Part shown: positions 1-64,000 of the stretch, in pieces
Position numbering within the stretch: position 1 is the first letter of the stretch
Layout: every line of letters begins with the position of its first letter
Assembly (NCBI RefSeq): GCF_901538265.1
Contig: NZ_LR593886.1
Span: 7,399,738 to 7,463,737 of the forward strand
Origin: Gemmata massiliana
GTDB taxonomy: Bacteria > Planctomycetota > Planctomycetia > Gemmatales > Gemmataceae
Direction: 5' to 3'
Length of the DNA stretch: 64,000 bases
Notes under the pieces: generated by a model
What the model was told of the DNA's origin: nothing
Database searches by the model: none
What the model saw: the letters and a program-made list of their open reading frames with translations, nothing else
Made by a program: the position numbers and the translations under genes

Positions 1-2
1 TG

Positions 3-1490
3 TTCGCCCACCTGAACGTGAAAGACATCCGCGACGGTGCCATCTTCACCGAAGTGAAGCAAGCGTTCGCAAAGGCGGGCGGCGGAGCCGATTGGGACCA
101 ACTCGAAGGGCGAATCGGTCGCGAGGCCGGGGTCAAACCGACTGATGTCGACGCGGTGACGGTCTGCATGACCGAGGCTCCGGCACGCGGGGAACCGAAT
201 TTCGTCCTGATCGTCGCGGCTAACAGGCCGATGCCCAAAACCTCTGCATTCGGGCTGAACCCGCAAGCGAAGCCCGACGCACGCGGGTTCTACCAGATGC
301 CGGGCGGGGGACTCATTCACTTCCCGAACGATAAGACGGCAGTTCTGCTCAGTTCGGCACTGGTTCCACAGTATTTGGAGGGGTACGCCAAGAACCAAAC
401 CAGCGGTTGGCCGCTCACTCCGGACCTCACGAAGTCCGCCGCGGGGCACACGGCGTTCGTAGTCGCTCGGTTGGACAAGTTGCCGGCCGAAGCGCGGAAC
501 AGCCACGAATTCAAAGATTTCGCACCATTCCTGACCGCCCGCACTGTCACCGTAATGGCCGACTTGAAGGGCAAGGAACTGAGTGCCACGGCCCGCGTCA
601 CGTTCCCGGACGCGACCGCAGCTAGCCGAGCCAAAGAGAAGGGCCAAGAGCTAATCAAGATGGCGACCGGCGAGGTCGAGAAGCTTATGACGGGCCAATC
701 CGACCTCGCCGCCGTGCTCCCCGCCGTCAAGGAAGCCCACCGCACGCTCCAAACTGCGAAGGTCGAAGTGTCCGGATCGGACCTGACCCTCGCGGCCGGC
801 TACAAGGCCGACTTCGACCTCGGGCAGATGGTCACCGAGGCCGTGAAGAAGATCCAGAACTCGGCCGAAAAGATAACCACTCTCAACAACTTCAAGCAGG
901 TCGGGCTAGCACTGCACAATTACCACAGCGTGTACAACGCGGCTCCCGTCCACGGGATCGGACCCAAAGGTGCTCTGCTGAAGAACGCGAACGAGAAGCC
1001 GCTCTTGAGTTGGCGGGTCGCGATTCTCCCGTACCTCGAACAAGACAACCTCTACCGGCAGTTCAAGCTCGACGAACCGTGGGACAGCGAACACAACAAG
1101 AAGCTCGTCGACAAGATGCCCAAAGTGTTCACACCGGTCGGTAAACCGGGCAAGCCGGGTTACACCCACACGCAGATGGCCGTCGGCCCGAACGCACTGC
1201 AACTGCCGGCCGCTCGTATCCCCACTTCGTTCCCGGACGGCACGTCGAACACAATTGCGGTTATCGAGGCGGCCGAACCCGTTATCTGGACCAAGCCGGA
1301 CGACGTAATGTTGCCGGGTGCGGTACTGCCCAAAGACCTAAAGAAGAAGTTCGGTGGGGTGCAACCGGGTGGGTTCAACGTTGCGATGTGGGACGGCTCG
1401 GCCCGATTCATCCCCGACACCGTTAGCGAACGAACGCTCGGCCTGCTACTCAACCCGCGAGACGGTCAGGTGATCCCGTCAGACTGGTAA
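3..1490 (+). CDS. DUF1559-like C-terminal protein, 5'-truncated by window edge
   Basis: The frame is open to the window edge, so the start lies upstream; an internal GTG at 18 is only the first start codon visible. The first ~280 visible residues are not recognised. From about 876 to 1470 the protein resembles the DUF1559 family of planctomycetes: FKQVGLALHNYH, then WRVAILPYLEQDNLY, FPDGTSNT and PGGFNVAMWDGSARFI. The family usually carries an H-x9-DG motif near the C terminus; here the His position is Gln (Q-x9-DG). Family members often have a pilin-like N terminus, which cannot be checked here. The role is unknown, probably cell-envelope or periplasmic. A hairpin terminator follows. Confidence 0.75.
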   Translation, partial: FAHLNVKDIRDGAIFTEVKQAFAKAGGGADWDQLEGRIGREAGVKPTDVDAVTVCMTEAPARGEPNFVLIVAANRPMPKTSAFGLNPQAKPDARGFYQMPGGGLIHFPNDKTAVLLSSALVPQYLEGYAKNQTSGWPLTPDLTKSAAGHTAFVVARLDKLPAEARNSHEFKDFAPFLTARTVTVMADLKGKELSATARVTFPDATAASRAKEKGQELIKMATGEVEKLMTGQSDLAAVLPAVKEAHRTLQTAKVEVSGSDLTLAAGYKADFDLGQMVTEAVKKIQNSAEKITTLNNFKQVGLALHNYHSVYNAAPVHGIGPKGALLKNANEKPLLSWRVAILPYLEQDNLYRQFKLDEPWDSEHNKKLVDKMPKVFTPVGKPGKPGYTHTQMAVGPNALQLPAARIPTSFPDGTSNTIAVIEAAEPVIWTKPDDVMLPGAVLPKDLKKKFGGVQPGGFNVAMWDGSARFIPDTVSERTLGLLLNPRDGQVIPSDW

Positions 1491-1536
1491 TCGGACCGGT
1501 GGTACTCACACACACAACAAGAGGCAACAAACGCGA

Positions 1537-1563
1537 GCGGCCCGCCTTTTGGCGGGCCGCTTT
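1537..1563 (+). terminator. Hairpin terminator after the DUF1559-like gene
   Basis: A 10-bp perfect GC-rich stem (1537-1546 with 1551-1560) has a TTTT loop and is followed by TTT. It lies 46 bases after the upstream stop codon and just before the 3' end of a convergent gene, so it may serve both directions. Confidence 0.7.
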
Positions 1564-1580
1564 CGTGTGCGCGGTGCGCG

Positions 1581-2300
1581 TTACGCCCGTTGAACGGACA
1601 GGAACAGTTCGCTCATCTTCATGCCCAGAGCCAGGCAGATGCGGTACAGCGTTTCGATCGACGCGGAGTTCTTGCCCAATTCAATCTGGCTCAGGTATCC
1701 GAGCGAGACCCCGGTGCGGTCGCTCATGTTGGAAAGCGTCAGCGCCAGTGCCTTGCGGCGCTCGCGGATCGCCGCGCCGAGCGCCTCCTTGAGCGCGTCC
1801 TCGGTCATTCGGAGGAGGCCCTGGCTCTCCAGACACCGGTACACGATCTCGCGGAGCTGCTCGATCTGGAACGGCTTGGTCAGGTAGTCGCAGGTCTTCG
1901 CCCGGAGGCAGTTGATCGCGCTGTCCACCGACGGGTAGCCGGTGACGACAACGATGTTCGCGTCCGGTTGGTGGTCCCGAATCCAACCGAACACCTGCTC
2001 CGCTTCGAGCCCAGGGAGCACGTAATCCAACACGATCAGGTGGTACCGCCGGCCCGACGAGAGCGCGGACTCCACCATCATCGGGTCGGACACGACCTCG
2101 GTCACGAAGTCGCGGTTGTTGAGCGCGGCCTGGATGACGGCGCACGTGTGCGGGTCGTCGTCCAGGATGAGAATGTGGATGTCACCCGAGGACTGAAGTT
2201 CCCGCGACGCGGGCATCGCTTGTGGTTTCGGCGGCGGCGTCATGATCGGGTACAACGGTTTGGGTGTCTGGGTCAAACGGTCCTCAATGTCGTAAGGCAC
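1581..2300 (-). CDS. Response regulator: receiver domain plus XRE-type helix-turn-helix
   Basis: 239 aa. The receiver domain spans about residues 41-160, with the acidic pocket D47-D49, phospho-acceptor D92 (VLDYVLPG), T120 and K142 (LTKPF). A Cro/C1-type HTH follows at about 177-235 (DRTGVSLGYLSQIELGKNS). The first 40 residues are a Pro-rich leader. Start is GTG at 2300 with GGAGG about 9 bases upstream, lying inside the end of the kinase gene. Only 5 bases separate it from that gene, so the two are co-transcribed and probably form one signalling pair. An XRE output is unusual, since most receivers carry OmpR, NarL or Fis outputs. Targets are unknown. Confidence 0.85.
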   Translation of the reverse strand: MPYDIEDRLTQTPKPLYPIMTPPPKPQAMPASRELQSSGDIHILILDDDPHTCAVIQAALNNRDFVTEVVSDPMMVESALSSGRRYHLIVLDYVLPGLEAEQVFGWIRDHQPDANIVVVTGYPSVDSAINCLRAKTCDYLTKPFQIEQLREIVYRCLESQGLLRMTEDALKEALGAAIRERRKALALTLSNMSDRTGVSLGYLSQIELGKNSASIETLYRICLALGMKMSELFLSVQRA

Positions 2301-2305
2301 AGTGG

Positions 2306-3538
2306 TTAACCTCCGACCGCGTTAGCGGTGACAGATCCGGACACGGCCGGGGGCCGGGCGGCCGCCAGCGGCAGCACGACCCGCACCTGAGTGCCGGTTC
2401 CGGGTGATGGTACGGGTTCGAGTTGAATTCCCCCGCGGTGCGAACACAGCACCCGGTACACGATGGCCAGTCCTAGCCCACGGTGGCGTACTTTGGTGGT
2501 GAAAAACGGTTCCACAAACAGCCGCCGCCGCACCTCCGGCTTGATCCCCGGGCCGGTGTCCGAAACGGTGATTTGGAGGTACCCGCCGACCCCGACGCGC
2601 CCCAGGTAACCCCGGGCGTCCGCGTCGCTCAGTTCGACCGGTCGGGCAGAAACCCGCACCACACCACCAGACGGACACGCTTCAACGGCATTTTCGAGCA
2701 GGTGCCCGAGCACGATTTGGAGCGGTCCTGCCTCGACCGCGGCCGGCGGTAGGTTCGGTGCGAAGTCTTTTTCGATCCGGATCCCGTTCTGGGCCGCGAT
2801 CTTCAACCGCGTTTCTTCTTTCGCCAGCGCTAGGCTCACGGTGCCCGGGTTCGGCTTCACCTGTCCGCTGCGGCTCAGGTGGTGCAGTTGCTGGGTAAAT
2901 TGAATCCCGCGCTGCCCGACTTTGCCGATCTCGGCGACAAAACTCGCGGGCTGCGAACCGGGCTGCAACAACGGGAGCGTGAGGTCCGAGAACCCGATGA
3001 TCCCTTGGAGCAAGTTGTCGAAATCGTGCGCCATGCGCCCGGCGATGACGGCGACGTCACCGAGCCGCTGGTACAGGCGCTCGGGATCAATCACGGGGCC
3101 GATGAGAGTCGAAAGCGCGGGAGCGCGTTCAACGGTCTTAGCCACAAGAGCGAGGTAAGCTCGTTCGCCGTCGGCCCAGGGCTGCCCGGCGGTCTTCTCG
3201 GCCCACAACACCCCGATCGGGCGCCCGGCCGGTTGGACGGCCGCAAACACGCGCCCCGTCGTTCCGGGAACCGAGTACAGAACCGTGGACTCACCGCTCT
3301 TGAGTCGGCGCAGGGCGTCGGGCACTTCGGGCGGGGCCAGGGCATCGATCTCTAGTCCGGCCTGAACTGTTTTCGTTACTGAGGCGCTGTCGCTGGCCCA
3401 CACGAACCCGCACGCACGCCACCCGCACGCCCGCGCCCAACCGGACAAGAGCGCATCGAACGCGGCCGGCTCGGTGGTTTCTTGCCACCAGTTCGGGACA
3501 TAAGCGAGTGCAGCAGTTAGCGTTCCGGGTGTGGACAT
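2306..3538 (-). CDS. Soluble sensor histidine kinase
   Basis: 410 aa with no membrane segment, so a cytoplasmic sensor. Residues ~20-145 look GAF-like, though weakly. The dimerisation box holds the phospho-accepting H171 (GRMAHDFDNLLQGI), the AHDFNNLL variety typical of soluble NtrB-like and hybrid kinases. The ATPase domain has the N-box (LLENAVEAC), DTGPGIK and GLGLAIVYRV. ATG at 3538. It is upstream of and nearly contiguous with the receiver-XRE regulator, its likely partner. The signal is not evident. The 430-base region upstream contains an AT-rich inverted repeat that could be a control site. Confidence 0.85.
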   Translation of the reverse strand: MSTPGTLTAALAYVPNWWQETTEPAAFDALLSGWARACGWRACGFVWASDSASVTKTVQAGLEIDALAPPEVPDALRRLKSGESTVLYSVPGTTGRVFAAVQPAGRPIGVLWAEKTAGQPWADGERAYLALVAKTVERAPALSTLIGPVIDPERLYQRLGDVAVIAGRMAHDFDNLLQGIIGFSDLTLPLLQPGSQPASFVAEIGKVGQRGIQFTQQLHHLSRSGQVKPNPGTVSLALAKEETRLKIAAQNGIRIEKDFAPNLPPAAVEAGPLQIVLGHLLENAVEACPSGGVVRVSARPVELSDADARGYLGRVGVGGYLQITVSDTGPGIKPEVRRRLFVEPFFTTKVRHRGLGLAIVYRVLCSHRGGIQLEPVPSPGTGTQVRVVLPLAAARPPAVSGSVTANAVGG

Positions 3539-3968
3539 CTACGGCTCTCCGGACCGTCGGCAAGAACGAGTTCGGCCGGGTTTGGTGCGACCTGAATTCA
3601 GGGAATTCATCCTGTATCTAGAACGGGCGTGAACGAAGTCAACCAGGTTATATCGCTTCAGCCGAATCGACGGGTCGCGCGGGGAGATAGGACCGATACA
3701 GAAACGCTAACAACAGTATGCTACTAACTGAGTTAGCGATCTGGAGCCGGGATACGGATCACAAAATTAACAGCAAACCACGAGCCGAAAGCAGATGTTA
3801 ATTTTGTCGTTCCCGGAGCGAAAAATGCAAAGAGACTTGGGAAATCACTTCTCACAGGAAGGCGACTGGCTATGCGGACCGTTGGTGTAACTTGAAAAGG
3901 TAACACCGAGTGCGAGACCTTGGCTCCCACTCGGTTCCGATTTCCGGGATCGTCACAGCGCACTAACG
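3539..3968. other. Intergenic region upstream of the kinase-regulator pair
   Basis: 430 bases without a convincing gene. It is AT-richer than its surroundings and lies between the 3' end of the HEAT-repeat gene and the 5' end of the kinase gene. It contains a 12-bp inverted repeat (3761-3807) and a second short one (CGCTAAC at 3705-3711, GTTAGCG at 3732-3738). A 76-codon minus-strand frame at 3733-3963 has no recognisable content and is judged spurious. Confidence 0.5.
3761..3807. repeat. AT-rich 12-bp inverted repeat
   Basis: Arms ACAAAATTAACA (3761-3772) and TGTTAATTTTGT (3796-3807) are perfect inverse complements separated by 23 bases. In this GC-rich genome such an AT-rich perfect repeat upstream of a two-component operon suggests a protein-binding site or an RNA hairpin. 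No T-tract follows. Confidence 0.5.
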
Positions 3969-5180
3969 CTACTGTTTCTTTTCGGGGTCTTTCTTCGGCT
4001 CCGGTTTCTTCTCGATCTTCCGAATCGCAATCCCGGCCGCTTCACGAACCTTCACTTGTGGGTCCGCGAGGCGCAACCGCAGCGCAACAATCGTCTCCAG
4101 CGCCTCAGCTTTCACTCCCTTGTCGGGCGACATAAGATCAACGCCAAGTTGATCGTACCCCAATGCGGCGATCTCCTCAACGAGTGCGAGCCGTACCTCA
4201 AAATCGGGTTGTTTGGAGGGATCAAGTAGCGGGCGCAACTCCTTGAGTCGGGCCTTCACTCCCGTCGGCCCGAGGGCCGACCCGAACGCCCGGATTGCGT
4301 CCACGCGGATGTCCTTCGTTTTGTCAGTCGTCGCTAGTTTGAACAAATCCTCCACGGCCGGTGCCGCGGCCGCTCCGAAGGTCCCAAGGGTTCGTGCGGC
4401 TCCTCGGCGCACCTCGTCTTCGGCGTCAGTAAGGGCGACCGTTAATGCTTTGACGATCGGGTCGGACTTCTCCGCGAGCAACCCAATTGAAACGAGTAGT
4501 TCGCGCCGGATGTCGAGATCTTTTTCCGCACCGAGCATCACGGCCATCGTCTCGGCAATGGTCGTCCCCGCTTCGGGAGTGACGCGCCCGAGGGCATAGA
4601 CCGCGGCGATACGAACCGACTTGGTGGTGTCTTTAAGCAGCGGGATTAGTTCTGGAGCGGCAGACTTCGCCATCGCCCCGGCGAGTGCAAGAGCTTCTGC
4701 GGCGGCAACTCGAACAGCCGGCTCGGGATCTTTGAGTGCGGGCGTCAGAGATTCGACCCCGGCCGCGCACACGACAGGGAATTTGACCATCGCCGCGATG
4801 ATTTCTTTGCGGACCTTCGATTCCTTCTCTGTTTTGAGTACGTCGATCAGCGCCGGGGCACCGTACTGTTTCATGTCCTCTTCGCGGAGGCCCGCAATCA
4901 CGATCGCAGATTGGGCGCGAACGGCCGCACTCTTGTCGCTCCGGAGCACCGTGGTAACGTACTCGATCGCGCCCGTCCGGCGTTCCATGATCCAGATTTT
5001 GCCCAACGCATCGATCGCCAACGAGCGCTGCCGAACGGACTGCCCGGTTTGGGCGATGCTCGCCCACTCGCTGAACTTCTTGCCCTCGTAAACCGGGTCT
5101 TTGCCATCCGCACTTACCTTGCTACCCGCCAGTACGACGAGCGCACACGCACTAACGACCCGCACGGCGGTAGCGAACAT
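3969..5180 (-). CDS. Secreted HEAT-repeat protein
   Basis: 403 aa. The start at 5180 is preferred over the longer frame to 5246 because residues 1-24 (MFATAVRVVSACALVVLAG) then form a clean Sec signal peptide. The rest is a run of ~35-residue helical HEAT repeats, such as VRVAAAEALALAG, VRIAAVYALGRV and VRRGAARTLGTFG, filling about residues 60-380. The end is Lys/Glu-rich (KKPEPKKDPEKKQ). HEAT arrays act as protein-interaction scaffolds, and planctomycetes encode many secreted ones. No catalytic motif is seen, and the partner and process are unknown. Confidence 0.8.
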   Translation of the reverse strand: MFATAVRVVSACALVVLAGSKVSADGKDPVYEGKKFSEWASIAQTGQSVRQRSLAIDALGKIWIMERRTGAIEYVTTVLRSDKSAAVRAQSAIVIAGLREEDMKQYGAPALIDVLKTEKESKVRKEIIAAMVKFPVVCAAGVESLTPALKDPEPAVRVAAAEALALAGAMAKSAAPELIPLLKDTTKSVRIAAVYALGRVTPEAGTTIAETMAVMLGAEKDLDIRRELLVSIGLLAEKSDPIVKALTVALTDAEDEVRRGAARTLGTFGAAAAPAVEDLFKLATTDKTKDIRVDAIRAFGSALGPTGVKARLKELRPLLDPSKQPDFEVRLALVEEIAALGYDQLGVDLMSPDKGVKAEALETIVALRLRLADPQVKVREAAGIAIRKIEKKPEPKKDPEKKQ

Positions 5181-5365
5181 GCTGTGGTCCCCGGAGCGAC
5201 TGTTCGGCCAATCTCGATGATATGACGGACGTGACGAGCTGGTCAAACAGTTTCACCGCGTGGTCATCGCGTGCGCGGGTCGTGAGAATCCTAATGCAAC
5301 GAGCCGATCACCAAAGTTCTGGTGCGCGTGGCAGCCTACAGGCTGTCACGCGCGATGGCGCAGCG

Positions 5366-6577
5366 TTACGCAGCGTCCTCGACGGTGCGTATAAAGTCAC
5401 GGGCCGCCACCCGGACCCCACGAACCGCTCGCCAGTACGCGCCCACCAGAATCAGCCAACCGATTAGCAGTGCGGCCTGCTCATACATTAACCGGTCTTC
5501 GACCGGCTGTATTTGAGGTTGCAGGTGGATCTTGTATTGGTCCAACCCGAATAGCACCAACACGGGGATCAGAGCACAGAGGAAGCCCAGGAACCCGACC
5601 GCACGAGCGACCCCCGGCCGTTTCAGTGCCAATCCGCTTGCCGTCAGAGCCGTGAGGAACCAAAACTCCGCGAGCGGCGTGCAAAGCAGGAACGCCGTCC
5701 GCGCGTACTTCGCTTCCTCAGCAAACGATGCCTTCTCGCACACGGCGTAACCGAGAAGTGAGACGAACGACACTAGTGCAAGCAACCCGCTTAAGGCAAA
5801 CAACCCGCGCGAGCCGCTGTTCCGCGGGCCACCGCTGCTAACGAGCCGGCCAATGGTCAACAGGAAGCCGGCCATGAAAACCGGCACTCCATACGCCAAT
5901 ATGTTGATTTCCTCAGTCTTCGAGAGCGGGATCGCGTCCGGCCCGCCGGAGTTGATGTACCCGTCAATCTGGACCCACCCCTCGCCCTTCGGCAACTCGC
6001 CCACAGCGCGAGTGTAAACCGCTTTGCCGAACCCGACGAATCCGAGCAGTGCGACGAAAAGTAGCGCGAATTGCACCCAGAACAATCCGCGCCGAACGGC
6101 CGCCCACTTCTTCGCGAGCACTTGATCGGGTGTCTTCTCCGCGCGCGTCGTACTCGGCTTCGGCTCAGGTTTCGCGGGTTTGGGGCGCGGTTTGGCTCCA
6201 CGATCACGGGTCGGGAGCGGTTTCGGTTCGGGTTCCTGATCCGGTTCCGGCTCCGGGGACGGAGCGGGAGGATGGGACGAACTGAATGCCCGCGCCGGTG
6301 CGGTCGGAACGGGAGCGGTCGGTACCGCCGCGGCCGGAACCGCGCCCCAATCTTCGGGCGGTGCAACCGGGGCCGGGCGCAGCGGGGGCGCGGAGCGCGA
6401 CGGCGGTGGGGCGACGGGTGGGAGCGGAGCGGTCGGGGCACCAGCCGAAGCCGATTCTTCGGGCGTGGGTACCGGCACCGCCGCCTGACAGTACGGGCAC
6501 TTTACCCGCTTTCCAGCGGATTCGTCCCGCGCCCGGAACCGTTTCCCGCACGACGGGCAACCCAACGTAATCGGCAT
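5366..6577 (-). CDS. Zinc-ribbon, proline-rich, multi-pass membrane protein
   Basis: 403 aa with ATG at 6577, giving a protein that begins with an MJ0042-like zinc ribbon (CPSCGKRFRARDESAGKRVK, then CPYC). Residues ~35-165 are low-complexity Pro/Ala/Glu/Lys. About six hydrophobic segments follow, among them FWVQFALLFVALLGFVGF, VPVFMAGFLLTIGRLV and LFALSGLLALVSFVSLLG. Proteins pairing an N-terminal zinc ribbon with a variable linker and membrane domain are frequent in planctomycetes and usually lack assigned functions. A longer upstream frame exists to 6664 but would place the ribbon internally. Confidence 0.75.
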   Translation of the reverse strand: MPITLGCPSCGKRFRARDESAGKRVKCPYCQAAVPVPTPEESASAGAPTAPLPPVAPPPSRSAPPLRPAPVAPPEDWGAVPAAAVPTAPVPTAPARAFSSSHPPAPSPEPEPDQEPEPKPLPTRDRGAKPRPKPAKPEPKPSTTRAEKTPDQVLAKKWAAVRRGLFWVQFALLFVALLGFVGFGKAVYTRAVGELPKGEGWVQIDGYINSGGPDAIPLSKTEEINILAYGVPVFMAGFLLTIGRLVSSGGPRNSGSRGLFALSGLLALVSFVSLLGYAVCEKASFAEEAKYARTAFLLCTPLAEFWFLTALTASGLALKRPGVARAVGFLGFLCALIPVLVLFGLDQYKIHLQPQIQPVEDRLMYEQAALLIGWLILVGAYWRAVRGVRVAARDFIRTVEDAA

Positions 6578-6738
6578 GGCGACGAACTCCCGGCTAACAG
6601 CAGGTCTGTGGTGCGTGCCCCAACAGGTACGTCTGTGTCGACATGGTAAGCCCGAACGCAGCACGGAAAAACCCCGGGCGCGGGAAAAATCGTCTGCGGA
6701 GGTTCCGCAAAATGCGACCGTACCGCACCGCCGAGTAC

Positions 6739-6999
6739 CTAGAAACGTGGGGCGGGCCGCTTCCAGTCCGCGTCGTAGGGAATTGAGAAGAGTTGTTGAA
6801 GCAGTTCGGCCTTGTTCGGCGCCTCACCCATGAGCACCTCGACGGCCTTTCGTAATTTCACGGCCCGCGGGTCCGTCGCAGCCGCATCGGAGCCGTCCCC
6901 GCGCCCGATGCGGTCGAAGATCGCGGCTGTTTCGAGCAGTTTGCTACGAGCATCGAGGAAGAACTGATCCAGCGCGGTCGCGGCGGGAAGCGGAGTCAT
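6739..6999 (-). CDS. Small conserved planctomycete-type protein, unknown function
   Basis: 86 aa, ATG at 6999. Helical and charged: LDQFFLDARSKLLETAAIFD, then a Lys/Arg segment and a C-terminal FSIPYDADWKRP. I recognise the general pattern (a short protein ending in a PYD..W motif) from planctomycete genomes, but no role is known. It has neither a signal peptide nor a membrane segment. It stands alone, with AT-rich repeat-like sequence immediately upstream. Confidence 0.6.
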   Translation of the reverse strand: MTPLPAATALDQFFLDARSKLLETAAIFDRIGRGDGSDAAATDPRAVKLRKAVEVLMGEAPNKAELLQQLFSIPYDADWKRPAPRF

Positions 7000-7040
7000 G
7001 GCTAATTCCTGGCAGCAAAGAACCACAAATGCAGAAGCAG

Positions 7041-7068
7041 CCGCGGATGAACACAGATAACACGGATT
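7041..7068. repeat. Single arm of an intergenic dispersed repeat
   Basis: The stretch CCGCGGATGAACACAGATAA followed by CACGGATT has the same style as repeat arms near 25.0 and 54.3 kb (alternating GCAGAT, CGCGGAT and ACACGG blocks). Only one arm is visible, so assignment is tentative. Confidence 0.35.
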
Positions 7069-7173
7069 CAACCAAAACTGCAAAAGGAGAGTAATCAGCA
7101 GCACACAAACTCAATGAAACTCGCGCCCCATTTTGGTCGGTACGTTCCTGCTCTTAACCCACGTTATCCGCGG

Positions 7174-8049
7174 CTACTCTTCTGTGCGGAATTTCACTTT
7201 GAGTTCTAGTGGCACCAGTTCGTTGAGGCTTCCACTCCGGAAGCCTTCGAGGTCGAGTGTGACGAACTTGAAGCCCAGCGTGCGGAACGACCGTGTGAGT
7301 TCCGTTCGCACGGGTTCGGACACTAGTCGCGTCAATTCGCTCAGTGGCACTTCAACGCGCGCGAGGTCGCCCTCGTGATACCGCACGCGGCACTCACGCA
7401 ACCCGAGCGAGCGCAAGTACGCTTCCGCGTCCTCGACTCGCTTCGTGCGTTCCGGCGTGACCGCGACGCCCGGCGCCATGCGGCTCGACAAACACGGCGC
7501 CGCAGGTTTATCCCAGGTAGGGAGTTCCCAGTGCTTCGCGAGGGCACGGACGTCGGCCTTGGTAAACCCGGCCTCTTGCAGCGGGTGGCGCACGAAGTGT
7601 TCGGCCGCCGCAATCAATCCCGGTCGGTAATCGCCGAGGTCGTCGAGGTTCGCGCCGCTCACCATAACGGGCACTTCGAGTTCCGGCAGCAGTGATTCGA
7701 CCGTGGTGTACAGTTCCGTTTTGCAGTGGTAACAGCGGGTTCCGTCGTTCTTCGTGTACGCCGGGTTGCGGAACTCGTCCGTGCGCACGACGACGTGACG
7801 AATCCCGATGAGTTTCGCGAGTTCGCGCGCGTCGGCGAGCTCGGAGCGGGCGACACTCGCGCTGTCGGCGGTTACCGCAACGGCACGAGTGCCGAGCGCC
7901 AGGAACGCGGCCTTTGCGACAACGGTGCTATCAATGCCCCCACTGAACGCGACCGCGACACCCGCGAACTCTCGCAGAACGGTTAACAAGCGATCGCGCT
8001 TTGCTACGAGTTCCGCGTTCAGGTCAAGTGTTTGAACTGCTGTCCCCAT
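7174..8049 (-). CDS. larE: LarE-type ATP-dependent sacrificial sulfur transferase
   Basis: 291 aa, ATG at 8049. The N-terminal PP-loop motif SGGIDST (36-42) binds ATP for AMP transfer. C106 and C109 (TRCYHCKTEL) and C185 (PAAPCLSSR) are seen; the last is the position equivalent to the Cys sacrificed by Lactiplantibacillus LarE when it makes the nickel-pincer cofactor from pyridinium dicarboxylate, and three-Cys LarE proteins are known to use an iron-sulfur cluster instead. No larA, larB or larC lies in the window, so the substrate here is uncertain. The C-terminal ~90 residues complete the fold. Confidence 0.85.
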   Translation of the reverse strand: MGTAVQTLDLNAELVAKRDRLLTVLREFAGVAVAFSGGIDSTVVAKAAFLALGTRAVAVTADSASVARSELADARELAKLIGIRHVVVRTDEFRNPAYTKNDGTRCYHCKTELYTTVESLLPELEVPVMVSGANLDDLGDYRPGLIAAAEHFVRHPLQEAGFTKADVRALAKHWELPTWDKPAAPCLSSRMAPGVAVTPERTKRVEDAEAYLRSLGLRECRVRYHEGDLARVEVPLSELTRLVSEPVRTELTRSFRTLGFKFVTLDLEGFRSGSLNELVPLELKVKFRTEE

Positions 8050-8077
8050 GCCTTCAGTATATCCGCGAGGCGAAAAT

Positions 8078-8407
8078 TCAGGAATTCTCCGCCACGTCTG
8101 TTCGTTCAGCGCCGTCCTTCGTGAAATCGAACGCCGGATTCGGCCCCTCATCCTGGTTCGTGGTCGCCCCCGACTGAAACGGCCGGCGCACGGGAGTCGT
8201 TGCCTGCTGGTGCGCGAGCGCCCCGGCGTACCACTTCGCGAGATTCACCCCGCCCAGCACGATGGCCAGTAGCGCACCGAACGTCAGGCGCGTGAGATCG
8301 TTCAGTTCCGCGGCCGTTTCGGGTGCGAGCACGCGGAACGCGAGCAATCCGGTTCCGGTGCAGGTCATGAACAGCCCGAACGTGAGTCGCATGTGCCGTA
8401 CCGTCAT
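8078..8407 (-). CDS. Small two-helix membrane protein
   Basis: 109 aa, ATG at 8407 with GGGAG upstream. Two membrane segments lie near residues 7-28 (LTFGLFMTCTGTGLLAF) and 43-66 (FGALLAIVLGGVNLAKWY), followed by a ~40-residue polar tail. It lies just upstream of larE in the same direction with 28 bases between, so the two may share a transcript. No family recognised. Confidence 0.55.
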   Translation of the reverse strand: MTVRHMRLTFGLFMTCTGTGLLAFRVLAPETAAELNDLTRLTFGALLAIVLGGVNLAKWYAGALAHQQATTPVRRPFQSGATTNQDEGPNPAFDFTKDGAERTDVAENS

Positions 8408-8503
8408 CGCTGCGCTCCCGTAGGTTCTCCCATCTTATTCCCGCTGACCTGTTGCGAACCACCGCATCTGTGCTCAAAATCAGGCACCTCGTGGGGCTCT
8501 CCA

Positions 8504-9604
8504 ATGGCAAAGTATCGTGTCGCGGTGATCGGTCGGACCGGTAAAGGAGCCTACGGCCACGGCCTCGATACCGTTTGGCTGAAGTGCGACAAAGCGGAAA
8601 TTGTCGCGGTTGCGGACGAGAACGAAGCCGGGCGCGCGGCCGCAGCCAAGCGCCTGAACACGAAAAGTGCCTACGCCGACTTCCGCCAGATGCTCGAAAA
8701 GGAAAAGCCACAAATCGTGAGCGTTGCCGACCGTTGGCCGGACTGCCATCGCGACATGGTACTCGCGTGCGCCGAACTCGGTGCAAGCATCTTCCTGGAA
8801 AAGCCCGTCGCCCAAACACTTCAACAGGCCGATGAAATGGTCGTGGCGTGCGACAGGCACCACGTCAAATGCGCGGTAGCCCATCAGACCGCCTACAGCC
8901 CGCGTGTCAAGGTGGTGAAAGACCTAATTGGCGAGGGGAAAATTGGCTCGATCCTGGAATTACGGGGACACGGTAAGGAGGACAAACGCGGCGGGGGCGA
9001 AGATCTGATGGTCCTCGGTACGCACACATTCGATCTGATGCGTCACCTCGCGGGCGATGCGAAGTGGTGTTTCGCCCGCATTCAGCAGACTGGGCGCAAA
9101 GCCGTATCTGGTGACGTGCGACAGGGCGGCGAACAAATCGGCCCGATTCTGGGTGACCACATCACTGCCACCTACGGTTTTGCGGGTATCACTAACGGCA
9201 ACTTCGTGACGCACGTAGCAAAAGACGGCGCGAGCACCCGATACTGGCTCGAAGTAAGGGGTACGAAAGGGACGATTCACCTGGGTTTTGGCGTCCTTCC
9301 GACTGCGTTTCTGTGCGAGGACCCGAGCGGCATGTTCGGCAAAAACAAAGCCACATGGGTCGAGATTACATCGGCCGGTCTCGGCAAACCCGAGCCACTA
9401 AACGCGAAGGAACTCGACAACGGCAACATCCTGATCGCAAACGACTTGATCGAAGCCATCGAAAAGGATCGTGCCCCACTCGACAGCCTGAGTGACGGCC
9501 GCGCCGCGCTGGAAATGGTTATGGCCGTGTACGAATCCCATCGCTTGGAGAGGCCGGTCGATCTGCCGCTGAAGAACCGCAAGCACCCGCTCACCGTGAT
9601 GTGA
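8504..9604 (+). CDS. Gfo/Idh/MocA-family oxidoreductase
   Basis: 366 aa, ATG at 8504. The N-terminal Rossmann fold starts YRVAVIGRTGKGAYGHG, and the family's EKP motif appears as FLEKPVAQT near residue 105. The C-terminal substrate domain follows, with GEDLMVLGTHTFDLMRHL. Such enzymes are NAD(P)-dependent dehydrogenases acting on sugars, inositols and similar substrates; planctomycetes carry very many. The substrate cannot be read from the sequence. No signal peptide is present, so it is cytoplasmic. Confidence 0.85.
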   Translation: MAKYRVAVIGRTGKGAYGHGLDTVWLKCDKAEIVAVADENEAGRAAAAKRLNTKSAYADFRQMLEKEKPQIVSVADRWPDCHRDMVLACAELGASIFLEKPVAQTLQQADEMVVACDRHHVKCAVAHQTAYSPRVKVVKDLIGEGKIGSILELRGHGKEDKRGGGEDLMVLGTHTFDLMRHLAGDAKWCFARIQQTGRKAVSGDVRQGGEQIGPILGDHITATYGFAGITNGNFVTHVAKDGASTRYWLEVRGTKGTIHLGFGVLPTAFLCEDPSGMFGKNKATWVEITSAGLGKPEPLNAKELDNGNILIANDLIEAIEKDRAPLDSLSDGRAALEMVMAVYESHRLERPVDLPLKNRKHPLTVM

Positions 9605-9625
9605 GCAACCAAACTGGAAACGCCC

Positions 9626-10255
9626 ATGATATTCGCCGATTGGAACGACTGGATCGAAACGAGTCTCAAAGTTCTCGGTGGGGTGGTGGCCACGCTCGGT
9701 GGGGTGGTGGCATACTGGCGCTTTGTCGTGGAGCGCGTTCACGAACAGGCTGCGGACATCGCTGTGAGCGTGCGTGAACCGACACTAGACGCCCCGACGT
9801 TCGTGTTCGTCGAAGTCTGTCTGACGAATAAGGGCAAGGTCAAAGTTCATGCGAAGACAGAGCGGAAAGACGGTTACGTGTTCAACGATGGTGTGGAGAT
9901 GTTCCGACACAGTTTCACACTTCAGGTGAAGCGCGTTGATACCGCTAATCTTGTTGGCCCGGCTCACCTCCACTGGTTCGACAGTCCAGCCCTCAAGTCT
10001 GTCGAGGGGCTCGACGAGTTCAACGTGCTCTACGAGTACGAGATGCCGGACCGGAACGGGCAAGCCGCTCTGATCGACTTCTGGATGGAACCTGGAGAGG
10101 GCTATCACTTCGGGATTCCCTTAACCATGAACCCTGGGTTCTACTTGGGCAAGATCACGTTCGTCGCGGCTGGAGGTGACACTAACTTCTGGAGCCGGAT
10201 TTTTCTCATCCGCGTGCCGGATCCAAAACTCCCCACACGGAACGAGCGCGAATAA
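9626..10255 (+). CDS. Membrane-anchored hypothetical protein
   Basis: 209 aa, 21 bases after the oxidoreductase. One membrane segment lies at about residues 14-34 (LKVLGGVVATLGGVVAYWRF), where an 18-base stretch is tandemly duplicated in the DNA (9674-9711), giving the repeated LGGVVA. The rest reads as a beta-rich cytoplasmic or periplasmic domain. No family was recognised. Co-transcription with the oxidoreductase is possible from spacing alone. Confidence 0.55.
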   Translation: MIFADWNDWIETSLKVLGGVVATLGGVVAYWRFVVERVHEQAADIAVSVREPTLDAPTFVFVEVCLTNKGKVKVHAKTERKDGYVFNDGVEMFRHSFTLQVKRVDTANLVGPAHLHWFDSPALKSVEGLDEFNVLYEYEMPDRNGQAALIDFWMEPGEGYHFGIPLTMNPGFYLGKITFVAAGGDTNFWSRIFLIRVPDPKLPTRNERE

Positions 10256-10440
10256 ACCGCACGCGAGACACGGGAACCGGTTACCACGAGCGGGCCTACT
10301 TGGATCCCGCCCGCGCTTCGAGTTGACATGCCCGGTTCGCTGCTGCTAGAGTCCGCTGCCACAAGTACGGAAGGAGTCGGCGGATTAACCCGGAGTCGTG
10401 GAACGCACTGATTCGTGGGGAACGGCGCGGACCGTTCGCA

Positions 10441-11448
10441 ATGTTCGCGCGCGCCGGGCTCAGAGTCGCGAGTTGGCCCTACGGTCTCGCGATGCGCGCG
10501 CGGAACCGGGCGTTTGATCGCGGCTGGAATCGCACACACACCGCCGCGGTGCCGGTCGTGAGCGTCGGGAATCTCACACTCGGCGGCACCGGTAAGACGC
10601 CGTGCGTGGAATGGGTCGCTCGTTTTTTTCGCGAACGCGACCAACAAGTCACAATCCTCAGTCGCGGATATGGGGCCGAAACCGGGCGCAACGACGAAGC
10701 AATGGTTCTGGAAGAGAACTTACCAGACGTACCGCACCTACAAGACAGCGATCGGGTTAGGCTCGCAGAAACCGCGGTGGAGGAACTCGAAGCGGAACTG
10801 CTCGTGCTCGACGACGGGTTCCAGCACCGGCGGCTGCACCGCGACCTTGATATCGTGCTGATCGACACGACGCACCCGCCGATGCGCGACTACCAGTTCC
10901 CGCGCGGTACGCTGCGCGAGCCGGCAAGCGGACTGCGTCGGGCAGGGGCGATTTTGCTCACGCGCTGTGACCAAATACCCGAAGCCGAAGTCGAGGCGAT
11001 TCGCGCGTGGGTCACGCGACGCTTCCCACAAGTGCCGATCGCAACAACTGAGCACCGACCGACGGAACTGGTGGGCTACAACGAGGCAAATGAAGAAGTA
11101 CACGAACTGGTGGAGTCGCTTGGTGGCAAGACTGTAGGCGGGTTCTGCGGGATCGGGAACCCGGTCGCGTTTCGGCACACTCTCGAATCGCTGGGAGCGT
11201 GTACCACGGATTTTCGCACCTTCCCCGACCATCACGCTTACACGCGGGAAGATGTGGACGATCTCAACCACTGGGCGGCACGTTTGCCCTCCGATGCGGT
11301 CATCGTGACAACGCAGAAAGATTGGGTGAAGCTCCGAATACCCACACTTGGTGGGCGCCCGCTACGGGCCGTGCGGATTGGGCTCCACTTCCGTGACGGA
11401 GAAGCAGCTTTCGCGGAAGTGCTGGAGCGGGTCACACCAACCGCGTAG
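10441..11448 (+). CDS. lpxK: Tetraacyldisaccharide 4'-kinase (lipid A)
   Basis: At least 335 aa. LpxK phosphorylates the 4' position of the lipid A disaccharide at the inner membrane. The P-loop is [17 protein letters not shown], followed by ILSRGYGAE and [19 protein letters not shown], all typical. The ATG at 10441 may not be the true start: the frame stays open upstream and encodes NPESWNALIRGERRGPFA, which resembles LpxK N termini, and an AAGGAG sits at 10371-10376 before an in-frame ATT at 10384. It heads an LPS-core operon. Confidence 0.9.
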
Positions 11449-11568
11449 CATCCGCGGAGTGGTCAAGGCCCGTAGAGACTGGAATGATTCCCCGATCGCA
11501 CGGGGTTGGATCGGTGGCGCGAGCAGGACGCCCGCGTGCCTCAGAAGCATGGCAACGGATTGTCAACA

Positions 11569-13059
11569 ATGACCGACCTGACCGAACTCGTGCAGAACCT
11601 CGGCGCCCCCCGCGTTCTCGTCGTGGGCGACGTGATGCTCGACCGCTACGTGTGGGGCAACGCCGAGCGGATCAGCCAAGAAGCTCCCGTCATCCTGCTC
11701 CGCGCCGACAAGCGCGAAGAGCGCCTCGGTGGTGCGAGCAGCGTCGCCACAATGCTTCAGGCACTCGGGGCGCGCACGAGCGTGATTGGTGCCGTTGGTA
11801 CCGACGGCGACGGGTTCCACGCCCGGCGCATCCTCACCGACCTCGGGATCGACGCGGACGGCGTCGTCGCCGACCCGGACCGCCCCACGACCGTCAAAGA
11901 GCGCTACATCGGGCGCGCCCAGGCCAAGCACCCGCAGCAGATGATTCGAGTGGATTACGAGAGCCGCGAACCGGTCTCTGATGCGGTGGAACGGCGCCTC
12001 GCGGACACCCTCGTAGCCAAGATCCGCGAAGCGGACATCGTGCTCGTGAGCGACTACGACAAGGGAGTTTGCACACCGGGCTTGCTCCGCGTTGCGATCG
12101 AGGTCGCGAAAGCACGCGGCATTCGTGTGATTGCGGACCCCACGCGCGGCGGTGATTACGCGAAGTACCGCGGGTGTTCGAGCATGACGCCGAACCGCCT
12201 TGAGGCGGGCCTCGCGACCAACCGGAACATCCGCACACACGCCGAGGCCCTGACCGCCGCCGCACAGTTGCGCGACACGCTGAGCCTCGAAGCCGGAATC
12301 GTCACTCTCGACAAGGACGGCATGGCGCTCGCGCACACCGACGGGCGCAGCGCGATTTTCCCGACGCGCCCGCGCCAAGTGTACGACATCACCGGGGCCG
12401 GCGACATGGTGATGGCGACACTCGGCCTCGCACTCGCGGCCGGTGCCGACTACGAGCCGGCGATTCGCCTCGCGAACATCGCGGGGGGGCTCGAAGTCGA
12501 GAAGATCGGCGTCGCCACCGTCACGCGCGACGAGATCCTCGCCGACCTGCTCCACGCTCCGTTCCGAGTCGCGGAGCGCGTCCCCGGTGCCGCAAAGGTT
12601 GCGGCCCTTCCGCAACTCCTCACCGAGCTCGACTCCCGGCGCCGGAACGGGCAGAAGATCGCGTTCACCAACGGGTGCTTCGACGTGCTCCACGCGGGGC
12701 ACGTACAGTACCTCGCGGAAGCGCGGCGGCAAGCGGATTGTCTCGTCGTAGCGCTTAACAGTGACACGAGCGTGAAGCAGCTCAAGGGACCGGCGCGCCC
12801 GCTCAACCCGGAAGTCGCCCGAGCGCTTGTGCTCGCGGGGCTTCAGGACGTGGATTTCGTGACCATCTTCAGCGACAAGACGCCGATCTCGGTTATCGAG
12901 GCCATCCGTCCGGACGTGCTGGTGAAGGGCGCGGACTACCACAAATCGGATGTAGTTGGTGCGGACTTCGTGGAGAGCTACGGCGGGCGCGTCCACCTGG
13001 CCGACCTCCGCGCCGGGTTCTCCACAACGAACCTCATCGAGCGCATGAAAGCGGCGTAG
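11569..13059 (+). CDS. hldE: Bifunctional heptose-7-phosphate kinase / heptose-1-phosphate adenylyltransferase
   Basis: 496 aa, ATG at 11569. The N-terminal PfkB-type sugar kinase (about 1-330) starts RVLVVGDVMLDRYVWG and has its GAGD motif near residue 273 (YDITGAGDMV). The C-terminal nucleotidyltransferase begins near 363 with FTNGCFDVLHAGHVQYL. Together they perform two steps of ADP-heptose synthesis. A frame upstream to 11506 adds 21 unconserved residues. Placed between lpxK and the heptosyltransferase; the matching epimerase gene hldD is 12 kb away at 25130. Confidence 0.95.
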   Translation: MTDLTELVQNLGAPRVLVVGDVMLDRYVWGNAERISQEAPVILLRADKREERLGGASSVATMLQALGARTSVIGAVGTDGDGFHARRILTDLGIDADGVVADPDRPTTVKERYIGRAQAKHPQQMIRVDYESREPVSDAVERRLADTLVAKIREADIVLVSDYDKGVCTPGLLRVAIEVAKARGIRVIADPTRGGDYAKYRGCSSMTPNRLEAGLATNRNIRTHAEALTAAAQLRDTLSLEAGIVTLDKDGMALAHTDGRSAIFPTRPRQVYDITGAGDMVMATLGLALAAGADYEPAIRLANIAGGLEVEKIGVATVTRDEILADLLHAPFRVAERVPGAAKVAALPQLLTELDSRRRNGQKIAFTNGCFDVLHAGHVQYLAEARRQADCLVVALNSDTSVKQLKGPARPLNPEVARALVLAGLQDVDFVTIFSDKTPISVIEAIRPDVLVKGADYHKSDVVGADFVESYGGRVHLADLRAGFSTTNLIERMKAA

Positions 13060-13102
13060 TTCTTCCTGGACGTGCTGTGGCGCCAACCGGCCGGTTTGAC
13101 TC

Positions 13103-14170
13103 ATGCACCGAATCGCGCTCTTTCTCCCGAACTGGATCGGCGACGTGGTGATGGCCACGCCCGCGATCCGCGCCGTGCGCGCGGCGTTCCCCGCGGCCGA
13201 ACTGGTGGCCGTCTGCAAGCCCTACGTGGCCGACGTCATCGCGGGCGCGCCGTGGTTCGGTCGCACGATCCTCGCGGACAAGCGCGGCCCGCGTTCGCAG
13301 CGCCTGTTCGGTGTCGCACACCAACTGCGCGAAGCACACGTTGATGCCGCCCTGCTCTTCCCCAACTCGTTCCGCACCGCACTCACCGCTTACCTGGGTG
13401 GGTGCAAGCGCATCGTCGGGTTCGCGCGGTACGCACGCGGGCGAATGCTGACCGACAAGCTCTACGCCAAGACCGATGATCGCGGCCGGTTCGTACCGTC
13501 GCCCGCGATCGACGACTACAACCGGCTCGCGGCAACACTGGGGGCCACCCCCGACCACCGGATGGAACTGTTCACCACGCCGTCCGACGATGCAAACGCC
13601 GAAACCGTGTGGCAACAGTTCGGCCTTGCCCGTTACGCGCGGGTGGTGGCACTCAACCCGGGTGCGGCGTTTGGTGCGGCGAAGCACTGGGGAGAGGATC
13701 ATTTTGCGGAACTCGCCCGCGCTCTCACGTCGCGCTTCGGGTGTGGAGCGCTCGTGCTGTGCGGCCCCGGCGAGCGCGAAATGGCACGAAAAATCGCAGA
13801 AGAGAGCCGCTCGCCGCACGTGTTCGCACTCAGCGACGCCGCACTGTCACTCGGGTTAACGAAAGCGATCGTGAAGCGCGCCGACCTGCTCGTCACCACC
13901 GACAGCGGTCCCCGACACTTCGCCGCCGCGTTTAACCGACCGGTCGTGTCGCTGTTCGGGCCGACGCACATTGAGTGGACGGAGACGTACTTCACGAAGG
14001 AAATTTATCTCCAGAAGAAGCTCGCGTGCGGCCCGTGCCAGCAGCGCGTCTGCCCCCTGGGGCACCACCGCTGTATGCGTGAATTGGCACCCACAGAAGT
14101 CTTCCGCGCAGCGGAACAACTGCTCACGCGCGTTCCCCTCGCAATGCGGGAGGTGCCGCGTGCCGCTTGA
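13103..14170 (+). CDS. ADP-heptose:LPS heptosyltransferase (WaaF-like)
   Basis: 355 aa, ATG at 13103, 43 bases after hldE. A GT9-fold glycosyltransferase: N-terminal RIALFLPNWIGDVVMATPAI and C-terminal TTDSGPRHFAAAFNRPVVSL followed by FGPTHIEWT, which contact the nucleotide sugar in this family. It transfers L-glycero-D-manno-heptose to the growing core on the cytoplasmic face. The pattern is nearer to heptosyltransferase II (WaaF) than to WaaC, but this should not be taken as proven. The last 11 bases overlap the next gene. Confidence 0.9.
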   Translation: MHRIALFLPNWIGDVVMATPAIRAVRAAFPAAELVAVCKPYVADVIAGAPWFGRTILADKRGPRSQRLFGVAHQLREAHVDAALLFPNSFRTALTAYLGGCKRIVGFARYARGRMLTDKLYAKTDDRGRFVPSPAIDDYNRLAATLGATPDHRMELFTTPSDDANAETVWQQFGLARYARVVALNPGAAFGAAKHWGEDHFAELARALTSRFGCGALVLCGPGEREMARKIAEESRSPHVFALSDAALSLGLTKAIVKRADLLVTTDSGPRHFAAAFNRPVVSLFGPTHIEWTETYFTKEIYLQKKLACGPCQQRVCPLGHHRCMRELAPTEVFRAAEQLLTRVPLAMREVPRAA

Positions 14171-15629
14171 CACGACGACCTCCCCGAGAACGAGCATCCG
14201 CGGCCCGCAAGTCGTGTTCGCGCCGAATCCCGACACCACCGGCACACTCACCATCAACCCCGTGTTCGCCGAGCTGTTCGCGCGCGTCGGGTTAGCATCT
14301 GCAGCCGGATTTTTCGAGTTGCCCGGCGAGGTGGTGAGCGGGCACGCCGACCGACACGTGATGCGCGTGGAAGTGCCGGGGGCACCCCGCGCATTTTATC
14401 TCAAACGACAGCACGTGGTGGGCTGGCGCGAGAAATGGCGGAACAGTCGCGCCGGGTTCGGATGGGCGTCTCGTTGCGCGCGCGAAGCCGAGCTACTGAG
14501 ACAACTCGAAGCCGCAAAGTTACCCGCGCCGCGGTGGGCCGTGGTGGGCACGCACGGCAACCGCGCGTTCCTGCTGGTGGAAGAAATCCCGGACGCGGTC
14601 GACCTCCGACGAGTGCTGAGTGACAACGCGCTCTCGCGTGTCCAACGAAGCGCTCTGGCCACACGGCTCGGCGAAACAATCGCCGCGGTTCACGCGGCCG
14701 GGTTCAGTTCGCCGGACCTCACCGCGAAGCATGTCCTTGTGAACCCGGACACGCTCGCGATTACATTCCTCGACTGGCAATCCGCAGAGCGCGGCGCATC
14801 GGTAAGCGAACCTGAGCGAACCAATGCGCTGGGCGCGCTGCACGCTTCACTTGCCGAGCCGCTCGCTTCACCTACTGAACGGGTTCGCGTGTTGCGAGCG
14901 TATCGCGCATCATCTTTACCCGCTCAGCAAAGGGCCGCGTGCGTCCTCCGCGCCGCAGCTCGGCACGCGAAGCGCCGATCCATTCGCGATCAGCTCCAAC
15001 CCGAAGGTGCCTCGCAGAAACAGCGACTCGTGTGGCTCGCGGGCGAAGCGGTGTGCGCCATCCCGGAAATTGCTGCGGAATGGCCCAAGCCCGCGGTCGC
15101 CCCGCCATTCTACTGCCCCGGCGCGAACGACGCGATCGCTCTCCGTGTACTGGGGTACGACGCGACGCTCGTGCGCGGCTACACGTCAGCACCTGTCGGC
15201 CGCTTCCGCGCGTGGGCACGTGCCGCCCCGTGGCGCGCGCCCGGTGTTACGATCGGCCGCGTGCTGTTCCACCTTCAGCGGTACGGCGTGCCCGGTCCGC
15301 GTTTGCTCGCCTTTGGTCAACGGCTCACGAGTGCGATCGGCGCCGAGTGGTTCGCGCTGTACGAAAGTCCGCCCGGAATGCCCTTGCAGAAATGGCGGTA
15401 CACGGCATCTTTCGCCGCACGCCGGGCGGCCCTTGATCGTGTCGCCGACTGTCTAGCCAAGTTGCACGCCGCCGGGTGCGTGCTGACTGACCCGCAAGCC
15501 GCGTTTTCGGTTCATGACGGCGCCGCGTGCGTGACGGATCCGCGTGCGGTGCGAATCGTGCGCCGCGTGCGCACTTCGGCCCGAAGGCGCGATCTCCGCG
15601 ACGCGGCCCGATTGTTAGGAGTGGAATGA
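14160..15629 (+). CDS. Tandem kinase-like protein of the LPS kinase (InaA/WaaP) group
   Basis: 489 aa. The start is GTG at 14160, with GGGAGG 6 bases upstream, overlapping the end of the heptosyltransferase gene; a longer upstream frame encodes no conserved sequence. The first lobe (about 25-235) has a kinase Lys in AFYLKRQH, a modified catalytic loop (GFSSPDLTAKHVLVN, with SPD for HRD and His for the usual Asn) and LDW for DFG. A second lobe (about 310-489) is more degenerate: GYDATLVRGYT, then LHAAGCVLTDPQAAF. Likely role: LPS-core sugar phosphorylation, or a regulatory pseudokinase partner for the next gene. Confidence 0.75.
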   Translation: MPLDTTTSPRTSIRGPQVVFAPNPDTTGTLTINPVFAELFARVGLASAAGFFELPGEVVSGHADRHVMRVEVPGAPRAFYLKRQHVVGWREKWRNSRAGFGWASRCAREAELLRQLEAAKLPAPRWAVVGTHGNRAFLLVEEIPDAVDLRRVLSDNALSRVQRSALATRLGETIAAVHAAGFSSPDLTAKHVLVNPDTLAITFLDWQSAERGASVSEPERTNALGALHASLAEPLASPTERVRVLRAYRASSLPAQQRAACVLRAAARHAKRRSIRDQLQPEGASQKQRLVWLAGEAVCAIPEIAAEWPKPAVAPPFYCPGANDAIALRVLGYDATLVRGYTSAPVGRFRAWARAAPWRAPGVTIGRVLFHLQRYGVPGPRLLAFGQRLTSAIGAEWFALYESPPGMPLQKWRYTASFAARRAALDRVADCLAKLHAAGCVLTDPQAAFSVHDGAACVTDPRAVRIVRRVRTSARRRDLRDAARLLGVE

Positions 15630-16588
15630 ACGCGCACCCGCGAAATCTCAACTCCGATCCGTCGCGGTTTCCGCCAGCTGTGGGCGATCCGGTGTCGTCG
15701 TGGTGGCGCCGCATTCGGCGCGGCGTGCGACTGATTCGGCGCCAAGCCGATTGGGAGCGGTTCGCGGGCGAAGATTGGCCGGACCGCGTCATGCAGGTGC
15801 CGCTCACCGACCGCGAGTACCAGAAACAGGGCCGGTCGATCGGGCGCAAGGTCTTCACCGAGGGCCGCGACAAGCTCAGCGTGTACCTCAAGCGCCACTA
15901 CCGGCTACCGTGGCTCCAGGGCGTTCTGGCCACGCTGATGCCCGGGCGCGCGTGGTCCCCGGGGCTCCAAGAGTGGCAGCGCCTGTGCTGGGCGAAGGAG
16001 CACGGGTTCCCGGTTCCGCGCCCGGTCGCCGCGGGGCAGTTTGTCGGACCATGGGGCAAGTTGCAGGGGTTCCTCGCGGTCGAAGAACTGCACGGGATGC
16101 TCCCGCTGCACGAGGCTGTTCCGCGTGCGGCCAGGACACTCGATGCGCGATCCTTCGCGCGATGGAAGTGCGGCTTAACGGCCGAGCTCGCGCGCTTGGC
16201 GCGCGAGCTCCATCTGCGCAAGGTGTTTCACAAAGACCTCTACTTCTGCCACTTCTACATCCCGGAAGCGCTCACGCGAACGGTGCCCTCCGACTGGACG
16301 AACCGTGCCGTGATGATCGACCTGCACCGGCTCTCGCGGCACCCGGTTACGGCCGTCTGGTGGCAGGTGAAGGACGTGGCCCAACTGCTGTTTTCCTCGG
16401 ACGTTGAGGGCGTGACCGCGCGCGACCGCGTGCGGTTCTGGAAGCTCTATCGGCGCAACTGGCCCGGCGGGAAGTGCCCGGGCGAGTGGCTGCGCCCGCT
16501 CGTGAAGTGGAAGTGGAACCTGTACCGCCGGCACAACGAAAAGAAGCCGTCGGCCGTGCCCTACGATCGGCAACGGAGCGCCGCTTAG
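15626..16588 (+). CDS. LPS core heptose kinase, WaaP-like
   Basis: 320 aa, ATG at 15626 overlapping the previous TGA (ATGA). Its catalytic region, HKDLYFCHFYI (from H202; D204) and VMIDLHRLSRH, closely matches E. coli WaaP/RfaP, which phosphorylates inner-core heptose I and stabilises the outer membrane. The nucleotide-binding Lys is in LSVYLKRHYR. A cytoplasmic soluble enzyme. Coupling to both neighbours by overlap or zero spacing indicates one transcript with heptose synthesis and transfer. Confidence 0.88.
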   Translation: MNAHPRNLNSDPSRFPPAVGDPVSSWWRRIRRGVRLIRRQADWERFAGEDWPDRVMQVPLTDREYQKQGRSIGRKVFTEGRDKLSVYLKRHYRLPWLQGVLATLMPGRAWSPGLQEWQRLCWAKEHGFPVPRPVAAGQFVGPWGKLQGFLAVEELHGMLPLHEAVPRAARTLDARSFARWKCGLTAELARLARELHLRKVFHKDLYFCHFYIPEALTRTVPSDWTNRAVMIDLHRLSRHPVTAVWWQVKDVAQLLFSSDVEGVTARDRVRFWKLYRRNWPGGKCPGEWLRPLVKWKWNLYRRHNEKKPSAVPYDRQRSAA

Positions 16589-17758
16589 ATGGACATCGCA
16601 CTGTGTTACGAGAGCGTGCTCCCGGCACGCGGCGGGGCGGAAACCTACCTCGGCGACCTCGCACGCCGGCTCGCGCGGGACGGGCACGCGGTTCACCTCT
16701 ACGCGGCGCGCTGGGACGCGAACGCGCTGCCCCCCGCGACGCACTTCCACCGGATTGATGTGCCGAGCGGCCCGCGGTTCCTCCGCCCGTGGCGGTTCGG
16801 GGTCGCGTGCGAAGAAGCACTGAAACACAATCAGCACGATGTGAGTATCGGCTTCGACAAAACGTGGGGTCAGGACGTTCTCTACCCCCAGGGCGGGTTG
16901 CACGCCGCGAGCGCGGCCCACAACCTGCTGAAGTTCCCGGGCGCCCTCTCGCGCGGGCTCGCCGCAGTGGGGAAGTGGCTCGACCCGGCCGCGTGGTCGT
17001 TCGCGCGACTCGAGCGCAAGCAGTACCTGGGGCCGAACCAGCCGCTCGTGATCGTGAATAGCTTCATGGTGCAGCGGCACTTCGAGCAGTTCTACGGCGT
17101 GCCGCCCGAGTCCGTGCGCGTGGTACGAAGTGCCATCGACCCGATGCGGTTCGCGGCCGAAGACCGGCTCAAACGTCGGCACGAAGAGCGCGGGCGGTGG
17201 ATGGTGTTCCCGGAAGAAACGGTCGGGCTGTTCGTCGCGATGAATTACCGACTAAAGGGGCTGTCTCCGCTCCTGAAGGCGCTCGCGCTCGTCCCGCGCA
17301 ACAAACCGTTCCGGTTGGCAGTGGTCGGGAACCCGAAGTTCAAGCGGTACCAGCGGGAAGCAGAAAAGCTCGGTGTCGCGGACCGCGTCGTGTTCCTGGG
17401 GCACCGCGACGACCCGAAGAATTGCTACTTTGCAGCAGATTTTCTCGTTCACCCGACGTTTTACGACCCGTGCTCGCTGGTCGCCCTCGAAGCGCTCGCG
17501 TGTGGGCTGCCGGTCATCACGTCCCGGTACAACGGCGCAAGCGAGTTACTTACTCCGCCGAACGACGGTGCCGTTATCAATGATCCGCACGACGCAAAGG
17601 CCTTGGCCGCTGCGATGCACCGATTTACGGACCATTCTTACCGCGCAGAAGCGTCGAGTGCCGCACGACAAACGGGCACGAAATGGACTTTCGAGCACCA
17701 CTACCAGGCGCTGCTCAACGTGTTCGGTGAAGTGCGCAAAATCAAGAAAGCCGCGTAA
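16589..17758 (+). CDS. Glycosyltransferase family 4 (WaaG-like)
   Basis: 389 aa. The ATG follows the previous stop codon with no gap. GT-B fold: N-terminal CYESVLPARGGAETYLGDLA, nucleotide-sugar domain with LGHRDDPKNCYFAADFLVHP and the E-x7-E region in PCSLVALEALACGLPV. The order heptosyltransferase, WaaP-like kinase, GT4 resembles enterobacterial waa loci, where WaaG adds the first outer-core glucose; donor and acceptor here are unproven. The stop codon lies inside a long perfect hairpin. Confidence 0.9.
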   Translation: MDIALCYESVLPARGGAETYLGDLARRLARDGHAVHLYAARWDANALPPATHFHRIDVPSGPRFLRPWRFGVACEEALKHNQHDVSIGFDKTWGQDVLYPQGGLHAASAAHNLLKFPGALSRGLAAVGKWLDPAAWSFARLERKQYLGPNQPLVIVNSFMVQRHFEQFYGVPPESVRVVRSAIDPMRFAAEDRLKRRHEERGRWMVFPEETVGLFVAMNYRLKGLSPLLKALALVPRNKPFRLAVVGNPKFKRYQREAEKLGVADRVVFLGHRDDPKNCYFAADFLVHPTFYDPCSLVALEALACGLPVITSRYNGASELLTPPNDGAVINDPHDAKALAAAMHRFTDHSYRAEASSAARQTGTKWTFEHHYQALLNVFGEVRKIKKAA

Positions 17759-17798
17759 GGTGAAGCCCGCCCACAAGGGCGGGCTTCACCTTACGCGG
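17751..17798. terminator. Perfect 22-bp hairpin between convergent genes
   Basis: Arms at 17751-17772 and 17777-17798 are perfect inverse complements with an ACAA loop. The stop codon of the upstream glycosyltransferase is within the left arm. There is no T-tract on the plus side. It lies between converging genes and probably acts as a bidirectional terminator or mRNA 3'-end stabiliser. Confidence 0.75.
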
Positions 17799-17814
17799 TG
17801 AGCTGTGTCGCGGA

Positions 17815-19143
17815 TCACCTTCTGTTGAACGTGCGCCCCAACGAGTAGTGAACTTCGGCCGAAGCGCGCACGACGATAGACTTGGTCAGGTAGTCGTACG
17901 TGATCGAACCCGGACCGTGGGTTTCACCGTTCCACGAGAGCGGATCAATCGATTTCCGAATTGCCGCCACAATCGCATCGGCATTGGCCGCGGTTTGCTG
18001 CGCGTTCAGGATCGGACCCCACTGGAGATCCCCGAACGGCCCAACTCCCTGGATCAAGTCACCGAGATAATACACGCGCGTGGTGAGGAGGCTCCGCGAG
18101 CGCTCCACGGTGACGATCTGAATCACTTCGTCCTTCACCACGAACGTCAGCCCTTGGGATGCGAGGATCGATCGCAGTACAGTGCGCCCGGAAAGCCCGT
18201 TCGCTTGGAGAGTTGCGCCCTTCTTGAGATCGAGTTCGAGGTCCGCGACCGACTTCTTGTCGATCAACAGATCCTGCCCGAGCATGTTCGAGAGGTCTTG
18301 CAATGCTTCCTCAAGTGGCCGTTCGCGGAAATCCACTTTGATGGGTTTGTCGAGCGCATCGATGATCTGCTTTTCCTTCGCAGTCAATTGAATGGTGCTG
18401 TTCTTCAACCGTCGCTCGCTAATTTCCTTCCAATTCTTCGGGAACTCGACATCGTTAATTGCCGGGAAAGACGACCGAGTGATGCTTTCCTGGTTTTTCA
18501 CCCACCGATCACGCAGTTCCATTTGGATGGCAATCGCGTCCTCGAGACGTATTTTCATTCCACTGTTCTGACCAAGAGCCATAACAGAAGGGTTTTTCGG
18601 GTACAGTTTTGTCAGGCGCGCGATCTCGGCTTGCGCCTCGGCAGTCCGGCCCGCGTCGTCCGCTTGTTGCACCGTTTTGAGACCCGCGACCACATCCTTG
18701 CGCTCTGCAACGGCCTTCTCTTCAAGGATTTTTTGGGCGGCCAACACTTCGGGGCTTTTCGGATCAAGTTTCATGCCGGGATTAGACGGGTTCGCAACTG
18801 GCCTTCCCTCTACTGCGGCAATCTTCGCCTCAATCGCTTTTGAAAGTCGGGTGCGGGTTTCTTCGCCAATGGATGCGTTGAGTTGAAGGTTCTGCTTTGT
18901 GCTGTTCAGGATTTCGACCGCTTTCGGTCGGTTGTAACGCGCGAGCTGTTGATCAGCGCCCTGGAAAGCACCCGCAACGACGCTTTCCGCTTCCTTCTCA
19001 GCAGCCTGCAACTTGGCCTTCGTCAACCCAGTCGTGTCGAAGGGGGGAGCGGACGGACGGGGCGGCTGCGCAGCGTGGGCCGCAACGAACAGGTTGGTGC
19101 CTGTGACGACAGCCCCAAACCAACGATACCCTTTGAAGCCCAT
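17815..19143 (-). CDS. Secreted secretin-N-domain-like protein
   Basis: 442 aa, ATG at 19143 with GGGAGG upstream. The first ~26 residues form a signal peptide ending near AAHAAQ. Residues ~30-240 are helical and Lys/Gln/Glu-rich. From ~265, IKVDFRERPLEEALQDLSNM then GQDLLIDKKSV and GLTFVVKDEVIQIVT resemble the short STN/secretin N-type domain seen in type II/IV secretion and TonB signalling proteins, with a C-terminal segment common to planctomycete homologues. No secretin pore domain follows, so it is not itself a channel. Confidence 0.65.
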   Translation of the reverse strand: MGFKGYRWFGAVVTGTNLFVAAHAAQPPRPSAPPFDTTGLTKAKLQAAEKEAESVVAGAFQGADQQLARYNRPKAVEILNSTKQNLQLNASIGEETRTRLSKAIEAKIAAVEGRPVANPSNPGMKLDPKSPEVLAAQKILEEKAVAERKDVVAGLKTVQQADDAGRTAEAQAEIARLTKLYPKNPSVMALGQNSGMKIRLEDAIAIQMELRDRWVKNQESITRSSFPAINDVEFPKNWKEISERRLKNSTIQLTAKEKQIIDALDKPIKVDFRERPLEEALQDLSNMLGQDLLIDKKSVADLELDLKKGATLQANGLSGRTVLRSILASQGLTFVVKDEVIQIVTVERSRSLLTTRVYYLGDLIQGVGPFGDLQWGPILNAQQTAANADAIVAAIRKSIDPLSWNGETHGPGSITYDYLTKSIVVRASAEVHYSLGRTFNRR

Positions 19144-19341
19144 CGTGCCGGCCCTCCCTAAAGTTCTGAACGCGAACCGACCATTGCATCCCTAAACGTA
19201 ACCGCATTATCCGGCGTTTGCCAAGTCTCCGAATTCCTTTCCATTCTTCGGCTTGCCCATTCGCGCGGCGCAATCGCGCTGCGTGGTCGGCGTTGACCAG
19301 ATTTCCCCCGCGTGGTATTTGCCACGCTGCGGAGGGTTGTC

Positions 19342-20064
19342 ATGCGCCGTCGGCGACCAATGTTTCTGGCACTCGCGATCTTGGCTGCGTTCGCAGGTCT
19401 GGCGAGCGGCGCGCTCGTCGTCACCGTGAAACGCGACCCGGCGTTTTACGCGACCACGGCGAAAAAAACGCCCGACTGGGACTCACACGAGCGGTCCACC
19501 AAGTTCCTCACCCGTGTCCTCGATCTGCAAAACGACATCCGTGCGAAGGCCGAGTGGGGTGATACGTTCACGACGGAAGAATTGAACTGCTTCTTCACAG
19601 AGAACATGGGAGCCAAAGACGGCCTTTCCGAACTGCTCCCCAAAGGGTTCCACTCACCACGAATCGCAATTGAGGACGATCACCTCAAGCTCGGGTTGCG
19701 GTACGGTGAGGGCTTCTGGAGTTCGGTCGTTTGGATGGATCTGAAGGTGTGGCTCGTAGCGGATCAGGTGAACGTCGCCGCAGTAGAAGTGTGCGCCCTC
19801 CAAGCCGGAGGGCTGCCGTTCGGTTCGCAATCGATCCTCGACAAAATCGGGGATGTGGCCCGCGAATCGAGCATTGATGTCACGTGGTATCGCAACAAGA
19901 GCAACCCGGTGGGATTGTTCCGATTTTTCGCGAAACAACCGCGCCCGACTTCGCAAGTGCTCACACTGGACGTAAAAGATGGGAAACTCACCGTCGCGGG
20001 GCGGTCGTTCCTCGACCCGGCTCCCGCCCTGCCTACGGGTGTCAACCCGCCGCCGATGCCGTGA
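19342..20064 (+). CDS. Membrane-anchored hypothetical protein
   Basis: 240 aa. ATG at 19342 is preferred, with GGAGGG 5 bases upstream, over a GTG at 19312. A basic N terminus and one hydrophobic helix (MFLALAILAAFAGLASGALV) anchor a domain of ~205 residues that contains an FTTEELNCFFTENM segment. No family recognised. It diverges from the secretin-like gene across 198 bases that must hold both promoters. Its last 23 bases overlap the 3' end of the convergent gene. Confidence 0.6.
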   Translation: MRRRRPMFLALAILAAFAGLASGALVVTVKRDPAFYATTAKKTPDWDSHERSTKFLTRVLDLQNDIRAKAEWGDTFTTEELNCFFTENMGAKDGLSELLPKGFHSPRIAIEDDHLKLGLRYGEGFWSSVVWMDLKVWLVADQVNVAAVEVCALQAGGLPFGSQSILDKIGDVARESSIDVTWYRNKSNPVGLFRFFAKQPRPTSQVLTLDVKDGKLTVAGRSFLDPAPALPTGVNPPPMP

Positions 20065-20395
20065 CTCGAAACCTCCACCCTTCTCCCACGCGCCGGACCA
20101 CGACCGAACCGGTGAGTTTCGTGCCCCGGATTTCAAGTTCCACGAGGTCCGGTCCATCGGTGGCCCAAACGCAAGTGCCAGTATCCCAACGCAACACGTG
20201 CCCGCGTCCGCTCGAGATCGGTCCCTCGTAATCGAGGTACAGCAGCCGGTGCGGGAAGTTTGGTTCCGCAGGAATATCTACCTCGGGAACGGGTTCGGCT
20301 AGCAGTCGCCAAGCACGAAGCACGTCGTCAGCTTCGACCAGGAAATCCCAGTGAGGTTCAGGCCAGTCGTGTATCAGAACGACGAACCGCACCAC
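20042..20395 (-). CDS. LigD 3'-phosphoesterase-like (DNA polymerase ligase N-terminal) protein
   Basis: 117 aa with the GTG start chosen at 20395, because VVRFVVLIHDWPEPHWDFLV then matches the usual beginning of this domain (RFVVLEHD..HWDF); the frame extends to 20464 but that part is unconserved. In bacterial NHEJ the domain trims 3' ends as part of LigD. Here it stands alone without ligase or polymerase domains, as in some archaea and planctomycetes. The conserved HD and H-W-D-F positions are present. It overlaps the convergent gene by 23 bases. Confidence 0.65.
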   Translation of the reverse strand: MVRFVVLIHDWPEPHWDFLVEADDVLRAWRLLAEPVPEVDIPAEPNFPHRLLYLDYEGPISSGRGHVLRWDTGTCVWATDGPDLVELEIRGTKLTGSVVVRRVGEGWRFRVTASAAG

Positions 20396-20469
20396 AGAAT
20401 GGCCTACGACGGGTTTGGCGAGCTTGATAGAATGCGATGCTGGAACGGCACTGCACTGAGACACGCATC

Positions 20470-20967
20470 ATGGCGAAGGGCGCCAAAAAAGACAAGAAGG
20501 CCGAAGCCGATGGCACAGTGAACGTGTGCCGGAACCGGCGCGCGCTGCACGAATACGAAATCTCCGACCGGATCGAATGCGGCATTGTACTCGTGGGCAC
20601 CGAGGTGAAGAGCCTCCGCGACGGGCACGCAAACCTCGAAGATTCCTACGCCCGCATCGATAACGACGAGGTGTTCCTGATCGGCGCAGAGATTCCCGAG
20701 TACCTGTACGGGAACCGGGCGAACCACAAGCCGAAGCGCACGCGGAAACTGCTTCTCCACCGTCGCGAAATCAACAAGTTCGCGGGTAAGGCGTCTGAGA
20801 AGGGGCTGACACTCGTTCCACTCCGCTTGTATTTCAAGGACGGTAAAGCAAAAGTAGAAATCGCGGTCGCAAAGGGTAAGCAGGCCCACGACAAGCGCCA
20901 ATCGCTCAAAGCAGCCGACGCCAAACGTGACATCGACCGTGCATTGATGTCGCGTCGGAAGAGGTAA
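20470..20967 (+). CDS. smpB: SsrA-binding protein SmpB
   Basis: 165 aa, ATG at 20470. It contains the SmpB core: NRRALHEYEISDRIECGIVL, GTEVKSLRDGHANLEDSYA, LLLHRREIN, and the basic C-terminal tail (DIDRALMSRRKR) that enters the ribosomal decoding site. SmpB delivers tmRNA to stalled ribosomes. The N terminus carries a Lys-rich extension (KGAKKDKKAEAD). No tmRNA gene is visible nearby. Confidence 0.95.
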   Translation: MAKGAKKDKKAEADGTVNVCRNRRALHEYEISDRIECGIVLVGTEVKSLRDGHANLEDSYARIDNDEVFLIGAEIPEYLYGNRANHKPKRTRKLLLHRREINKFAGKASEKGLTLVPLRLYFKDGKAKVEIAVAKGKQAHDKRQSLKAADAKRDIDRALMSRRKR

Positions 20968-20975
20968 GCGAACCG

Positions 20976-21003
20976 TGACCCTCATCCGCAAGGGTGAGGG
21001 TCA
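20976..21003 (+). terminator. Hairpin after smpB
   Basis: Nine-base perfect arms (TGACCCTCA at 20976-20984, TGAGGGTCA at 20995-21003) with a 10-base loop, starting 8 bases after the smpB stop. No T-tract, so termination strength is uncertain. Confidence 0.5.
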
Positions 21004-21063
21004 GAGAAAACAGAAACGCCCCACGAATAACAACAGGGGCACCACGGACCACGGAGGGTCGCG

Positions 21064-22077
21064 GTGCGGTTAGTCGCGCTGGTGGAATCCGAATCACACG
21101 TGTGTTGCCGGTACCGGCTCACCGCGTTCCACAGCGCGCTTATAGCAGCCGGTCACATCCTCGATTTCCAACCCCTCCCACAATCACTGTTTGGTCGCGC
21201 GGCCCTTGGTCGTGATCTCGCGTCCTACGACGCGGTTATTCTTCAGCGTAAATTGCTTCCGCGATGGGTTGTCGCGCTGTTGCGCCGGCGGGTTCGGCGT
21301 CTGATCTTCGATTTCGACGACGCGGTTTGGCTCCGCGATTCGTATTCCACAAAGGGCTTTCACGATCCCAAGCGGGCCGCGCGATTCCGAGCCACAATCC
21401 AAGCGTGCGATTTGGTGGTCGCGGGAAATGCGTACCTCGCAGAAGAAGCTCGGAAGTTCGTGCCAGCGAACCGCATCACCGTGATCCCGACCTGTGTGGA
21501 TGTCACGAAATACCACGTCCGGGAGCACACCAACCACGATTCCGCCCTTCGGTTGGTGTGGGTCGGTTCATCGAGCACACTTCAGGGTCTAGAACGGTTC
21601 GGCCCCACGCTCAGTGCAATCGGGCGCGCGGTGCCAGGCGCACGATTAAAACTCATCTGCGATCGATTTACCGAATTCCCCGACTTACCAGTCGAGCGTT
21701 GCACCTGGGTCGAAGCGACCGAAGCCGCGGAAATTGCGTCAGCGGACATCGGCATCGGTTGGGTGCCCGACGATCCGTGGAGCCGCGGGAAGTGCGCACT
21801 GAAAGTACTTCAGTATCAAGCCGCGGGCCTACCAGTGGTTGCAAACCCCGTTGGCGTACAAGCCGACTTCGTGCGCGACGGTGAAACGGGCTTCCGCGCG
21901 AACTCAACCGATGAATGGGTCCGCGCAATTCAAGCGCTGGCCGCGGATGTTGGGATGCGAAAACGACTTGGCGAAACGGCCCGGCGCGACGTGGAAACGC
22001 ACTACAGCGTCGAAGCGGGTGCCCGTTTGTGGATCGAATCGTTAGCTCGTTTGGGAACCACGCGGATGGCCGGGTAA
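21064..22077 (+). CDS. Glycosyltransferase, GT4/GT1-like
   Basis: 337 aa. GTG start at 21064 with GGAGGG 5 bases upstream. The N-terminal region lacks the usual Gly-rich loop but starts VALVESESHVCCRYRLTAFH; the C-terminal GT-B half has LVWVGSSSTLQGLERFGPTL and the E-x7-E-like KVLQYQAAGLPVVANPVG. It is followed after 29 bases by the tandem kinase, so they probably act in the same envelope pathway. Sugar and acceptor unknown. Confidence 0.8.
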   Translation: MRLVALVESESHVCCRYRLTAFHSALIAAGHILDFQPLPQSLFGRAALGRDLASYDAVILQRKLLPRWVVALLRRRVRRLIFDFDDAVWLRDSYSTKGFHDPKRAARFRATIQACDLVVAGNAYLAEEARKFVPANRITVIPTCVDVTKYHVREHTNHDSALRLVWVGSSSTLQGLERFGPTLSAIGRAVPGARLKLICDRFTEFPDLPVERCTWVEATEAAEIASADIGIGWVPDDPWSRGKCALKVLQYQAAGLPVVANPVGVQADFVRDGETGFRANSTDEWVRAIQALAADVGMRKRLGETARRDVETHYSVEAGARLWIESLARLGTTRMAG

Positions 22078-22106
22078 AGCCGCCTGCGAATCGGCAAAGG
22101 TGCTTC

Positions 22107-23945
22107 ATGTTCGGTGACGTGCTCCGCAAATTCGGCTCTCTGGTCGCAGGCGCGACCGGACCGATCGTGCGCGCACGCGACCGCGTTTGGCACCTATCAC
22201 CCGAAGGCGAAGCCCTCTTCGGCTCGGCGGGACCGTCCCTCGATGCCTGGATCGCCGACGGTTCGGCCGAAGTAGTAAAAAGCGGCCCGCACCGCACGGT
22301 GTACCGCGTTGTACTCGCGTCCGGCACGGGGTACGTGAAGCACTGCCGCATCAACGGGCCGCGGGCGTGGGCGCGCGAAGTGATACGGTCCCCAAAAGCG
22401 CGACTCGAATTCGAGAACGCTACTCGCCTGCGGGCGTTCGGCATTGGGGCGGCAATTCCACTCGCATGGGGCACGTCGGACACGCGCTGGCCGGGCCAAA
22501 GTTTCCTCATCACACACGACCTCGCCCCCGCCATTGCCTTCCCCGACTTCGTGGAGAAGCGCCCACTCGTTCCGTGCGAACGCCGTAAACTGGCGCACGC
22601 TTTAGGTGCATTCCTGGCTCGGCTCCACGAAAACGGCGTCGCACACCCGGACCCGCACCCCGGCAATCTGCTTGTGGAGTGGGGGCAAAAACGACCTACC
22701 CCCCCGTCCCCCCTCCCCGAAGGGAAGGGGGAGCTGACACGTAAAGTCTCGGGGATTGGGACCACGCACTGTGCCGGTTCGTTCTCCCCCTTCCCTTCGG
22801 GGAGAGAGGACGGGGGGGTAGGTTGCCTCTACTCCACCCCCGAATTCAGCCTCCTTGATGTCCATGCGGTCCGGTTCGGCGCTCCGTTGTCGTGGGCTGA
22901 GAGCCGCGCGAATCTGATCCGCTTCAACCGCTGGTTCCAACTGCGTGCGAGTCAAACGGACCGGCTCCGGTTTTGGCGCAGCTACTGCGAGGGGCGCAAA
23001 ACACTCCCCAATCTCGGTGCGAAGGAAGCAAAAGAACTGGAGCGCGAAACACTTGCCTCCAATCGCCGGTTCTGGGTGACGCGCACGACGCGGTACCGCG
23101 GAACGCACCGCACCATTCGCAAAATACGGTCAGGGCGAGTGCGGGGGCTGGCCGTGCGTGACCTGCCAGGTGACTTCCTCCGCGTGCTTCTGGCTGCTCC
23201 CAACGACCTGTTCACCAAGTCCGGTACGCGGTTACTCAAGCAGTGCGTGAGTTCCACGGTCGCGGAACTGGAGATGCCGACTCCCAACGGCCCGCGAACC
23301 GTCATTCTGAAGCGCGTTAACGTGCGGAGCGCCCTCGATCTGCTGAAAAATCTGTTCCGCTCGTCGGCAGTGCGGCGGTCGTGGCTGTTCGGTCACGGGT
23401 TGTGCGAACGGTGGCTCCCGACCCCGCGCCCGCTCGCCATGTTTCACGTCTACCGCGGCGGATTTCTGCCCGCGGAAGGCTATTTGCTTACCGAAAAGGT
23501 GCCACACGCGATCGGCTTGACCGAAGCCGTGAAAGCGTGTCGCGACACCCGCGTATTGCGTTCCTGGGGTGAAAAACTGGCCCGCGTGGTGCGTACCATG
23601 CACGATCGCGGCGTTTCGCACCGCGATCTGAAGGCACCCAATGTTATGCTCCAGAACGCGGCGATCGATCCCGTGAACGCGACGCCCGTGCTCATCGACC
23701 TCGTTGGCGTTCGGGCCAGCTTGAACGCGGTACCGTTCGCCCGACGAGCCAAAGAACTCGCCCGATTGAACGCGAGCTTCCTCGCAACGCCACACGTCAC
23801 GCGCACGGAGCGACTGCGGTTCCTGCGTGCGTACCTGAGCGTCGGGGAAAGGCAGTTAGGCTGGAAAACGTGGTGGAATGCGGTATCTGCGGCGACCGCA
23901 GCGAAGGTGGCGAAGAACCACCGGAGCGGGCGCGTGCTCGGATAA
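22107..23945 (+). CDS. Tandem LPS-kinase-like protein with an in-frame palindromic insert
   Basis: 612 aa, ATG at 22107. Two kinase lobes. Lobe 1 (about 40-330) has GYVKHCRI, a catalytic loop AHPDPHPGNLLV (D182, N187) and LLDVHAVRFG (D251). Lobe 2 (about 340-600) has VILKRVN, a canonical HRDLKAPNVML (H505, D507, N512) and VLIDLVG. The gap between N187 and D251 is 64 residues instead of the usual ~13-20, because a ~130-base palindromic repeat has entered the gene in frame (residues ~196-239). Lobe 2 looks active; whether lobe 1 tolerates the insert is unknown. Likely an LPS-core kinase. Confidence 0.8.
   Translation: MFGDVLRKFGSLVAGATGPIVRARDRVWHLSPEGEALFGSAGPSLDAWIADGSAEVVKSGPHRTVYRVVLASGTGYVKHCRINGPRAWAREVIRSPKARLEFENATRLRAFGIGAAIPLAWGTSDTRWPGQSFLITHDLAPAIAFPDFVEKRPLVPCERRKLAHALGAFLARLHENGVAHPDPHPGNLLVEWGQKRPTPPSPLPEGKGELTRKVSGIGTTHCAGSFSPFPSGREDGGVGCLYSTPEFSLLDVHAVRFGAPLSWAESRANLIRFNRWFQLRASQTDRLRFWRSYCEGRKTLPNLGAKEAKELERETLASNRRFWVTRTTRYRGTHRTIRKIRSGRVRGLAVRDLPGDFLRVLLAAPNDLFTKSGTRLLKQCVSSTVAELEMPTPNGPRTVILKRVNVRSALDLLKNLFRSSAVRRSWLFGHGLCERWLPTPRPLAMFHVYRGGFLPAEGYLLTEKVPHAIGLTEAVKACRDTRVLRSWGEKLARVVRTMHDRGVSHRDLKAPNVMLQNAAIDPVNATPVLIDLVGVRASLNAVPFARRAKELARLNASFLATPHVTRTERLRFLRAYLSVGERQLGWKTWWNAVSAATAAKVAKNHRSGRVLG
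22694..22823. repeat. Palindromic repeat element inside a coding sequence
   Basis: 40-base arms (22694-22733 and 22784-22823) are inverse complements with two mismatches and a 50-base spacer. The arms begin ACCTACCCCCCCGTCC and end GAAGGGAAGGGGGAG. This C/G-tract style is typical of intergenic palindromes in Gemmata-like genomes, but here it is translated within the kinase gene. It is not explained by kinase family structure. Confidence 0.85.
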
Positions 23946-24046
23946 TCGATATTGCCCGCGAAATGTGAAGAGTTGCGCGTCTCATAACCGAAGATAGTCC
24001 GGTTGTGCTCAACGCGCAGCGCTGACTGTTCCCGTGTCGCGGGGCG

Positions 24047-24982
24047 ATGTGTATGCCGTTTTCGCCGCGCTCCTCTCCGGTTGTTCGCCTCGCGGCCATC
24101 GCAGCGCTTTTCAGCGTGCTGACGGGTTGTGATGCACTGCGAACCAACCCGATGGCAGCGCCCCCGCGCTCCGAAGAGCCACCGCCACCGTCTTCTGCGC
24201 CCGCGACAAGCACACCAGTTTCGACCGCCCCGCCCGGCAAGAAACACACACGCGGCTCCTACTACGTCCTCTATCACGATTTCGAGATCGATAAGACCGA
24301 CCCGTTGTTCGCCGAACTCGATGCCCTCCCGGAGCAGGTCTTCAGCGAACTCAAGTTGCCGCCCAGCAACAGCATCGTGCAGGTCTTCCTCTTCGATACG
24401 CAGGAGCGATACGAGCGCTACATGCGTGCGAAGTACCGGAACCTGCCGCCGCGCCGTGCGTATTTCATCGCGGAACCGCGTACCGGTGGAACGGACGAAC
24501 TGAAGATCTTCACTTGGCTGGGCGACCACCTCTCCACCGATTTGCGGCACGAACTCACGCACGCCCTTTTGCGCAGCGTGCTGAAAGAAGTCCCGCTGTG
24601 GCTCGACGAGGGGCTGGCGGGGTTCTTCGAGTTGCCGCCACATCAGGATGGCGTGAACCCCCAGCACTTGGATACACTGCGGCGCGGGCCGTTTCAGCCC
24701 GATCTCGCACGGCTCGAAAAGCTGAAAGACGTCGTGGAAATGCAGAAACCGGAATACCGCGAGGCGTGGGCCTGGGTTCACCTGATGTTGCGGACCGGTC
24801 CCGGGGCGAAGAAAGTGCTGCACGACTACCTCCAGGCACTCCGCACCGACCCGAACCCCGGTCCGCTGCTCCCGAAGCTGAGCGAGGCCGTGCCCAAACC
24901 GGAACAGGCGCTCGCCGATCACCTTGCGACCGTCGAGGTACCGAAATCGCGCCCGCGGAGCCGGGCGAACGCGCCGAAGTAG
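24047..24982 (+). CDS. Lipoprotein with gluzincin-type metalloprotease motif
   Basis: 311 aa, ATG at 24047. A lipoprotein signal peptide ends at LTGC (C28), followed by a Pro/Ala/Ser linker. Residues 168-172 form a zinc-binding HELTH, and the downstream WLDEGLAGFF supplies the typical third ligand Glu of gluzincin (DUF1570 or peptidase MA-like) folds. This fits a membrane-anchored periplasmic peptidase or a relative of one; activity is inferred. It sits between two LPS-core genes, which may be coincidental. Confidence 0.7.
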   Translation: MCMPFSPRSSPVVRLAAIAALFSVLTGCDALRTNPMAAPPRSEEPPPPSSAPATSTPVSTAPPGKKHTRGSYYVLYHDFEIDKTDPLFAELDALPEQVFSELKLPPSNSIVQVFLFDTQERYERYMRAKYRNLPPRRAYFIAEPRTGGTDELKIFTWLGDHLSTDLRHELTHALLRSVLKEVPLWLDEGLAGFFELPPHQDGVNPQHLDTLRRGPFQPDLARLEKLKDVVEMQKPEYREAWAWVHLMLRTGPGAKKVLHDYLQALRTDPNPGPLLPKLSEAVPKPEQALADHLATVEVPKSRPRSRANAPK

Positions 24983-24989
24983 GAAGACG

Positions 24990-25093
24990 GAAGAACCGCA
25001 GATCACGCAGAAAACGCAGATCAGAACCGAAGATTGGTTCGGGCCAATGCGCTCTGTTTTGATCCGCGCCATCTGCGTGATCCGCGGTTCTTC
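24990..25093. repeat. 37-nt intergenic inverted repeat
   Basis: Arms 24990-25026 and 25057-25093 are inverse complements with 6 mismatches and a 30-base spacer that itself can fold (ATTGG..CCAAT). The arms contain GAAGAACCGC and GATCACGCAGA. The right arm ends 37 bases before the hldD ATG, so transcripts reading through would carry a long hairpin in the hldD leader. Confidence 0.75.
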
Positions 25094-25129
25094 CCTCGCT
25101 CTTATAAGCACCACGGAAGGAACCGCACC

Positions 25130-26113
25130 ATGATCGCCGTTACCGGCGCGGCCGGGTTCATCGGATCGAACCTCGCTCACCGACTCGCAGCCGAAGGGCA
25201 CTCGCTTCTTCTGGTCGATCACGAACTTACCGCTGCGAAAGCAGAGAACTTCGTCGGCCTGCCGCGGTTCGCGTTTAGCCGTCACGATCACTTCCTGGAC
25301 GACCTCACGGCCGGGCGTATCGAGCCGGACGCGATCTTCCACCTCGGCGCGTGTAGTTCCACTACGGAAACGAGTTGGGACTACCTCCTCCGCAACAACG
25401 TGGAATACACGCGGCACTTGTGGGAGTGGTGCGCCCAAAAGCGGAAACCGCTGTTTTATGCTTCGAGTGCTGCGACTTACGGCGACGGTTCACTCGGTTT
25501 CGACGACCACACTTCGCCCGGCGAACTGCGCCCGCTGAACCTCTACGGCAAGAGCAAGAACGATTTCGATATCTGGGCACTCGCAGAAGTCGCGGCCGAC
25601 CGCCCCGCTCCTCCGAAGTGGGCTGGGCTGAAGTTCTTCAACGTGTACGGCCCGCGCGAATCGCACAAGGGGCGCATGGCGAGCGTCGTTTACCAGACGC
25701 ACAAACAGATCAAAGCGACCGGCGAAATGAAGCTGTTTCGCTCCACCGATCCGCAGTTCAGCGACGGCGGCCAGCGCCGCGATTTCGTGTTCGTCGGCGA
25801 TTGCGTCAATCACCTGCTCTGGTTGTGGCGCAACGAAGCCCCCAACGGCGTTTATAATTCTGGTAGCGGCGAGGCCCGCACGTTCTACGATCTCGCACGC
25901 GGGGTGTTCACTGCACTCGGGTTACAGCCGCGCATCAGCTTCATTGACATGCCCCGCGACCTGGCCGGGAAGTACCAGAACTTCACCCGAGCCGAGATGC
26001 AGAAGCTACGGGGCGCCGGGTGCGACGTCCCCGCGACCGCGCTCGAAGAGGGCGTCCGCGAGACGGTGCAGTGGCTGGAACACGGCGCGACGCCGGGCCT
26101 TCGTGCTGCGTGA
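25130..26113 (+). CDS. hldD: ADP-L-glycero-D-manno-heptose 6-epimerase
   Basis: 327 aa, ATG at 25130 with GGAAGG upstream. An extended short-chain dehydrogenase fold: NAD(P) motif TGAAGFIGSNLAHRL at the N terminus, active-site Ser/Thr in YASSAATYGDGS, and the Y-x3-K pair in LYGKSKNDFD. KFFNVYGPRESHKGRMASVV is typical of HldD/RfaD. It makes the final ADP-heptose used by the heptosyltransferase at 13103. A long inverted repeat is in its leader. Confidence 0.93.
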   Translation: MIAVTGAAGFIGSNLAHRLAAEGHSLLLVDHELTAAKAENFVGLPRFAFSRHDHFLDDLTAGRIEPDAIFHLGACSSTTETSWDYLLRNNVEYTRHLWEWCAQKRKPLFYASSAATYGDGSLGFDDHTSPGELRPLNLYGKSKNDFDIWALAEVAADRPAPPKWAGLKFFNVYGPRESHKGRMASVVYQTHKQIKATGEMKLFRSTDPQFSDGGQRRDFVFVGDCVNHLLWLWRNEAPNGVYNSGSGEARTFYDLARGVFTALGLQPRISFIDMPRDLAGKYQNFTRAEMQKLRGAGCDVPATALEEGVRETVQWLEHGATPGLRAA

Positions 26114-26182
26114 AACCCGTGCGGGGCGGTCGGAATCCGCTAACCTGACAGTAGTCTCGCCTATCTCCGCCCGTGCCGTCCG

Positions 26183-26935
26183 ATGAACTTCCTGATTACC
26201 GCTGGCAACACGCAGACCCCAATCGACCGGGTTCGGTGCATCACTAACACGTTCGCGGGGCGCACAGGGGCGCCCATTGCTCGCACCGCGTGGGGCCGCG
26301 GACACACGGTCACGTTCGTGACCTCGAACCCGGACGCGCTGCTCGAATTCGGCCTCAACCCTCGCTCCCCCGGCGAGCGTTTCTCGGTACTCTCGTACCA
26401 AACGTTCGATGAACTGACCTCGATTTTGCATAACCAACTTCGCGTCGCCGCGTTCGACGTGGTATGCCACTCTGCTACGGTCAGTGATTTCCTCGCCGCG
26501 GGGACGTTTACACCCAACGCGGGAACGTTCTTCAATGCTCGTACCGGCGAGTGGGAGTCGGGCACCAGGACACCGACCCTTACCGAGCAACAGGCCGGTA
26601 AAATCCGGAGCGCGGAACCCGAACTCTGGGTGCGACTCGTGCGGGCACCGAAGCTCGTCGACCGCATCCGACACCCGTGGGGCTTTACCGGGGTACTGGT
26701 GAAGTTCGAGCTAGAAGTCGACCTGACCGAGCAGGAACTCGTGAACGCCGCGGAAGCGTCGCGCACGCAATCCGGGGCCGACGTCATCGTGGCGAACACG
26801 CTCGACGGCGCGGCACACTGGGCGTATCTCGGACCGGTCGCCGGTCGATACGAGCGGGCCACGCGGCGCGAAATCCCGGACCGTTTGGTGCTGGCACTCG
26901 AAGACCTCTATCTGAAACGGACGCGCGATGGCTAA
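26183..26935 (+). CDS. coaB: Phosphopantothenoylcysteine synthetase domain protein (CoaB-like)
   Basis: 250 aa, ATG at 26183. NFLITAGNTQTPIDRVRCIT followed by FAGRTGAPIAR matches the CoaB start (ITAGGT..PID.VR.I.N.S.G..G). CoaB joins cysteine to 4'-phosphopantothenate in CoA synthesis. In most bacteria this domain is the C-terminal half of a CoaBC fusion; here it is a separate gene placed before coaC and overlapping it by 8 bases. Residues in the middle diverge from the E. coli pattern, so function is inferred from family and context. Confidence 0.8.
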   Translation: MNFLITAGNTQTPIDRVRCITNTFAGRTGAPIARTAWGRGHTVTFVTSNPDALLEFGLNPRSPGERFSVLSYQTFDELTSILHNQLRVAAFDVVCHSATVSDFLAAGTFTPNAGTFFNARTGEWESGTRTPTLTEQQAGKIRSAEPELWVRLVRAPKLVDRIRHPWGFTGVLVKFELEVDLTEQELVNAAEASRTQSGADVIVANTLDGAAHWAYLGPVAGRYERATRREIPDRLVLALEDLYLKRTRDG

Positions 26936-27620
26936 CGTACTTCTCGGAGCGACCGGCAGCGTGGCCGCGGTGCGGGTGCCGGCCCTCTTCGATTCGCTCA
27001 CCGCCGCCGGGCACGCCGTGAAGGTCGTCGCAACCAACGCGGCCACATACTTCTTCGACCCCAAAGCGATCGGGCAGAATCTCCCTTCAACGCCCAAAGA
27101 ACCGGGACTAAAAAGCGCGCTCGACGGTTTCGTCTTTCTCGACGAAGACGAGTGGCCCGGGCGCGACGCGGGCGAGCGCTACCAACGCGGCGACTCGGTG
27201 CTGCACATCGAACTCCGTAAGTGGGCGGACATCTTCGCCGTTGCTCCCCTTGATGCGAACACGCTGGCGAAACTGGCCGTCGGACTGTGCGACAACTGCC
27301 TGACGTGCGTGTGGCGCGCGTGGGACGTCACGCGACCGGTGGTCCTCGCACCCGCGATGAACACGCTCATGTGGCAGAACCCCTTCACCCGGCGGCACCT
27401 GCGTTCGATCGCCGCTGATGCTGGGGCGGGCCACATCCCCGCTCACCTCGGCGACGAGCCGCTCATTCAGCAGATTAACGACCGCAGCCCGACGCTCCGC
27501 GTGGTGGCGCCCGTCTCGAAGCAGCTAGCGTGCGGCGACGTCGGCGTCGGTGCGCTGGCAGACGTCAGCGAGATCACGAACGCGATCCAGCACATGCTCG
27601 GGCGCGCACAAGCCGCGTAA
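26928..27620 (+). CDS. coaC: Phosphopantothenoylcysteine decarboxylase (CoaC)
   Basis: 230 aa, ATG at 26928 overlapping coaB. An HFCD-type flavoprotein: VLLGATGSVAAVRVPAL, catalytic H93 (LHIELRKWADIFAV), N145 in APAMNTLMW, and the lid Cys C202 in LACGDVGVGALAD, all equivalent to E. coli CoaC residues. It decarboxylates phosphopantothenoylcysteine. The overlap with coaB suggests coupled translation of two halves that are usually fused. Confidence 0.9.
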   Translation: MANVLLGATGSVAAVRVPALFDSLTAAGHAVKVVATNAATYFFDPKAIGQNLPSTPKEPGLKSALDGFVFLDEDEWPGRDAGERYQRGDSVLHIELRKWADIFAVAPLDANTLAKLAVGLCDNCLTCVWRAWDVTRPVVLAPAMNTLMWQNPFTRRHLRSIAADAGAGHIPAHLGDEPLIQQINDRSPTLRVVAPVSKQLACGDVGVGALADVSEITNAIQHMLGRAQAA

Positions 27621-27700
27621 CTTGACTCCCCCCGTACCATTCCCCGCCCGCGGTGACGTTCACCAGAGGCGGGTGATGAACAACGTGTGAAGGAACTCGT

Positions 27701-28063
27701 ATGAAGACGCTCCTGGCCGCCGTGTTCGGGCTGGCTGTGTTCGCCCTCGCGGGCCACGCGCGGGCCGACGACACGGCCAAACTGCTCGGCAAATGGGAAA
27801 TCACGAAGTCCACCGGCGATTCCCCGGTCGGCGCGATCGTGGAGTTCGCCAAGGAAGGCAAAATGACCGTCACCATCAACAACGACGGCAAGGACTTAAA
27901 GCTCGAAGGCACGTACAAGCTCGACGGCAAAAAGCTCGCAGTGAAGCTGACCCTGAACGAGCAGGAAATCAAGCACGACCTCACGGTCACCTTCAAGGGC
28001 GACGACGGCCTCGAACTCGAAGACGCGGACAAAAAGGTCGATACCCTCAAGAAGAAAAAGTAG
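27701..28063 (+). CDS. Small secreted protein, TIGR03066-like
   Basis: 120 aa. A signal peptide (MKTLLAAVFGLAVFALAGHA) precedes ~95 residues of beta-strand-rich sequence: KLLGKWEITKS, GAIVEFAKEGKMTVTI, LEGTYKLDGKKLAVKL. This resembles the Gemmata paralogous family TIGR03066 and, more loosely, lipocalin-like bacterial domains. The end is Lys-rich. Periplasmic or exported; function unknown. A terminator-like hairpin follows. Confidence 0.7.
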   Translation: MKTLLAAVFGLAVFALAGHARADDTAKLLGKWEITKSTGDSPVGAIVEFAKEGKMTVTINNDGKDLKLEGTYKLDGKKLAVKLTLNEQEIKHDLTVTFKGDDGLELEDADKKVDTLKKKK

Positions 28064-28084
28064 CCTCGCCCCGCGATTTTCTGA

Positions 28085-28112
28085 GTGCCCGACCAACGAT
28101 GGTCGGGCACTT
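28085..28112 (+). terminator. Hairpin terminator
   Basis: An 11-bp perfect stem (28085-28095 with 28100-28110), loop ACGA, then TT. It lies 22 bases after the stop of the small secreted protein. Confidence 0.7.
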
Positions 28113-28540
28113 GTCATTTCAGGCTGTGTTTGAGCATACCGAAGCCCACTTCCATTCATCCCGTCCGCAGGCTGACAATTGCTAACATTTTGGCCCCGCA
28201 ACGGATTTCTACGCCCTTTACGCGAGAAAAATTCGCCTCAAACTCTTACGTATCAACACGTTCTGCACAGCAATCTCACAGGACGCTCTCCGCGGATGGC
28301 TCTCGCCGGCTAACAATCGCTACAAACCACAAAGAAAGCCGGGATTTCGTGCTAACACTCCCCCCTCCACTCGCTAACAAATAACAAAGACTATTGCCAG
28401 ATTTTCATATTATCCAAGTTCGCCACCGCATCTGGAGGCAGCCTTTGGCTTGTCCGCACATTCGCCACACTCCGCAAATTATACCGAAGTGGACAAAAGA
28501 ATACAAACAGATTCGGCCCGGCGTAGCGGGCCTAAATGCT

Positions 28541-28618
28541 AAGGCGAACGGCCAGTGCAAGCCAGTAAGAGCAGCGAAGCGTTTTTGACAGGATTTACAG
28601 GATCAACACGATCAAAAA
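28541..28618 (+). repeat. Dispersed ~75-nt repeat, copy A
   Basis: Begins AAGGCGAACGGCCAGTG and ends GATCAACACGATCAAAAA; the core is TTTTTGACAGGATTTACAGG. It is an inverted partner of copy B at 29053-29120. The last 46 bases of the two differ at two positions, and copy A has ~10 extra bases in the GC-rich half. Confidence 0.8.
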
Positions 28619-28648
28619 TAAATACCTGATCGGTCGTCTAAGCTTCAT

Positions 28649-28984
<336 letters not shown>

Positions 28985-29052
28985 TCAGGAGGTCTACGGT
29001 ACCGCCCCGTCCGTTGCCTCACAAGCTTCGCTGTTCGGTGAGCCTCAGTTGG

Positions 29053-29120
29053 TTTTTAATCGTGTTGATCCTGTAAATCCTGTCAAAAATGCTTCGTTGC
29101 TCTCACCAGCCGTTCGCCTT
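29053..29120 (-). repeat. Dispersed ~75-nt repeat, copy B
   Basis: On the minus strand it reads AAGGCGAACGGCTGGTGAG, then GCAACGAAGC, TTTTTGACAGGATTTACAGG and ATCAACACGATTAAAAA. Opposite orientation to copy A on the other side of the GIY-YIG gene. Confidence 0.8.
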
Positions 29121-29214
29121 TGCAACGAGGTGTTAGCGCTGGCGCAGACCCGCTTCCGGAAGTTACGGGCGCGTTACGCCCCAGCGGGTAGATTCGAGGA
29201 ACGGAGGAACAATC

Positions 29215-29697
29215 ATGTGTTTGCTACTCGCTGTGATGCTCGCGGCCCCGGTTCCCGAAAAGCCGAACGGTGGCGTCGTGTACCACGCTTACTGGCTGGA
29301 CGAGGTCACGAAGGAACAGACCAACGGCTACCAGAAACTGCTGGTCACAACCGGTCCCCTTGTGGGCCTATCCGAGCGTAAGCTGCCACCGGCAAAACTC
29401 GCTCTCGATCACCCCGCCCTCCTGTTCTCCACTTACGGCCGCGACTCGCTGTGGGCGGACCCGTTCCAGTGCGTCTCGGCTGTCGGGAAGGTGGACGCCA
29501 ACGGGAAGACGGTCGTCATCGGCGACAAGACGTACACGTTCGAGGAAATCAACATCAGCGAAGTGGTGCGACTGCTGGAGAACCCGCTCGGAACGAAGCG
29601 CGGCATCCACCGCCGAGCGCACCCGCTCACGGGTGCGGAGCAAACGGCCAAAGCCTTCACCCGAATACTAAAAGATCAAATCGAGGCCAAGAAATAA
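29215..29697 (+). CDS. Hypothetical exported protein
   Basis: 160 aa, ATG at 29215 with GGAGG 8 bases upstream. A short hydrophobic start (MCLLLAVMLAAPVP) looks like a brief signal peptide. The body contains HAYWLDEVTKEQTNGYQKLL and DRLW-type strands, then a basic C terminus. No family recognised. It stands between repeat copies B and C. Confidence 0.55.
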   Translation: MCLLLAVMLAAPVPEKPNGGVVYHAYWLDEVTKEQTNGYQKLLVTTGPLVGLSERKLPPAKLALDHPALLFSTYGRDSLWADPFQCVSAVGKVDANGKTVVIGDKTYTFEEINISEVVRLLENPLGTKRGIHRRAHPLTGAEQTAKAFTRILKDQIEAKK

Positions 29698-29723
29698 AGG
29701 GCTGATGCCGTCGCTCTTTGCGA

Positions 29724-29785
29724 CCTGTGAATCCTGTCAAAACTCTTCGCGGTTCCCACAGGCCGGCTTACACCGGCCGTTCGCC
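29724..29785 (-). repeat. Dispersed ~75-nt repeat, copy C (tail truncated)
   Basis: On the minus strand: GGCGAACGGCCGGTGTAAGC, CGGCC, then CGCGAAGAGTTTTGACAGGA and TTCACAGG. It has the GC-rich hairpin half (GGCCGGTGTAAGCCGGCC) but stops before the ATCAACA end. Confidence 0.7.
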
Positions 29786-29858
29786 AAATGCCAACTGGCG
29801 CACCGACCGCTCACCTCAGCGCCACCAGATCAGCAAGTTCGCACAGTTTCTTTGCTTG

Positions 29859-29895
29859 ATCTTGTTGATCCTGTTAATCCTGTCAAAACTCTTCA
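29859..29895 (-). repeat. Dispersed ~75-nt repeat, copy D (head missing)
   Basis: On the minus strand: TGAAGAGTTTTGACAGGATT then AACAGGATCAACAAGAT. It has only the AT-richer half of the repeat and lies 26 bases before the start of the next gene, in the same orientation as copy C. Confidence 0.75.
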
Positions 29896-29921
29896 CTGCC
29901 TCAACACGTTCGGAGACGCCC

Positions 29922-31514
29922 ATGCTGATCGGTTACGTCAGCGACGAGCGGTTCGTTGCGCTGCCCGATGTGGTGCTGGAGTTCATCGGCGCATCGGGCG
30001 AGTCGTGGGACGTGCGGTCGCGCGCGTCCGGGGCGGTTCACCTCGATTTACCGCCCGGCGAATACCGCGTGGTGCTTCAAAAGCCGGGGTACGGCGCGAA
30101 GTTCAGTCGGGTCACAGTGCCTGCCCCCACGCCGTACCACTTCCGGCTGCTCTCCGACGGGTTGCTCGGGTACGCCTGGCCGAAGTGGGTGCGTAGCGGG
30201 GAAGCGTCCGAGTTCCGCGTTCACTCGGTCGAGCCGTACAAGCTCGAACTGTGGCGGTACGGTTGGCAGCCGGAGTTCGTGCGGGCGCTCGGCTGGCATG
30301 ATGAGCATGGTCCGCGTGCCGTGATGCAAATCACGCCTGACGGCGACTACACGCAGACCGGCGCGGAGTGGAACAAGGTCGGCTACACGAACTCGGTGCA
30401 TTCGCAGCACGTCGCGGGGCCGGCGCGGAGCGGGCTGTACTACTTCCGGGCCTCGACCGCGAGCGGCCGGCAATTCAGCTTCCCGTGGATCGTCGCACCG
30501 GCGCATCCCACCGCGAAGATGGCGGTGCTCGCATCGAACTTCACCTGGAACGCTTACAACAACTTCGGCGGGCGCAGCAATTACATCCACGCGGACGGCC
30601 TCCCCCCAACACCCACGATCAACGCCCGTGCAGAACTGAAGCGCTACTCCGACACGGGCTTCTTTACTTGGGGCGCGGATCACTACCCGCCACTCTCGTT
30701 CGACCGGCCCGAACCGTTCAACCACATCGACTTCGCGGAGCAGATCACGGACCCGATCGAGGGCCGGCAAGCGTGCCACCTCGCCCCGGCCGAATGGCGG
30801 CTCCTCGGCTGGCTCGAACGGCGGGGGTTCGCTTACGACTACTTCGCCGAAACGCAGCTCGACGACGGTACGCTCGATCTGTCGCAGTACCGCGTTCTTG
30901 TGCTCGCGGTTCACCCCGAATACTGGACGCCGCGAATGTACTCGCGCGTGAAGCGGTGGGTGTTCGAGGAGGGCGGGCGGCTCGTGTACCTCGGCGGCAA
31001 CGGACTGAACTGCGCGGTGGAGTTGCTCCCCACAGGGGCCGCACTTCACCACAACGGAAAGATCGCGGGCTTGGATGTCGCGGGCCTGGGCGGGTACGAG
31101 AGCCGCTACGCGATGCGCGACGAGTCCGAAGCGAATCTCTTGGGCTGCGTGTTCACGCCCGCGGGCGCCATGACCGGCGCGCCGTACCGCGTGCTGGACG
31201 CATCACACTGGGCCTTCGCAGGTACGGGCCTGAAGACCGGCGACACGTTCGGCGAGAAGTGCTTGCACATGCGTTGCCCGGGTGGTGCGTCCGGGCACGA
31301 AACGGACAAGGTGTCGCCGCACTCACCGAGCACCGTGCGGGTCATCGCACGAGGACTCAACCCCGACAACGGCGGAGCCGACATGCTCACTTTCTCCACT
31401 CCCTCGGGCGGCGAGGTGTTCTCCGTCGGCTCGATCAACTTCGTCGCGTCGCTGCCTGTGGACGAAACCGTTTCGCGCATCACCGAGAACGTGCTCCGTC
31501 GGTTCCTGTCGTAA
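29922..31514 (+). CDS. N,N-dimethylformamidase beta-subunit-like protein
   Basis: 530 aa, ATG at 29922. The frame runs on upstream through the repeat but that part (LLILLILLILSKL) is translated repeat, not protein. Residues 1-70 form a carboxypeptidase-regulatory-like beta-sandwich (LPPGEYRVVLQKPGYGAKF). The main domain resembles the large-subunit C-terminal region of N,N-dimethylformamidase: ASNFTWNAYNNFGGRSNYIH, HLAPAEWRLLGWLERRGFAYD, VLAVHPEYWTPRMYSRVKRW, EEGGRLVYLGGNG. Catalysis in that enzyme uses iron; whether this protein hydrolyses amides is unknown. Confidence 0.7.
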   Translation: MLIGYVSDERFVALPDVVLEFIGASGESWDVRSRASGAVHLDLPPGEYRVVLQKPGYGAKFSRVTVPAPTPYHFRLLSDGLLGYAWPKWVRSGEASEFRVHSVEPYKLELWRYGWQPEFVRALGWHDEHGPRAVMQITPDGDYTQTGAEWNKVGYTNSVHSQHVAGPARSGLYYFRASTASGRQFSFPWIVAPAHPTAKMAVLASNFTWNAYNNFGGRSNYIHADGLPPTPTINARAELKRYSDTGFFTWGADHYPPLSFDRPEPFNHIDFAEQITDPIEGRQACHLAPAEWRLLGWLERRGFAYDYFAETQLDDGTLDLSQYRVLVLAVHPEYWTPRMYSRVKRWVFEEGGRLVYLGGNGLNCAVELLPTGAALHHNGKIAGLDVAGLGGYESRYAMRDESEANLLGCVFTPAGAMTGAPYRVLDASHWAFAGTGLKTGDTFGEKCLHMRCPGGASGHETDKVSPHSPSTVRVIARGLNPDNGGADMLTFSTPSGGEVFSVGSINFVASLPVDETVSRITENVLRRFLS

Positions 31515-31567
31515 ACCAGTCTTGCGGAGCGTAGCCTGCTGTAAACGGTTTGGCCACTTCACCGTGG

Positions 31568-32470
31568 TTAGGCGTTGTGGAGTTTGGCCAGTTCAGCCAC
31601 ACGGAAGCGGCTGTGGAAGTGCTCACCGTCCCAGGCCACGCCGCCCGGTCGGAAGCACCACGGCCAGTACAAGTCTTTGGGCATTTGGAAGCACACGCTC
31701 CCCCAACCGATCAGGAATTCTCGCCAGTTCGCGCCGAGTGGGTGCCCGTTATCGCCCGAACCTCCGTCCATCCAGTCGTGCTGGTCGAAGACGACCGGGC
31801 ACCCGGGGGCGCCCAAATCCAGGCAAATCGCGTCGCCGTTCTCCTCCGCGATGATCGGTAGCCAGTGCCACATCCGGGCCGCGGTGTGTTTTGCCAGGGC
31901 GGGGTCTTTCGTATGAGGGAAGCCGTACTCCTCGGCTCGCTCGGGGGAGTAAAGCACGAGCCCCCGCCAGCCGGTGTACATTTTAACGAGGGACGATAGC
32001 GACGGGACCGGGAGGCTTCCCCACGGCGTCTTGGGGTCGCCTGAGTCAGACTCCCAGAAGAATGAGAACCCGTCCCCGACGGTTTGATAGAACTCCCGAA
32101 GTTCGGCCGGTAAACGGATCTTCATCGAGGCTTCGGCGGACTCCAATACCTCGTCGGTGACGAGTTCGCCGGAGGTAGCGAGATACGTGACGCCCAATTC
32201 TTCCAAGTGGCCAAGAACAGTTTCCAAGAGACTCGGATAATCCACTTCGCGTTCCCCGCGGACGAACTGCTGATTCACTCGGCCGAGCAATCTCCACAAA
32301 GGTTCTTGCGCCCCGGCCCTCCCACCGGAGGTCAGTGCGCCACTTCTCCGCTTGGCAAACGATATTTGAGCAAGACTTGAACGATTCCACCAATCGCGCC
32401 GCTTCCGCGCCCCTGGGAAGTCACTGGTTGTGATTTCCCAGGGGTGCGGAAACCGGCAACAGAAGAACAT
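31568..32470 (-). CDS. SMI1/KNR4-family protein
   Basis: Up to 300 aa; the true start is unclear because the first ~60 residues look untypical and a GTG or TTG further in is possible. The core (about 105-250) fits SMI1/KNR4: LPAELREFYQTVGDGFSFFW, WHWLPIIAEENGDAICLDLG, CPVVFDQHDW, FREFL-like end. Many bacterial members are immunity proteins for contact-dependent or polymorphic toxins, but no toxin gene is visible here, so it may be an orphan immunity gene or have a housekeeping role. Confidence 0.65.
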   Translation of the reverse strand: MFFCCRFPHPWEITTSDFPGARKRRDWWNRSSLAQISFAKRRSGALTSGGRAGAQEPLWRLLGRVNQQFVRGEREVDYPSLLETVLGHLEELGVTYLATSGELVTDEVLESAEASMKIRLPAELREFYQTVGDGFSFFWESDSGDPKTPWGSLPVPSLSSLVKMYTGWRGLVLYSPERAEEYGFPHTKDPALAKHTAARMWHWLPIIAEENGDAICLDLGAPGCPVVFDQHDWMDGGSGDNGHPLGANWREFLIGWGSVCFQMPKDLYWPWCFRPGGVAWDGEHFHSRFRVAELAKLHNA

Positions 32471-32515
32471 TCAATGATTCGATGCCCTTGGCTATAACAC
32501 GCGCCGTCCCGTTCG

Positions 32516-34681
32516 CTACGCCACGATGACGTGCGGCTTGCGGTCGTCCGGCACATCGGCGCGGCGAATCAGTGTGTACACCATCCACGGCACGTTACCG
32601 ATCCCGAACAGCACGAAGTGCAGGTTCGCCGTCACCGGGTTCTCGACCGACCAGCCGAAGTGGACCTCCGGCACGCCGCCCGTTTTCGCGAGTTCGAGCG
32701 CGCACGCGGCCACCGCGTGCGCCACCGAGCAACAGCGCGTGATGTGGATCACCACGCGCCCCTCTTCGCGCGCGATCCGCACCAGCGGGCGCTGGTTGAA
32801 ATCGCTCGGGTCGGCCACTTCCGCCAGCACAAACATGATCGGCAGCGTGCCGGGGATGCGGTGCCGCGTGCGGACCTCGATTTCGCGCGCCCGGAGGTCG
32901 TGCTTGCCCGGCCGGAGCGGAACCAGGATCGGCAAATCGGCCGCCATCAGGCGCTCCCACTCGTGCTCGGTCACCTTGTCCGCGAACTCGAACGCCTCGA
33001 ACCGGAACTCGGTACTGCGCCACGCCCGGCTGATAACGGACAGCACGAGCACCAGCGCGACGAACGCCCCCGCGACCACCGCCCCCACGGGCCGCGTCCA
33101 CGCGACCAGGATCGTACACGCGCCGAACGTGGCCAGCGCGAGCAGGAACACCGGCGGCACGCGGAGCGCCTTGCGCCACCCGCGTGCGGCCCGGCGCTGC
33201 CACACGTCCACGGTCGCGGCGAGCGCAGCAAACGCAAAGAGCGCGAGCACCGCCGTGAGGTACGCGGCGCGGTGCGCGTCGATGTCGGTCGCGTAGTACG
33301 CGATGAGCACGAACTTCAGCGCGAGGAACAGGTACGCCAGCACCCCGAGCTTCACCGACCAACTGAACTCCATCCCGAGCCGGTTCAGGTACGGCGGAAT
33401 CCACGACGCGAGCGTGAGCGCGAAACTCAACCCGGCGAGTGCGAGAATCGCGACCGTGGCGGCGTCGTAGGCGGTACCAAACGTCAGCCCGAGCACGGGG
33501 TTCATTTCGGTTGCCGGTTGGCCGTCGGAAAGCGTCCCACCGTGCGCGAGATACGCGAGCGAGCGGTACTTCGCTTGCCCGTTCACCTCCTGGGCACCCG
33601 GCGGGATCAGTACCGTCGTCACGAGCGTGGACGTGAGCAGGTACGCGGACATCGTGACCGCCGCGAGCGTGAGCAGGAGCCGCGTGTTGCGGATCACGCC
33701 GTGGGGCCGCTCCGGGTCGTCGCCGGCGCGCCCGCGAACGAGCGGCATCGCCATCAGCGTTAACTCGAACCCGCTCAGCCCGAGGCACAGCGCGGGAACC
33801 AGCGGAATGCACGCACCGAGTAGCGCGCCCCAGCCACCAGGAGAAGGCGCTTCAGCCCCCGGTTTCCAGTTCCCGCTCCACACGTCGGCCCACCACGACG
33901 CGATCAGCTTCGGGTGATCCACCAGATACGCGACGCCGCTTCCGATCACGACGAGCGTCATCGCGAGGTAGACGAGAACCGTGAGCGCGGCGAGCCGGAT
34001 GAAGTTCCGCGTGTACCCGCGGAAGAAGAGCAGCCCTGTCGCCGTGCTCAACACGAGAATGACGAGCGACACGACCGTTTGCCGGTGCCACAGACCGTCG
34101 GACCGCCGTTTGGCCCAATCGGGCAGCCCGGCGCGTGCGCCATCACCCCAGCGCGTGGCGTCGTCGAGTGCCTGCTGCCATTGGGGGTGCGGGTTGAACG
34201 TGAGGTGCTCGGCCGCGGTCGCGGTGGAGAACGTCCGCGTGAACACGAGGTCCACCGCGCCGAACGCGAGCAGCACGAGCAGGAGCAGTTTCCCGAACCA
34301 CCCCGGAACGACGCGCTCCAGGAGCGCGGTGGACCCGCCGCCGTGGGGCGACCGGCCCGCGATGTAGCAGTAAACGGGGAGCGCGAACCCGAGCGTGACG
34401 AGCGCGATCAGCACCGTCACGAGCGGCGCCAGCCGGCCCGCCGCGCCGAACGCGATGGAGGGCTGGTACGCGAGCGTACTGAGGTAGTCCAACCCGATGA
34501 CGCACAGCACCCACGGCCACGCGGCGCGGAACGGGGCCGGCGCGGGGACCGGAGGGTCCGCGTTGGTGTTGGATGGTTGTGGGGGAGATCCGTCGGGCGG
34601 CTCCCCCGGTCTAGATGGGGGTTCGGAGCGACTACTGGGGGGTTCGGCCGATTCGCCAGAGAGGACGTCGGGAGCGGGCAT
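32516..34681 (-). CDS. APC-superfamily transporter with large C-terminal domain
   Basis: 721 aa. ATG at 34681 is favoured because GGAGG lies 5 bases upstream; an ATG at 34693 contains that site. Residues 1-50 are Pro/Ser-rich. About twelve membrane helices follow from WPWVLCVIGLDYLSTLAYQP, with GAAGRLAPLVTVLIALVTLG and later LFLALKFVLIAYYATDID. After ~560 a soluble region of ~160 residues (ITRCCSVAHAVAACALELAK) is unlike a simple permease. APC proteins carry amino acids or K+; the substrate is not clear. Runs alone on the minus strand. Confidence 0.7.
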   Translation of the reverse strand: MPAPDVLSGESAEPPSSRSEPPSRPGEPPDGSPPQPSNTNADPPVPAPAPFRAAWPWVLCVIGLDYLSTLAYQPSIAFGAAGRLAPLVTVLIALVTLGFALPVYCYIAGRSPHGGGSTALLERVVPGWFGKLLLLVLLAFGAVDLVFTRTFSTATAAEHLTFNPHPQWQQALDDATRWGDGARAGLPDWAKRRSDGLWHRQTVVSLVILVLSTATGLLFFRGYTRNFIRLAALTVLVYLAMTLVVIGSGVAYLVDHPKLIASWWADVWSGNWKPGAEAPSPGGWGALLGACIPLVPALCLGLSGFELTLMAMPLVRGRAGDDPERPHGVIRNTRLLLTLAAVTMSAYLLTSTLVTTVLIPPGAQEVNGQAKYRSLAYLAHGGTLSDGQPATEMNPVLGLTFGTAYDAATVAILALAGLSFALTLASWIPPYLNRLGMEFSWSVKLGVLAYLFLALKFVLIAYYATDIDAHRAAYLTAVLALFAFAALAATVDVWQRRAARGWRKALRVPPVFLLALATFGACTILVAWTRPVGAVVAGAFVALVLVLSVISRAWRSTEFRFEAFEFADKVTEHEWERLMAADLPILVPLRPGKHDLRAREIEVRTRHRIPGTLPIMFVLAEVADPSDFNQRPLVRIAREEGRVVIHITRCCSVAHAVAACALELAKTGGVPEVHFGWSVENPVTANLHFVLFGIGNVPWMVYTLIRRADVPDDRKPHVIVA

Positions 34682-34939
34682 TGTTGCCTCCAAGCCGGCC
34701 GAAGAAGGGTGGGCAAAGTGTTTGAGCGTGTGGCCGGCTTGGACCCTATTTTACGCACAACGCCATTGCGAAATGCACGAATTCACAAAAAACACACGCG
34801 CACACAGGCGCCAATTAAAATTCAATGACAAGACACATATAAGCTAAACACCCGCGTATAGTCAAATAGGCCCCGATTCAAAAATTGTAAGAGAACGGGG
34901 CGGTAAGGCGTTTCCAGCCACGAACGCGGAGGGCGGAGC

Positions 34940-35188
34940 ATGAGTGCAGAAGTACTCACCACAAGTGTCGGGTTGCCGGTTGCAGCCGATCTGGGCACGA
35001 AGATCGCGATGACCGCACAGGTGCAAGCCGCTAATACGGCCATTGCCGGGGTCGCCGGAACGGTAGTCGGCGCCGGTCACGCAGCAGTTGCGGGCACGGT
35101 TGCCACAGCCGTGGCCCTCGCGCCAATAGCTGTCCCTGTGGCTATTGTGGCCGGAACGTTTTGGTTACTTGACGAAATATTTGGCTAA
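34940..35188 (+). CDS. Small Ala/Gly/Val-rich hydrophobic protein
   Basis: 82 aa, ATG at 34940 with GGAGGG 8 bases upstream. Beyond residue 30 it is nearly all Ala, Gly, Val and Thr: AIAGVAGTVVGAGHAAVAGT, then VALAPIAVPVAIVAGTFWLL. It ends DEIFG. One or two amphipathic or membrane helices with GxxxG spacing are likely. No family recognised. The 246 bases upstream are AT-rich and hold no gene. Possible pore-former, bacteriocin-like peptide or membrane-stress protein; all are guesses. Confidence 0.55.
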   Translation: MSAEVLTTSVGLPVAADLGTKIAMTAQVQAANTAIAGVAGTVVGAGHAAVAGTVATAVALAPIAVPVAIVAGTFWLLDEIFG

Positions 35189-35271
35189 ATTCGGATCAAT
35201 TGTGTCTTGTGACATTCGGTGAGCAACTCAGTTCCGGGTGGGGCATCGTCCCCACTCATCAACCAGACCTC

Positions 35272-36012
35272 TTACGCGACCCGTTTCTGCGGGGAGGCTC
35301 CTTCCGCGACCAGTTCCAAGAGCCGCGATGCCATACGCGGTCCAGCGCCCGCATCTTCGTGCTTGAAGAACACGAAGCACTCGCGCCATCCTCGCCCCCG
35401 CATTCGCGCGGCCCACTCCCGCAATGCGGTGTCGTCGTAATCGGGCCGGCGCAATCGGAGGTAGCCCCAATCCGCCGTCGAAACGAAGGGAACGTCCAGA
35501 TCGTCCTCCGCGTCGGCCACGCACATGGCCGCCTGATGATCGCGGAGCAGTTCGTACACCTCGTCGTCGAACCACGACTGGTGGCGGAACTCGAACGCCA
35601 CGCGACACGGCGGCAGGTACGCGAGGAAGTCGGAGAGAGCCGCAACGTCTTTGCGGAACGTCGGCGGCAACTGAAACAGGATCGGCCCCTGTCGTTCGCC
35701 GAGGGCGCCCGCACTTGCGACCAGCGCAGACGCCATCTCACACGAATTCGTGAGCCGCTTCACGTGCGTAATTTCTTGCGGCGCCTTCAGCACGAACCGG
35801 AAGTTCGCGGACACCTGGCGCGCCCACGTTTCCAGAACGGACGCCGTCGGCGCGCGGTAGAACGTGTTGTTGATTTCCACCGTGCGGAACCGCTCGCCGT
35901 AGTAGCCGAGCATCTTGTTGGCCGGGAGCTTGTCGGGGTAGAAGCTCCCCTTCCACTCCTTGTACGAGTAGCCGCTGGTGCCAACGAAGAAATTCACGTG
36001 CCGCTCCTCCAT
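35272..36012 (-). CDS. DUF72-family protein
   Basis: 246 aa. ATG at 36012; the frame extends to 36345 but overlaps the next gene and is unconserved there. FFVGTSGYSYKEWKGSFYP, EINNTFYRAPTASVLETW, FRFVLKAPQEITH and ILFQLPPTFRKD are diagnostic of DUF72 (YecE-like TIM barrels). The function is not established. It begins about 35 bases after the stop of the small zinc-ribbon gene, in the same direction. Confidence 0.85.
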   Translation of the reverse strand: MEERHVNFFVGTSGYSYKEWKGSFYPDKLPANKMLGYYGERFRTVEINNTFYRAPTASVLETWARQVSANFRFVLKAPQEITHVKRLTNSCEMASALVASAGALGERQGPILFQLPPTFRKDVAALSDFLAYLPPCRVAFEFRHQSWFDDEVYELLRDHQAAMCVADAEDDLDVPFVSTADWGYLRLRRPDYDDTALREWAARMRGRGWRECFVFFKHEDAGAGPRMASRLLELVAEGASPQKRVA

Positions 36013-36047
36013 GAGCGCGATTCTGGGTAGGACGCACCGCGTGGCGA

Positions 36048-36401
36048 TCACCGAGACGACATTCCCGTTACGACGATCAGCATGATAACTACGACGACCG
36101 CGGCAAATACGAAACCAAATATCTTCCAGGTCATCGCAGATTCGTAGCAACTCGGGCACCGCAGTTCGTTCGCTCCGCCTCGACCGTGTTGGACGTAGAT
36201 CGACTGAACGTGGCGCGGGCAACAGAACATGTTGCACCCCTGGCACCGCGTCGTTGCTAGCGCCGAGCACCGGCAACACGTTGGCCCGGCCTGTGGCGCG
36301 GGCGCCGATTGAGCCGGACGGTTCGGGTGCCCGCATTGGGGACACGCGACCGCCTCAATCGATATCTGATGGCCGCACGCGGGGCAAGCGATCAACGGCA
36401 T
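36048..36401 (-). CDS. Zinc-ribbon protein with C-terminal membrane helix
   Basis: 117 aa. CPACGHQISIEAVACPQCGH is a zinc-ribbon pair at residues 6-24, a second Cys-rich cluster follows (CCRCSALATTRCQGCNMFCC, then CPSC), and one helix near the C terminus (FGFVFAAVVVVIMLIVVTGM) anchors it. Possible membrane-tethered metal-binding or nucleic-acid-binding protein. The DUF72 gene follows it. Confidence 0.65.
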   Translation of the reverse strand: MPLIACPACGHQISIEAVACPQCGHPNRPAQSAPAPQAGPTCCRCSALATTRCQGCNMFCCPRHVQSIYVQHGRGGANELRCPSCYESAMTWKIFGFVFAAVVVVIMLIVVTGMSSR

Positions 36402-36439
36402 GGCGCACCGTATCGGGGGAAATACAAGCGCAACACAAT

Positions 36440-36964
36440 TCAGGAGCGATCGACGGCGTACTCCAGCATCACGGTTCCGGTGGCTTTGTACACCTTACTG
36501 TTCAGTAAACGCAAGCGCGTTCGGCCCTCACCGGGTGGTAGCAACGGAACGCCACCGCCGAGGAGCACGGGAATCACGGCGACTTCGACCGTGTCCACCA
36601 ACCCTAAATCCAACACGCTACGGAACAGCGCCCCGCCTCCGAACAACCAGATGTCTTTGCCCGGCGCGGACCGCAACTGCATCAGCGCGCCGCGGAGGTC
36701 GTCCCCGATGATCGTGATGTCGGGATGGTCCTGCGGGCGCAGCGTGCGCGAAACGACCACGGACGTAACGCCGGGCATCGCGCCGCTCTGCCCCTGCGCT
36801 TGCGTGATCTCAAATGTTCGCCGACCCATCAGCACGGTGTCGAACCGGGCGAATATCGCTCCGAAGTCGATTTCGGGGTCCATTACGATCCAGTCGGCTT
36901 CACCGTTCGGTCCGGACACGAAGCCGTCCAAGCTCATCGCGACCGAGTAGCAGATCTTGCGCAT
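36440..36964 (-). CDS. Dihydrofolate reductase-family (RibD C-terminal-like) protein
   Basis: 174 aa, ATG at 36964. KICYSVAMSLDGFVSGPNGE, VLMGRRTFEI and IWLFGGGALFRSVLDLGLVD match the RibD C-terminal/DHFR-like NADPH-binding fold. Members reduce diverse substrates; it is not the essential FolA. Followed on the same strand by the zinc-ribbon and DUF72 genes; spacing of ~38 bases suggests they may be transcribed together. Confidence 0.8.
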   Translation of the reverse strand: MRKICYSVAMSLDGFVSGPNGEADWIVMDPEIDFGAIFARFDTVLMGRRTFEITQAQGQSGAMPGVTSVVVSRTLRPQDHPDITIIGDDLRGALMQLRSAPGKDIWLFGGGALFRSVLDLGLVDTVEVAVIPVLLGGGVPLLPPGEGRTRLRLLNSKVYKATGTVMLEYAVDRS

Positions 36965-37356
36965 CGCTCCCCCTCGCACGGTGCCGCGCGGCAATCATTC
37001 TAACGCCCGCACCACGATATCCGGGGATCTATTCGACCGCAATCAGGAGCGCACGAGGCGAACGTTTGGTACACGGATAGTTCTTCGACATTCGGTGCCC
37101 CGTCTTTTGCGGGTGGGGCGATTCGCAAAGGTTGCCCATCTTGCCTCCCGACAACGTTCGTTCTGATTTCTAGATAAATTTCCCCGGGCGCGTTGCCGAC
37201 CATTTCGTGGTTCCTATACTTTCTGCGCGAATCCTCTTGCCCTGCCGGACCACCGGCAGAACCTCTCCTCGACGATCAGTGTTGCCTGTGTGGGGCAAGC
37301 GCGGCGTCGGGGCCCGCCCGGAGCGGGCTAAAGGAACGGACCGAAAGGGTCGAGTC
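36965..37356. other. Intergenic region between divergent genes
   Basis: 392 bases without a supported gene. It contains an AT-rich patch (37160-37190) likely to hold promoter elements and a short hairpin GCCCGC..GCGGGC at 37313-37329 shortly upstream of the next start. The 69-codon frame at 36957-37166 looks spurious. Confidence 0.45.
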
Positions 37357-37530
37357 ATGGGCAGCGGCTTACTTTCCGACATGGACTTTATTGAGGAATT
37401 GCGGCTCCGCCGCTGGGCACGCGAAAATTATGTGCCCACCAATGAGCGCGACACCGCCTGGCATCCGATCATTCTGGAAGAGATGCGCCACCGGGACGGG
37501 GAAGTGAGCGAGGCCGTGCTGGTCGGGTGA
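37357..37530 (+). CDS. Short conserved planctomycete-type protein, unknown function
   Basis: 57 aa, ATG at 37357. The sequence FIEELRLRRWARENYVPTNE then WHPIILEEMRHRD is strongly protein-like, mostly helical and charged, and I recognise this pattern from planctomycete genomes without an assigned function. A good T-tract terminator follows at once, supporting a real monocistronic gene. The upstream continuation of the frame is not conserved. Confidence 0.65.
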   Translation: MGSGLLSDMDFIEELRLRRWARENYVPTNERDTAWHPIILEEMRHRDGEVSEAVLVG

Positions 37531-37548
37531 CCGCCGCTCGCTCTGCCG

Positions 37549-37582
37549 ACCCACCCGACGCACTCGGGTGGGTTTCTTTTTT
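37549..37582 (+). terminator. Rho-independent terminator
   Basis: A 10-bp perfect stem (37549-37558 with 37564-37573), loop CGCAC, then TTCTTTTTT. The best intrinsic terminator in the window. Confidence 0.9.
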
Positions 37583-37707
37583 GTGGCGGGCCGAAAGGCT
37601 CGCTGCACCCCAGCGCTCGCGCTGTGGGCGGGACACCGGACGAGCAGGATGCTCGCGCGATGCCCAGGAATTAAGCGATAAAGATCGAGCGACAAGGAGG
37701 TTGCGCG

Positions 37708-38877
37708 ATGGGCTTCTTCACCGGACGGGCCACGTTTCTTCGCTTCAAGGTGAACGGCCCCGCGCCACGCCAGTTCGACGACGAACACCTCGCACGCCTC
37801 ATGGACCGACAGGCCGGGCGCCAGCGAATCGCGTCAGCCGACGGCGTCGAGACCGGCTGGACCGCGGGCGAGCACATCCTCGACACCGACTTCCACCTCG
37901 CCAAGAACATCATCAACGACACGCTCACGTTCGACCTCCGCGTCGACACGGACAAGCTCCCGGCAGACCTGCTGCGCGCGTACATCGCCGTGGAACTGAA
38001 GGCGCTCTCGAAGGACAACCCCAGCGGGTTCGCGAGCGCGCGCCAGAAGCGCGAGGCCAAGGAAATGGCCCGCGACCGGCTCGAACAGGAGTCGAAGGAC
38101 GGGCGCTACCGCAAGCGCAAGTGCATCCCGGTGCTGTGGGACCGGCAGACCAACGAGGTGCTGTTCGGCGCCACGTCGCTCACGCAGGTGGACCGGCTGT
38201 GCAGCCTGTTCGAGCAGACGTTCGGCGCGGAACTGGACTGCGTGACCGCCGGGCGCCGAGCGTACCACCTCGCCGAACTCAACACGCGCACGCGGATGGT
38301 GGACGACTCCTCCCCCAGTGTGTTCGTCCCGGGCAGCACGCCCGCGGACGTGGCGTGGATCGCCGACGAGAGCAGCCGCGACTTCCTCGGCAACGAGTTC
38401 CTGCTGTGGCTGTGGTATTACACCGACGTGCATTCCGACACGATCAAGCTCGCGGACGATTCCGAAGTCACGCTCATGATCGCGCGGACCCTGAACCTGG
38501 AGTGCCCGCGCGGACAAACCGGGCACGAGACGATCTCGCACGAAGGGCCGTCGCGCTTGCCGGAAGCGCGGCGCGCGATCCAGAGCGGCAAACTCCCGCG
38601 CAAAGCGGGGCTCACGCTCGTGCGGCACAGCGACCAGTACGAACTCACACTGCACGCCGAAACGCTCGGGGTCGGCGGCGCGAAGTTACCGCCCCCCGAC
38701 GAGGGCGCGGACGCACGCGGGAAGCTCGACGACCGCGCGAACCAGCTCCGGACGCTCATCGAAACGCTCGACCTGCTTTACGACGCCTTCGGGCAGAAGC
38801 GGTTCAGTAGCGAATGGGCCGGAGAACTCGAAAGTATGCAGAAGTGGTTGAAGCGCGAGGATCGGCGCGCGGCCTAA
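37708..38877 (+). CDS. RdgC-like recombination-associated protein
   Basis: 389 aa, ATG at 37708 with AAGGAGG upstream. MGFFTGRATFLRFKVNG, the middle region from WTAGEHILDTDFHL, a central Arg/Lys segment (QKREAKEMARDRLEQ then GRYRKRK), LWDRQTNEVLFGATSLTQVD and DFLGNEFLLWLWYYTD follow the RdgC layout, in which a ring-shaped dimer binds duplex DNA and modulates RecA. It is ~85 residues longer than the E. coli protein and diverged, so the assignment is from motif order only. Confidence 0.55.
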   Translation: MGFFTGRATFLRFKVNGPAPRQFDDEHLARLMDRQAGRQRIASADGVETGWTAGEHILDTDFHLAKNIINDTLTFDLRVDTDKLPADLLRAYIAVELKALSKDNPSGFASARQKREAKEMARDRLEQESKDGRYRKRKCIPVLWDRQTNEVLFGATSLTQVDRLCSLFEQTFGAELDCVTAGRRAYHLAELNTRTRMVDDSSPSVFVPGSTPADVAWIADESSRDFLGNEFLLWLWYYTDVHSDTIKLADDSEVTLMIARTLNLECPRGQTGHETISHEGPSRLPEARRAIQSGKLPRKAGLTLVRHSDQYELTLHAETLGVGGAKLPPPDEGADARGKLDDRANQLRTLIETLDLLYDAFGQKRFSSEWAGELESMQKWLKREDRRAA

Positions 38878-38956
38878 CGGCGCGCCGCTTGCACATATTC
38901 CCCTCGTTGCGCTGCGGGCACCCGCGGCGCGTTCACGTCTTCAACGCGAGGGGCGC

Positions 38957-39463
38957 ATGAATCACACCAAGTTGCTCGGGGTGTTGGGACTGTTGGCAGT
39001 TTCGTTCGCGGTCGCGGGCACCGCGGTCGCGATTGGCGGGAAGCCTCCGGTCGAAACACCCGCGACCACCCCGACTGTCGCCGAAGACCGGGCCGTCGAC
39101 CCCAAGATGTCACAGTTCATGGACTGTGCGAAAGCGTGCGACGACTGCGCACGGGTGTGCAACCTGTGCGCGGCCCACTGCACGAAAATGGCGGTCGACG
39201 GGCAAAAAGAGCACCTCACCACCGTGCGCACCTGCGCGGACTGTGCGAGCATCTGCACCTCCGCGTCCGCGATCGTCATCAAGAGCGGCCCGTTCTCGGA
39301 CCTGATCTGTACCGCGTGCGCGGAGGCGTGCAAGCGTTGTGGGGATGGGTGCGAGAAACACGCCGATCACGACCCGATCATGAAACAGTGCATGGACGAG
39401 TGCCGAAAGTGCGAGAAGGCGTGCCGCATCATGATGAAGAACACCATCAAGCCCGAAAAGTAA
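38957..39463 (+). CDS. Secreted four-helix-bundle copper-binding protein (Csp-like)
   Basis: 168 aa. A signal peptide (MNHTKLLGVLGLLAVSFAVA) is followed by a linker and a helical core with 18 Cys spaced as in copper storage proteins: CAKACDDCARVCNLCAAHC, CADCASIC, CTACAEACKRCGDGC, CMDECRKCEKACRIMM. Csp proteins fill a helix bundle with Cu(I) bound by Cys pairs. The signal peptide points to a Csp1-like exported form that would buffer copper outside the cytoplasm. Confidence 0.85.
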   Translation: MNHTKLLGVLGLLAVSFAVAGTAVAIGGKPPVETPATTPTVAEDRAVDPKMSQFMDCAKACDDCARVCNLCAAHCTKMAVDGQKEHLTTVRTCADCASICTSASAIVIKSGPFSDLICTACAEACKRCGDGCEKHADHDPIMKQCMDECRKCEKACRIMMKNTIKPEK

Positions 39464-39484
39464 GTTCGCGGAGCAACTCAGTCG

Positions 39485-39507
39485 CCGGCCGGGTTCGCCC
39501 CGGCCGG
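39485..39507 (+). terminator. GC-rich hairpin after the copper protein
   Basis: Arms CCGGCCGGG (39485-39493) and CCCGGCCGG (39499-39507) with loop TTCGC; a short T-run (TTT) follows a few bases later. It lies 21 bases after the stop codon. Confidence 0.6.
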
Positions 39508-39618
39508 TCGCGTTTGGTCGAGGATCATTTCCATCACAATTCAATCGATGTGTTCGACAGCTCGCTGATTGCGACCCAATCCCTTGCGAGTTGGTTCACC
39601 CGGCCGATCACCACTCAT

Positions 39619-39888
39619 TCAGCGAACGATTTCGGGAAGTGCGAACTGAATGTCGATGCGGCCTTCGGTCGCCTCGGTCGCTTCTTTGATTGCAGCTCGG
39701 AGCTTATCCAGCACCGCGGCGACATCATCGGGATGAGCTTGCGCCGATAGCGTGACCTGAACGACCATTTCTGTGCGCGGCGTTTCGGGACTATCGGCCG
39801 GGGGACCGCCGAAAACCATGACGCTCCGCGTCGCGGGTCGCCCCAACCGGACCCATCCCTTGCCCGGATCGACTTGCGGGACAGACAT
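39619..39888 (-). CDS. Small hypothetical protein
   Basis: 89 aa, ATG at 39888. It contains MVVQVTLSAQAHPDDVAAVL and a helical ...KEATEATEGRIDIQF end. No signal peptide or membrane segment. No family recognised. It lies at the edge of a lower-GC region. Confidence 0.45.
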   Translation of the reverse strand: MSVPQVDPGKGWVRLGRPATRSVMVFGGPPADSPETPRTEMVVQVTLSAQAHPDDVAAVLDKLRAAIKEATEATEGRIDIQFALPEIVR

Positions 39889-40297
39889 CGCGTTACCCTC
39901 GCGTCGGTCGTTCTGCGGGCATCACCCGGAGGCGACTCGGTGGAATTGAAGCGTGTTCGTTGAGTAAACGATAAATTTTTGTGATGGCTCTTGCAACCTA
40001 ATCATTAACTTAGATCACGTCTAGTATATAATAAATTATTCAATTGCCAATTAATTCAACAATCCAATCACACATGCACACTGGACGCCCAGCTCCGGAT
40101 TTATACGGAACCTTAGAGGCTGACATAACCTTGGAAACTGAGTGTTCGAGGAGATTGTGTTGGAGCCGCTTATGTAAAAATCTCTTGTCGGCAGCAATCT
40201 CCTCGTGCATAATCAAAGTGCTCGGTCGAAAACCGAGGCCTCTAACTGGACAAGTGGAGGCATAATCTCACTCAACACCGGACTGGTGGGAGTCTAC
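39889..40297. other. Low-GC intergenic region
   Basis: 409 bases with no supported gene. The part from 39946 to 40070 is strongly AT-rich and includes TATAAT at 40027-40032, a possible promoter -10 element, though no convincing -35 was found. The part from 40113 to 40245 contains nested inverted repeats. A 73-codon frame at 40044-40265 overlaps those repeats and is not believed. Confidence 0.5.
40113..40245 (+). ncRNA. Candidate structured RNA / leader
   Basis: Nested complementary segments: 40113-40120 with 40238-40245 (TTAGAGGC/GCCTCTAA), 40147-40157 with 40195-40205 (CGAGGAGATTG/CAATCTCCTCG), and a hairpin 40221-40226 with 40232-40237 (CTCGGT/ACCGAG). All three are perfect and could coexist in one fold. 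It ends 52 bases before the ATG at 40298 and could be a leader or a small RNA. It matches no riboswitch I know. Confidence 0.35.
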
Positions 40298-40798
40298 ATG
40301 CCAGCGCCATCGCGCCGAATTGACCCTATTCTCAAAGACAACAGTCAACAACTCAAAGAACCGAACAAACCCGCAGTCACTGACATCACCCGTCGACTCA
40401 ACGAAGCGTCTGAAACACTTGCCGCTCGTTACGATGCACTCAACGAGCAGTACATCCGGGCAGAGGTACGTCTCAAATCACTAAAGCCAATATCAGATTG
40501 CTGGATCAAGTACAATATTGAAGAATCTCCTGGCGAGCCGCATATCAGGTGCTGGGATCTAATCGGACTGGTCAAGTTAGAAGGTAAGTGGCGGTTGGTG
40601 CATGCTACCGACAGCGATCACAACAACGAACTTCCATTCGGGATAAAGCCTCTAGTCGAGTGCCCCGCGGAAGTGCGCGTCCATGCGGCCGCAGAGATCC
40701 GGCGCCTGCACGAGAAGATTATTCGACGAAAAGAACAACACATCCCAGAGGTGGATGCGGCTATCGCCGAAGTTAAGAGCTACTGCGACGAGATCTGA
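40298..40798 (+). CDS. Hypothetical protein
   Basis: 166 aa, ATG at 40298 with GGGAG 7 bases upstream. Predicted mainly helical: ITRRLNEASETLAARYDALN, a central strand-rich part (CWDLIGLVKLEGKWRLVHAT) and a C-terminal helix (AAEIRRLHEKIIRRKEQHIP). No family recognised. Codon use is less GC-biased than its neighbours, consistent with an accessory gene. The candidate structured RNA lies just upstream. Confidence 0.55.
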   Translation: MPAPSRRIDPILKDNSQQLKEPNKPAVTDITRRLNEASETLAARYDALNEQYIRAEVRLKSLKPISDCWIKYNIEESPGEPHIRCWDLIGLVKLEGKWRLVHATDSDHNNELPFGIKPLVECPAEVRVHAAAEIRRLHEKIIRRKEQHIPEVDAAIAEVKSYCDEI

Positions 40799-40900
40799 AG
40801 GCCACCGACTGCACGCGCCGAGCGTCGTCGCGTGGTCCTCAATACTCACTGGGCTGCCACTGGCGCCCAGTCACGTCAGAGATACGCGCAGGAACAAACC

Positions 40901-41089
40901 ATGCCCGAACTTAGCTGGTCACAACTACTAATACTATGCCTTACTGTTGTTGCCGTCGTGCTGTTACTTCGCAATCGGTCATACGTCGAGATCGACGCGC
41001 GAGTGTTCTCGATTAAATTTCGTGACAGAGACGATAAGGGAACGAAAAGTCAGGACGGTAATGAACCACCCGCGCTGGACCCGAATTGA
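40901..41089 (+). CDS. Small single-pass membrane protein
   Basis: 62 aa, ATG at 40901. An N-terminal hydrophobic helix (WSQLLILCLTVVAVVLLLRN) is followed by a charged tail (FSIKFRDRDDKGTKSQDGN). Unknown function. Its end overlaps the start of a probable frameshifted gene. Confidence 0.5.
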   Translation: MPELSWSQLLILCLTVVAVVLLLRNRSYVEIDARVFSIKFRDRDDKGTKSQDGNEPPALDPN

Positions 41090-41232
41090 ACCCTTGTTCG
41101 ATTCTCCGGCGTGGGCTCGAATGCACACTGTGGACAGAAATGCTGCTGAAACGCACTTACGACCTGAAGCAAGTACGTATTTTCGATTCTGACGAAGCCA
41201 GCTTCTATCCGAGCTGGGAAGAAGTAATTTGA
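41061..41232 (+). pseudogene. Probable frameshifted small gene
   Basis: The frame from ATG 41061 reads MNHPRWTRIEPLFDSPAWAR and then loses sense, while a second frame from 41140 reads MLLKRTYDLKQVRIFDSDEA then SFYPSWEEVI and stops at 41232. Removing one base near 41139 joins both into a single ~57-residue protein-like sequence. This suggests a degraded gene or a programmed frameshift; a sequencing error is also possible. Confidence 0.4.
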
Positions 41233-41261
41233 GGTGTTTCCTACCCTTTCCGGGAGCTCCG

Positions 41262-41519
41262 ATGCCCAGAAGCCAGTTTCTGACCCAGCACGACGGCGAT
41301 ATGGCGCTCATTTCCGAGGCATGTCAGCGGTTCGAGGAGTGGCTGCTATCTCTCGGATATGAGTCAACCGAGGATCACCCTTACGCGCCCAGTGCTACCG
41401 AAGCCTATGGTCTGGTGGGAGATTTCCTCACCGATACCCCTCGATACAGTGATCACCTTAAAGCTCTTCAATCACATGCTGCAGAGATCGGAGAGCTCTA
41501 CAAGCCAGAGCGAGATTGA
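41262..41519 (+). CDS. Small hypothetical protein
   Basis: 85 aa, ATG at 41262 with GGGAG 6 bases upstream. MALISEACQRFEEWLLSLGY and PSATEAYGLVGDFLTDTPRY are protein-like and acidic/helical. No family recognised. It lies 60 bases before the left end of the IS remnant, in the accessory patch. Confidence 0.5.
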   Translation: MPRSQFLTQHDGDMALISEACQRFEEWLLSLGYESTEDHPYAPSATEAYGLVGDFLTDTPRYSDHLKALQSHAAEIGELYKPERD

Positions 41520-41578
41520 GAACTTAAGCCAGAAACGTGGAGCATTGCCCCATCCAAGAGGGCTCGTCACCACCGTTC

Positions 41579-42135
41579 ATTTCCCTTTGGGTACGGAATT
41601 CCGGGTGGTGCCCGGTTAATGTTGTAGCCGGTTGGCCTTCGTTGTAACTTGTGGCCTCTTGCTCTCATCGGGAGGCCACTCGTGGACGACTTGAGTTCGT
41701 TCTGTTGCCTGAATCCGGGGTGTGCCGATCAGGGTAAGCGCGGGCACGGGAACCTCACCGTGACCGCGCGTTACGGGCCTTCCCAATCCCGGCGTATGCT
41801 CCGGTGTCGCACATGCACGGCCCGGTTCTCCGAGCGCAAGGGCACACCGCTGTTCGACGCCCGGCTCCCGCCCGGGAAGGTCCGCCATGTCCTGGCGCAT
41901 GTGGCCGAAGGCATCGGTACCCGCAAGACCGCACGGCTCACCGGGGTGCACACCGACAACTTCTGCTGGCCCGTGCGGACCCTGCGCGTGAAGGGTGAAG
42001 ACGGGCGCCATCAACCGCGAACGCCCGCGATGGCCGCCGGGTTGACCGACCGCGTGTGGGCACTCAGCGAATGGCTGAACTACCCCGCCGTACAACGCAA
42101 GTAGGGCACCACCCGGAAACAGACCCAAAGGGAAA
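41579..42135 (+). mobile_element. Internally deleted insertion sequence with both terminal inverted repeats
   Basis: The left end begins TTTCCCTTTGGGT and after 6 bases continues TTCCGGGTGGTGCCC. The right end (minus strand from 42135) has the same two blocks separated by 4 bases. TTCA is found directly outside both ends, a possible 4-bp target duplication. The 557-base element carries one frame that joins the N-terminal zinc-ribbon/HTH part of an IS1-like transposase to what looks like its C-terminal tail. No DDE core fits in this length, so the element is likely non-autonomous. Confidence 0.75.
41682..42104 (+). pseudogene. Internally deleted transposase, IS1-like
   Basis: 140 codons from GTG 41682 (GGAGG 6 bases upstream). 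The N-terminal part has a zinc ribbon (CCLNPGC..., then MLRCRTCTARFSERKGTPLF) and HTH (VLAHVAEGIGTRKTARLTGV). After HTDNF it switches to CWPVRTLRVKGEDGRHQPRT and ends PAVQRK at the right inverted repeat. The catalytic DDE core is absent. It might act as a DNA-binding inhibitor of full-length copies elsewhere. Confidence 0.7.
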
Positions 42136-42178
42136 TTCACTCCCACAGCCCCTCGCCAACACTTCGCCTCAAAGCAAA

Positions 42179-43342
42179 TCAGTGCCCGCTGCCGTTGGCC
42201 GTAGCCGTGGCCGCGGTGCCGAAGCCGACGGAGCGCGACTTCCGCGCCGCGAGTTCCTGGCGGTTCTCCCGGAACTGGTCCATCGCCCGGTCCCAGTCCC
42301 ACTTCCCGTCGTTGAGGAACAGCAGGATGAGCAGGTTCTTCACCTCTTCGATTTCCGCGAAACTGAACCCCGCGGTCTGAGAAACGACGTGCTCCGTGTC
42401 TACACCGGACTGAACGTCTGCGTGCCAGCGCCCGACGAGTTCGCGCCGGAGGGGCGCGTCCGGCGGTTCGAGGTGAAGCACCACGTCGATGCGCCCCGGG
42501 CGCTTGAACGCCGGATCGATGAGCGACATCGAGCAGTTGGTCGTGAACACGTAGGCGATGCCCTCGTTCACCTCGATGCCGTCGAGCGCGCTGAGGAACA
42601 CCGCCTGGTCCTCGGTCTCGCCGACGGTGTTGCGGTCGCGCAGCGCGATGTCCATGTCGTCGAAGAAGATCACCCCGCGGCGCCCCACCGAGAACAGTTC
42701 CTTCACCGCTTCGACCGGGTCGTTGGACCCGCGTGCCGAGCGGTACGTGTCGGGCGTGACGAGCCGGTACTCGTAGCCGAGCCGCAGGCACTCGCGCCAC
42801 AACCACCGGCACGCACTCGTTTTGCCGTTACCGGGCGGGCCGGTGAGCAAGATGCCGCGCTTCGCGCGCCCGCCCAGTTCTTTGATGCGCTGGAGGTTCT
42901 TGCGGTCGAGGAAGCCGAGCGTGTTCTGTTTGAGCGTTTCGAGTTGCTCGCTCAGGAGGACCGGCGCTTCGCCCTCGGGTTCCTTCGTGCGGTGCGACTT
43001 GATCGCCTGCCGGAACAGTTTGAGGTAATCGCCCTTCGCGACGACGAAGAAGTCGTAGCTCCCGGACGCCCCGAACGGGGCCACGCAGCGCGCGAACGTG
43101 ATCCCCTCGATGCTGTACTGCCGGATGCCGAACTGCATCCCGGGCCAGTACTTGCGGCTCACGCCGATCCAGTCGCGTGTGAGCACGCCGTCGAGCGGGA
43201 GGAGCGGCCCGCGGATCGCGTTCTGGAGCAGCGGGTAGTAGAGGCCACTGGGAACGAAGGCCACCGGGTCGGTGATCCCGGTGGCCTTCGCCACCGCGTC
43301 GAGGACGTACCGGTGGTTCGCGGTGTATTGTTCGAGTGTCAT
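42179..43342 (-). CDS. AAA+ ATPase
   Basis: 387 aa, ATG at 43342. Walker A GPPGNGKT (168-175), Walker B GVIFFDDMD (~223-231), sensor-like FTTNCSMSLIDPAFKRPGRI with the Arg finger region of FtsH/spastin-type AAA domains. The N-terminal ~130 residues (WPGMQFGIRQYSIEGITFAR) are an unrecognised substrate domain. It ends with an Ala/Thr/Gly tail. Similar stand-alone AAA proteins are common in planctomycetes; the substrate is unknown. Confidence 0.85.
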   Translation of the reverse strand: MTLEQYTANHRYVLDAVAKATGITDPVAFVPSGLYYPLLQNAIRGPLLPLDGVLTRDWIGVSRKYWPGMQFGIRQYSIEGITFARCVAPFGASGSYDFFVVAKGDYLKLFRQAIKSHRTKEPEGEAPVLLSEQLETLKQNTLGFLDRKNLQRIKELGGRAKRGILLTGPPGNGKTSACRWLWRECLRLGYEYRLVTPDTYRSARGSNDPVEAVKELFSVGRRGVIFFDDMDIALRDRNTVGETEDQAVFLSALDGIEVNEGIAYVFTTNCSMSLIDPAFKRPGRIDVVLHLEPPDAPLRRELVGRWHADVQSGVDTEHVVSQTAGFSFAEIEEVKNLLILLFLNDGKWDWDRAMDQFRENRQELAARKSRSVGFGTAATATANGSGH

Positions 43343-43429
43343 GCGGTTGTGGGCGGCCCGGCGTGTAGGGGTGTGTCAACGACACCTCATTCTACACACG
43401 GGTTCGCGGCGGGCGAATCCGCGAAACCG

Positions 43430-45259
43430 TCACCTGGAGCCCCAGGTACCGAATCCTCCGAAGAAGATCTGCCGCGGGTGCGGATCAACTCGTTCCGCGA
43501 CTCGCACCAGAACTCCGCTCCCTGACACGCGCAATTCACCGTCCACGAGCGCGAGGCCTGTGAGAGACTCATTGGCGTTCAATGAAACGGTTTGCTTCCA
43601 ACACACGGCGCCCGTCGCGGCGCTCACGCGGTACACCACCTTGCCCGAAACAAAGTACACGTTGCCCCCATGAATCACGGGCGCGGCGGTGATCGCGTCC
43701 TTCACTGGAAGCTGCCAAACTTGGGACCGGTTCGTTAGATTGCGGTGCTTGAGCAGCACCAAAGAGTACGAGTTCAATCCCCCACTTGTCGGAACGAGTA
43801 GACCGTGCTCCTGGGTCGCATCAATGAAGAACGGGGTCGCAGGTGCGGTCACGGTTACTGTAGAAGGGGCCAGGAACACATCGCCCCCCGCCTCGTAGAC
43901 CGCGCCGAACCCATTGGCCATTGTCGTGAAAAGAAAATCGTACCCAGCCGCTTGGTGCGGTCCCACTGAAACGGTCTTGGTCGCCCACGTTTGCCGTTGC
44001 TCGGTTACGTTGTACCGGATCACGCCTGTCGTATTGGCCGCGAAAATGATGTCCGCCTTCGAGGAGAATTTGGGCTGGTCACCGAACCCGCCCCGCAGAG
44101 AGGCGAACCCGGTTTGTCGGCCGGTCGTCACATCGAGCGTGTACACGTGACCGGTCTTCTCTGACGAGTCACTCCTCGGCTCATTTCGGCTCGCGAGGTA
44201 CACCTTCCCGTCGTGAAACCCCACGGCACCGAGTAACTGCTCGCCGTTGTCCGCTTTGCCGGGCAGCACGAACCGCCAGTCGATGCGGCACTCCGTGTCG
44301 ATCACAAGAAGCTCGCGCGCCGTGCAGAGGAACACTTTCCCGTTGTGCGCAACCGTTTCCCCGGCCGGCACTTCGATCCGCTTCGCGTCGTTCTTCGCGT
44401 TGGTGTCGGCGGCCGGGATCGTGCTCGCGAGCGGACGGCTCTGGATCTCCGCCTTGTCTTGACCGACCTGCACGTACACCAAAGCGCGCTCGCGGTCACA
44501 ACAGAGATACTTCCCATCGAAGCGATGAACCGTCACAACGGGTTCGGTGATCCCGGGCTCCGCTGGTTCGGGTGGCTTCGGCGTCTGAGCCGGACCGACC
44601 GGAACAGTCACAGAATCACTTGGGAACTTTGAGAGTTCTGGAAACGCCGGCGGACCGTCTGACCGCGCAGTTACGGTCGGAGGGGCTGGTGCCGTGGGTG
44701 ACGGCGGGAGCGGAATACCCGGCTGCACTTGCGGCTCTGGTGGGCGAACCGGCTGAACAACGGGCACAACCAAGGCCCCCGGAGGCGCAACCGGCACGAG
44801 CGCCGTGGGCGCGGGAACAACTGATGGGGGCAGGGCCGAGGAAGCCTCCGGCGGCGGTGGAGGAAGCACCACGGTGGCCAACGACGCAGACGGTGGCGCC
44901 ACCGAAGGCACCGGGGGGCTTCCGCCGAGCGCGGTCGGAGGCGTCACCGACAACGGAACCGGAGGCATTTCCGGTTCGGGTATCTTGGGGGCTACGGGGA
45001 AACTAGGAACGGGTGGCGCGAGCGAAGCGCTCCTCGCGGTCTTCGCCGGTTCGCTCGGGGCTGCAACAATGCGAGGCGCGGAAGTGTGCGTCGCGGGTGC
45101 TTTGGGCGCGACAATTACGTGCGGTTGCGGCGGTGCAACGGCAACCTCAGAAGCGGGCGTCGTTGGTCGGGGCCACCTGCCTTCATTGTTGAGCACCAAT
45201 GTGACCAATAGTGCCGCACTCAAGAGTCCCGGCACACACCAACGCCTGAACGCACGCAT
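43430..45259 (-). CDS. Membrane-anchored PQQ-like beta-propeller protein with Pro-rich stalk
   Basis: 609 aa, ATG at 45259 with GGAGGG upstream. A signal anchor (WCVPGLLSAALLVTLVLNN) precedes ~200 residues of Pro/Val/Ala-rich sequence. From ~285 the protein shows repeated beta-propeller blades: FDGKYLCCDRERALVYVQVG, HNGKVFLCTARELLVIDTEC, HDGKVYLASRNE, HGGNVYFVSGKVVYRVSAAT. Such propellers are often scaffolds (BamB-like) rather than enzymes. No Trp-docking PQQ site is evident. It diverges from ispG. Confidence 0.75.
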   Translation of the reverse strand: MRAFRRWCVPGLLSAALLVTLVLNNEGRWPRPTTPASEVAVAPPQPHVIVAPKAPATHTSAPRIVAAPSEPAKTARSASLAPPVPSFPVAPKIPEPEMPPVPLSVTPPTALGGSPPVPSVAPPSASLATVVLPPPPPEASSALPPSVVPAPTALVPVAPPGALVVPVVQPVRPPEPQVQPGIPLPPSPTAPAPPTVTARSDGPPAFPELSKFPSDSVTVPVGPAQTPKPPEPAEPGITEPVVTVHRFDGKYLCCDRERALVYVQVGQDKAEIQSRPLASTIPAADTNAKNDAKRIEVPAGETVAHNGKVFLCTARELLVIDTECRIDWRFVLPGKADNGEQLLGAVGFHDGKVYLASRNEPRSDSSEKTGHVYTLDVTTGRQTGFASLRGGFGDQPKFSSKADIIFAANTTGVIRYNVTEQRQTWATKTVSVGPHQAAGYDFLFTTMANGFGAVYEAGGDVFLAPSTVTVTAPATPFFIDATQEHGLLVPTSGGLNSYSLVLLKHRNLTNRSQVWQLPVKDAITAAPVIHGGNVYFVSGKVVYRVSAATGAVCWKQTVSLNANESLTGLALVDGELRVSGSGVLVRVAERVDPHPRQIFFGGFGTWGSR

Positions 45260-45405
45260 CGTTCGCCCTCCGTGACCTACGTTCCCGCGTGAATTATTGT
45301 CTCCGCGGGTCGCGGCGTAAAGGGCAAGCCCGGTGTTGGCGTTGCCGCATTTGCGGTTACTCAATTAGCATGAGGAGTAACTTCCCAGGACGTAGAGGAT
45401 TACCG

Positions 45406-46596
45406 ATGACCACCGGCTCGCGCTTCGACCTGAGCGTGCTCGAAACGGCCCAGAGGGTTCCGGGCAAACCGCGCCACAAGACCCGCGAGGTGAAGGTCGG
45501 CTCCGTCATCATCGGTGGGTCGAACCCGGTCGCGGTGCAGTCGATGACGACCACCGACACGTTCGACGTGGACGCCACGATCAAGCAGATCCACGCGCTG
45601 GAAGAGGCCGGGTGCGAGCTCGTCCGCGTGACCGTGCCGAAACCGGAGGACGCGGGGGCGCTCACGCAGATCAAACAGAAGATCGGCATCCCGCTCATCT
45701 GCGACATCCACTTCGACTACAAGATGGCGCTCTCCGCGCTCGATCACCCCGTCGACAAGATCCGCATCAACCCGGGGAACATCGGGACCGAGGAGCGGTT
45801 CCGCCAGGTCGTGCGGAAGGCGAAGGATAAGGGAATCCCGATGCGGATCGGGGTGAACGCGGGGAGCCTCGAGCGAGACCTGTGCGAGAAGTACGAGTTC
45901 CCCTGCCCGCCCGCGATGGTCGAGAGCGCGCTGCGCCACATCGAAACGGCTGAGAGCGAGGGGTTCCGCGACATCATCGTGTCGCTGAAGTCGAGCGACG
46001 TGCTCGTCGCGGTCGAGGCGTACCGCCTGTTCGCCAAGATGTGCGACTACCCCACCCACATCGGCATTACCGAAGCGGGCAAGCCGCCCTACGCGGTCAC
46101 GAAGTCCGCGACGGGCCTCGCCCCGATCCTGCTCGACGGCATCGGCGACACGGTTCGGATCTCGCTTCTGGGCGACCCGGTGCCGGAAATCGCCGCCGCG
46201 TTCGACATCCTGCAAGCGACCCAGCGCCGCGTGCGCCGGCCGGAGCTGATCGCGTGCCCCACGTGCGGGCGCCTCGCGATCGACCTGGAGAAGATCATCG
46301 CGGAACTCGAAGGTCGGCTGAACGGCAAGCGCCTGCCGGTGAAGATCAGCGTGCTGGGGTGCGTCGTGAACGGCCCCGGCGAGGCGCGCGAGGCCGACAT
46401 CGGGATCGCCGCGGGCAACGGCCAGGGCATGATCTTCCGCAACGGCGAAATGGTTCGGCGCGTCGCGGAAGCGGAGATCGTGGACGCGCTCATGGAGGAG
46501 TTGGCCCGCTGGGAAGCGGAGAACCAGCACCGCATCCCGAAGACGACCGACGCGGAGGGCATCGGCCGGCGCAAGCTGCCGGTCGTGACCGCGTGA
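45406..46596 (+). CDS. ispG: 4-hydroxy-3-methylbut-2-en-1-yl diphosphate synthase
   Basis: 396 aa, ATG at 45406; the longer frame to 45289 is not conserved. It contains VGSVIIGGSNPVAVQSMTTT, RVTVPKPEDAGAL, DKIRINPGNIG and the C-terminal iron-sulfur region with IACPTCGRLAID and LGCVVNGPGEA. IspG (GcpE) reduces MEcPP to HMBPP, the penultimate step of the non-mevalonate isoprenoid route. Length fits the bacterial short form without the extra plant/Chlamydia domain. Confidence 0.95.
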   Translation: MTTGSRFDLSVLETAQRVPGKPRHKTREVKVGSVIIGGSNPVAVQSMTTTDTFDVDATIKQIHALEEAGCELVRVTVPKPEDAGALTQIKQKIGIPLICDIHFDYKMALSALDHPVDKIRINPGNIGTEERFRQVVRKAKDKGIPMRIGVNAGSLERDLCEKYEFPCPPAMVESALRHIETAESEGFRDIIVSLKSSDVLVAVEAYRLFAKMCDYPTHIGITEAGKPPYAVTKSATGLAPILLDGIGDTVRISLLGDPVPEIAAAFDILQATQRRVRRPELIACPTCGRLAIDLEKIIAELEGRLNGKRLPVKISVLGCVVNGPGEAREADIGIAAGNGQGMIFRNGEMVRRVAEAEIVDALMEELARWEAENQHRIPKTTDAEGIGRRKLPVVTA

Positions 46597-46646
46597 CTTC
46601 CGGGCGCGAGCGCGGGCGGGTAAACTGAAGTGTCGGAGGTCGCCCG

Positions 46647-47096
46647 ATGGCCCGGCCGAAGATCGACATCAGACACTTTGTTGTCTGTCGCGCCGTTTCG
46701 TGGGAGGGGCCACCGGGACCGTACACGCTGCGAACGCTGGAAGGCGTGTGCCACCGTTTCGGCGTCCCGCCCGGGACCGAGTTCCCGTTCGAGGTCGATG
46801 AGTTCTGGACGTACCTGCGTGTGTTCAACATGAACGCGGGTACGGGTACGATCCCGTTCTTCTTGACTCTACTTCGGACGGGCACCCAGGGAACGCCTCA
46901 ACGAATCTGGACACGCCCCTACGCCCAGATTCCGTTTCGGTCGGGCCGCGGGGTCGTGGAGGCCGCGTTCTCCCTCAAACGAGTCACGTTTCCCGCCCCA
47001 GGCTGGTACGAATTTCGGCTCTCCCGGGAAGTCCGACTGAGGTGGCACACGCGGCGCCTCATTGTCGCGCGGGAGCACGTCCTAATCGAGAAATGA
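46647..47096 (+). CDS. Conserved-looking hypothetical protein
   Basis: 149 aa, ATG at 46647 with GGAGG 7 bases upstream. Beta-rich: DIRHFVVCRAVSWEGPPGPY, FPFEVDEFWTYLRVFNMNAG, and a C-terminal YEFRLSREVRL. No signal peptide. The next gene starts one base after its stop, so they are a transcriptional pair. No function recognised. Confidence 0.6.
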   Translation: MARPKIDIRHFVVCRAVSWEGPPGPYTLRTLEGVCHRFGVPPGTEFPFEVDEFWTYLRVFNMNAGTGTIPFFLTLLRTGTQGTPQRIWTRPYAQIPFRSGRGVVEAAFSLKRVTFPAPGWYEFRLSREVRLRWHTRRLIVAREHVLIEK

Positions 47097-47097
47097 C

Positions 47098-47664
47098 ATG
47101 GCCAAGCGCCGCCGGAAACGCTCGAACGGTCCGCCCCCCAACAACGGAGCCGACTTCCTGATCGGCGAAGCCGGTCCGCTCATTTACTCGTACCCGATGC
47201 CACCGGCGAAGAGTCGCGGGCAACTCATCCCGCGGCCCGAATGGACAGCGATCGAGTCTGGCACGGAACTGGCGCCCGCTGAGCAAGCGGTGACCAGCGA
47301 GCGAGCGAAGGCGCCTGCCCATCTCCCACTGATACCCGCATCGGAAGAAGTCACGGTCCTCCCGCGAACCGCACGCGAAGCGTTCGCCGCGCGCTGTGCG
47401 GCTCGTGTTGCTCCACTGCGCAAGGGGGCCGCGTCACCGGAAGCGGCTGCGGCTCTGATACTCGCAGCGGCGACCACCACGACCCCGGTCCGGCGCCAGT
47501 TGCTCTGCATCCGGCGCGACTTCGACCGGTTGAAGCTCCTCGCACAGCAAAACAACTGGACCGACGACACGCCGGTGCCTCTCGACATTTTTGGCCCGAT
47601 GTGGCCAAAACGTGCCACGCCGGACTGGGCAAAAGAGCCGCCCGCGACCACGAAGTCTGAATAG
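47098..47664 (+). CDS. Hypothetical protein
   Basis: 188 aa, ATG at 47098, one base after the preceding stop codon. A very basic start (MAKRRRKRSNGPPPNN) suggests nucleic-acid contact, and helices containing AREAFAARCAARVAP and RRQLLCIRRDFDRLKLLAQQ follow. No family recognised. The last part (FGPMWPKRATPDWAKEPP) is Pro/Trp-containing. Confidence 0.5.
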   Translation: MAKRRRKRSNGPPPNNGADFLIGEAGPLIYSYPMPPAKSRGQLIPRPEWTAIESGTELAPAEQAVTSERAKAPAHLPLIPASEEVTVLPRTAREAFAARCAARVAPLRKGAASPEAAAALILAAATTTTPVRRQLLCIRRDFDRLKLLAQQNNWTDDTPVPLDIFGPMWPKRATPDWAKEPPATTKSE

Positions 47665-47894
47665 CACAGCCTCCGAATTCTTCGACACAACGCGCCGCAG
47701 ACCGTTTTAGTCAAGCTCACGGGCGGTAGCGCGGTCCGCACATCCGGCGCGTTCTGAAGAAACCAAACAGGCTCTCATCACGTTTTCTGCGGTGAGTTCT
47801 GCGCGCGTTTCACGTTTCATTTCTCATACCCACTTCATCGGAAGTGAGTAAACTCAAGTATCCAGGTGGGGTATTCCTGCCGGAGGGTGAACCC

Positions 47895-48590
47895 GTGCGC
47901 GTGCTGCTCGTTGAAGACCACCAACCACTTGTCAAAGCCTTACGACAGGGGTTGGAAGAAGAAGGGTTCGCCGTCGACGTCGCGACCGATGGCGAAGAAG
48001 CGGACGTGAAGTGCCGGAGCACGTCCTACGACGTCGTCGTTCTCGACGTGATGTTGCCGAAAGTTGACGGATTAAGTCTGTTAAAGAGGTGGCGCGGGTC
48101 CGGTATCAATACACACGTCCTGATGTTGACCGCGAAAACCACAACGAACGACAAGGTGACGGGACTGGACGCGGGAGCCGACGACTACCTCCCCAAGCCG
48201 TTCGAGATGGACGAATTGTTCGCGCGGTTGCGGGCTCTGATCCGCCGCGGGCACCAGCAAAAAGACCCCGTGCTGCGGTGCTACGACCTGGAAATCGACA
48301 CCGCGGCCCGCACGGTGCGCCGGTCCGGGCAGGTCGTTCACCTCACGCCGCGCGAGTATGCCCTGCTGGAGTTCCTCGCGTTCCACCGCGGCAAGGTGGT
48401 GACCCGGAGCATGATCTGGGAGCACCTCTACGACGAGTACGACGAGAACACGTCGAACGTCGTGGACGTGTACATTCGGTACCTGCGAAACAAGGTCGAT
48501 AAGGGGTTCGATCCGCCGCTGATCCTCACCCGCTGGGGCGAGGGGTACATGCTCCGCGGCGACGACGATCCGCCCCCACAGAAGGCGTGA
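47895..48590 (+). CDS. OmpR-family response regulator
   Basis: 231 aa from GTG 47895 (GGAGGG upstream), chosen because the protein then opens with VRVLLVEDHQPLVKALRQGL. Receiver with D51 in VVVLDVMLPKVDG and Lys in YLPKPFEMDEL; C-terminal winged helix with LTPREYALLEFLAFHRGKVV and NVVDVYIRYLRNKVDKGF. A classic DNA-binding partner for the next gene's kinase, which starts 90 bases downstream. A hairpin lies in the gap (48633-48652). Confidence 0.92.
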   Translation: MRVLLVEDHQPLVKALRQGLEEEGFAVDVATDGEEADVKCRSTSYDVVVLDVMLPKVDGLSLLKRWRGSGINTHVLMLTAKTTTNDKVTGLDAGADDYLPKPFEMDELFARLRALIRRGHQQKDPVLRCYDLEIDTAARTVRRSGQVVHLTPREYALLEFLAFHRGKVVTRSMIWEHLYDEYDENTSNVVDVYIRYLRNKVDKGFDPPLILTRWGEGYMLRGDDDPPPQKA

Positions 48591-48679
48591 CAGCAACGAA
48601 GGGCGGCGCATAACAAGGGCACACCGGAACAGTCGTTCCGGTCGCGTCGCGGTGCCCCTCGCTTCTCCTCTGGTGCCCC

Positions 48680-50728
48680 ATGCGCTCGATCCGGCGCTCG
48701 CTACTGGCTTACCTGCTGGTGCTACTCGCGCTCGCGCTGGGCGCGGTGGGCGTACTCGTGGACGGGTTCGCGATCGACGCGATCCGCGCCCGCGAGAAAT
48801 CGGAATCGGACAACATCGAACACGCTTTCAAAGTGCGCCACCAGGAAGCGAAGGCGAAATTCGATGCGGACCTGATGACCGAATCGAAGGCGCTCGCGAA
48901 GGAAGCCCACTACAAGCTCAGTTTGCTCTTGGGTCAAACGGAACCGCTGCGCCGGCTCAGCCCGTCAGAACAGGTCGCGGTCCAAATCGGCGGCGCGGTC
49001 CTCGGTCACAACCTGGAATTCCGCCGCCCGCCCGGGGGCGGGCCGGGTGGCCCGGGTCCGCGCCCGGAACCCCAACCACAACCGCCACTGCGTGCATCTG
49101 AAGACGAGGCCCGCCAGTACAGTTTGCGCCTCGGGCTCCTGAGAAACGTTCCCGGCCCGAACCTCTGGTCGCACCTCGCACCGGCCGCGGCGACCGAGCC
49201 CCATCTGAGGGGCAACGATTCCCGCCGGGCCTACCCGTACTGGGTGGAATTCGACGGGCCGCGGTTCGTGGTGCGGGTTCAAGAAGCGTTCCGAAAAGTG
49301 TTCACCGACGACGAGCACTCGTTCCCGTACCAGTTCCAGTTCACGCTGGTGGCCACGTACCCGAACCGCGTGCGGAACGTTGCCGTTATCCGTTCGGAAG
49401 GAATTCACGAAGACCTCGCGGTCGACCCCGCGTTCCTGGAACCGACCGAAGAACTCGAGCCGAAACTCGAAGACATCACGGACCCGGGCCTCGGGGCCTG
49501 TCGGCGCATCGTCACGGGGACGTGGGCGAACGGGCGCCCGAACGTGTTCTGGCTCGTCCTACCGACCCCGCCCACGCCGACCACCCCCTCGCGGTTCCTG
49601 ATCCAGCCGTGGCGCGGCGCGGACATGGGGTTGCGGGTGATCGTTCAAACGATACGCCCGTACTCGGACCTCGACGCCCGCCTCGCGGCCGACCAGCAAA
49701 CGCGGGACGAGCAACTGGAGCGCGTGCGGGCCGAAACGCGGATCGAACTCGCGCAGTTCCGCGGGCGCCTCATTCTGATCGGGGCCGGCACGTTCGCCGC
49801 GCTGGTGCTCGGCGGGTGGTTCTTCGTCGCCCGCGGGCTGGCCCCGCTCCAAATGCTCTCCGACGCCGTCAGCCAGGTGTCCGAAAAGGACTTCCGCTTG
49901 CCCGTTGTCGCGCACGAACTGGGCCGCGAACTGGCCCCCATCCACGCCCGCATCACGCAGACCCTCACCCTCCTCCAGCGGGCTTTTGAACGGGAGAAAC
50001 AGGCAGTGGCCGATATTTCGCACGAGCTCCGCACGCCCATCGCGTCCCTCCTCGCGACCATCGACGTCGCCCTCCGCAAGCCGCGCACGCCCGAGCAGTA
50101 CCGGACCACACTCGAGGAGTGCCGGCTGATCTCGAAGCAACTGGGCCAGTTGGTCGAGCGGATCATGACCCTGGCCTCGCTCGATGCGGGCAACGACCAC
50201 ACGCACATCACCCGCACCGACGCGGGCGAACTCGCGATCGGGTGCGCGGCCGTCATCCGCCCGCTCGCCGCCGCGAACAATCTCTCGGTCGCGGTCAACA
50301 CCGACGAGGTGGCGGTCGACACCGACCCGGGCAAGCTCCGCGAAGTGCTGATGAACTTGCTGCACAACGCGGTCGAATACAACTCGCCGAACGGCACAAT
50401 CGATCTGGCCGTCCGGCGCGAGGGCGAGGCGGTCGTGTTCGAGGTGCGCGACACGGGCATCGGCATGACGCCCGAGGTGCGGGAGCGCATCTTCGAGCGG
50501 TTCTACCGCGCGGACTCGTCGCGCCACGCCACCGGAGTCCACGCCGGGTTGGGGCTCGCTATTGTGAAGGAGTACGTGGCGCGGCTCAACGGCTCGATCG
50601 AAGTGGAAAGCGAACCGGGCGCCGGGACCACGTTCCGCGTCACGCTCTCGACGCCCGCCAGCGAACCGGCCCCCTCCGCAATTACGCGCATGAAGGCGCC
50701 ACGCGACGTGGTCCCCAGCGGGTCGTAG
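48680..50728 (+). CDS. Membrane sensor histidine kinase
   Basis: 682 aa, ATG at 48680. First membrane helix at about 9-31, a ~330-residue periplasmic part with a Pro/Gly-rich stretch (RPPGGGPGGPGPRPEPQPQP), second helix at about 364-387 (LIGAGTFAALVLGGWFFVAR), HAMP, dimerisation box with H448 (DISHELRTPIAS) and ATPase domain (LLHNAVEYNSPNG, DTGIGM, GLGLAIVKEYVARLNG). The signal is unknown. Pairs with the OmpR-type regulator upstream. Confidence 0.9.
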   Translation: MRSIRRSLLAYLLVLLALALGAVGVLVDGFAIDAIRAREKSESDNIEHAFKVRHQEAKAKFDADLMTESKALAKEAHYKLSLLLGQTEPLRRLSPSEQVAVQIGGAVLGHNLEFRRPPGGGPGGPGPRPEPQPQPPLRASEDEARQYSLRLGLLRNVPGPNLWSHLAPAAATEPHLRGNDSRRAYPYWVEFDGPRFVVRVQEAFRKVFTDDEHSFPYQFQFTLVATYPNRVRNVAVIRSEGIHEDLAVDPAFLEPTEELEPKLEDITDPGLGACRRIVTGTWANGRPNVFWLVLPTPPTPTTPSRFLIQPWRGADMGLRVIVQTIRPYSDLDARLAADQQTRDEQLERVRAETRIELAQFRGRLILIGAGTFAALVLGGWFFVARGLAPLQMLSDAVSQVSEKDFRLPVVAHELGRELAPIHARITQTLTLLQRAFEREKQAVADISHELRTPIASLLATIDVALRKPRTPEQYRTTLEECRLISKQLGQLVERIMTLASLDAGNDHTHITRTDAGELAIGCAAVIRPLAAANNLSVAVNTDEVAVDTDPGKLREVLMNLLHNAVEYNSPNGTIDLAVRREGEAVVFEVRDTGIGMTPEVRERIFERFYRADSSRHATGVHAGLGLAIVKEYVARLNGSIEVESEPGAGTTFRVTLSTPASEPAPSAITRMKAPRDVVPSGS

Positions 50729-50778
50729 TCGTAAGGGGCAGCGGTATCAATTAAACCGTGATACCGCCAACGAAAGCC

Positions 50779-51636
50779 TCACCCCTCAACGCCACCGCAC
50801 TCGCGGAGAATGGCGCGGAAAGCGTCGGTCGCATACGGGAACAGGTCCGGTCCCGTCACCCCTCCGGTCGGGCCGCCGCCGCGCAGGTGCGGCTCCATCA
50901 CCGCGAACCCCTTGTACCCCATCGCGATCGCCCCGCGGACACTGTGCGCGACGTTCCCGTCGCCGGTCCCCGCGATCACCCCGTAGTCGTGGCCGGCCGC
51001 GTGCCCCCCGCGCTTCCAGTCCTTGATGTGGAAGTGCGACGTGTACGCTTTCGTCTTCTCCCACCCTTCGACCGGGTCGAAGTTGCCGTAAGTGTAGTTG
51101 GCCGCGTCGTAGGCCGCGCGGAGCGCCGGGCTGTTGACGGTGCCGAGGATGTCCGCGACGCGGTCCGGTGAATCGCCGTAGATGCGGTGCTCGTTCTCGT
51201 GGAACAGTACGACGCTGTTCCGCGCCGCGATCTCGGCCTTTGCCCCCATGCGCCGGATCACCTCCGCGCGGTGAGCGGGCCAGTTCGCCGGGTCGAAGTT
51301 CGGGTCGTTGCCGGGCGGGTAGTAGCTGAACACGCGGATGCCGCGCGTGCCGAGCACACCGCACAATTCGATGGCGCGTTTGAACTTGTCGAGGTGCGGC
51401 TCGAATGGAGCGTCCACCGCGACCTTCCCGATGGGCGAGCCGATCGCGGAAAGGGCGATGCCCTCGCCGTCGATGAGCGCCTTGAACTCCTTGATCTGGT
51501 CGTCGGTAAGGCTCAGCACGTTGGTCTTGTGGATCGACCGGAACTCGATGAATCGGACGCGGCTCGCCTTCAGAACCGCGACCTGTTCGCGCGGGTCGGG
51601 CGAGATCTCATCAGCGAATGCGGACAAGGTAAACAT
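50779..51636 (-). CDS. Sugar phosphate isomerase/epimerase-like TIM-barrel protein
   Basis: 285 aa, ATG at 51636. The longer frame runs through repeat copy E and should not be included. LSAFADEISPDPREQVAVLK, RFIEFRSIHKTNVLSL, GIRVFSYYPPGNDPNF and LFHENEHRIYGDSPDRVADI fit AP-endonuclease-2-type (xylose isomerase-like) barrels, with metal-ligand Glu and His on strand ends. These enzymes isomerise or epimerise keto sugars; the substrate is unknown. No signal peptide. Confidence 0.82.
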   Translation of the reverse strand: MFTLSAFADEISPDPREQVAVLKASRVRFIEFRSIHKTNVLSLTDDQIKEFKALIDGEGIALSAIGSPIGKVAVDAPFEPHLDKFKRAIELCGVLGTRGIRVFSYYPPGNDPNFDPANWPAHRAEVIRRMGAKAEIAARNSVVLFHENEHRIYGDSPDRVADILGTVNSPALRAAYDAANYTYGNFDPVEGWEKTKAYTSHFHIKDWKRGGHAAGHDYGVIAGTGDGNVAHSVRGAIAMGYKGFAVMEPHLRGGGPTGGVTGPDLFPYATDAFRAILRECGGVEG

Positions 51637-51687
51637 GGATCGGCACCGAAACGGGTTGGTTGGTGCCGGTAGTGTATGAGAAGCCCC

Positions 51688-51762
51688 AGGCGAACGGCCG
51701 GTGCGAGCCGGCTGGTGAAGGCCGCGAAGAATTTTTGACAGGATTAACAGGATCAACAAGAT
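51688..51762 (+). repeat. Dispersed ~75-nt repeat, copy E
   Basis: The most complete copy: AGGCGAACGGCCGGTGCGAG, CCGGCTGGTGAAGGCCGCGA, AGAATTTTTGACAGGATTAA, CAGGATCAACAAGAT. It has the GC-rich hairpin part and the AT-richer GACAGGATTAACAGG part. It lies upstream of the isomerase gene start. Confidence 0.8.
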
Positions 51763-51847
51763 TCGGACAAGCCAATGCACTGTAGTTCCCGCAACATCAT
51801 ACTTCCGCAGTTTGTAACGGGGCGGTTCATCCAGCAACACCGCCGGG

Positions 51848-52168
51848 TTAATGCTCCATCCAAACCAACCACGCCCGAATGATTTTCCCTCCGCGCGTCA
51901 CCGCGAGGCCGCCCCACTCAGACGCAGACCCGTCGGTTCGGTTCGACTCATCGATGCGCCGCCAGAGCCAGAGACGGTCCCCTTGCATGGTCGCCGCCTG
52001 AATCTCCGCGCGCTCGATTCGTGCTTGTTCAGGATGGTTTGCTTCCCGGAAGGTCGGATACTGCAGCGCGAGGTACTCGTCTAACGTCACCTCTTGGAAG
52101 AGCATCGACTCATCGACCTCTTCCGAATACTCACGTAGGTGCCCGCGATAGCGCGTGATGAACGCCAT
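51848..52168 (-). CDS. Small hypothetical protein
   Basis: 106 aa. ATG at 52168 is favoured because AGGGG lies 7 bases upstream. LREYSEEVDESMLFQEVTLD and GDRLWLWRRIDES are protein-like; the C-terminal half ends GGLAVTRGGKIIRAWLVW. No family recognised, no membrane segment. Confidence 0.5.
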   Translation of the reverse strand: MAFITRYRGHLREYSEEVDESMLFQEVTLDEYLALQYPTFREANHPEQARIERAEIQAATMQGDRLWLWRRIDESNRTDGSASEWGGLAVTRGGKIIRAWLVWMEH

Positions 52169-52226
52169 TGAGTGCCCCTGCAACCCGCCCTAACTCGAGT
52201 GTCGAATACCGTACCGCCCAAAGCTC

Positions 52227-53225
52227 CTACCACTCCGCCTCTTCCTCATACGGAAGCTTCTCGTGCTGCCCGGCGAGGAGCACCGCGATCAGAATCGGCA
52301 CCAGGATTAGGGCCGCCCGGAGCGCGAGTTGGAGCCACCGGTTCTGACGGCTCACCCGCGGAATGAGGAACGGTGAAAGGATCAGCGGCGCGAGCGCCAC
52401 GAGCCAAAACGAGAGCACGGGGACTTTGGTTTCGTTGTGCGAGGGCCGCGTGCCTAGGAGCAACCCGGGCAGGAACGCGACCGCGGCCGGAATCGCACCA
52501 CTCGCTATCGCCCTTGTACCGTCTTCGCGCGCGGGCACAACGAGGGTGACGACCGCGATCCCGAACATCGCGGAACCGATTATCACCGCGAGTTCCATGA
52601 ACTTCGCGTTGTGCGAGTAGAGCAACACCCCGGACCCGGCGTAGAAGATAGCAGTCAGATAGAGGGAGATTTCCGCACTCGCCCCACCTCGCGCGAGGCT
52701 ATCGAGAACGAGCCAGACGAACACCATCGACGCGACCAGTTCCCACCGCAGGGACGCCCACTTGGGGTCGGCCGCGGCGTTCCCCATAACGAGCCACGCA
52801 CTGACGTAATAGACGGCCGCGATGCGGGGGAGCCATACGAGTAAGTTCGCGGTCCACCACGCCCGATCGGGCACGGCCCGGCTCACAGCCAACCCGAGCC
52901 AGCGCGTCAGCACCCCGACCGCGACCAACACGAGCGCCACACGCGGCAACCAGTGCTCGCACGGGGACGTTTCGAGCGGCACCCACAGGAGCACGCGGTA
53001 CGTGTTCTCCCACGTCGGTGCCGGGTCTTTCAGTGACAGTTTCGGCAGCGCGAAGTTGCCGCACATGAACGCGACCACGACCGCCACCGCAGACCCGAGT
53101 GCCGCCGCCCGCCACCGCCCCACAGCTAAGAAGGCGCCCAAGACGAGCGCCGCGGCACCCGCGCCCGGTAGTACCGCGTGGTACAGGGGTTCGAGCACAT
53201 CTTTGAGTGGGGGTGGCGGGGGCAT
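52227..53225 (-). CDS. Multi-pass membrane protein, unknown function
   Basis: 332 aa, ATG at 53225. About eight to nine hydrophobic segments, such as AAALVLGAFLAVGRW, LPRVALVLVAVGVLTRWLGL, WLPRIAAVYYVSAWLVMGN, ELAVIIGSAMFGIAVVTLVV and LALRAALILVPILIAVLLAG. No transporter signature. It starts 21 bases after the stop of the YceI-like gene and runs in the same direction, so they may be co-transcribed. Confidence 0.65.
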   Translation of the reverse strand: MPPPPPLKDVLEPLYHAVLPGAGAAALVLGAFLAVGRWRAAALGSAVAVVVAFMCGNFALPKLSLKDPAPTWENTYRVLLWVPLETSPCEHWLPRVALVLVAVGVLTRWLGLAVSRAVPDRAWWTANLLVWLPRIAAVYYVSAWLVMGNAAADPKWASLRWELVASMVFVWLVLDSLARGGASAEISLYLTAIFYAGSGVLLYSHNAKFMELAVIIGSAMFGIAVVTLVVPAREDGTRAIASGAIPAAVAFLPGLLLGTRPSHNETKVPVLSFWLVALAPLILSPFLIPRVSRQNRWLQLALRAALILVPILIAVLLAGQHEKLPYEEEAEW

Positions 53226-53246
53226 CGGAACGAACTCCTCAGTTGC

Positions 53247-53789
53247 TTACTTCTTCGCTTCGACCTTGATACCCAGCTCGACATTGTCGTCGATCTTGCC
53301 CTTACCGTAGGTCATGCCCCACTGCGTGCGGTCGATGGCGAACGACGCGGCGACTTCGAGCTTCCCGTCCTTCTCGGTGATGGTCGCGGGGAAGCTGACG
53401 GACTTCGTCTTGCCGAGGAGCGTCAGGTCACCGGTCACGGTGTAGCCCGCCGTGCCCTTTTCCACCTTCGTCGATTTGAACGTGGCCTTCGGCTGGTTCT
53501 TCACGTCGAAGAAGTCCGCGTTCTTGAGGTGCCCGGTGAGTTTCTCGTCGTCGGAGAAGATCGACTCCGTTTCGATCTCCACCGTGACCTCGAGCTTCGT
53601 GGGGTCGCCGCCGGCGACGGTCGCGGACCCGGTGAGTTTGCCGAACCCACCAGTGTGTTTGCCGTCGGCCTTCTTCCCGACGAACGTGACCTTCGTGTTG
53701 TCGCCGGTGAGGGCGTACTTCGCGTCCGCGGCGCCGGCGGGGACGGCGAGAGCCGCAACGAGACCGAGCGCGATCAGAATCCGGGGCAT
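53247..53789 (-). CDS. YceI-family exported protein
   Basis: 180 aa, ATG at 53789. Signal peptide (MPRILIALGLVAALAVPAGA), then the lipocalin-like YceI fold: KYALTGDNTKVTFVGKKADG, LEVTVEIETESIFSDDEKLT, HLKNADFFDVKNQPKATFKS, TGDLTLLGKTKSVSFP, IDRTQWGMTYGKGK. YceI proteins bind isoprenoid-type lipids such as polyprenyl chains in the periplasm. Confidence 0.92.
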   Translation of the reverse strand: MPRILIALGLVAALAVPAGAADAKYALTGDNTKVTFVGKKADGKHTGGFGKLTGSATVAGGDPTKLEVTVEIETESIFSDDEKLTGHLKNADFFDVKNQPKATFKSTKVEKGTAGYTVTGDLTLLGKTKSVSFPATITEKDGKLEVAASFAIDRTQWGMTYGKGKIDDNVELGIKVEAKK

Positions 53790-54391
53790 GGTCAGCTTCT
53801 CCGCGTTGAAAAGAAAAGACGGGAACCGATCCGCCGGTCCGAGTAACCGGCGACACGACCGCAGTGACATGCGCGGTCGTGGGAAGTGTACTCAGCTACC
53901 GGGCGAGGGGCGCGGGCTTACAACAGAATTTCACATCGGAAACTAGGATAGTGGGAGAAGACAGAGAACTGATATCAGAAGGCAGAGGACAGAAGACAGA
54001 AATCAGCAAAGGCAGAATGGCCACAAAAAAGCACAAAGAGCACAAAAGAAGAGGGCAAGTATCAGAAGACTAAAATCGCACCCTTTGGCTTGCCCCAATA
54101 GGGGCAACCAATGGTAGCCCAAGGCTACGCCAAACGGCCCGAGTTTGGGGGAAGTTTGCCGAGGTTTCGATTGCGAAGCTCGCTTCACCCCTGATTACTC
54201 GCCTGCGCCCCACGGCGCTGAACCAGATATTCACTCTTCTCGCGTCTGATCCGCGTAATCTGCGTTATCAGCGGTTCCGCCTTCTGATCCCTGTTCTCTT
54301 CTTTTGTGCCCTTTGTGCTTTTTTGTGGCCATTCTGCCTTTTGTCTTGATCCGTGTTCTCTGTGTTTATCCGTGGCGGATTTCGCCCCTCG
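53790..54391. other. Long intergenic region with nested repeats
   Basis: 602 bases without a supported gene. It contains purine-rich AGACAGA-type repeats (53950-54006), the 61-base inverted repeat (54008-54341), and in its spacer two small hairpins (TTGCCCC..GGGGCAA around 54095; GGTAGCC..GGCTAC around 54111). Short frames over it are not protein-like. Confidence 0.6.
54008..54341. repeat. 61-nt inverted repeat pair
   Basis: Arms 54008-54068 and 54281-54341 are inverse complements with 5 mismatches; the outer 46 bases (AAAGGCAGAATGGCC, ACAAAAAAGCACAAAG...) differ at a single position. The spacer is 212 bases. Immediately outside and inside are related CGCGTAATCTGCG-type blocks. It resembles, in style, the pair at 24990-25093. 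Confidence 0.85.
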
Positions 54392-56650
54392 CTACGCCTT
54401 CTTGCGGCCGACGACTTTGAGTCGGATCTTATCGCCCGCGAAGACCTTTTCGCCGTGTGCGGGGAAGCGGATCTTCACGCGGCGCAGGGCGCCATAGCCG
54501 CTCACGTCCGTCACGTTGCCGAGGCCGAACTCCTCGTGCTGGACCAACACGCCCACCGCCAGCCCGGTGTCCGGCGCGTCGGGGATCGTGGGCTTCAGTT
54601 CCGGGTTCGGCTTCCGCGGCGGGATGAACGGCCGGGCGCCGGTATCGGCCCAGTCCTTCGCGGCCGAACTCGCCTTCAGGCGCCACTCGTCGGCCGCGGT
54701 GCGCGCGGCGTTGCGGGCCATCGACGGGTCGATGAACTCCACGCCGCCGCGCGGCAGTTCTTGCAGGAACCCGGACGGGATGCAGTAGTTCAACTGCCCG
54801 CGGAACTCGCGCATCCGGGCGTGGCACATATACAGTTCTTTCATCGCGCGCGTCATGCCCACGAAGCACAACCGGCGCTCTTCTTCGATCTCGTCGTCGC
54901 GCCCCATGCTGCGCTCGTGTGGCAACAGCCCCTCTTCCACCGCGAGGACGTACACGACGGGGAACTCCAGCCCCTTCGAGGCGTGCAGCGTCATCACGGA
55001 CACGTGGTCGGCCTGCTCGTCCCAGCCGTCCACGTCCGACGCGAGCGTGATCTGTTCGAGGAAGTCCGTAATGGTGCGGGTGTTGTCCTCGTCCCAGAAC
55101 TGCTTCGCGGCGGTGACGAGTTCGCCCACGTTCGCGAGCCGCTCCGCGTCGTCTTCGTCGGTCGAGTCGCGCAGCATGGCCTCATAGCCCGACTTCTCCA
55201 GCACGAGCCGAACGAGGTCGTGCGGCGGCAGATCGAGCCGCGCGCGTAGGTCCGACATCATCCGGTGGAAGTCCCGCAGCCCGCTCACGGCCTTCCCGCG
55301 GATCTCGGTGATCTTCGCCACCTGTCCGGCCGCGGCGAGCAGCCCGATCTCCTGGTCCGCCGCGAACCCCTGGAGTTTGTCCAGCGACACCTTGCCGATC
55401 CCGCGCCCGGGTTCGTTCACGACGCGGAGGAAACTCACGGTGTCCTGCGGGTTCGCGAGCAGCCGTAGGTACGCGAGCACGTCGCGGTTCTCTTTGCGCT
55501 CGAAGAACGCCAGCCCCTTCACGATCTGGAACTTGACCCCGTGCTTGACGAACGCGCTTTCGAGCGACCGCGTGAGTGCATTGATGCGCATGAAGATCGC
55601 GTGGTCGCGGTACTTGAATTTGCCGCTCTTCACGGCCTCCTTGATGCGCAGCACCACACCCTCGGCCTCGTCCAGCCCGTTGTCGAACGTGATCACGCGG
55701 ACCGGATCGCCCTGCGGGTTGTCGGTGACGAGATCCTTCTTCTTGCGCTGTTTGTTGTGGTCGATGAGCACGCTGGCCGCGTGGATGATCGACTTCGTGC
55801 TGCGGTAGTTCTGCGCCAGCGTGATGGTGCGCGAGTCCGGGAAGTCGCGCTCGAAATCCAAGATAATTTTGATGTCCGAACCACGCCATTTGTAAATCGA
55901 TTGGTCGGGGTCGCCGACCACGCAGAGGTTCGGGTAGTTCAGGCTGAGCTGCTTGACGATCTGGTACTGCGCCGAGTTGGTGTCCTGGTACTCGTCGATG
56001 AGCACGTACTTGAAGCGCGCGTCGAGTTCGGCCCGCAGTTCCTCGTTCGTCTTGAGCGCCATCGCGGGGAGGTACAGCAGATCGTCGAAGTCCATCGCGT
56101 TGGCCTTGCGGAGCCGCTTCTCGTACCCGTGGTACACCTTCCCCACGACCTGCTGGAAGAAGTCCGTGGCGGTGCGCTCGTACTGCGGGGGCGTGAGGAG
56201 CTGGTTCTTCGCCTTGCTGATCGCGCCGCCGACGCGCTCCGGGCTGAACTTCACGTTATCCATGCCGCTCGCCTCGAGCGCGTCCTTCACCAGCTTGTTG
56301 CGGTCGTCCACGTCGTAGATGGTGAAGTTGCGGTCGAACCCGAGGCGCTCCGCGTACTGGCGCAGGAGGCGCGCGCCGAGGCTGTGGAACGTGCTCACCC
56401 ACACCCGGTTGCCCGGCGCCAACTTCTCGACGCGGTTCTTCATCTCGCTGGCGGCCTTGTTCGTGAACGTGATCGCCAGGATGTTGCTCGCGCGCACGCC
56501 GGACCGGAGCAGGTGCGCGACCCGGCGCGTGATCACGCGCGTCTTCCCGCTCCCCGCGCCCGCGAGGATCAGGAGCGGCCCCTCGCCGTGCGTCACCGCG
56601 GCCCGTTGATCGTCGGTGAGGTCGGCGAGCAGGTCGTTTGAATCGGACAT
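54392..56650 (-). CDS. UvrD/PcrA-family ATP-dependent DNA helicase
   Basis: 752 aa, ATG at 56650. Superfamily 1 motifs in order: LTDDQRAAVTHGEGPLLILA with AGAGSGKT (Walker A), FTNKAASEMKNRV, VLIDEYQDTNSAQY, VVGDPDQSIYKWRGSD, LAQNYRSTKSI, and VSVMTLHASKGLEFPVVYVL. The C terminus has the Tudor-like tail (VGVLVQHEEFGLGNV) that in PcrA contacts RNA polymerase. It likely serves in nucleotide excision repair and in clearing of stalled complexes. Starts near the AcpS-like gene, divergent from it. Confidence 0.93.
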   Translation of the reverse strand: MSDSNDLLADLTDDQRAAVTHGEGPLLILAGAGSGKTRVITRRVAHLLRSGVRASNILAITFTNKAASEMKNRVEKLAPGNRVWVSTFHSLGARLLRQYAERLGFDRNFTIYDVDDRNKLVKDALEASGMDNVKFSPERVGGAISKAKNQLLTPPQYERTATDFFQQVVGKVYHGYEKRLRKANAMDFDDLLYLPAMALKTNEELRAELDARFKYVLIDEYQDTNSAQYQIVKQLSLNYPNLCVVGDPDQSIYKWRGSDIKIILDFERDFPDSRTITLAQNYRSTKSIIHAASVLIDHNKQRKKKDLVTDNPQGDPVRVITFDNGLDEAEGVVLRIKEAVKSGKFKYRDHAIFMRINALTRSLESAFVKHGVKFQIVKGLAFFERKENRDVLAYLRLLANPQDTVSFLRVVNEPGRGIGKVSLDKLQGFAADQEIGLLAAAGQVAKITEIRGKAVSGLRDFHRMMSDLRARLDLPPHDLVRLVLEKSGYEAMLRDSTDEDDAERLANVGELVTAAKQFWDEDNTRTITDFLEQITLASDVDGWDEQADHVSVMTLHASKGLEFPVVYVLAVEEGLLPHERSMGRDDEIEEERRLCFVGMTRAMKELYMCHARMREFRGQLNYCIPSGFLQELPRGGVEFIDPSMARNAARTAADEWRLKASSAAKDWADTGARPFIPPRKPNPELKPTIPDAPDTGLAVGVLVQHEEFGLGNVTDVSGYGALRRVKIRFPAHGEKVFAGDKIRLKVVGRKKA

Positions 56651-56871
56651 CGCGAGTCCTTCCAGAGGTTCTTCCGCACAATGACAGAGAACCCGGTCCC
56701 CGGCCCTCGTTCCTACAAAGAGGAAAGAGAAGAAAACCCACGAGCGGTTCGGTCCTCCGCGTTCGGGAGGGGGACGGGTTCTTCAACTGCGAATTCTACC
56801 GGCTCGCACCGGGCGTGCGAAGGTCAGCCAGAACCGGCCCCTTCCCCGCGTCAGAATTCGCCGGAGGGACG

Positions 56872-57294
56872 ATGGAAATACTCGGCCTCGGCACCCAAGT
56901 CATGGAGTGCGCGCGGGTGCGGCAGTTGCTCGACGAACACGCCGACGCCTTCTTGAGACAGGTCTATACCGACCGCGAGGTCCGGTTTTGCAACACGAAG
57001 CGCCAAACCACCGAACAGTACACGGCGCTCTGGGCCGCGAAAGAGGCGGTGTTCCGGGCACTGGGTACGACCTGGAAGCGCGGGATGAACTGGACCGACG
57101 TGGAGATCTTCTGCGACCCGGGAACCCCGCCGCACGCGACCGTGAGCGGGGCGACCCGGGAACTGATGGCGGCCCGCGGCGCGAACCACGTGATGCTCAC
57201 GCTGGCGTTCTGCCGCAGTTTCGCGACCGCGACCGCCATCGCGGGCCGCGCCGCCGGGCCGCCGGTTCCCGAAGACACGGCCCTGGACGATTGA
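56872..57294 (+). CDS. Divergent AcpS-like phosphopantetheinyl transferase
   Basis: 140 aa, ATG at 56872 with GGAGGG 3-4 bases upstream. EILGLGTQVMECARV and WAAKEAVFRALG match AcpS, but the Asp that coordinates magnesium in AcpS (GIG-x-D) is Gln here, and the C-terminal SxSH position reads LAFCRS, so the conserved His is Phe. The Glu of AAKEA is kept. AcpS attaches the pantetheine arm to acyl carrier protein. This could be a planctomycete variant or an inactive paralogue; the CoA genes at 26.2-27.6 kb are not linked to it. Confidence 0.7.
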   Translation: MEILGLGTQVMECARVRQLLDEHADAFLRQVYTDREVRFCNTKRQTTEQYTALWAAKEAVFRALGTTWKRGMNWTDVEIFCDPGTPPHATVSGATRELMAARGANHVMLTLAFCRSFATATAIAGRAAGPPVPEDTALDD

Positions 57295-57323
57295 CGCAGG
57301 GCCGACCTTCCAACGCCCGAACG

Positions 57324-57536
57324 TTACTGCAACCCGTCGCCCACTTCCCGTAACAGGGCTTTGGCGGCCTTGAACGCGGCCCGGACGCTCATCACCCGGC
57401 CCTCGATCTGGTCGGACGTGAACGGGCGGGCGGGGTCCGCTTTCGGCAGCCCGGCCAGTTCCAGCGTGAGCGGCAGCATCTTCATGAACTCGGTCATTCG
57501 GCTCTGTTTCAGTTCGTTGCTGACGGGCTGGTCCAT
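57324..57536 (-). CDS. Small conserved planctomycete-type protein
   Basis: 70 aa, ATG at 57536. ELKQSRMTEFMKMLPLTLEL, then AGLPKADPARPF and RVMSVRAAFKAAKALL; helical and charged. I recognise the pattern as recurring in planctomycetes without assigned function. It converges on the AcpS-like gene, with 29 bases between stop codons. Confidence 0.6.
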   Translation of the reverse strand: MDQPVSNELKQSRMTEFMKMLPLTLELAGLPKADPARPFTSDQIEGRVMSVRAAFKAAKALLREVGDGLQ

Positions 57537-57884
57537 TGGTGCAACTCCGTTCGAGTATCGTGCGCGGGACGTGGCGAACCGGTTACCTCCAAGCCTAGCG
57601 TAACGGGCGCAACATCTCAAGCGCGGGCGCCCATCCTACCCCGGACGCGCCCGCCCGCGCCGCTTCCCCCAATCGCGAACTCTTTCCATCTCCCGACAAC
57701 GCCCGGAACTTAAACCGGAACCGAAAAATTTTCCGGTTCGACTGGCAGACTAGCTAAATACTTCCGCCTGTACCGTCGATGGGATGGTGGGGATACCCGT
57801 CCGAATTGACTGGGGCCGCTCGCAAATGCGGGCGAACGGTTCGATCGGGTAATCGCGGGTCCAGGGTGGGAGCGGGGAACACAC
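57537..57884. other. Intergenic region upstream of the TolC-like gene
   Basis: 348 bases without a supported gene, between divergent starts. It has a GC-rich half (57620-57670) and an inverted repeat AACCGGAA (57713-57720) / TTCCGGTT (57731-57738) around the AT-rich loop CCGAAAAATT, about 150 bases before the TolC-like start; this may be an operator. No promoter hexamers were convincing. Confidence 0.45.
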
Positions 57885-60347
57885 ATGAGCCGGAGCCGAT
57901 GGTTCACACGAGCGCTCGCCGGGGTGCTGACTGTTTCCGCCGCGGGGGGGTGTAAGCAGCAACTGTTTATGGACCCCGCGGACTACAAGGACGCGGCCTC
58001 GCTGAAGCTGCCCGCGTCGCTCGAATCGAACCCGCACGGCGCGATCGCGCCGGGGCAGGTCGACAAGCTGAGCGGTGGCACGACCACGGTGATCGACTTC
58101 GTGCGCCCGCCGCGGCACATGACGCTCCGCGAGTGCGTCGCCCTCGCGCTCGAACAGGGGAACGTGGGGAGCCAGCAGCCGAGCAACCCCGGGTTCAAGA
58201 ACGAGCAGGCCGAGTCGTTCGCCGGGCGCAGCGTCAGCGGCACCGACTCGATCAAGGCGTTCGCCATCGACCCGGCCATCGCCACCGCGGAAATCGAGCG
58301 CTCGGTGAGCAAGTTCGACGCGCGCTGGATCACCTCGATGCAGTGGCAGAAGATCGACCAACCGGTCGCGGCCCAGTTCCTCTCGTTCCAGCAGTCCCGC
58401 GATGCGGCCACGTTCAGCAGCACGCTCGCCAAGCCGCTGCCCACGGGTGGTGTGGCCGGGATCACGTTCAGCACCGACTACTCGAAGTTCTCGCAGAGCT
58501 CCACGACCCAGACGTCGCTCGTCAACCCGAACTACACGCCGCGCGTGCAGCTCACGGTCGAGCAGCCGCTGCTGCGGCTGTTCGGGGTGGAAATGAACCA
58601 GCTCTCCCCGACGCACCCCGGGAGCCTCCTGCTCCAGGGCGTGCAGTCCACGGGGGTCGGGACCGAGGGCATCCTGCTCACGCGCCTGCGGCTCGACCAG
58701 ACCCGGGCCAACTTCGACATCCTCGTCAACTACATGCTGCTGAACGCGGAGGCGGCGTACTGGAACCTGTACGCCTCGTACTACAACCTGTACGCCCAGG
58801 AAGAGGGGCTCCGGCAGGCGTATGAGGGGTACCGGTACACCTACCTCCGCGTCGAGGCGGGGGCCCTGCGGCCGCAGAACCTGGACCAGATCCAGGCCCA
58901 GTTCGAGCGGTTCCGGCGCCAGGTGTACCAGGCCCGCGGAACGGTGCTGGAGAGCGAGCGCCAGTTGCGCGGCCTCATCGGGCTGCGGAGCGACGACGGC
59001 GTGCGGCTCGTCCCCATCGACGAACCGAACCTCGCGCCCTACAAGCCGGACTTCCAGGAGTCGGCCAACGACGCCATCGCGTACCGCCCGGACCTGCTGC
59101 TCGCCCGCCAGGACGTGAAGTTCCGGCAGCTCGACCTGCTGCTCCAGAAGAACTTGCGGCGCCCCGACCTGCGGGCCTTCGGCCAGTACGACATGGCCGG
59201 CCTCGGGACGCGGCTCGACGGGCGCGCGGAGGACTTCGGCGCTAACGGGAACACGACCCCGGGCAACGCCTTCAGTAACTTCATCGACAACCGGTTCAAC
59301 AGTTGGACCCTCGGGGTGCGGCTCGACATGCCGCTCGGGTTCCGCGACGCCAACGCTTTGGTGCGCCAGGCCCAGTTGAACATGGCCAAGAGCTACATCC
59401 AGCTCCGGGACAACGAACTGAAGGCCGTCGAGTTCCTGATCCTCCAGTACCGGCGCGTGGTCCAGACGCACACGGAAATCGCCCCGGCCCGGGCCGAGCG
59501 CGAGGCCCTTCAGCGGTACGTGGCCCGGATCAAGGCGGCCCTGTTGATCGAAGGCCCGCGCGAACAGGACTTCCTCAGTAACTTGACCGTGCAGCAACAG
59601 TTGGCGGCGGCGATCGCGGCCGAGACGCAGGCGGTGGCCAACTACAACATCGCCCTGGCCCAGTTCGAGTGGGCGAAGGGAACGATCCAGCAGTACAATA
59701 ACGTGTCGGTCGGCGATGGCCAACTGCCGCCGTGGGTCTCCAAGCGGGCCAAGGACCACATCCGCGAGCGGACCGAAGCGGCCATCAAACTGCGCGACCA
59801 GCCGGTAGCCCCGGGCGGCGTCGCGGCCGGCGGGCACTCGGTCTCGCAAGTGGGCGGCACCGCGTCGCTGCTCCAGCTCCCGCCGTTCGCCGAGAAGCGC
59901 GACCCGGTACCGGAGAACCTGCCGGCGATGCCGGAACCGAAGAACCCGAACGACCCGCGCCCGATGCCGGAGCCTTCGCGCCCCGGGAACGCCGGTTCGA
60001 CTCCGGAGTACTTCCAGCCGGGCGGCCGGGTCCAGCTCCCGCCGCTCCCGAGCGGCCGACCGAGCGGCGCCAACGTGCCCCCGGTGACCGGGAGCGGGAA
60101 CGCCTCGGGTGGGGACTACTTCCGCCCCACCGGGCGGGCAACGGTTCCAGAACCGACGCCGTACCGCCCCGCGGTGAGCGGAACGGGGGCGCCCGCGATC
60201 CCGTCCGCGTCGAGCGACTCGAAACCGGGCGATCGCGCCACACTCCCGCCGCTGCCCGACACGAGCAAGCCCAGCGGATCGATCCCGTCGGTGCCGTCCG
60301 GCCCCGCGATCCCGCCGACGCTCCCGCCGCTACCGGGCGGCCAATAA
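57885..60347 (+). CDS. TolC-family outer membrane lipoprotein with Pro-rich C-terminal tail
   Basis: 820 aa, ATG at 57885. A signal peptide ends near AAGGC (C23, lipobox-like). The region from ~80 (MTLRECVALALEQGN) to ~620 has the two TolC/OEP repeats with long helices: LLNAEAAYWNLYASYYNLYA, RVEAGALRPQNLDQIQAQFE, DNELKAVEFLILQYRRVVQT. From about 640 the chain becomes Pro/Gly/Ser/Asn-rich (~180 residues; PAMPEPKNPNDPRPMPEPSR), which TolC proteins do not have. Probable outer-membrane part of an efflux or secretion system. No partner pump genes follow; a terminator does. Confidence 0.8.
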   Translation: MSRSRWFTRALAGVLTVSAAGGCKQQLFMDPADYKDAASLKLPASLESNPHGAIAPGQVDKLSGGTTTVIDFVRPPRHMTLRECVALALEQGNVGSQQPSNPGFKNEQAESFAGRSVSGTDSIKAFAIDPAIATAEIERSVSKFDARWITSMQWQKIDQPVAAQFLSFQQSRDAATFSSTLAKPLPTGGVAGITFSTDYSKFSQSSTTQTSLVNPNYTPRVQLTVEQPLLRLFGVEMNQLSPTHPGSLLLQGVQSTGVGTEGILLTRLRLDQTRANFDILVNYMLLNAEAAYWNLYASYYNLYAQEEGLRQAYEGYRYTYLRVEAGALRPQNLDQIQAQFERFRRQVYQARGTVLESERQLRGLIGLRSDDGVRLVPIDEPNLAPYKPDFQESANDAIAYRPDLLLARQDVKFRQLDLLLQKNLRRPDLRAFGQYDMAGLGTRLDGRAEDFGANGNTTPGNAFSNFIDNRFNSWTLGVRLDMPLGFRDANALVRQAQLNMAKSYIQLRDNELKAVEFLILQYRRVVQTHTEIAPARAEREALQRYVARIKAALLIEGPREQDFLSNLTVQQQLAAAIAAETQAVANYNIALAQFEWAKGTIQQYNNVSVGDGQLPPWVSKRAKDHIRERTEAAIKLRDQPVAPGGVAAGGHSVSQVGGTASLLQLPPFAEKRDPVPENLPAMPEPKNPNDPRPMPEPSRPGNAGSTPEYFQPGGRVQLPPLPSGRPSGANVPPVTGSGNASGGDYFRPTGRATVPEPTPYRPAVSGTGAPAIPSASSDSKPGDRATLPPLPDTSKPSGSIPSVPSGPAIPPTLPPLPGGQ

Positions 60348-60378
60348 GCGTGAGCCGAAGTGAGCGAACGTGAATGAA

Positions 60379-60413
60379 GATCGGGGTGCCTTCGGGCGCC
60401 CCGATCGCGTTTT
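60379..60413 (+). terminator. Intrinsic terminator with TTCG loop
   Basis: A 12-bp stem (60379-60390 with 60395-60406, one G-T pair), TTCG tetraloop, then CGCGTTTT. It lies 32 bases after the stop of the TolC-like gene. Confidence 0.8.
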
Positions 60414-60517
60414 GTAGGTGGAAGTGAACGCCGCGCGCCAAGCACTCGGTCTCGAACCGCTCCGCGAGTACAACAACGTACTCCGAAGTTGCGAACCGAA
60501 ACCGCCAGGAGGCGCTT

Positions 60518-61075
60518 GTGGGGACTGTCGCATTTCCACTGAGGCCCGCGACCCGCGCCGACCTGCCCCGCTTGTGCGACCTCATCGACCAGTCGGTGCG
60601 AGCGCTTAGTGCGGGCTACTACACCCCCGCACAAATCGAGAGCGCGCTTCGGTTCGTGTTCGGGCCAGATACACAGTTGATTGCGGATCAGACCTACTTC
60701 GTTATCGAAAGCGAAAGTGGAGAACTGGCCGCCGCGGGCGGGTGGAGCCGGCGCCGAACGCTCTACGGTGGCGACCAAATGAAAGCAACCGATGACCCGC
60801 TTTTAGACCCCGCGACCGAACCGGCCCGAATTCGAGCGTTCTTCGTTCACCCCGCGTGGGCGCGACGCGGACTGGCGCGGCAGTTGTTCGAGCGCTGTGC
60901 GTCTGACGCGCAGCGGGTCGGGTTCCACACACTGGAACTCATGGCCACGCTGCCGGGCGAGCCACTTTACTTGGCGCTGGGCTTCACGCCCGTCGAAAGA
61001 ACCACGACAGAGTTGCCCGACGGCGAAACGCTCCCACTCGTACGTATGACACGACCACTTCCCGCTACATCCTGA
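60518..61075 (+). CDS. GNAT-family N-acetyltransferase
   Basis: 185 aa. GTG start at 60518, GGAGG upstream. FPLRPATRADLPRLCDLIDQ at the N terminus, and the acetyl-CoA-binding segment ARIRAFFVHPAWARRGLARQ (R-x-x-G-x-A pattern) with the C-terminal YLALGFTPVE. The substrate is not deducible. Followed after 9 bases by a gene of unknown function. Confidence 0.85.
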   Translation: MGTVAFPLRPATRADLPRLCDLIDQSVRALSAGYYTPAQIESALRFVFGPDTQLIADQTYFVIESESGELAAAGGWSRRRTLYGGDQMKATDDPLLDPATEPARIRAFFVHPAWARRGLARQLFERCASDAQRVGFHTLELMATLPGEPLYLALGFTPVERTTTELPDGETLPLVRMTRPLPATS

Positions 61076-61084
61076 TCGACGGAC

Positions 61085-62095
61085 GTGACAACACCCACGC
61101 CGAACGGGAGCCGTCGATTGGCACCCGCTCCGATCATTGCGGCGGTTGCCGGTTGTTGTTACGCTGCGGGTGCGTTGACGCACTATGGGGCGTCGAGCCG
61201 AACATTCGTGGTTCTGGCGCACGAGGGGGTTATGGGTAAGCCGGCGCGTCCGAGCACACTTGTGCGCGAGCAGGAGCAATTCGCGACTCGGGCGATCGAG
61301 TCGTTACGGGCGATCCCGCAGCCGTCCGACGAAGCCGGGGCCGCCGAACACCTCTTCCGGTTGCAGTTCACGGCGAGCGCCCTGGTCATCGCATTCCAGG
61401 TTCGGTGGCAGAACGGGATCGGCGATCACACCGAAACCGCTCGCCGGGTCGTGGCGGTCGCACGCGACGCCGTTGTGGTTCGGCAACGTTTTCCGGAAGC
61501 GGCTTCCACGTTCCCGTTCCATCACGCGGCTTGGTTCGTCTACCTCCTCGACGGAACCTTTGACGCGGAATTCCTTGCCCAATTCCCGGTGCCCGCGGAT
61601 CTGACCGGTTGGTGGATCGATTACCCGTTTATGCTCGGCGATGCGTGCCTCCTCAATTGGCTCCGCACCCGGACCCCGCACCCGGACTGGGAGGCCCTCC
61701 TCAACGGCCGACTCGAGCGGCGATTGCCGACCGCACACTTGAGCAAGACGTACCAAGCCTACAGCGACGCGGCGGGCGCGATTTTCACCGCGGACCGAGC
61801 GACGTTCACCGAAGCAGTCCACGAAGCGGAGCGGTTGTACGACAAGCGCTGGCGTATCAGCTATGAGGTGCCCGAAGGCGGGATCATCATGAATCCGAAG
61901 GCGCGGGGACGGGATTTCCGGCTGGCCGCTCTGTTGGAATATGCTCGTCGCACCCGACCGGAGTGGCCCGGTGTTACGTCATCGCACCAGTGGGCTGGCG
62001 CGAAGCCGCCCGAACCTCGCGCAGCGACTCGACGGGTGAGTAAGCGCCCCACGACCAAAAATACAGCCAAGCCGAACCGTCCAGCCACCTCGTAA
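61085..62095 (+). CDS. Hypothetical protein
   Basis: 336 aa, GTG at 61085. A weakly hydrophobic stretch near residues 17-32 (IIAAVAGCCYAAGALTHY), then a largely helical body: QEQFATRAIESLRAIPQPSD, FHHAAWFVYLLDGTFDAEFL, DWEALLNGRLERRLP. A basic C terminus (KRPTTKNTAKPNRPATS). No family recognised. Spacing suggests co-transcription with the acetyltransferase. Confidence 0.55.
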   Translation: MTTPTPNGSRRLAPAPIIAAVAGCCYAAGALTHYGASSRTFVVLAHEGVMGKPARPSTLVREQEQFATRAIESLRAIPQPSDEAGAAEHLFRLQFTASALVIAFQVRWQNGIGDHTETARRVVAVARDAVVVRQRFPEAASTFPFHHAAWFVYLLDGTFDAEFLAQFPVPADLTGWWIDYPFMLGDACLLNWLRTRTPHPDWEALLNGRLERRLPTAHLSKTYQAYSDAAGAIFTADRATFTEAVHEAERLYDKRWRISYEVPEGGIIMNPKARGRDFRLAALLEYARRTRPEWPGVTSSHQWAGAKPPEPRAATRRVSKRPTTKNTAKPNRPATS

Positions 62096-62110
62096 GGCCA
62101 GGCCGGTAGC

Positions 62111-62677
62111 TCAAGATGCGTGATTCGACGCGGGCCAAGTGTTTTCGAGGTAATGCTTTACGAGGGCCGCGTGTGAGAGCGGACTCGTCAAATCTTCGAC
62201 ATCCGCGTTCGTCTCGTAGTCGAGCAACACAACCGTCCCGTCGTTAACTGCCGCGCGAAGTTGCTCCAGTTCCCGCGTTAATCGGTTCTCCAGTATCCAT
62301 CTGTATGCGGGCAAGTAAATCCGGACCCGCGCATCGCGATAATCAATTATTTCATCGCCACTTACGCCGAATCGATGTCCACGAACGGCCCCGCGACTTC
62401 TCCCCGCTCGCTTGATGCCGCGCATGGTAGCGATAGCCCACTTTGATGAGTCGATGTCCTCCTTTTCGAACACTTTCAGCCCCTGCCATAACCCTTCCAC
62501 CGAGGCGGCAGTTTGTTGAGGGCTGTTCGGAATCGGGATTCCGCCGTGCGGGAAGAACGGGCTGAACCGCACCCACGGCTCCGGCCCCTTCGACGTGACG
62601 TCAACAATGCTCGCGCCGGGCCACAACTTCGTGAGAGTGGCAGGCTTCTTTCGGCGGCTCTCCACGATAATGGGCAT
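62111..62677 (-). CDS. Conserved-looking hypothetical protein
   Basis: 188 aa, ATG at 62677. Its N terminus MPIIVESRRKKPATLTKLWP and PEPWVRFSPFFPHGGIPIPN look strongly conserved, and I recognise the pattern from bacterial uncharacterised proteins (DUF6939-like). A central KVFEKEDIDSSKWAIATMRG and C-terminal helices follow. Function unknown, cytoplasmic. Confidence 0.6.
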   Translation of the reverse strand: MPIIVESRRKKPATLTKLWPGASIVDVTSKGPEPWVRFSPFFPHGGIPIPNSPQQTAASVEGLWQGLKVFEKEDIDSSKWAIATMRGIKRAGRSRGAVRGHRFGVSGDEIIDYRDARVRIYLPAYRWILENRLTRELEQLRAAVNDGTVVLLDYETNADVEDLTSPLSHAALVKHYLENTWPASNHAS

Positions 62678-62900
62678 TGCACACCTCGCGGGGCAGAAAA
62701 ACACTCGAATGTAGTGCCCCGCGACGTGCCCGCAATGTCAGTAGTTATCCCACAAAGACAAAACACATCCGCAACTCAGATAACAAACATCCGAAATAAT
62801 AAAGCCGCGCAAGGCCTCTGCGTTGACTCCCCCCGAGCGCGCTGGTAGGCTGTCTGACATCGATCTTTATTTGCCCGCCCGCATTTATGTACCCGTTATC

Positions 62901-63635
62901 ATGCCTCCTTCGGACACACTCACTAACAACCGGGAACGCACGGTCCTCGAAAACTGCCAGGAAGCGATCGGGTACCGGTTTTTGAAGCCGGAACTGCTCC
63001 GGTCGGCCCTCACGCACACGTCCAGTGCGAATACGCGGGCGGCGTCCAACGAGCGGCTGGAGTTCCTCGGCGACAGCGTGCTGGGGTTGGTCACCTGTGA
63101 GCAACTCTATCAGCGGTTCCCCGAATACCAGGAAGGCGACCTCACGAAAGTGAAGTCGGCCGTCGTCAGCCGTAAAACCTGTGCGCGATTCAGCCAGGAA
63201 ATCGGCCTCGGCGACTTCCTGTTCCTCGGCCGAGGAGTCCACACCCATGGCGAGATGCCGCTAAACATTCTCGCCAACGTCTTCGAGTCGCTCGTCGCGG
63301 CCATCTTCCTTGATGGCGGCTGGGGCGCGGCCCGCGAGTTCATCCTGCGGTTCATCACGCCCGAGGTCGAGCGCGTGGCCCGGGATGCCATCTCCTCGAA
63401 CGCCAAGTCACAGTTGCAAACCGTGACGCAGCGCGAGTACGGCGACACCCCGCGTTACTTCCTCCTCGACGAACAGGGGCCGGACAACAACAAGTGTTTC
63501 AAAGTCGCGGCACAGGTCCACGACGAGCGGTTCCCGGCGGCTTGGGGGAGCACCAAGAAGGAAGCCGAACTCAAGGCCGCAATGAACGCGCTGGCCCACA
63601 TTCACGGCGAACCGCTCCCGTTCCCGCCGGCCTGA
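62901..63635 (+). CDS. rnc: Ribonuclease III
   Basis: 244 aa, ATG at 62901. The signature NERLEFLGDSVLGLVTCEQL and second catalytic segment ANVFESLVAAIFLDGGW are present, followed by a dsRNA-binding domain with ...QTVTQREYGDTPRYFLLDEQ and KKEAELKAAMNALAHIH. RNase III cleaves dsRNA in rRNA maturation and regulation. The usual neighbours (era, acpP) are absent. A longer frame starting at 62823 is unconserved. Confidence 0.95.
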   Translation: MPPSDTLTNNRERTVLENCQEAIGYRFLKPELLRSALTHTSSANTRAASNERLEFLGDSVLGLVTCEQLYQRFPEYQEGDLTKVKSAVVSRKTCARFSQEIGLGDFLFLGRGVHTHGEMPLNILANVFESLVAAIFLDGGWGAAREFILRFITPEVERVARDAISSNAKSQLQTVTQREYGDTPRYFLLDEQGPDNNKCFKVAAQVHDERFPAAWGSTKKEAELKAAMNALAHIHGEPLPFPPA

Positions 63636-63645
63636 AAGCCCTTCT

Positions 63646-63942
63646 ATGCCAATGTCGCAGTACCCGGTGCTATGTTACGCACCGGGTTGTAACGCCCCCG
63701 CGGTGTACAAGATCGCCGCGAAGTGGAGCGACGGCATCACAAAAGAACTGAAGACGTACAGTCTGGCTTGTGCCGAGTGTTTGCGGCCCCTGCTGGCCCT
63801 CGCGGTCACAAAGCGTACCCAGTGCCGACTCACCGCGGGCGAAACTCTTGAAGCCCCCGGTATTTACGAACTCAACCGCGGCGGGCGCGACCGAGCACTT
63901 GCCCGGCGGACGGATCTCGAAGCCGAACTCCGCCATTCGTAG
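63646..63942 (+). CDS. Small Cys-containing conserved planctomycete-type protein
   Basis: 98 aa, ATG at 63646, 10 bases after rnc. Two Cys pairs (VLCYAPGCNAPAVYKIA and SLACAECLRPLL) may form a small zinc site. C-terminal half basic/helical. No function recognised. Likely co-transcribed with rnc. Confidence 0.6.
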   Translation: MPMSQYPVLCYAPGCNAPAVYKIAAKWSDGITKELKTYSLACAECLRPLLALAVTKRTQCRLTAGETLEAPGIYELNRGGRDRALARRTDLEAELRHS

Positions 63943-63951
63943 TTCATATCT

Positions 63952-64000
63952 GTGCGCGTCGATTTCCTCATCATCGGGCAGGGTCTAGCCGGTACCACAC
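63952..64000 (+). CDS. FAD-dependent oxidoreductase, 3'-truncated by window edge
   Basis: Only 16 codons are visible from GTG 63952: VRVDFLIIGQGLAGTT, the start of a Rossmann FAD-binding GxGxxG fold. Its identity beyond a flavoprotein cannot be told. Nine bases separate it from the small Cys-containing protein gene. Confidence 0.6.
   Translation, partial: MRVDFLIIGQGLAGTT

Follow-up and report, generated by a model that had tools for sequence, protein, structure and literature searches.

The 64,000-nt stretch of Gemmata massiliana DNA analysed here, to which we refer as the window, holds a kinase gene with a long palindrome inside its coding sequence, and the reading frame passes through it. 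What is this palindrome, how does the protein accommodate it, and does it belong to a known kind of element? We will first describe the element and its host gene, then the copies in the rest of the genome and the orthologous sites in related species, and finally the codon phase of the arms, weighing the competing explanations where the evidence bears on them.

The palindrome and its host gene

The original prediction described two 40-base arms that are inverse complements but for two mismatches, and a frame that stays open across the element. Both descriptions are accurate: the arms are complementary at 38 of 40 positions with 50 nt between them, and the kinase ORF stays open through the whole palindrome (Table 1), at which a very stable hairpin is predicted in the mRNA. 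In 75% of the copies, the A or T that borders the arms is symmetric as well, so that the true length of the element is probably 132 nt (AACCT...AGGTT), a multiple of three. Beyond this first outside base the symmetry is at chance, and an extension of the palindrome into the host flanks through template-switch correction was rejected. An Rfam search with the element gave no score near the gathering threshold.

The second lobe of the kinase matches PF06293 (E 1e-23), the first retains the kinase motifs HPDPHPGN and LLDVH, and WaaP 6dfl, the best Foldseek match of the kinase model, is the nearest solved fold. The 64 residues between N187 and D251 had been attributed for about 44 of them to the repeat, and the comparison with an insert-free orthologue bears this out: the spacing is 17 in the kinase of G003, so the window kinase has about 47 extra residues, of which 44 come from the repeat. 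In the AlphaFold2 model, made with 26 orthologues and with a mean pLDDT of 88, residues 196-240 are the sole stretch with a pLDDT below 50, flanked by predicted strands at 188-191 and 246-249. Of the two fates imagined for the insert, the model favours the first, namely that it folds out as a loop. The second, inactivation of lobe 1, is ruled out: the omega of this lobe is about 0.12 (0.12-0.17 in the G000 comparisons), similar to that of lobe 2, purifying selection acts on it in insert carriers and non-carriers alike, and its catalytic residues are invariant in the alignment of 26 sequences. Taken together, the disordered turn in the model and the purifying selection on lobe 1 suggest that we are most likely dealing with a loop that is exposed and tolerated, not with an inactivating insert.

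Table 1. Features of the element and of its host gene, in window positions
Feature	Position	Strand	Remarks
Palindromic element, family A, 130 nt	22694-22823	.	Reads as PTPPSPLPEGKGELTRKVSGIGTTHCAGSFSPFPSGREDGGVG; A of ACCTACC at codon position 3
Left arm, 40 nt, holding a small imperfect hairpin CCCCCCTCCCCGAAGGGAAGGGGG	22694-22733	+	
Loop, 50 nt, varying among copies, both orientations occur	22734-22783	+	
Right arm, 40 nt, pairing with the left arm at 38/40 (95%)	22784-22823	+	
Host gene, two-lobe Kdo/WaaP-type kinase, 612 aa	22107-23945	+	ORF, Pfam, orthologue alignment
N187, lobe-1 catalytic loop HPDPHPGN	22665-22667	+	Invariant in 26 orthologues
D251, lobe-1 metal-binding motif LLDVH	22857-22859	+	Invariant in 26 orthologues
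Codons of residues 196-240, predicted disordered loop, lobe-1 beta7-beta8 turn	22692-22826	+	AlphaFold2

A dispersed family residing mostly in coding sequences

The genome of the window is a single contig of 10.1 Mb. A nucleotide search of this genome with the element retrieved, ahead of weaker matches, 20 other copies that cover 85-100% of it and are 76-84% identical to it; the full-length copies lie on both strands, mostly at 74-84% identity. About 70 distinct places match a covariance model that was trained on the best copies, so that the copy counts favour copies resembling these. The palindrome in the kinase is thus not a product of chance, since the same element recurs genome-wide. Its copies, which we term family A, span 127-136 nt; aligned in one orientation, they have common arms (ACCTACCCCCCCRTCCCCCCTCCCTGAAGGGAAGGGGGAG and the reverse complement), and the length of their loop varies in steps of 3 (47/50/53/56). 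Within the genus, the covariance model has matches in 16 of 19 genomes. Outside it, similarly styled arms occur in some of the family's other genera (G028, G033, G034, G035), not in most of the others tested. A recurrence of the arm in intergenic regions had been envisaged: the arm does recur many times, but the copies of family A are mostly inside genes. Two mini elements of 52 nt, L081 and L083 (G000:C1:4580426-4580477 and 1527922-1527973), are in frame with their arms fused and the loop absent, and are either deletion products or the ancestral core.

This location is accompanied by a marked respect of the frame. In 26 of the 34 best copies, the flanks are coding in the same strand and frame and no stop occurs across the element, for a rate of 23.4% under random insertion (P about 1e-10). 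The null consisted of the same elements inserted at random into the window with a length-correcting duplication of 2 nt; a first null had omitted this duplication and yielded 2.9%, but we set it aside as unfair, since element lengths are 1 mod 3 (31/34 of the best copies). A stricter test, in which 160 nt were skipped on each side, leaves 20/34 in frame against a null of 13.2%. All these frames were judged by a codon-usage score trained on the window and applied to the flanks of the copies, so the gene calls are score-based. Eight of the 34 best copies fail the frame test, some of them adjoining other repeats, and at least L022 and L063 seem to be off the frame or to lie at the edge of a gene. 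Weaker matches of the model are in frame in 19 cases out of 37, while the 18 others fail because of stops, gene borders or clearly non-coding copies.

Besides the kinase, at least two dozen genes hold in-frame copies, and many of them are housekeeping genes. Their Pfam assignments include MoeA, a KdtA-like transferase, a class V aminotransferase, an AIR synthase/ThiL-like protein, SelB, MgsA, a PNKP-ligase, a sulfatase, an amine oxidase, SMC (with the copy within the hinge), a NuoL-like protein, a CheA-like kinase and an AMP-ligase, and in the host ORFs the element is flanked by Pfam domains, on one side or on both. Judging from the open frames and the codon usage, the codons of the element are probably translated into peptide.

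We therefore favour, with good confidence, the explanation in which this hairpin of 130-132 nt is a non-autonomous, dispersed palindromic element, surviving in frame and translated as a linker. Copies of the element would land in genes and would survive where the frame is kept and where the site is a loop at the surface or between domains, and the surviving copies would then be translated as a proline/glycine-rich disordered linker. That the element moves as a mobile element is suggested by the distribution of its copies, as we identified no transposase, and the target-site duplication expected of a MITE was not seen when occupied and empty sites, the flanks of which are too diverged, were compared.

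Empty, occupied and refilled sites in the genus

As expected from the original prediction, kinases free of the insert exist. The inserts that other species carry at this site are different palindromes. The insert is present in 7 of about 17 congeners, while in the remaining congeners, as in the other genera we looked at, there is a short turn (about 11-12 residues) at this place; G001, G002 and G003 are among the insert-free orthologues. The inserts differ in sequence: that of G018 has 44-nt arms (AGAACCTAACCCCCCAACCCCC...), G012 has a nested stack within a region of 276 nt, and G010 has yet another palindrome. On a tree of the downstream part of the gene, the presence of the insert requires four changes.

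The same picture holds for 15 other sites followed in G009, G012, G004 and G001, which are either empty or filled, at the same or an adjacent codon, with palindromes that differ but are built on the same general plan. Empty sites are found for KdtA in G004 and G001, for the sulfatase in G001, and for the amine oxidase and NuoL in G012, and that of MgsA is empty in more distant genera. The arms specific to G001 are complementary at 46/46 positions in MgsA and at 48/48 in NuoL. Between species, the palindromes resemble one another more by their architecture than by sequence identity. Where the insert splits the match in two pieces, its length is divisible by 3 in 31/31 cases in G012, G004 and G001, a count that omits the single-piece tblastn matches, which are in frame by construction.

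Only 5 of the 15 two-piece inserts of G009 keep the frame. This genome (Gemmata sp. IIL30), a close relative of that of the window, corresponds to the G. massiliana sequenced by 454 (454 Titanium; PMC4672568), and its out-of-frame inserts are plausibly homopolymer errors in runs of C; as such runs invite errors in 454 sequencing, we do not read these frameshifts as biology. The frameshifts, which would truncate annotated housekeeping proteins, are probably sequencing errors. Several inserts of this assembly (e.g., L033, L208-L222) are often out of frame with apparent differences in the length of C-runs.

Family A is not the only palindrome in these genes. The genome also contains about 42 copies of a second palindromic family, B (PNPLTPFPKKEGG...LSPSPFRGGVGEGL); 13 of the 20 tested are in frame, and many directly adjoin family A. 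At least three palindrome families are in fact nested in one another, in frame. The peptide EGLQPQ, which we had considered as a flank motif of family A, was rejected as such, being the end of family B. In L004 (MoeA, - strand), family A lies within family B and is followed by a third palindrome-like stretch, all in one reading frame. In L068:373-3951, a CheA-like protein (Hpt, HATPase, CheW, receiver) has a nested insert of 190 nt, in frame, which combines parts of two palindrome families.

These observations lend themselves to a variant of the main explanation that differs in how the copies spread: the shared sites would be old and filled once in an ancestor, their content would then be swapped with that of other copies in the same genome, through recombination or nested insertion, and new sites would be rare. 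Different palindromes do reuse the same codon position across species in MgsA, the FAD oxidase, SMC and the kinase, family B ends are directly adjoined by family A at many sites, and intergenic copies are few among the best ones. On the other hand, the empty sites of G001 (kinase, sulfatase) and of G012 (amine oxidase, NuoL) lie inside the occupied clade, and together with the four changes on the kinase tree they imply that loss and/or regain must be frequent too. We consider this variant a genuine possibility, albeit one we would not bet on.

A single phase open in both orientations

The arms carry stops in two of the three phases, and the third is open. The A of ACCTACC falls at codon position 3 in 25 of the first 28 copies (15 with the loop forward, 10 with the loop reversed). 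No stop interrupts this phase on either strand in any of the 19 copies of 130 nt, and each of the other four frames is open in just 1 to 4 of them. The same phase is open in either orientation because the element is palindromic. In this open phase, third codon positions are paired with each other between the two arms, and this geometry means that matched changes at these positions can be silent in both arms.

The two arms do seem to change in concert. Among aligned copies, the stem is paired in 96.8% of cells, and double-sided changes are seen in 20 cells, against 6.1 in shuffles. Between orthologous copies of G000 and G009 (at least 85% aligned and at least 75% identical, with the sequencing errors of G009 included), both sides have changed in 6 of 289 pairs, each time to a complementary pair; were the sides to change independently, about 2 double changes, complementary or not, would be expected. 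Both results point to arm-to-arm correction in place, by which the arms may be kept complementary; replacement with another copy is an alternative.

One can go further and propose an element that dwells almost wholly in coding sequences, with a phase lock on both strands, a length that is a multiple of 3 and paired third positions, and that would spread or be exchanged among fixed permissive loops of housekeeping proteins across the genus, its arms changing in concert. We put this extension forward tentatively, as a proposal that may well prove too strong.

Would the hosts themselves benefit from the insert, for example as a regulatory or interaction loop? The persistence of sites across species would fit such a selected function, and so would the copies that diverged along with their species (MgsA, SelB and the kinase, in comparison with G009). 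But the content of the sites varies between species and many orthologues have no insert at all. Moreover, the diversity of the loop has no excess at third positions (P 0.41), hence the peptide sequence itself seems free, and a constraint on the encoded peptide was discarded. A selected function is therefore quite improbable.

Even less probable is the removal of the element before or during translation, by RNA excision or by ribosome bypassing as in Magnusiomyces mitochondria: the very stable mRNA hairpin would suit it, but bypassing or excision needs neither a length divisible by 3 nor the lack of stops, and both are found. The reading of the element as a REP-type repeat spread by a RAYT (Y1) transposase deserves hardly any credence, as the short palindromes with GTAG in the ends in the species of the window are countered by the ends without GTAG in related species and by the mostly extragenic location of REPs (PMC3733652), the best copies of family A being mostly inside genes; with 0 matches to Y1_Tnp (PF01797) in the genome, in a search that was positive in 5 control genomes, this origin was rejected.

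Relation to known systems

The dispersed and translated palindromic element that we favour is closest in kind to the elements of Rickettsia (RPE) and Wolbachia. The genomes of these two genera are small and those of obligate intracellular bacteria, while Gemmata is a free-living, GC-rich planctomycete. The RPE and Wolbachia elements are palindromes of 100-150 bp, present in many copies and in frame in conserved genes, with insertion positions common to several species and with one gene hosting different groups (RPE-4/6/7) depending on the species (PMC3767692, PMC10969869, PMC2229807); activity was reported for a guanylate kinase that carries such an insert (PMC2229807). The Gemmata palindromes are likewise dispersed, in frame and absent from some orthologous sites. 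They differ by their arms of 40-48 nt, often near perfect, for 12 contiguous bp in RPE (PMC2229807), by the same phase being open on both strands and by at least three nested families. A descent from the RPE families is unlikely, considering the host phylum and the base composition.

Other systems share only part of these features. The Correia/NEMIS elements of Neisseria (107 bp) are small inverted-repeat elements as well, and their open frames are joined in frame to other ORFs (PMC2229807), but they have target duplications and TA ends, none of which was seen in the Gemmata element. In nematomorph mitochondria, long near-perfect inverted repeats also lie in coding sequence with both arms translated, and the arms are apparently kept alike over time (PMC6649704), as in Gemmata; those arms, however, code for native, conserved residues and are no dispersed repeats, whereas the Gemmata palindrome is an added segment. 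As for REPs, they are dispersed palindromes as well, also reported in planctomycetes (PMC3733652), but they measure 20-40 bp, are tagged, mostly extragenic and accompanied by RAYT genes, none of which was found in the Gemmata genome.

The original prediction deemed a planctomycete case of Rickettsia-type coding insertion unusual; a search of an open-access library returned no description of coding palindromes in Gemmata or planctomycetes. As far as this search goes, the planctomycete case is new, and so are the phase lock on both strands, the reuse of sites by different palindromes, the nested families and the concerted arms. Coding palindromes of the Rickettsia/Wolbachia type thus also occur in an unrelated, free-living lineage, in which about 19 sequenced Gemmata species with empty, old and replaced sites make it possible to test the movement of the element and its preference for genes, as well as the upkeep of palindromy in translated sequence and the capacity of protein loops to tolerate inserts of 44 residues. 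For annotation, this means that low-complexity stretches like PTPPSPLPEGKGE in planctomycete proteins are insertions, not domains.

Finally, the window holds other repeats. An intergenic inverted repeat at 54008-54341, with 61-nt arms that are 92% complementary and 212 nt apart, has pieces that turn up again at dozens of genomic sites, and forms a separate dispersed family. A short dispersed repeat, TTTTTGACAGGATTNACAGGATCAACANGAT, lies at 28565-29106, 29710-29888 and 51709-51763, partly as inverted pairs, and is found at 31 places of the genome with at most 2 mismatches, for 0 with the reversed control.
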